A DNA stretch of 9,089 nt from Elusimicrobiota bacterium (GTDB taxonomy: Bacteria; Elusimicrobiota; Elusimicrobia; UBA1565; UBA9628), in NCBI GenBank assembly GCA_016194625.1, contig JACQBB010000464.1, positions 1-9,089 on the forward strand. The letters run 5' to 3'. Positions 1-9,089 of this stretch are shown here, piece by piece. Each line of letters opens with the position of its first letter. Within the stretch, counting starts at the first letter, position 1. A program made the position numbers and the translations under genes. A model generated the notes under the pieces. It was not told where the DNA came from, did not search any database, and saw nothing but the letters and a program-made list of their open reading frames with translations.

Positions 1-357
1 GATGGTCTTGGAGATCGCGAGCGCGAGCTCCTCGGGCTCGACGTGCTTGGTCAGGTAGTCGAACGCGCCCTCCTTCATCGCGGCTACGGCTGTGTCGATG
101 GAGCCGTGGCCGGTGATGACGATCACCCCGGTCTCGGGCTGGCTGGACTTCACCGCGGCGACGACCTGCAGGCCGTCGCCGGAGCCGAGGCGCAGGTCGG
201 TGACGACCGCGTCGAAGATCTCCTTCTCGACGCGGGCCACGCCCGCGTGGGCGGTCTTCTCGGCGTCCACGCGGAAGCCGCGGCGCTTGAGCTCGAGCGC
301 GAGCAGCGCCGCCTGGGAGGCGTCGTCTTCGACGAGCAGGATCCTTTTTTCGTCCAT
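1..357 (-). CDS. Response regulator, NtrC-like receiver domain (C-terminus beyond window)
   Basis: Reading leftwards from the ATG at 357, 119 codons are open to the window edge. The translation is a CheY-like receiver: it opens MDEKRILLVEDD (acidic pocket), carries the phospho-acceptor Asp in VVTDLRLGSGDG, the switch Thr in VIVITGHGS, and the conserved Lys in FDYLTKH. The stretch GSIDTAVAAMKEGAFDYLTK is characteristic of NtrC/AtoC-class receivers, which usually continue into an AAA+ sigma-54 activation domain and a Fis-type helix-turn-helix. That part lies outside the window, so the output domain is inferred, not seen. It is the presumed partner of the upstream kinase. Oddity: the residue after the conserved Lys is His, not the usual Pro. 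An in-frame ATG at 363 overlaps the kinase stop as ATGA, but the AAGGA at 363-367 is correctly spaced only for the ATG at 357. Confidence 0.9.
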   Translation of the reverse strand, partial: MDEKRILLVEDDASQAALLALELKRRGFRVDAEKTAHAGVARVEKEIFDAVVTDLRLGSGDGLQVVAAVKSSQPETGVIVITGHGSIDTAVAAMKEGAFDYLTKHVEPEELALAISKTI

Positions 358-359
358 GG

Positions 360-1451
360 TCATCCTTGGGAGGTGGGCAAGAGAACGGTGAACGAGGCGC
401 CCTTCCCGGGGGCGCTCTCGACTTCGATGCGCCCGCCGTGGGCGCGCGCGATGCGGTCGGCGATCGCCAGGCCCAGGCCGGTGCCGTGCGACTTCGTGGT
501 GCGGAACGGCTCGAACAGGTGCTCGCGCGCCGACGCCGAGATGCCGGGCCCGTCGTCGGAGACGCGCACGAACGCGTGCTTGTCCGCGACGCCGGTGGAG
601 ACGACGATGTGTCCGGCCCCTTCCAGGGCCTGCGCGGCGTTCAGCGCGATGTTCCAGACCACCTGGCGGATCAGGTCGGGGTCGAACGTGAACGGACGCA
701 GGTCGCGGTCGAGCTTGGTCTCGATGCGCACGCCGCCGGAGCCGTCGCCGGCGACGATGCGGATCACGTCCGAGGCCAGCGCGTTGAGGTCGGCGCGCTG
801 CAGCTTCAGCGGGCGCGGGCGCGCGTAGGACAGGAAGTTGGTCAGCGTCTCGTTGAGGCGCGAGCTCTCGTCGCGCAGGATCTTGAGGATGAGCTCGCGG
901 TCCTCGGCGGGGAGGGCGCCGCCGGCGAGCTGGCGCGCGGCCATGACGATCGAGCCCAGCGGGTTGCGGATCTCGTGGGCGACGACGGCGGCCATCTGCC
1001 CGAGCTGGGCGAGAGCCTCGCTCTGCGCGACGCGCTCCTGCAGGCGCCGCAGGTCGCCGACGTCGGTCGCGTTCGAGACGTAGCCCACGATGTCCCCGCG
1101 CTCGTCGCGGACGCTGGTGATGGTCAGCACGACCGGGATCTCGCGGCCGTCCTTGGCCAGGTTCACCAGCTCGCCGCGCCAGAACCCGATCCGGGGGTCC
1201 AGGATGCGGGACCACATCTCCTTGTAGGTCTCCGCGGTGGTGCGCCGCGAGCGCAGGATGCGCGGGTTCTGGCCGATGGCCTCCGCGCGCGACCAGCCGT
1301 AGTGCGCGACGAAGGCGTCGTTGACGTCGCGGATGGTCCCGTCGCGGCCGCAGTAGAACTGCGCGTCGTTCGAGCGCTGGAAGGCCTGGTACAGCGTCAA
1401 GGCCATCTCGTGCTCGTCCTGCGCGGGGGGGCGGGGCTTCGGCGTGGCCAT
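360..1451 (-). CDS. PAS-domain sensor histidine kinase, NtrB-like
   Basis: This is a soluble sensor kinase of 363 residues from the ATG at 1451, with no membrane segment. It should autophosphorylate a His and pass phosphate to the response regulator encoded just downstream. Numbering from the chosen start: a PAS domain spans about 25-130 (FYCGRDGTIRDVNDAF, then AKDGREIPVVLTITSV). The H-box AHEIRNPL has the phospho-acceptor His at about 159. The N-box WNIALNAAQALEG lies near 266-278, the G1 box SDDGPGI near 298-304, and the F/G2 boxes FEPFRTT and GTGLGLAIADRI near 313-334. This order matches the NtrB/AtoS group. The frame extends 16 codons upstream to an ATG at 1499, but that ATG overlaps a possible -10 element and the extra residues look non-conserved. 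At 1451 a GATAAT sits 9 bases upstream, supporting this start. The input signal is unknown; a PAS domain of this sort could sense a small ligand or redox state. Confidence 0.92.
   Translation of the reverse strand: MATPKPRPPAQDEHEMALTLYQAFQRSNDAQFYCGRDGTIRDVNDAFVAHYGWSRAEAIGQNPRILRSRRTTAETYKEMWSRILDPRIGFWRGELVNLAKDGREIPVVLTITSVRDERGDIVGYVSNATDVGDLRRLQERVAQSEALAQLGQMAAVVAHEIRNPLGSIVMAARQLAGGALPAEDRELILKILRDESSRLNETLTNFLSYARPRPLKLQRADLNALASDVIRIVAGDGSGGVRIETKLDRDLRPFTFDPDLIRQVVWNIALNAAQALEGAGHIVVSTGVADKHAFVRVSDDGPGISASAREHLFEPFRTTKSHGTGLGLAIADRIARAHGGRIEVESAPGKGASFTVLLPTSQG
363..367 (-). promoter_or_regulatory. Shine-Dalgarno site of the response regulator
   Basis: AAGGA on the minus strand ends 5 bases before the ATG at 357 and abuts the alternative ATG at 363. 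It favours the inner start and implies translation coupled to the end of the kinase gene, whose stop codon lies at 360-362. Confidence 0.55.
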
Positions 1452-1460
1452 TATGTTGCT
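1445..1460 (+). promoter_or_regulatory. Candidate sigma-54 (-24/-12) promoter of the sigma-54-like gene
   Basis: The sequence TGGCCATTATGTTGCT matches the sigma-54 consensus TGGCACG-N4-TTGCW at TGGC and TTGCT with exact spacing; the ACG positions deviate. It reads rightwards towards the sigma-54-like gene, with a predicted transcription start near 1471 and a leader of about 60 bases. It overlaps the first codons of the divergent kinase and directly abuts that gene's GATAAT. Based on consensus matching by eye only. Confidence 0.5.
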
Positions 1461-1466
1461 ATTATC
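1461..1466 (-). promoter_or_regulatory. -10-like hexamer of the histidine kinase, leaderless arrangement
   Basis: GATAAT on the minus strand is followed by 9 bases (AGCAACATA) and then the ATG at 1451. No Shine-Dalgarno sequence intervenes. No convincing -35 is seen 17-18 bases upstream. Transcription would start 1-3 bases before the ATG. Confidence 0.4.
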
Positions 1467-1497
1467 TCTGTTGACTCGCGAACCTTCGAGCGGGGAC

Positions 1498-1526
1498 ATT
1501 CTACCCCTTCATGAGCGCGACGACAA
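1498..1526 (-). promoter_or_regulatory. Alternative sigma-70-like promoter for the histidine kinase
   Basis: On the minus strand TTGTCG (1526-1521), a 17-base spacer and TAGAAT (1503-1498) form a good sigma-70-type promoter. Transcription would begin near 1491, giving a 40-base leader to the ATG at 1451 and excluding the ATG at 1499. It competes with the GATAAT at 1461-1466 as the kinase promoter; the two could also act together. Confidence 0.4.
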
Positions 1527-1530
1527 TCCT

Positions 1531-2604
1531 ATGAAACAACACCTCGGCCTGCGCGTGGAGCAACGTCTGGCGATCCTCGGCCGCCTGCGCATGGCGGATT
1601 GGATCGAGATGCCTGAGCGCGAGTTCGCCCGCGAGGTGGAGCGCGTCGAGAAGGACCCGCTCTTCAAGAAGCTCTATTTCGGCGCCCCGGGACTGCCGTC
1701 CGCGATCCGCCGCCGCCGCTGGCCCGGCGGCAAGATCTCCGGCAGCTTCTACGACGTCGACGAGTCCCGCGTCGCCGCCGGCGAGCGCGTGGACGTCGAG
1801 GGCCGGCTGGACGCGCGCAAGGACGTGACCGCCCTCATCCGCAAGATGGGCCGGCCGGCTTTCGAGCGCTACTTCCTGCAGGCCGAGGAGGCCGCGACCC
1901 TTCCCGAGATCGCCAAGCGCACCGGGCTGACCGAGGACGAGGTCGGACGCGTCCACGAGCTGCTGCTCGAGATCGGCGCCCAGGCGGAGTTCGCGGGCGC
2001 CCCCAAGACCGCGGCCGCGGCGCGCGGCTCGACCTGCCTGGCCCGCCTGACGCTGGACGGCGGCAAGCCCGGCTTCGAGTTCCTGGCGCCGTACTGGGCC
2101 CGCGGCCTGTACCAGGTCCGCTACGACGACCTGGAGTCGTGGAAGCACTCGGGCACGCTCGACGGCGAGGAGCGCCGGCGGCTGCGCCACCTGCTCAAGC
2201 GGCTGGAGACGCTGAACCTGCGCCAGAGCACGATCTTCCGCATCTTGGAGGCGCTCGGCGTCATCCAGTCCGACTACCTGCGCTCGCGCCGCCCCGAGGA
2301 CGTCCGCCCGGTCAGCCTGCGCCTGCTCGCCCGGCGCCTGCAGCTGGCGCCGAGCACCGTCAGCCGCGCTCTCGCGCACCGCACCGTGCGCCTGCCGTGG
2401 GGCGTCGAGGTCCCGATGATCGCCCTCGTCCCGGGCCAGCGCCACGTCCTGAAGGACATCCTGGGCTTGTGGATCGCGTCCGATCCCAAGCAGACCGACG
2501 CCGCTCTCGCCGGACGCCTGAAGAAGGAGCGCGGCATCTCCGTCTCGCGCCGCACCGTGAACGCGGTGCGGCACGTGCTCGGCCAGGAGGGGGCGCCGTC
2601 CTGA
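1531..2604 (+). CDS. Divergent, short sigma-54 (RpoN)-like factor
   Basis: The 357-residue protein is about 100 residues shorter than typical RpoN (around 470). Residues 1-48 resemble region I: MKQHLGLRVEQRL at the start, and EFAREVERVEKDPLFKKL against the family's ELQQEIQQALESNPLLEEL. Residues 110-150 (FERYFLQAEEAATLPEIAKRTG...) resemble the second half of the core-binding domain; the first half seems reduced to the linker at 50-105. Residues 193-250 (LYQVRYDDLE..., LNLRQSTIFRILEAL) match the stretch before the DNA-binding domain. Residues 262-291 (LRLLARRLQLAPSTVSRAL) match the sigma-54 helix-turn-helix ESTISRV segment. SRRTVNAVRH at 339-348 matches the RpoN box ARRTVAKYRE, keeping RRTV. 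It should bind core RNA polymerase and -24/-12 promoters, needing an AAA+ activator. The frame extends further upstream, but into the divergent kinase, and homology starts at MKQ. No Shine-Dalgarno sequence precedes the ATG. It is followed 8 bases later by the CBS gene. The assignment rests on remembered family motifs. Confidence 0.8.
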   Translation: MKQHLGLRVEQRLAILGRLRMADWIEMPEREFAREVERVEKDPLFKKLYFGAPGLPSAIRRRRWPGGKISGSFYDVDESRVAAGERVDVEGRLDARKDVTALIRKMGRPAFERYFLQAEEAATLPEIAKRTGLTEDEVGRVHELLLEIGAQAEFAGAPKTAAAARGSTCLARLTLDGGKPGFEFLAPYWARGLYQVRYDDLESWKHSGTLDGEERRRLRHLLKRLETLNLRQSTIFRILEALGVIQSDYLRSRRPEDVRPVSLRLLARRLQLAPSTVSRALAHRTVRLPWGVEVPMIALVPGQRHVLKDILGLWIASDPKQTDAALAGRLKKERGISVSRRTVNAVRHVLGQEGAPS

Positions 2605-2612
2605 GCGAGCCC

Positions 2613-3041
2613 ATGTTCAAGAGGCTGCCGACGGCCCGCGATCTGATGCGCCCCGTCGCGTTCGTCCTCCGCGAGTCCGACGACGCGTGGACGGCGTCCC
2701 GCCGCCTGTTCGAGAGCGGCCAGACCGGCGTGCCGGTGCTGAACGCGGAGGAGAAGCTGGTCGGCGTCATCTCGCAGGCCGACCTGGCCGCGTACCTGCG
2801 CGAGAGCTCCCGCGCCGCGCAGGACTTCTACGCCGAGCCCGACCGCGACCCGATCCCCGCGCGGCCCTCGGCCACCGTCGGCCAGCTGATGTCGCGCGTC
2901 ATCATCCAGGTCCCCGAGGAGATGACGCTCGACGAGATCGAGCGCCACATGCTGCGCCGCCGCGTGCAGCGCGTCCTGGTCGCGCGCGAGGACGGCGTCC
3001 TCGGCGTGATCACCGCCATCGACCTCTTGCGCGCCCGCTAG
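2613..3041 (+). CDS. Stand-alone CBS-pair protein
   Basis: A 142-residue protein made almost entirely of two CBS motifs. CBS1 covers about residues 7-62 (ARDLMRPVAFVLRESD, then GVPVLNAEEKLVGVISQADL) and CBS2 about 88-140 (VGQLMSRVIIQVPEEMTLDEIERHM, then RVLVAREDGVLGVITAIDLL). A Bateman pair like this typically binds adenosine-containing ligands (AMP, ATP, SAM, NAD) or Mg-ATP and acts as an energy or ligand sensor. There is no catalytic or DNA-binding domain, so the target is unknown. It lies 8 bases after the sigma-54-like gene and 17 bases before the P-type ATPase, so co-transcription is likely and regulation of either neighbour is conceivable. The start is uncertain: the ATG at 2613 has only a weak upstream purine run, while the strong AGGAGGGGG at 2585-2593 would suit a CTG at 2601 that overlaps the preceding stop. 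Confidence 0.85.
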   Translation: MFKRLPTARDLMRPVAFVLRESDDAWTASRRLFESGQTGVPVLNAEEKLVGVISQADLAAYLRESSRAAQDFYAEPDRDPIPARPSATVGQLMSRVIIQVPEEMTLDEIERHMLRRRVQRVLVAREDGVLGVITAIDLLRAR

Positions 3042-3046
3042 CCGCG

Positions 3047-3056
3047 GGAGGAGGAG
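3047..3056 (+). promoter_or_regulatory. Shine-Dalgarno site fixing the GTG start of the P-type ATPase
   Basis: GGAGGAGGAG lies immediately after the CBS stop codon. Its first GGAGG is 7 bases before the GTG at 3059. No ATG or other suitable start lies nearby, and the protein's cation-ATPase N-terminal domain begins six residues later, so this site decides the start. Confidence 0.7.
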
Positions 3057-3058
3057 CC

Positions 3059-5668
3059 GTGGAGCCGCCGCGCCCGACGTGGCACCGGACGACCCCCGAG
3101 GAGGCGCTGGCCGCCCTGGGGACCTCCCGCGCCGGCCTGTCCGACGACGAGGCCGCCCGCCGCCTCGCCCTGAACGGGCCGAACCGCGTCGAGGAGGTCC
3201 GCGCGCGCGGCTCCTTGGCGATCCTCCTCGGCCAGTTCGCCGACGTCCTCGTGCTGATCCTGCTGGCCGCCGCGGCGCTGTCCGCGGCCATCGGCGACCC
3301 CGGCGACGCCGCCGCGATCGCCGCGATCCTGACGCTGAACGCGGCGATCGGCTTCGCGCAGGAGCGCCGCGCGGAGAACGCGATCCTCGCGCTCCGGGCG
3401 ATGTCGGCGCCGACGGCCTCCGTCCTGCGCGGCGGAGCGCCGCGGACCGTGCCCGCGGCGGAGCTGGTCGTCGGCGACCTGGTCGCGCTGGACGCGGGGG
3501 CGATCGTCCCCGCCGACCTGCGCCTGCTCGAGACCTCGCGTCTGAGCGTGGACGAGTCCGCGCTCACCGGCGAGTCGGTCGCCGTCGAGAAGTCCGCGGC
3601 GGCCGAGGCTCCGGAGGACGCGCCGCTCGGCGACCGGGCGAACATGGCCTACGCGGGGACGGTCGTCGCGTCGGGGCGGGGCGCGGGGGCGGTCGCCGCG
3701 GTCGGGATGGACACCGAGCTGGGGCGCGTCGCGCGCCTGCTCGAGCGCACCGAGCGCGTGGCCACGCCGCTGCAGAAGAAGCTGGCCGACTTCGGCCGCC
3801 GCCTGGCCGTCGTCGCGCTGAGCGTGTGCGCGGCCGTGTTCGCCGCGGGCCTGCTGCGCGGCGAGCCGCCGCTGGCGGTCCTGCTGACCGCGGTGAGCCT
3901 GGCCGTCGCCGCGGTCCCCGAGGCTCTGCCCGCGGTCGTGACGATCGCGCTGGCGTTGGGCGCGCTCAAGATGGCGCGGCGCCGGGCGCTGGTGCGCCGT
4001 CTGCCCGCCGTCGAGGCGCTGGGCGCGGTCACCTGCATCTGCTCCGACAAGACCGGGACGCTGACCCAGAACCGGATGCGCGCGGAGGCCCTGTCGTGCG
4101 CGGGGGAGACGGCGGCGCGGCCGGGCGCGGGCCCGGCGTGGGCGCGCCTCGTCGAGGCGCTGGCGCTGTGCGGAGACGCGCGCGCCGACGCGGAGGGGCG
4201 CCTCGTCGGCGACCCGACCGAGACGGCGCTGCTCGCCGCGGCGGCGTCGGCCGGCGCCGACCCGGCGGGGCTCGCCGCGCGCCTGCCGCGCGTCGCCGAG
4301 GTCCCGTTCGACGCCGGGCGGCGGCGGATGACGACCGTCCACCGCGCCGCGGACGGGCGCGGCGCGTCGTTCACGAAGGGCGCCGTCGAGGGCGTGCTGG
4401 CGTGCTGCGTCGACGCGCTGACCCCCGACGGCTCGGGCCCCCTCGACCGCGCCGCGGTCCTGCGCGAGGCCGAGCGCCTGTCCGCCGACGGCCTGCGCGT
4501 GCTCGCCTTCGCGTCCCGCGATTGGCCGGCGCCGCCGGCGGCGGAGGACGCCGAGGCGGGGCTGACCTTCGTGGGGCTGGCGGGCCTGCTCGACCCGCCG
4601 CGGCCGCGGGCGCGCGAGGCCGTGGCGACCTGCCGCGCGGCGGGCATCCGCACGGTGATGATCACCGGGGACCACCCGCTGACCGCGGCCGCGATCGCGC
4701 GCCGGCTGGGCATCCTGGAGGACGGCGGCGGGACGCTGACCGGGCCGGAGCTGGAGGCGCTGTCGCTGGCCGAGCTGCGCGCGCGGGCGCGCGGAGTCAG
4801 CGTGTACGCGCGCGTCGCGCCGGAGCAGAAGCTCAAGATCGTCACCGCGCTCCAGGAGGACGGCGAGATCGTCGCGATGACCGGCGACGGCGTCAACGAC
4901 GCTCCCGCGCTGCGCCGCGCCGACATCGGCGTCGCGATGGGGCTGACCGGGACCGACGCGGCCAAGCAGGCGGCCGCGATGGTCCTGCTCGACGACGACT
5001 TCGCGACGATCGTCGGCGCGGTGCGCGAGGGGCGCCGCCTCTACGACAACATCCGGAGGTTCGTGAAGTACCAGCTCACGACGAACTCCGCCGAGGTCCT
5101 GGTCGTCGCCCTGGCGCCGCTGTTCGGCCTGCCGATCCCGCTGCTGCCGGTCCAGATCCTGTGGATCAACCTGCTGACCGACGGCCTGCCGGGCCTGGCG
5201 CTGGCCGCCGAGCCCGAGGAGGCCGGCGCGATGACGCGCGGCCCCCGGCCGCCCGACGAGAGCGTGCTCGCGCGCGGGCTCGGCCTCCACGCGGTCTGGG
5301 TCGGCCTGCTGATGACGGCGCTGGTGCTGGGCGTGCAGTGGGCGCTCGTCGGCGCGGGCAGCCCGCACTGGCGCACGCTGGTGTTCACCGTCGTCGCGCT
5401 CTCTCAGCTGGGCCACGTGCTGGCGATCCGCTCGGAGACCGAGTCGCTGTTCGCGCAGGGGCTCCTCTCGAACAAGCCTCTGCTGGCGGCCGTCGCGGCG
5501 ACCGCTCTCCTGCAGGCGGCCGCGGTGTACGCCCCGCCGCTGCGCGCGCTGCTCAAGACGACGCCGCTGACCGCGGCGGAGGCCGGATGGGCGCTCGCGG
5601 CGTCGACGCTCGTGTTCTGGGCGGTCGAGGTCGAGAAGTGGCTGAAGCGCCGGGCGGGGGCGCGGTGA
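3059..5668 (+). CDS. P2A-type cation (Ca2+-like) transporting P-type ATPase
   Basis: An 869-residue integral membrane pump, the usual length for bacterial P2A ATPases, from a GTG start. It should couple ATP hydrolysis to cation export across the inner membrane. In order: cation-ATPase N domain (WHRTTPEEALAAL, residues 8-45), M1-M2 (about 52-100), actuator TGES (170-173), M3-M4 with PEALP (287-291), the phosphorylated Asp330 in DKTGTLTQ, nucleotide-domain KGA (440-442), MITGDH (534-539), hinge TGDGVNDAP (608-616), and a six-helix C-terminal domain. Calcium-site residues known from SERCA are mostly present: Glu288 in PEALP, Asn676 and Glu679 in TNSAEV (M5), and Asn704 and Asp708 in WINLLTDGLP (M6). 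The M8 position equivalent to SERCA Glu908 aligns with Gln783, as in plasma-membrane-type pumps. No heavy-metal-binding domain or CPC motif is present, which argues against P1B. Ca2+ is the best guess; Mn2+ or another cation cannot be excluded. It closes the sigma-54-like/CBS cluster. Confidence 0.95.
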   Translation: MEPPRPTWHRTTPEEALAALGTSRAGLSDDEAARRLALNGPNRVEEVRARGSLAILLGQFADVLVLILLAAAALSAAIGDPGDAAAIAAILTLNAAIGFAQERRAENAILALRAMSAPTASVLRGGAPRTVPAAELVVGDLVALDAGAIVPADLRLLETSRLSVDESALTGESVAVEKSAAAEAPEDAPLGDRANMAYAGTVVASGRGAGAVAAVGMDTELGRVARLLERTERVATPLQKKLADFGRRLAVVALSVCAAVFAAGLLRGEPPLAVLLTAVSLAVAAVPEALPAVVTIALALGALKMARRRALVRRLPAVEALGAVTCICSDKTGTLTQNRMRAEALSCAGETAARPGAGPAWARLVEALALCGDARADAEGRLVGDPTETALLAAAASAGADPAGLAARLPRVAEVPFDAGRRRMTTVHRAADGRGASFTKGAVEGVLACCVDALTPDGSGPLDRAAVLREAERLSADGLRVLAFASRDWPAPPAAEDAEAGLTFVGLAGLLDPPRPRAREAVATCRAAGIRTVMITGDHPLTAAAIARRLGILEDGGGTLTGPELEALSLAELRARARGVSVYARVAPEQKLKIVTALQEDGEIVAMTGDGVNDAPALRRADIGVAMGLTGTDAAKQAAAMVLLDDDFATIVGAVREGRRLYDNIRRFVKYQLTTNSAEVLVVALAPLFGLPIPLLPVQILWINLLTDGLPGLALAAEPEEAGAMTRGPRPPDESVLARGLGLHAVWVGLLMTALVLGVQWALVGAGSPHWRTLVFTVVALSQLGHVLAIRSETESLFAQGLLSNKPLLAAVAATALLQAAAVYAPPLRALLKTTPLTAAEAGWALAASTLVFWAVEVEKWLKRRAGAR

Positions 5669-5679
5669 GGGCGGGGCCG
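5669..5679. other. Eleven-base convergent gap without a visible terminator
   Basis: The stops of the P-type ATPase and the SRAP gene face each other across 11 G-rich bases. There is no hairpin with a T-tract here or in the flanking gene ends, so intrinsic termination is not apparent on either strand. Read-through into the opposite gene, or factor-dependent termination, is possible. Confidence 0.5.
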
Positions 5680-6336
5680 TCAGGCTCCGAACAGGTCGCC
5701 TTGGGCCGGGGCGGACGCGTCCAGCAGGGACGGCTCGTCGAGCTCGGTCTTTCCGACGCGCTCGGAGACGCGGCGCGCCTCCAGCGGCTCGGACGGGTAG
5801 GGCAGGCACAGCTCCTTCAGGCGGTCGGGGCGCGTCTGCGGGTCCAGCCAGGCGGCCTCGCCGTCGGGCGGCAGGACCAGGGGCATGCGGTCGTGGACGC
5901 GGGCGACCAGCGGGTTCGGAGCCGTGGTGACGATCGCGAAGCCGCCGGGCTCCCAGAGCGCGGCGAACGCGAAGGCGGCGCCGGTCTTCAGGCGGAACAG
6001 GCGCGGGGACTTGTCGGCGCCCTTCTTCGGCCACTCGTACCAGCCGTCCGCCGGGACCAGCGCGCGGCGCCAGCGGAACGCGTCGCGGAAGAACGGCTTG
6101 TCGGCCAGCGACTCGGCGCGGGCGACGATCTGGGGCTTGGCCGCCGGGCCCTTCGCCCAGGACGGGAGCAGGCCCCAGCGCAGGAGCGTCAGGCGCCGCT
6201 CGGGCGCGGCGAGGACGACCGCCGCGGGCTGAGAGGGCGCGATGTTGTAGCGGGGGGAGAATCCCGGCGGCGGCGCGGCGCCGAAGCGCTCGGCCAGGAC
6301 CTTGGCCGACATCGTCGCCGTGTAGCGGGAGCACAT
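5680..6336 (-). CDS. SRAP (YedK/HMCES-type) abasic-site DNA-protein crosslink protein
   Basis: A 218-residue protein starting MCSRYTAT. In this family the initiator Met is removed and Cys2 forms a thiazolidine crosslink to abasic sites in single-stranded DNA, shielding them during replication. Visible features: Cys2; RYNIAPSQ (29-36); LLRWGLLPSWAK (51-62); ARAES (73-76 region); ALVPADGWYEW with the conserved Glu101; and ARVHDRMPLVL with the conserved His148. The length fits the family. Oddity: the family's conserved Asn in the (I)NARxET motif, Asn75 in E. coli YedK, is Val71 here (IVARAES). The frame stays open upstream to 6627, but that stretch is antisense to malQ and lacks homology, and MCSRY must be the N-terminus because catalysis needs Cys2. 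The gene converges on the ATPase gene with only 11 bases between the stops and diverges from malQ. No LexA-like operator was seen. Confidence 0.93.
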   Translation of the reverse strand: MCSRYTATMSAKVLAERFGAAPPPGFSPRYNIAPSQPAAVVLAAPERRLTLLRWGLLPSWAKGPAAKPQIVARAESLADKPFFRDAFRWRRALVPADGWYEWPKKGADKSPRLFRLKTGAAFAFAALWEPGGFAIVTTAPNPLVARVHDRMPLVLPPDGEAAWLDPQTRPDRLKELCLPYPSEPLEARRVSERVGKTELDEPSLLDASAPAQGDLFGA

Positions 6337-6345
6337 GGGAGCGGC

Positions 6346-6351
6346 ATTGTA
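6346..6351 (-). promoter_or_regulatory. -10-like hexamer of the SRAP gene, leaderless arrangement
   Basis: TACAAT (five of six consensus bases) on the minus strand is followed by 9 bases (GCCGCTCCC) and the ATG at 6336. There is no Shine-Dalgarno sequence, and no strong -35 at standard distance. Transcription is expected to begin 1-3 bases before the start codon. Confidence 0.5.
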
Positions 6352-6369
6352 GCCGTTGCGCGGGGGGAA

Positions 6370-6378
6370 TGCTAGAAT
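6370..6378 (+). promoter_or_regulatory. Extended -10 promoter of malQ, leaderless arrangement
   Basis: TGCTAGAAT is an extended -10 (TG-N-TAGAAT) with its hexamer at 6373-6378. Ten bases separate it from the ATG at 6389. No good -35 is visible, as is common for extended -10 promoters. Transcription would start near 6385, which makes the ATG at 6377, inside the hexamer, unusable. Confidence 0.5.
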
Positions 6379-6388
6379 GGCGGCGCTC

Positions 6389-7876
6389 ATGACGTCGAAA
6401 CCGGACCTGTCCCGTCGTTCCAGCGGCGTGCTCCTGCACCCGACCTCCCTGCCCGGCCCGCGCGGCGGCGACCTGGGACCCGCGGCGCGCGAGTTCGTGG
6501 ACTTCCTGGCCGACTGCGGCCAGTCGTGGTGGCAGGTCCTGCCGGTGTGCCCGCCGGACGGCGGCCGCTCGCCGTACAACTCGGTCTCGGCGTTCGCGGG
6601 CAGCCCCGCGCTGATCAGCCTGGACATCCTCGCCGCCGAGGGCTTCCTGAAGAAGGCCGAGCTCGGCCAGCCGAAGGAGCAGGCCCTGCGCGCGGCGTTC
6701 GCCCATTTCAGCCGCCGCTCGTCGCGCGACGACCGCGCCGACTTCGACGCCTACCGCGCGCGCGAGGCGGCGTGGCTGGCCGACCACGCGCTGTTCCTCG
6801 CCCTCAAGGGTTCGCTGGGCGGCGCGTCCTGGACGGCCTGGCCCGAGCCGCTGCGCCGGCGCGAGGCCGCCGCGCTCGACGAGGCGCGCGGCCGCCTGGC
6901 CGACGAGGTCCGCTTCCACGAGTTCGCGCAGTGGCTGTTCGCGCGCCAATGGGACGCGATCCGCCGCCACGCCGCGGTCCGCGGCGTCGGTCTGATCGGG
7001 GACGCTCCGATCTACGTCAGCCACGACAGCGCGGACTGCTGGGCGCACCAGGAGCTGTTCTTCCTGGACGGCGCGGGCCTGCCGACCGCGGTCGCGGGCG
7101 TGCCGCCCGACTACTTCTCCGCGACCGGCCAGCTGTGGGGCAACCCGCTGTACCGCTGGGACGAGCACGCGCGCACGGGATTCGCTTGGTGGATCGCCCG
7201 CTTGCGCGCCTGCGCCGAGCGCTTCGACGCGCTGCGCCTGGACCACTTCATCGCGTTCCGCAACTACTGGGAGGTCCCGGCCGGCGAGAAGACCGCCGTC
7301 GGGGGCCGCTGGGTCGAGGCGCCCGGCGACGGCCTGTTCGAGGCCGCGCGCCGCGAGGTCCCGGACCTGCGCATCCTCGCCGAGGACCTGGGCATCCTGA
7401 CGCCGCCGGTCGTCGCGCTGCGCGACAAGTTCGGCTTCCCGGGCATGAAGATCGGCCAGTTCTCGTTCGGCGACCACGACCACGAGCGCCCGGACCGCTG
7501 GCCGGAGAACTGCGTCGGCTACACCGGCACGCACGACAACGACACCGCGCGCGGCTGGTTCGAGGACGACGGCTCTTCGGGCCGCAAGCCCGAGCAGGTC
7601 GCGCGCGAGCGCGAGGCCTTCCTCAAGGCCGCCGGCGGCTCCGTCGACGACCCGGCGTGGGCGATGGCGCGCCTGGTATGGCGCTCGCCGGCCCGCCTGG
7701 CGGTCGCGCCGATGCAGGACCTGCTGGGCCTGTCGAGCGAGACGCGGATGAACAAGCCGGGCACCGTCGAGGGCAACTGGCGCTGGCGGATGGAGCCGGG
7801 CGCGCTGACCTGGAGCGTCGCCGGCCGGCTCGGCGCGCTGACCGGGGCGGCGGGACGCGCGAAGGAGGCCGTTTGA
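6389..7876 (+). CDS. malQ: 4-alpha-glucanotransferase (amylomaltase, GH77)
   Basis: A 495-residue cytoplasmic disproportionating enzyme that transfers 1,4-alpha-glucan segments between maltodextrins, about the usual length for the short bacterial form. Motifs: [15 protein letters not shown] (10-24) at the N-terminus, [13 protein letters not shown] (61-73), [17 protein letters not shown] (202-218), [17 protein letters not shown] (239-255). The catalytic nucleophile is Asp285 in LRLDHF, the acid/base is Glu332 in LAEDLG, and the third carboxylate is Asp383 in GTHDND. The C-terminal [13 protein letters not shown] (455-467) is also a family hallmark. Two in-frame ATGs compete; 6389 is chosen because the one at 6377 lies in the -10 hexamer. 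Its stop overlaps the TTG start of the branching enzyme by 4 bases, so the two are translationally coupled in a glycogen or maltodextrin operon. Confidence 0.96.
7862..7868 (+). promoter_or_regulatory. Shine-Dalgarno site supporting the TTG start of glgB
   Basis: AAGGAGG, inside the last codons of malQ, lies 4 bases before the TTG at 7873. The TTG overlaps the malQ stop codon as TTGA. The next possible start, GTG at 7885, would be 16 bases away, too far for this site. Confidence 0.6.
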
Positions 7877-9089
7877 GCGACTCCGTGGAGCACAAGGTCT
7901 CCCTGCTGACCGACCTGGACCTGCACCTGTTCAACGAGGGCACGCACGCGGCCCTCGGAGCCAAGCTCGGCGCCCACCTGGGCGTCGTCGACGGCAAGGC
8001 CGGCACCTTCTTCGCGGTGTGGGCCCCGTCGGCCCGCAAGGTCCACGTGATGGGCGACTTCAACGGCTGGTCGAAGACCAAGCACGAGCTGCGGCCGCGC
8101 GGCTCCTCCGGCATCTGGGAGGGCTTCGTCCCCGGCGTCGGGCAGGGCGCCGTCTACAAGTACTGGATCGCCAACCCCTCGGGCCACAAGCAGGAGAAGG
8201 CCGACCCGTGCGGCTTCCGCCACGAGGAGCCGCCGCGCACCGCGTCCGTCGTCTGGGACCTCGGCTACGAGTGGGGCGACGCGGAGTGGATGAAGACCCG
8301 CGGCTCGCGCAACTCGCTGAGCGCGCCGTTGTCCGTCTACGAGGTCCACCTCGGCTCCTGGCGGCGCGTGCCGGAGGAGGGGAACCGGTCCCTGAACTAC
8401 CGCGAGCTGGCTCCGCTGCTGGCCGACCACGCCAAGAAGCACGGCTTCACGCACGTCGAGCTGCTGCCGGTGATGGAGCACCCGTTCTACGGCTCCTGGG
8501 GCTATCAGACGACCGGCTACTTCGCGCCGACCTCGCGCTACGGCACTCCCCAGGACTTCAAGTTCCTGGTGGACCACCTGCACCGGGAGGGCGTCGGCGT
8601 CATCCTGGACTGGGTCCCGTCGCACTTCCCGACGGACGCGCACGGCCCCGCCTTCTTCGATGGAACTCATCTCTACGAGCACTCGGACCCGCGCCAGGGC
8701 TTCCATCCGGACTGGAAGAGCTCGATCTTCAACTACGGCCGCAACGAGGTCCGGGCGTTCCTGACCTCGAACGCGCTGTTCTGGCTGGAGGAGTACCACG
8801 CCGACGGCTTGCGCGTGGACGCGGTCGCCTCGATGCTGTACCTGGACTACTCGCGCAAGGACGGCGAGTGGATCCCGAACCGCTACGGCGGCCGCGAGAA
8901 CCTCGAGGCCATCGATTTCCTGAAGAAGCTCAACGAGACCGTGTACGGCCGTCATCCCGACGTCCAGATGATCGCCGAGGAGTCCACCGCCTGGGGGGGC
9001 GTGTCGCGCCCGACCTACACCGGCGGCCTGGGCTTCGGGCTCAAGTGGGACATGGGCTGGATGCACGACACCCTCGAGTACATGAAGAA
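7873..9089 (+). CDS. glgB: 1,4-alpha-glucan branching enzyme (GH13), C-terminus beyond window
   Basis: The frame from the TTG at 7873 is open to the right edge (405 codons). It introduces alpha-1,6 branches into glycogen. Visible order: a CBM48-type N-terminal domain (about 40-135; [21 protein letters not shown] at 46-66), then a GH13 barrel beginning [13 protein letters not shown] (153-165). Further motifs are [12 protein letters not shown] (194-205), [17 protein letters not shown] (208-224), [10 protein letters not shown] (246-255), the nucleophile Asp316 in [18 protein letters not shown], and the acid/base Glu of IAEEST (367-372). The third catalytic Asp lies outside the window. Only one CBM48 precedes the barrel, so this is the shorter GlgB form lacking the additional N1 domain of the E. 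coli enzyme. The start is set by AAGGAGG at 7862-7868; GTG at 7885 is the alternative. Confidence 0.95.

Follow-up and report, generated by a model that had tools for sequence, protein, structure and literature searches.

A shortened sigma-54-type factor that probably takes the place of canonical RpoN in many Elusimicrobiota

RpoN1 and RpoN2 paralogues are full-length RpoN proteins. Genomes with more than one sigma-54, such as those of Xanthomonas and others with RpoN1/RpoN2, and a shortened sigma-54, the truncated RpoN of Neisseria, are described in the literature (PMC12316311, PMC7280030). Regarding the phylum treated here, a 2011 survey lists Elusimicrobium minutum as having neither sigma-54 nor its activators (PMC3162934), and the string 'Elusimicrob' is absent from the main text of a survey that reviewed sigma-54 regulons in 2025 (PMC12316311). 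Among the papers listed by searches of PMC, none was recognised as describing the family reported below.

The window (the whole stretch of 9,089 nucleotides analysed herein, from an Elusimicrobiota bacterium) encodes a 357-residue protein that resembles canonical RpoN (E. coli rpoN; AID, core-binding domain [CBD] and DNA-binding domain [DBD]) in the order of its parts, in its long helix, its helix-turn-helix and its RpoN box, in the residues matching R336, R383, R455, and R456, in the linkage to AAA+ activators, in -24/-12 sites at canonical spacing, and, more modestly, in a region-I-like start. In contrast to the 477-residue RpoN, it matches neither the CBD nor the AID profile, falls short of the RpoN equivalog cut-off (59 versus 277 bits), has P at the place of E378, a replaced ELKYFF segment, and, within the window clade, V at the place of Y461, and belongs to a family with one to five copies per genome (24 genomes), most of them beside activators. 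As with RpoN1/RpoN2, more than one such factor can occur in a genome, whereas all 24 short-factor genomes are without a CBD match. Unlike the truncated Neisseria protein as described in PMC12316311, the short factor keeps its DBD, its activators, and its promoter sites.

Domain content and predicted fold

In the Pfam search, the 357-aa protein matched Sigma54_DBD (PF04552) over residues 226-351 (E 2e-13, 50.8 bits versus a cut-off of 22.8), while Sigma54_CBD (PF04963) and Sigma54_AID (PF00309) gave no match at E <= 1. The NCBIfam equivalog for RpoN, TIGR02395, assigned it 59.2 bits, below the curated cut-off of 277.35, and a phmmer search of the PDB returned a single match below 0.001, namely RpoN 5ui5_I (1.4e-4). 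A sequence-only reading had described a divergent, shortened sigma-54 of 357 residues that standard RpoN profiles might score poorly, and had proposed the domain-profile search as a check; these results are in good agreement with that description, and the ORF, the helix-turn-helix, and the RpoN-box-like SRRTVNAVRH were all located as it had claimed (Table 1). The pattern extended to the whole family, in which 67 of 67 members matched Sigma54_DBD at E <= 0.01 and PF04963 was absent from the 25 commonest Pfam families, whereas PF04963 was matched by all 11 canonical RpoN compared. Because the CBD profile gave no match and the TIGR02395 score lay below its cut-off, the factor is not classed as RpoN; on present evidence, it is best called a variant of the sigma-54 kind that probably works like sigma-54.

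Table 1. Features of the window (nucleotide positions) and of the 357-residue protein (residue numbers)
Feature	Position	Strand	Remark
Response regulator, receiver domain	1..357	-	gene cut by window edge
PAS histidine kinase (PAS, HisKA, HATPase_c)	360..1451	-	divergent neighbour of sigma-54 gene
-24/-12 promoter site TGGCCATTATGTTGCT	1445..1460	+	70 bp before sigma-54 ATG, pointing to it
Shortened sigma-54 gene	1531..2604	+	ORF, 357 aa; Sigma54_DBD match
CBS-domain protein	2613..3041	+	directly downstream of sigma-54 gene, gap 8 bp
P-type cation ATPase	3059-5668	+	after CBS gene, gap 17 bp
Region-I-like start	residues 1-50		profile alignment and model
Remodelled core-binding stretch	residues ~84-157		
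Beta hairpin	residues 168-184		
Long helix	residues 212-245		
Helix-turn-helix	residues 263-281		
RpoN box	residues 339-348		

The region-I-like start claimed in the sequence-only reading was supported as a modest similarity: hhalign placed residues 1-46 co-linear with RpoN 1-48 (p 2.2e-3, 8e-4, or 1.4e-4, depending on the target set), and region I also matched a helix of the canonical CBD (p 4.6e-4). In a template-free model, residues 10-353 superposed on chain residues 12-468 of solved sigma-54, a comparison that had likewise been proposed as a check, and the predicted fold and order of parts were like those of the solved protein. By the RpoN domain limits of PMC5505868, about 100 residues are missing from the part that runs from region I to the long helix, in line with the loss of roughly that size suggested earlier. 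The further claim that the second half of the CBD is kept held only in part, since the chain from residue ~160 aligned structurally with RpoN from ~269, but when residues 84-211 were folded by themselves, no solved structure (PDB) matched them confidently. Binding of the factor to RNA polymerase is therefore putative.

In the alignment of 67 sequences, R was found at the places of RpoN R336, R383, R455, and R456 in 65, 67, 59, and 64 sequences, respectively, and the RRTV and the later R of the RpoN box were conserved. A change of R336 in RpoN can make the activator dispensable when the bubble has been formed beforehand (PMC5505868). Where RpoN has E378, a helix-turn-helix residue described as highly conserved (PMC5505868), 61 of the 67 sequences had P; at the place of Y461 in the box, V was found in 27 of 31 window-clade sequences and Y in 32 of the 36 others.

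When the rebuilt stretch alone was compared with sigma-70 region 4 (PF04545), three of the 40 sequences of a paralogue-rich set matched at E <= 0.01, the window's own not being one of the three. Residues ~111-164 of P0048, P0069, P0113, P0041, and P0057 scored just above the Pfam cut-off for this domain. Since canonical RpoN also weakly matches PF04545 (7 of 11, somewhere in the protein, at E <= 1), this likeness, which may be a generic helix-turn-helix likeness, is kept as a lead only.

Distribution of the family, canonical RpoN, and activators

The protein search yielded 212 homologues, and those with an organism name among the best 120, most of which carry none, were all from Elusimicrobia or Elusimicrobiota. 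No short homologue outside Elusimicrobiota appeared among the organism-named matches in the lists examined, the genomes searched being Elusimicrobiota and 14 controls. Among the matches listed, the NCBI name was 'hypothetical protein'; a few distant members (P0152, P0167, and P0168) bore the JGI labels 'sigma54-like protein' or 'Sigma-54, DNA binding domain', and their sigma-54 likeness had thus already been picked up by automatic annotation. A search started from one distant paralogue retrieved 67 proteins without a canonical CBD and nine with it (E 8e-7 to 3.5e-4). In the C-terminal tree, the 11 canonical RpoN stood apart across one branch (100/99), the window-type proteins formed one clade (100/98), and a paralogue clade of 16 rows was supported (100/99), the deeper forks being weak.

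Orthologues were collected from 25 loci in GTDB genomes (22 titled Elusimicrobia or Elusimicrobiota, three 'bacterium'), which are related and hence non-independent, two of them (L014 and L017) sharing one genome; judging by their titles, nearly all are from MAGs. Window-type copies were 96-55% identical to the 357-aa protein, distant paralogues (23-33% identical) aligned over nearly their whole length, and family members measured 339-397 aa with a median of 358 (n=67; start codons assigned by us). The ORF was open in 23 of the 25 orthologue loci, which argues against a degraded copy, named beforehand as the finding that would overturn the assignment; the two others were cut by a contig end (L002) or split between two frames (L021). 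The latter split, in the orthologue at 9935-11063 of L021, within the sole chromosome titled complete (CP096137.1), lies near the N-terminus and is either a sequencing error or a real change.

All 24 family-carrying genomes contained the DBD and the activator AAA+ domain, the best activator match in each being 4.7e-53 or better, and none contained the canonical CBD. As the activator profile at its default threshold also matched 14 of 14 control genomes, only strong matches were counted; at E <= 1e-30, activators were found in just four of these controls, those with RpoN. The CBD profile likewise matched four of the 14, namely E. coli, B. subtilis, Caulobacter, and Bacteroides. Among 294 Elusimicrobiota genomes, the DBD was detected in 115 (113 over the cut-off), activators at E <= 1e-30 in 115, and the canonical CBD in two (one over the cut-off). 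DBD and activator occurred together in 111 genomes and each alone in four (Fisher p 2e-70, relatedness ignored); the DBD-only genomes included one with a clear full-length RpoN (G094) and two with weak matches at 8.6e-4 (G033 and G242). The RpoN of G094 (contig C115; L073 and L103) is a canonical 465-aa protein in a genome with no activator at E <= 1e-30, and represents either a binning error or a rare gene. The complete chromosome CP096137.1 (G020) carries two short copies and has no CBD match. With the CBD absent and the DBD and strong activators present in the 24 genomes, the short protein is the one candidate for a sigma-54 that was detected in them; the window's own genome would, to judge from its relatives, also be devoid of rpoN. 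A canonical RpoN working beside the short factor was rejected on the counts for the CBD profile over its cut-off (0/24 and 1/294 genomes), and the same counts do not support the proposals of the sequence-only reading that the protein serves as a second, specialised sigma-54 or competes with a standard RpoN. The 2011 listing of Elusimicrobium minutum is in line with the genomes found here to have neither DBD nor activators.

Linked activators and -24/-12 promoter sites

Window-type genes showed a common order, a divergent PAS kinase followed by a response regulator, and the kinase adjoined the orthologue in 20 of the 22 loci with enough upstream sequence. In L004, the same response regulator gene encodes a receiver, a Sigma54_activat AAA+ domain, and its lid, and in further relatives ORFs with AAA+ motifs overlap its place. 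On the other side, the CBS gene lay directly downstream in nine of the 25 orthologue loci, those at least 71% identical in sigma-54 with the exception of L021, and the P-type cation ATPase was present in none of the 25 within the available locus sequence.

Across the 24 genomes, 35 of 43 family genes lay at most 4 kb from a strong activator, one at 4.5 kb, and seven near contig ends, while 18 of 53 strong activators were without a family gene within 4 kb. When activator domains were chosen by whole-domain score, 58 distinct sequences were obtained, including some cut copies of others; ten ended before the contact loop and 48 reached it, 42 of the latter having a full GAFTGA or GSFTGA, one AFTGA at a locus edge, and three GAFTDA or GSFTDA (L078, L081, and L089). 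The remaining two, L131 (GAFYGA) and L132 (GTFAAA), belong to the stretches retrieved around activators that have no family gene nearby; their changed loops place their working through sigma-54 in doubt, and to judge from sequence these activator-like proteins may not do so. Activators of the window-clade relatives L001, L003, and L004 ended in a basic C-terminal tail, with no Pfam match past the AAA+ lid in L004, and eight other activators displayed had, by eye, a Fis-like tail. The window-clade activator thus seems from its sequence to be without a C-terminal DNA-binding domain, and for this reason may act without an upstream enhancer.

As shown in Table 1, the window contains a -24/-12 site that overlaps the start codon of the divergent kinase; coding constraint on the kinase may explain the GGCCAT half of the site, though not TTGCT at a fixed spacing. 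By sequence, TGGC-N7-TTGCW was found upstream of the family gene exactly in 17 of 25 cases and with at most one mismatch in 22 (200 bp; the window and 24 loci, L002, which starts inside the gene, being omitted and L008 providing 158 bp), as against 0 exact and 0-1 with at most one mismatch for spacers of 2-6 and 8-12, and means of 0.05 and 0.67, respectively, in 200 shuffles. No good site was present in the 200 bp upstream of the gene in L020, L022, and L023. The altered promoter preference suggested earlier was, in any strong form, not supported, the linked sites being of the -24/-12 type at canonical spacing, with the caveat that the fifth base was C (TGGCC) in 13 of the 17 exact sites versus A in the usual consensus TGGCAC-N5-TTGCT, as given in PMC12316311.

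When 46 loci (709 kb, our own gene calls) were scanned with a weight matrix, 26 sites of at least 12 bits were seen upstream of genes at canonical spacing versus 0-7 at eight other spacings. Exact upstream sites numbered 30 versus 0-3 at ten other spacings, 16 of them preceding the sigma-54 gene and 14 other genes. The targets named by Pfam, listed from exact sites plus those with C for the first T, include glutamyl-tRNA reductase (hemA), c-type cytochromes, YceI, and universal stress protein, together with receiver-only regulators, radical-SAM proteins, phosphoketolase, an acetyl-CoA hydrolase-like protein, and two-component or HD-domain proteins; in one Pfam scan, two of ten target proteins had no match. 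In the 2.0 of 3.8 Mb of G020 scanned, no clear excess was seen upstream of genes (three exact sites versus 0-2 for other spacers), and at all positions the canonical spacer gave 33 exact sites versus 3-19, nearly all inside genes. The few upstream sites of G020 precede, by eye, hemA, universal stress protein, YceI, and an HD-domain gene, and the regulon is read as small; the heme, cytochrome, and stress genes suggest control of respiration or redox.

The strict pattern TGGCACG-N4-TTGCW occurred at eight sites in five of the 24 genomes versus three sites in two genomes with one more base, a count given no weight, the reversed control yielding one for N4 and many more for the longer spacer. The putative paralogue-class variant YGGCAY..AAATTGCTC was found at 13 sites in six of the 24 genomes versus one at the one-base-longer spacing. 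Five of these six genomes are among the 12 that by our count have a non-window-type copy, seven of which had no exact site of the variant, and in the sixth, G005, no such copy was found. In L113 (G010:C100), two identical TGGCACGGAAATTGCTC sites, at 5950 and 16179, flank a paralogue sigma-54/activator pair, and G010:C2 and C27 belong with this observation of recurring variant sites.

Proposed mode of action and its alternatives

Homology, the predicted fold, the occurrence together with activators where canonical RpoN is lacking, gene linkage, and promoter sites were all observed for this family, and the 357-aa protein is in our judgement very probably a working activator-dependent sigma-54-type factor that replaces canonical RpoN in many Elusimicrobiota. 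Weighing against this reading are the missing AID and CBD matches, the core-binding stretch that by itself resembles no solved structure confidently, P at the E378 place, the 18 strong activators distant from any family gene, the lack of a clear excess of upstream sites in G020, the three loci with no good site, the overlap of the window's site with the kinase start codon, the relatedness of the loci, and the modest likeness of region I. It is improbable that it acts instead as a sigma-54-derived DNA-binding antagonist occupying -24/-12 sites and no longer recruiting RNA polymerase: the lost core-binding profile and the rebuilt stretch without a confident structural match would suit such a role, but none of the 24 genomes yielded a canonical sigma-54 to antagonise, while they retain activators whose contact loops are intact, and a region-I-like start is retained in both profile and model. 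Even less credence is due to a canonical RpoN that is present, served by these sites and activators, and was missed in incomplete genomes. Nearly all loci indeed derive from MAGs, and a clear canonical RpoN is present in one genome of the 294, G094; however, 0/24 and 1/294 over the cut-off are hard to square with incompleteness when strong activators occur in 115 of the 294, the complete chromosome CP096137.1 contains the short factor twice without any match to the CBD profile, and the same profile does match four of 14 control genomes. Decay of an rpoN gene, to which the shortness relative to RpoN and the split orthologue L021 might point, was rejected as scarcely conceivable in view of the stable length (339-397 aa, median 358, n=67) and intact orthologues, the 96-55% identity of window-type copies, and the retained promoter, synteny, and key residues.

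As a sigma-54-type factor, the protein would use region I to keep the holoenzyme closed and to receive the GAFTGA loop of the AAA+ activator, the helix-turn-helix and RpoN box to read the -12 and -24 elements, and the shortened, rebuilt core-binding stretch to hold on to RNA polymerase. The PAS kinase would phosphorylate the receiver-AAA+ activator, which in turn would open RNA polymerase-factor complexes at -24/-12 promoters, that of the factor itself first. Self-amplification is proposed because the sigma-54 gene is divergent from the kinase and activator and lies behind a -24/-12 site; the phosphorylated activator and the factor would then amplify the factor and turn on a small regulon. Activator dependence, autoregulation, and the role of the regulon are, like the binding to RNA polymerase, what we infer.

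A wider reading, which we put forward tentatively and hold to be somewhat doubtful, is that Elusimicrobiota swapped canonical sigma-54 for a new architecture and then multiplied it, so that each dedicated pair of sigma-54 and activator has a -24/-12 variant to itself, YGGCAY..AAATTGCTC being a candidate for one paralogue class. This architecture would comprise region I, one rebuilt helix-turn-helix-like core-binding module, and the long helix, helix-turn-helix, and RpoN box of sigma-54, and the rebuilt module would possibly grip RNA polymerase like sigma-70 region 4. Were this reading true, one bacterium would carry several private sigma-54 channels.

Counts of sigma-54 based on the core-binding domain would overlook the factor in 24 of 24 genomes, though each has strong activators. 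If the protein is indeed a working sigma-54-type factor, an architecture usually regarded as fixed tolerates the loss or rebuilding of about 100 residues with its activator linkage and promoter sites still in place. The family would then offer a natural test of the sigma-54 parts on which core binding, silencing, and activation depend, and possibly a parallel set of sigma-54/activator pairs.
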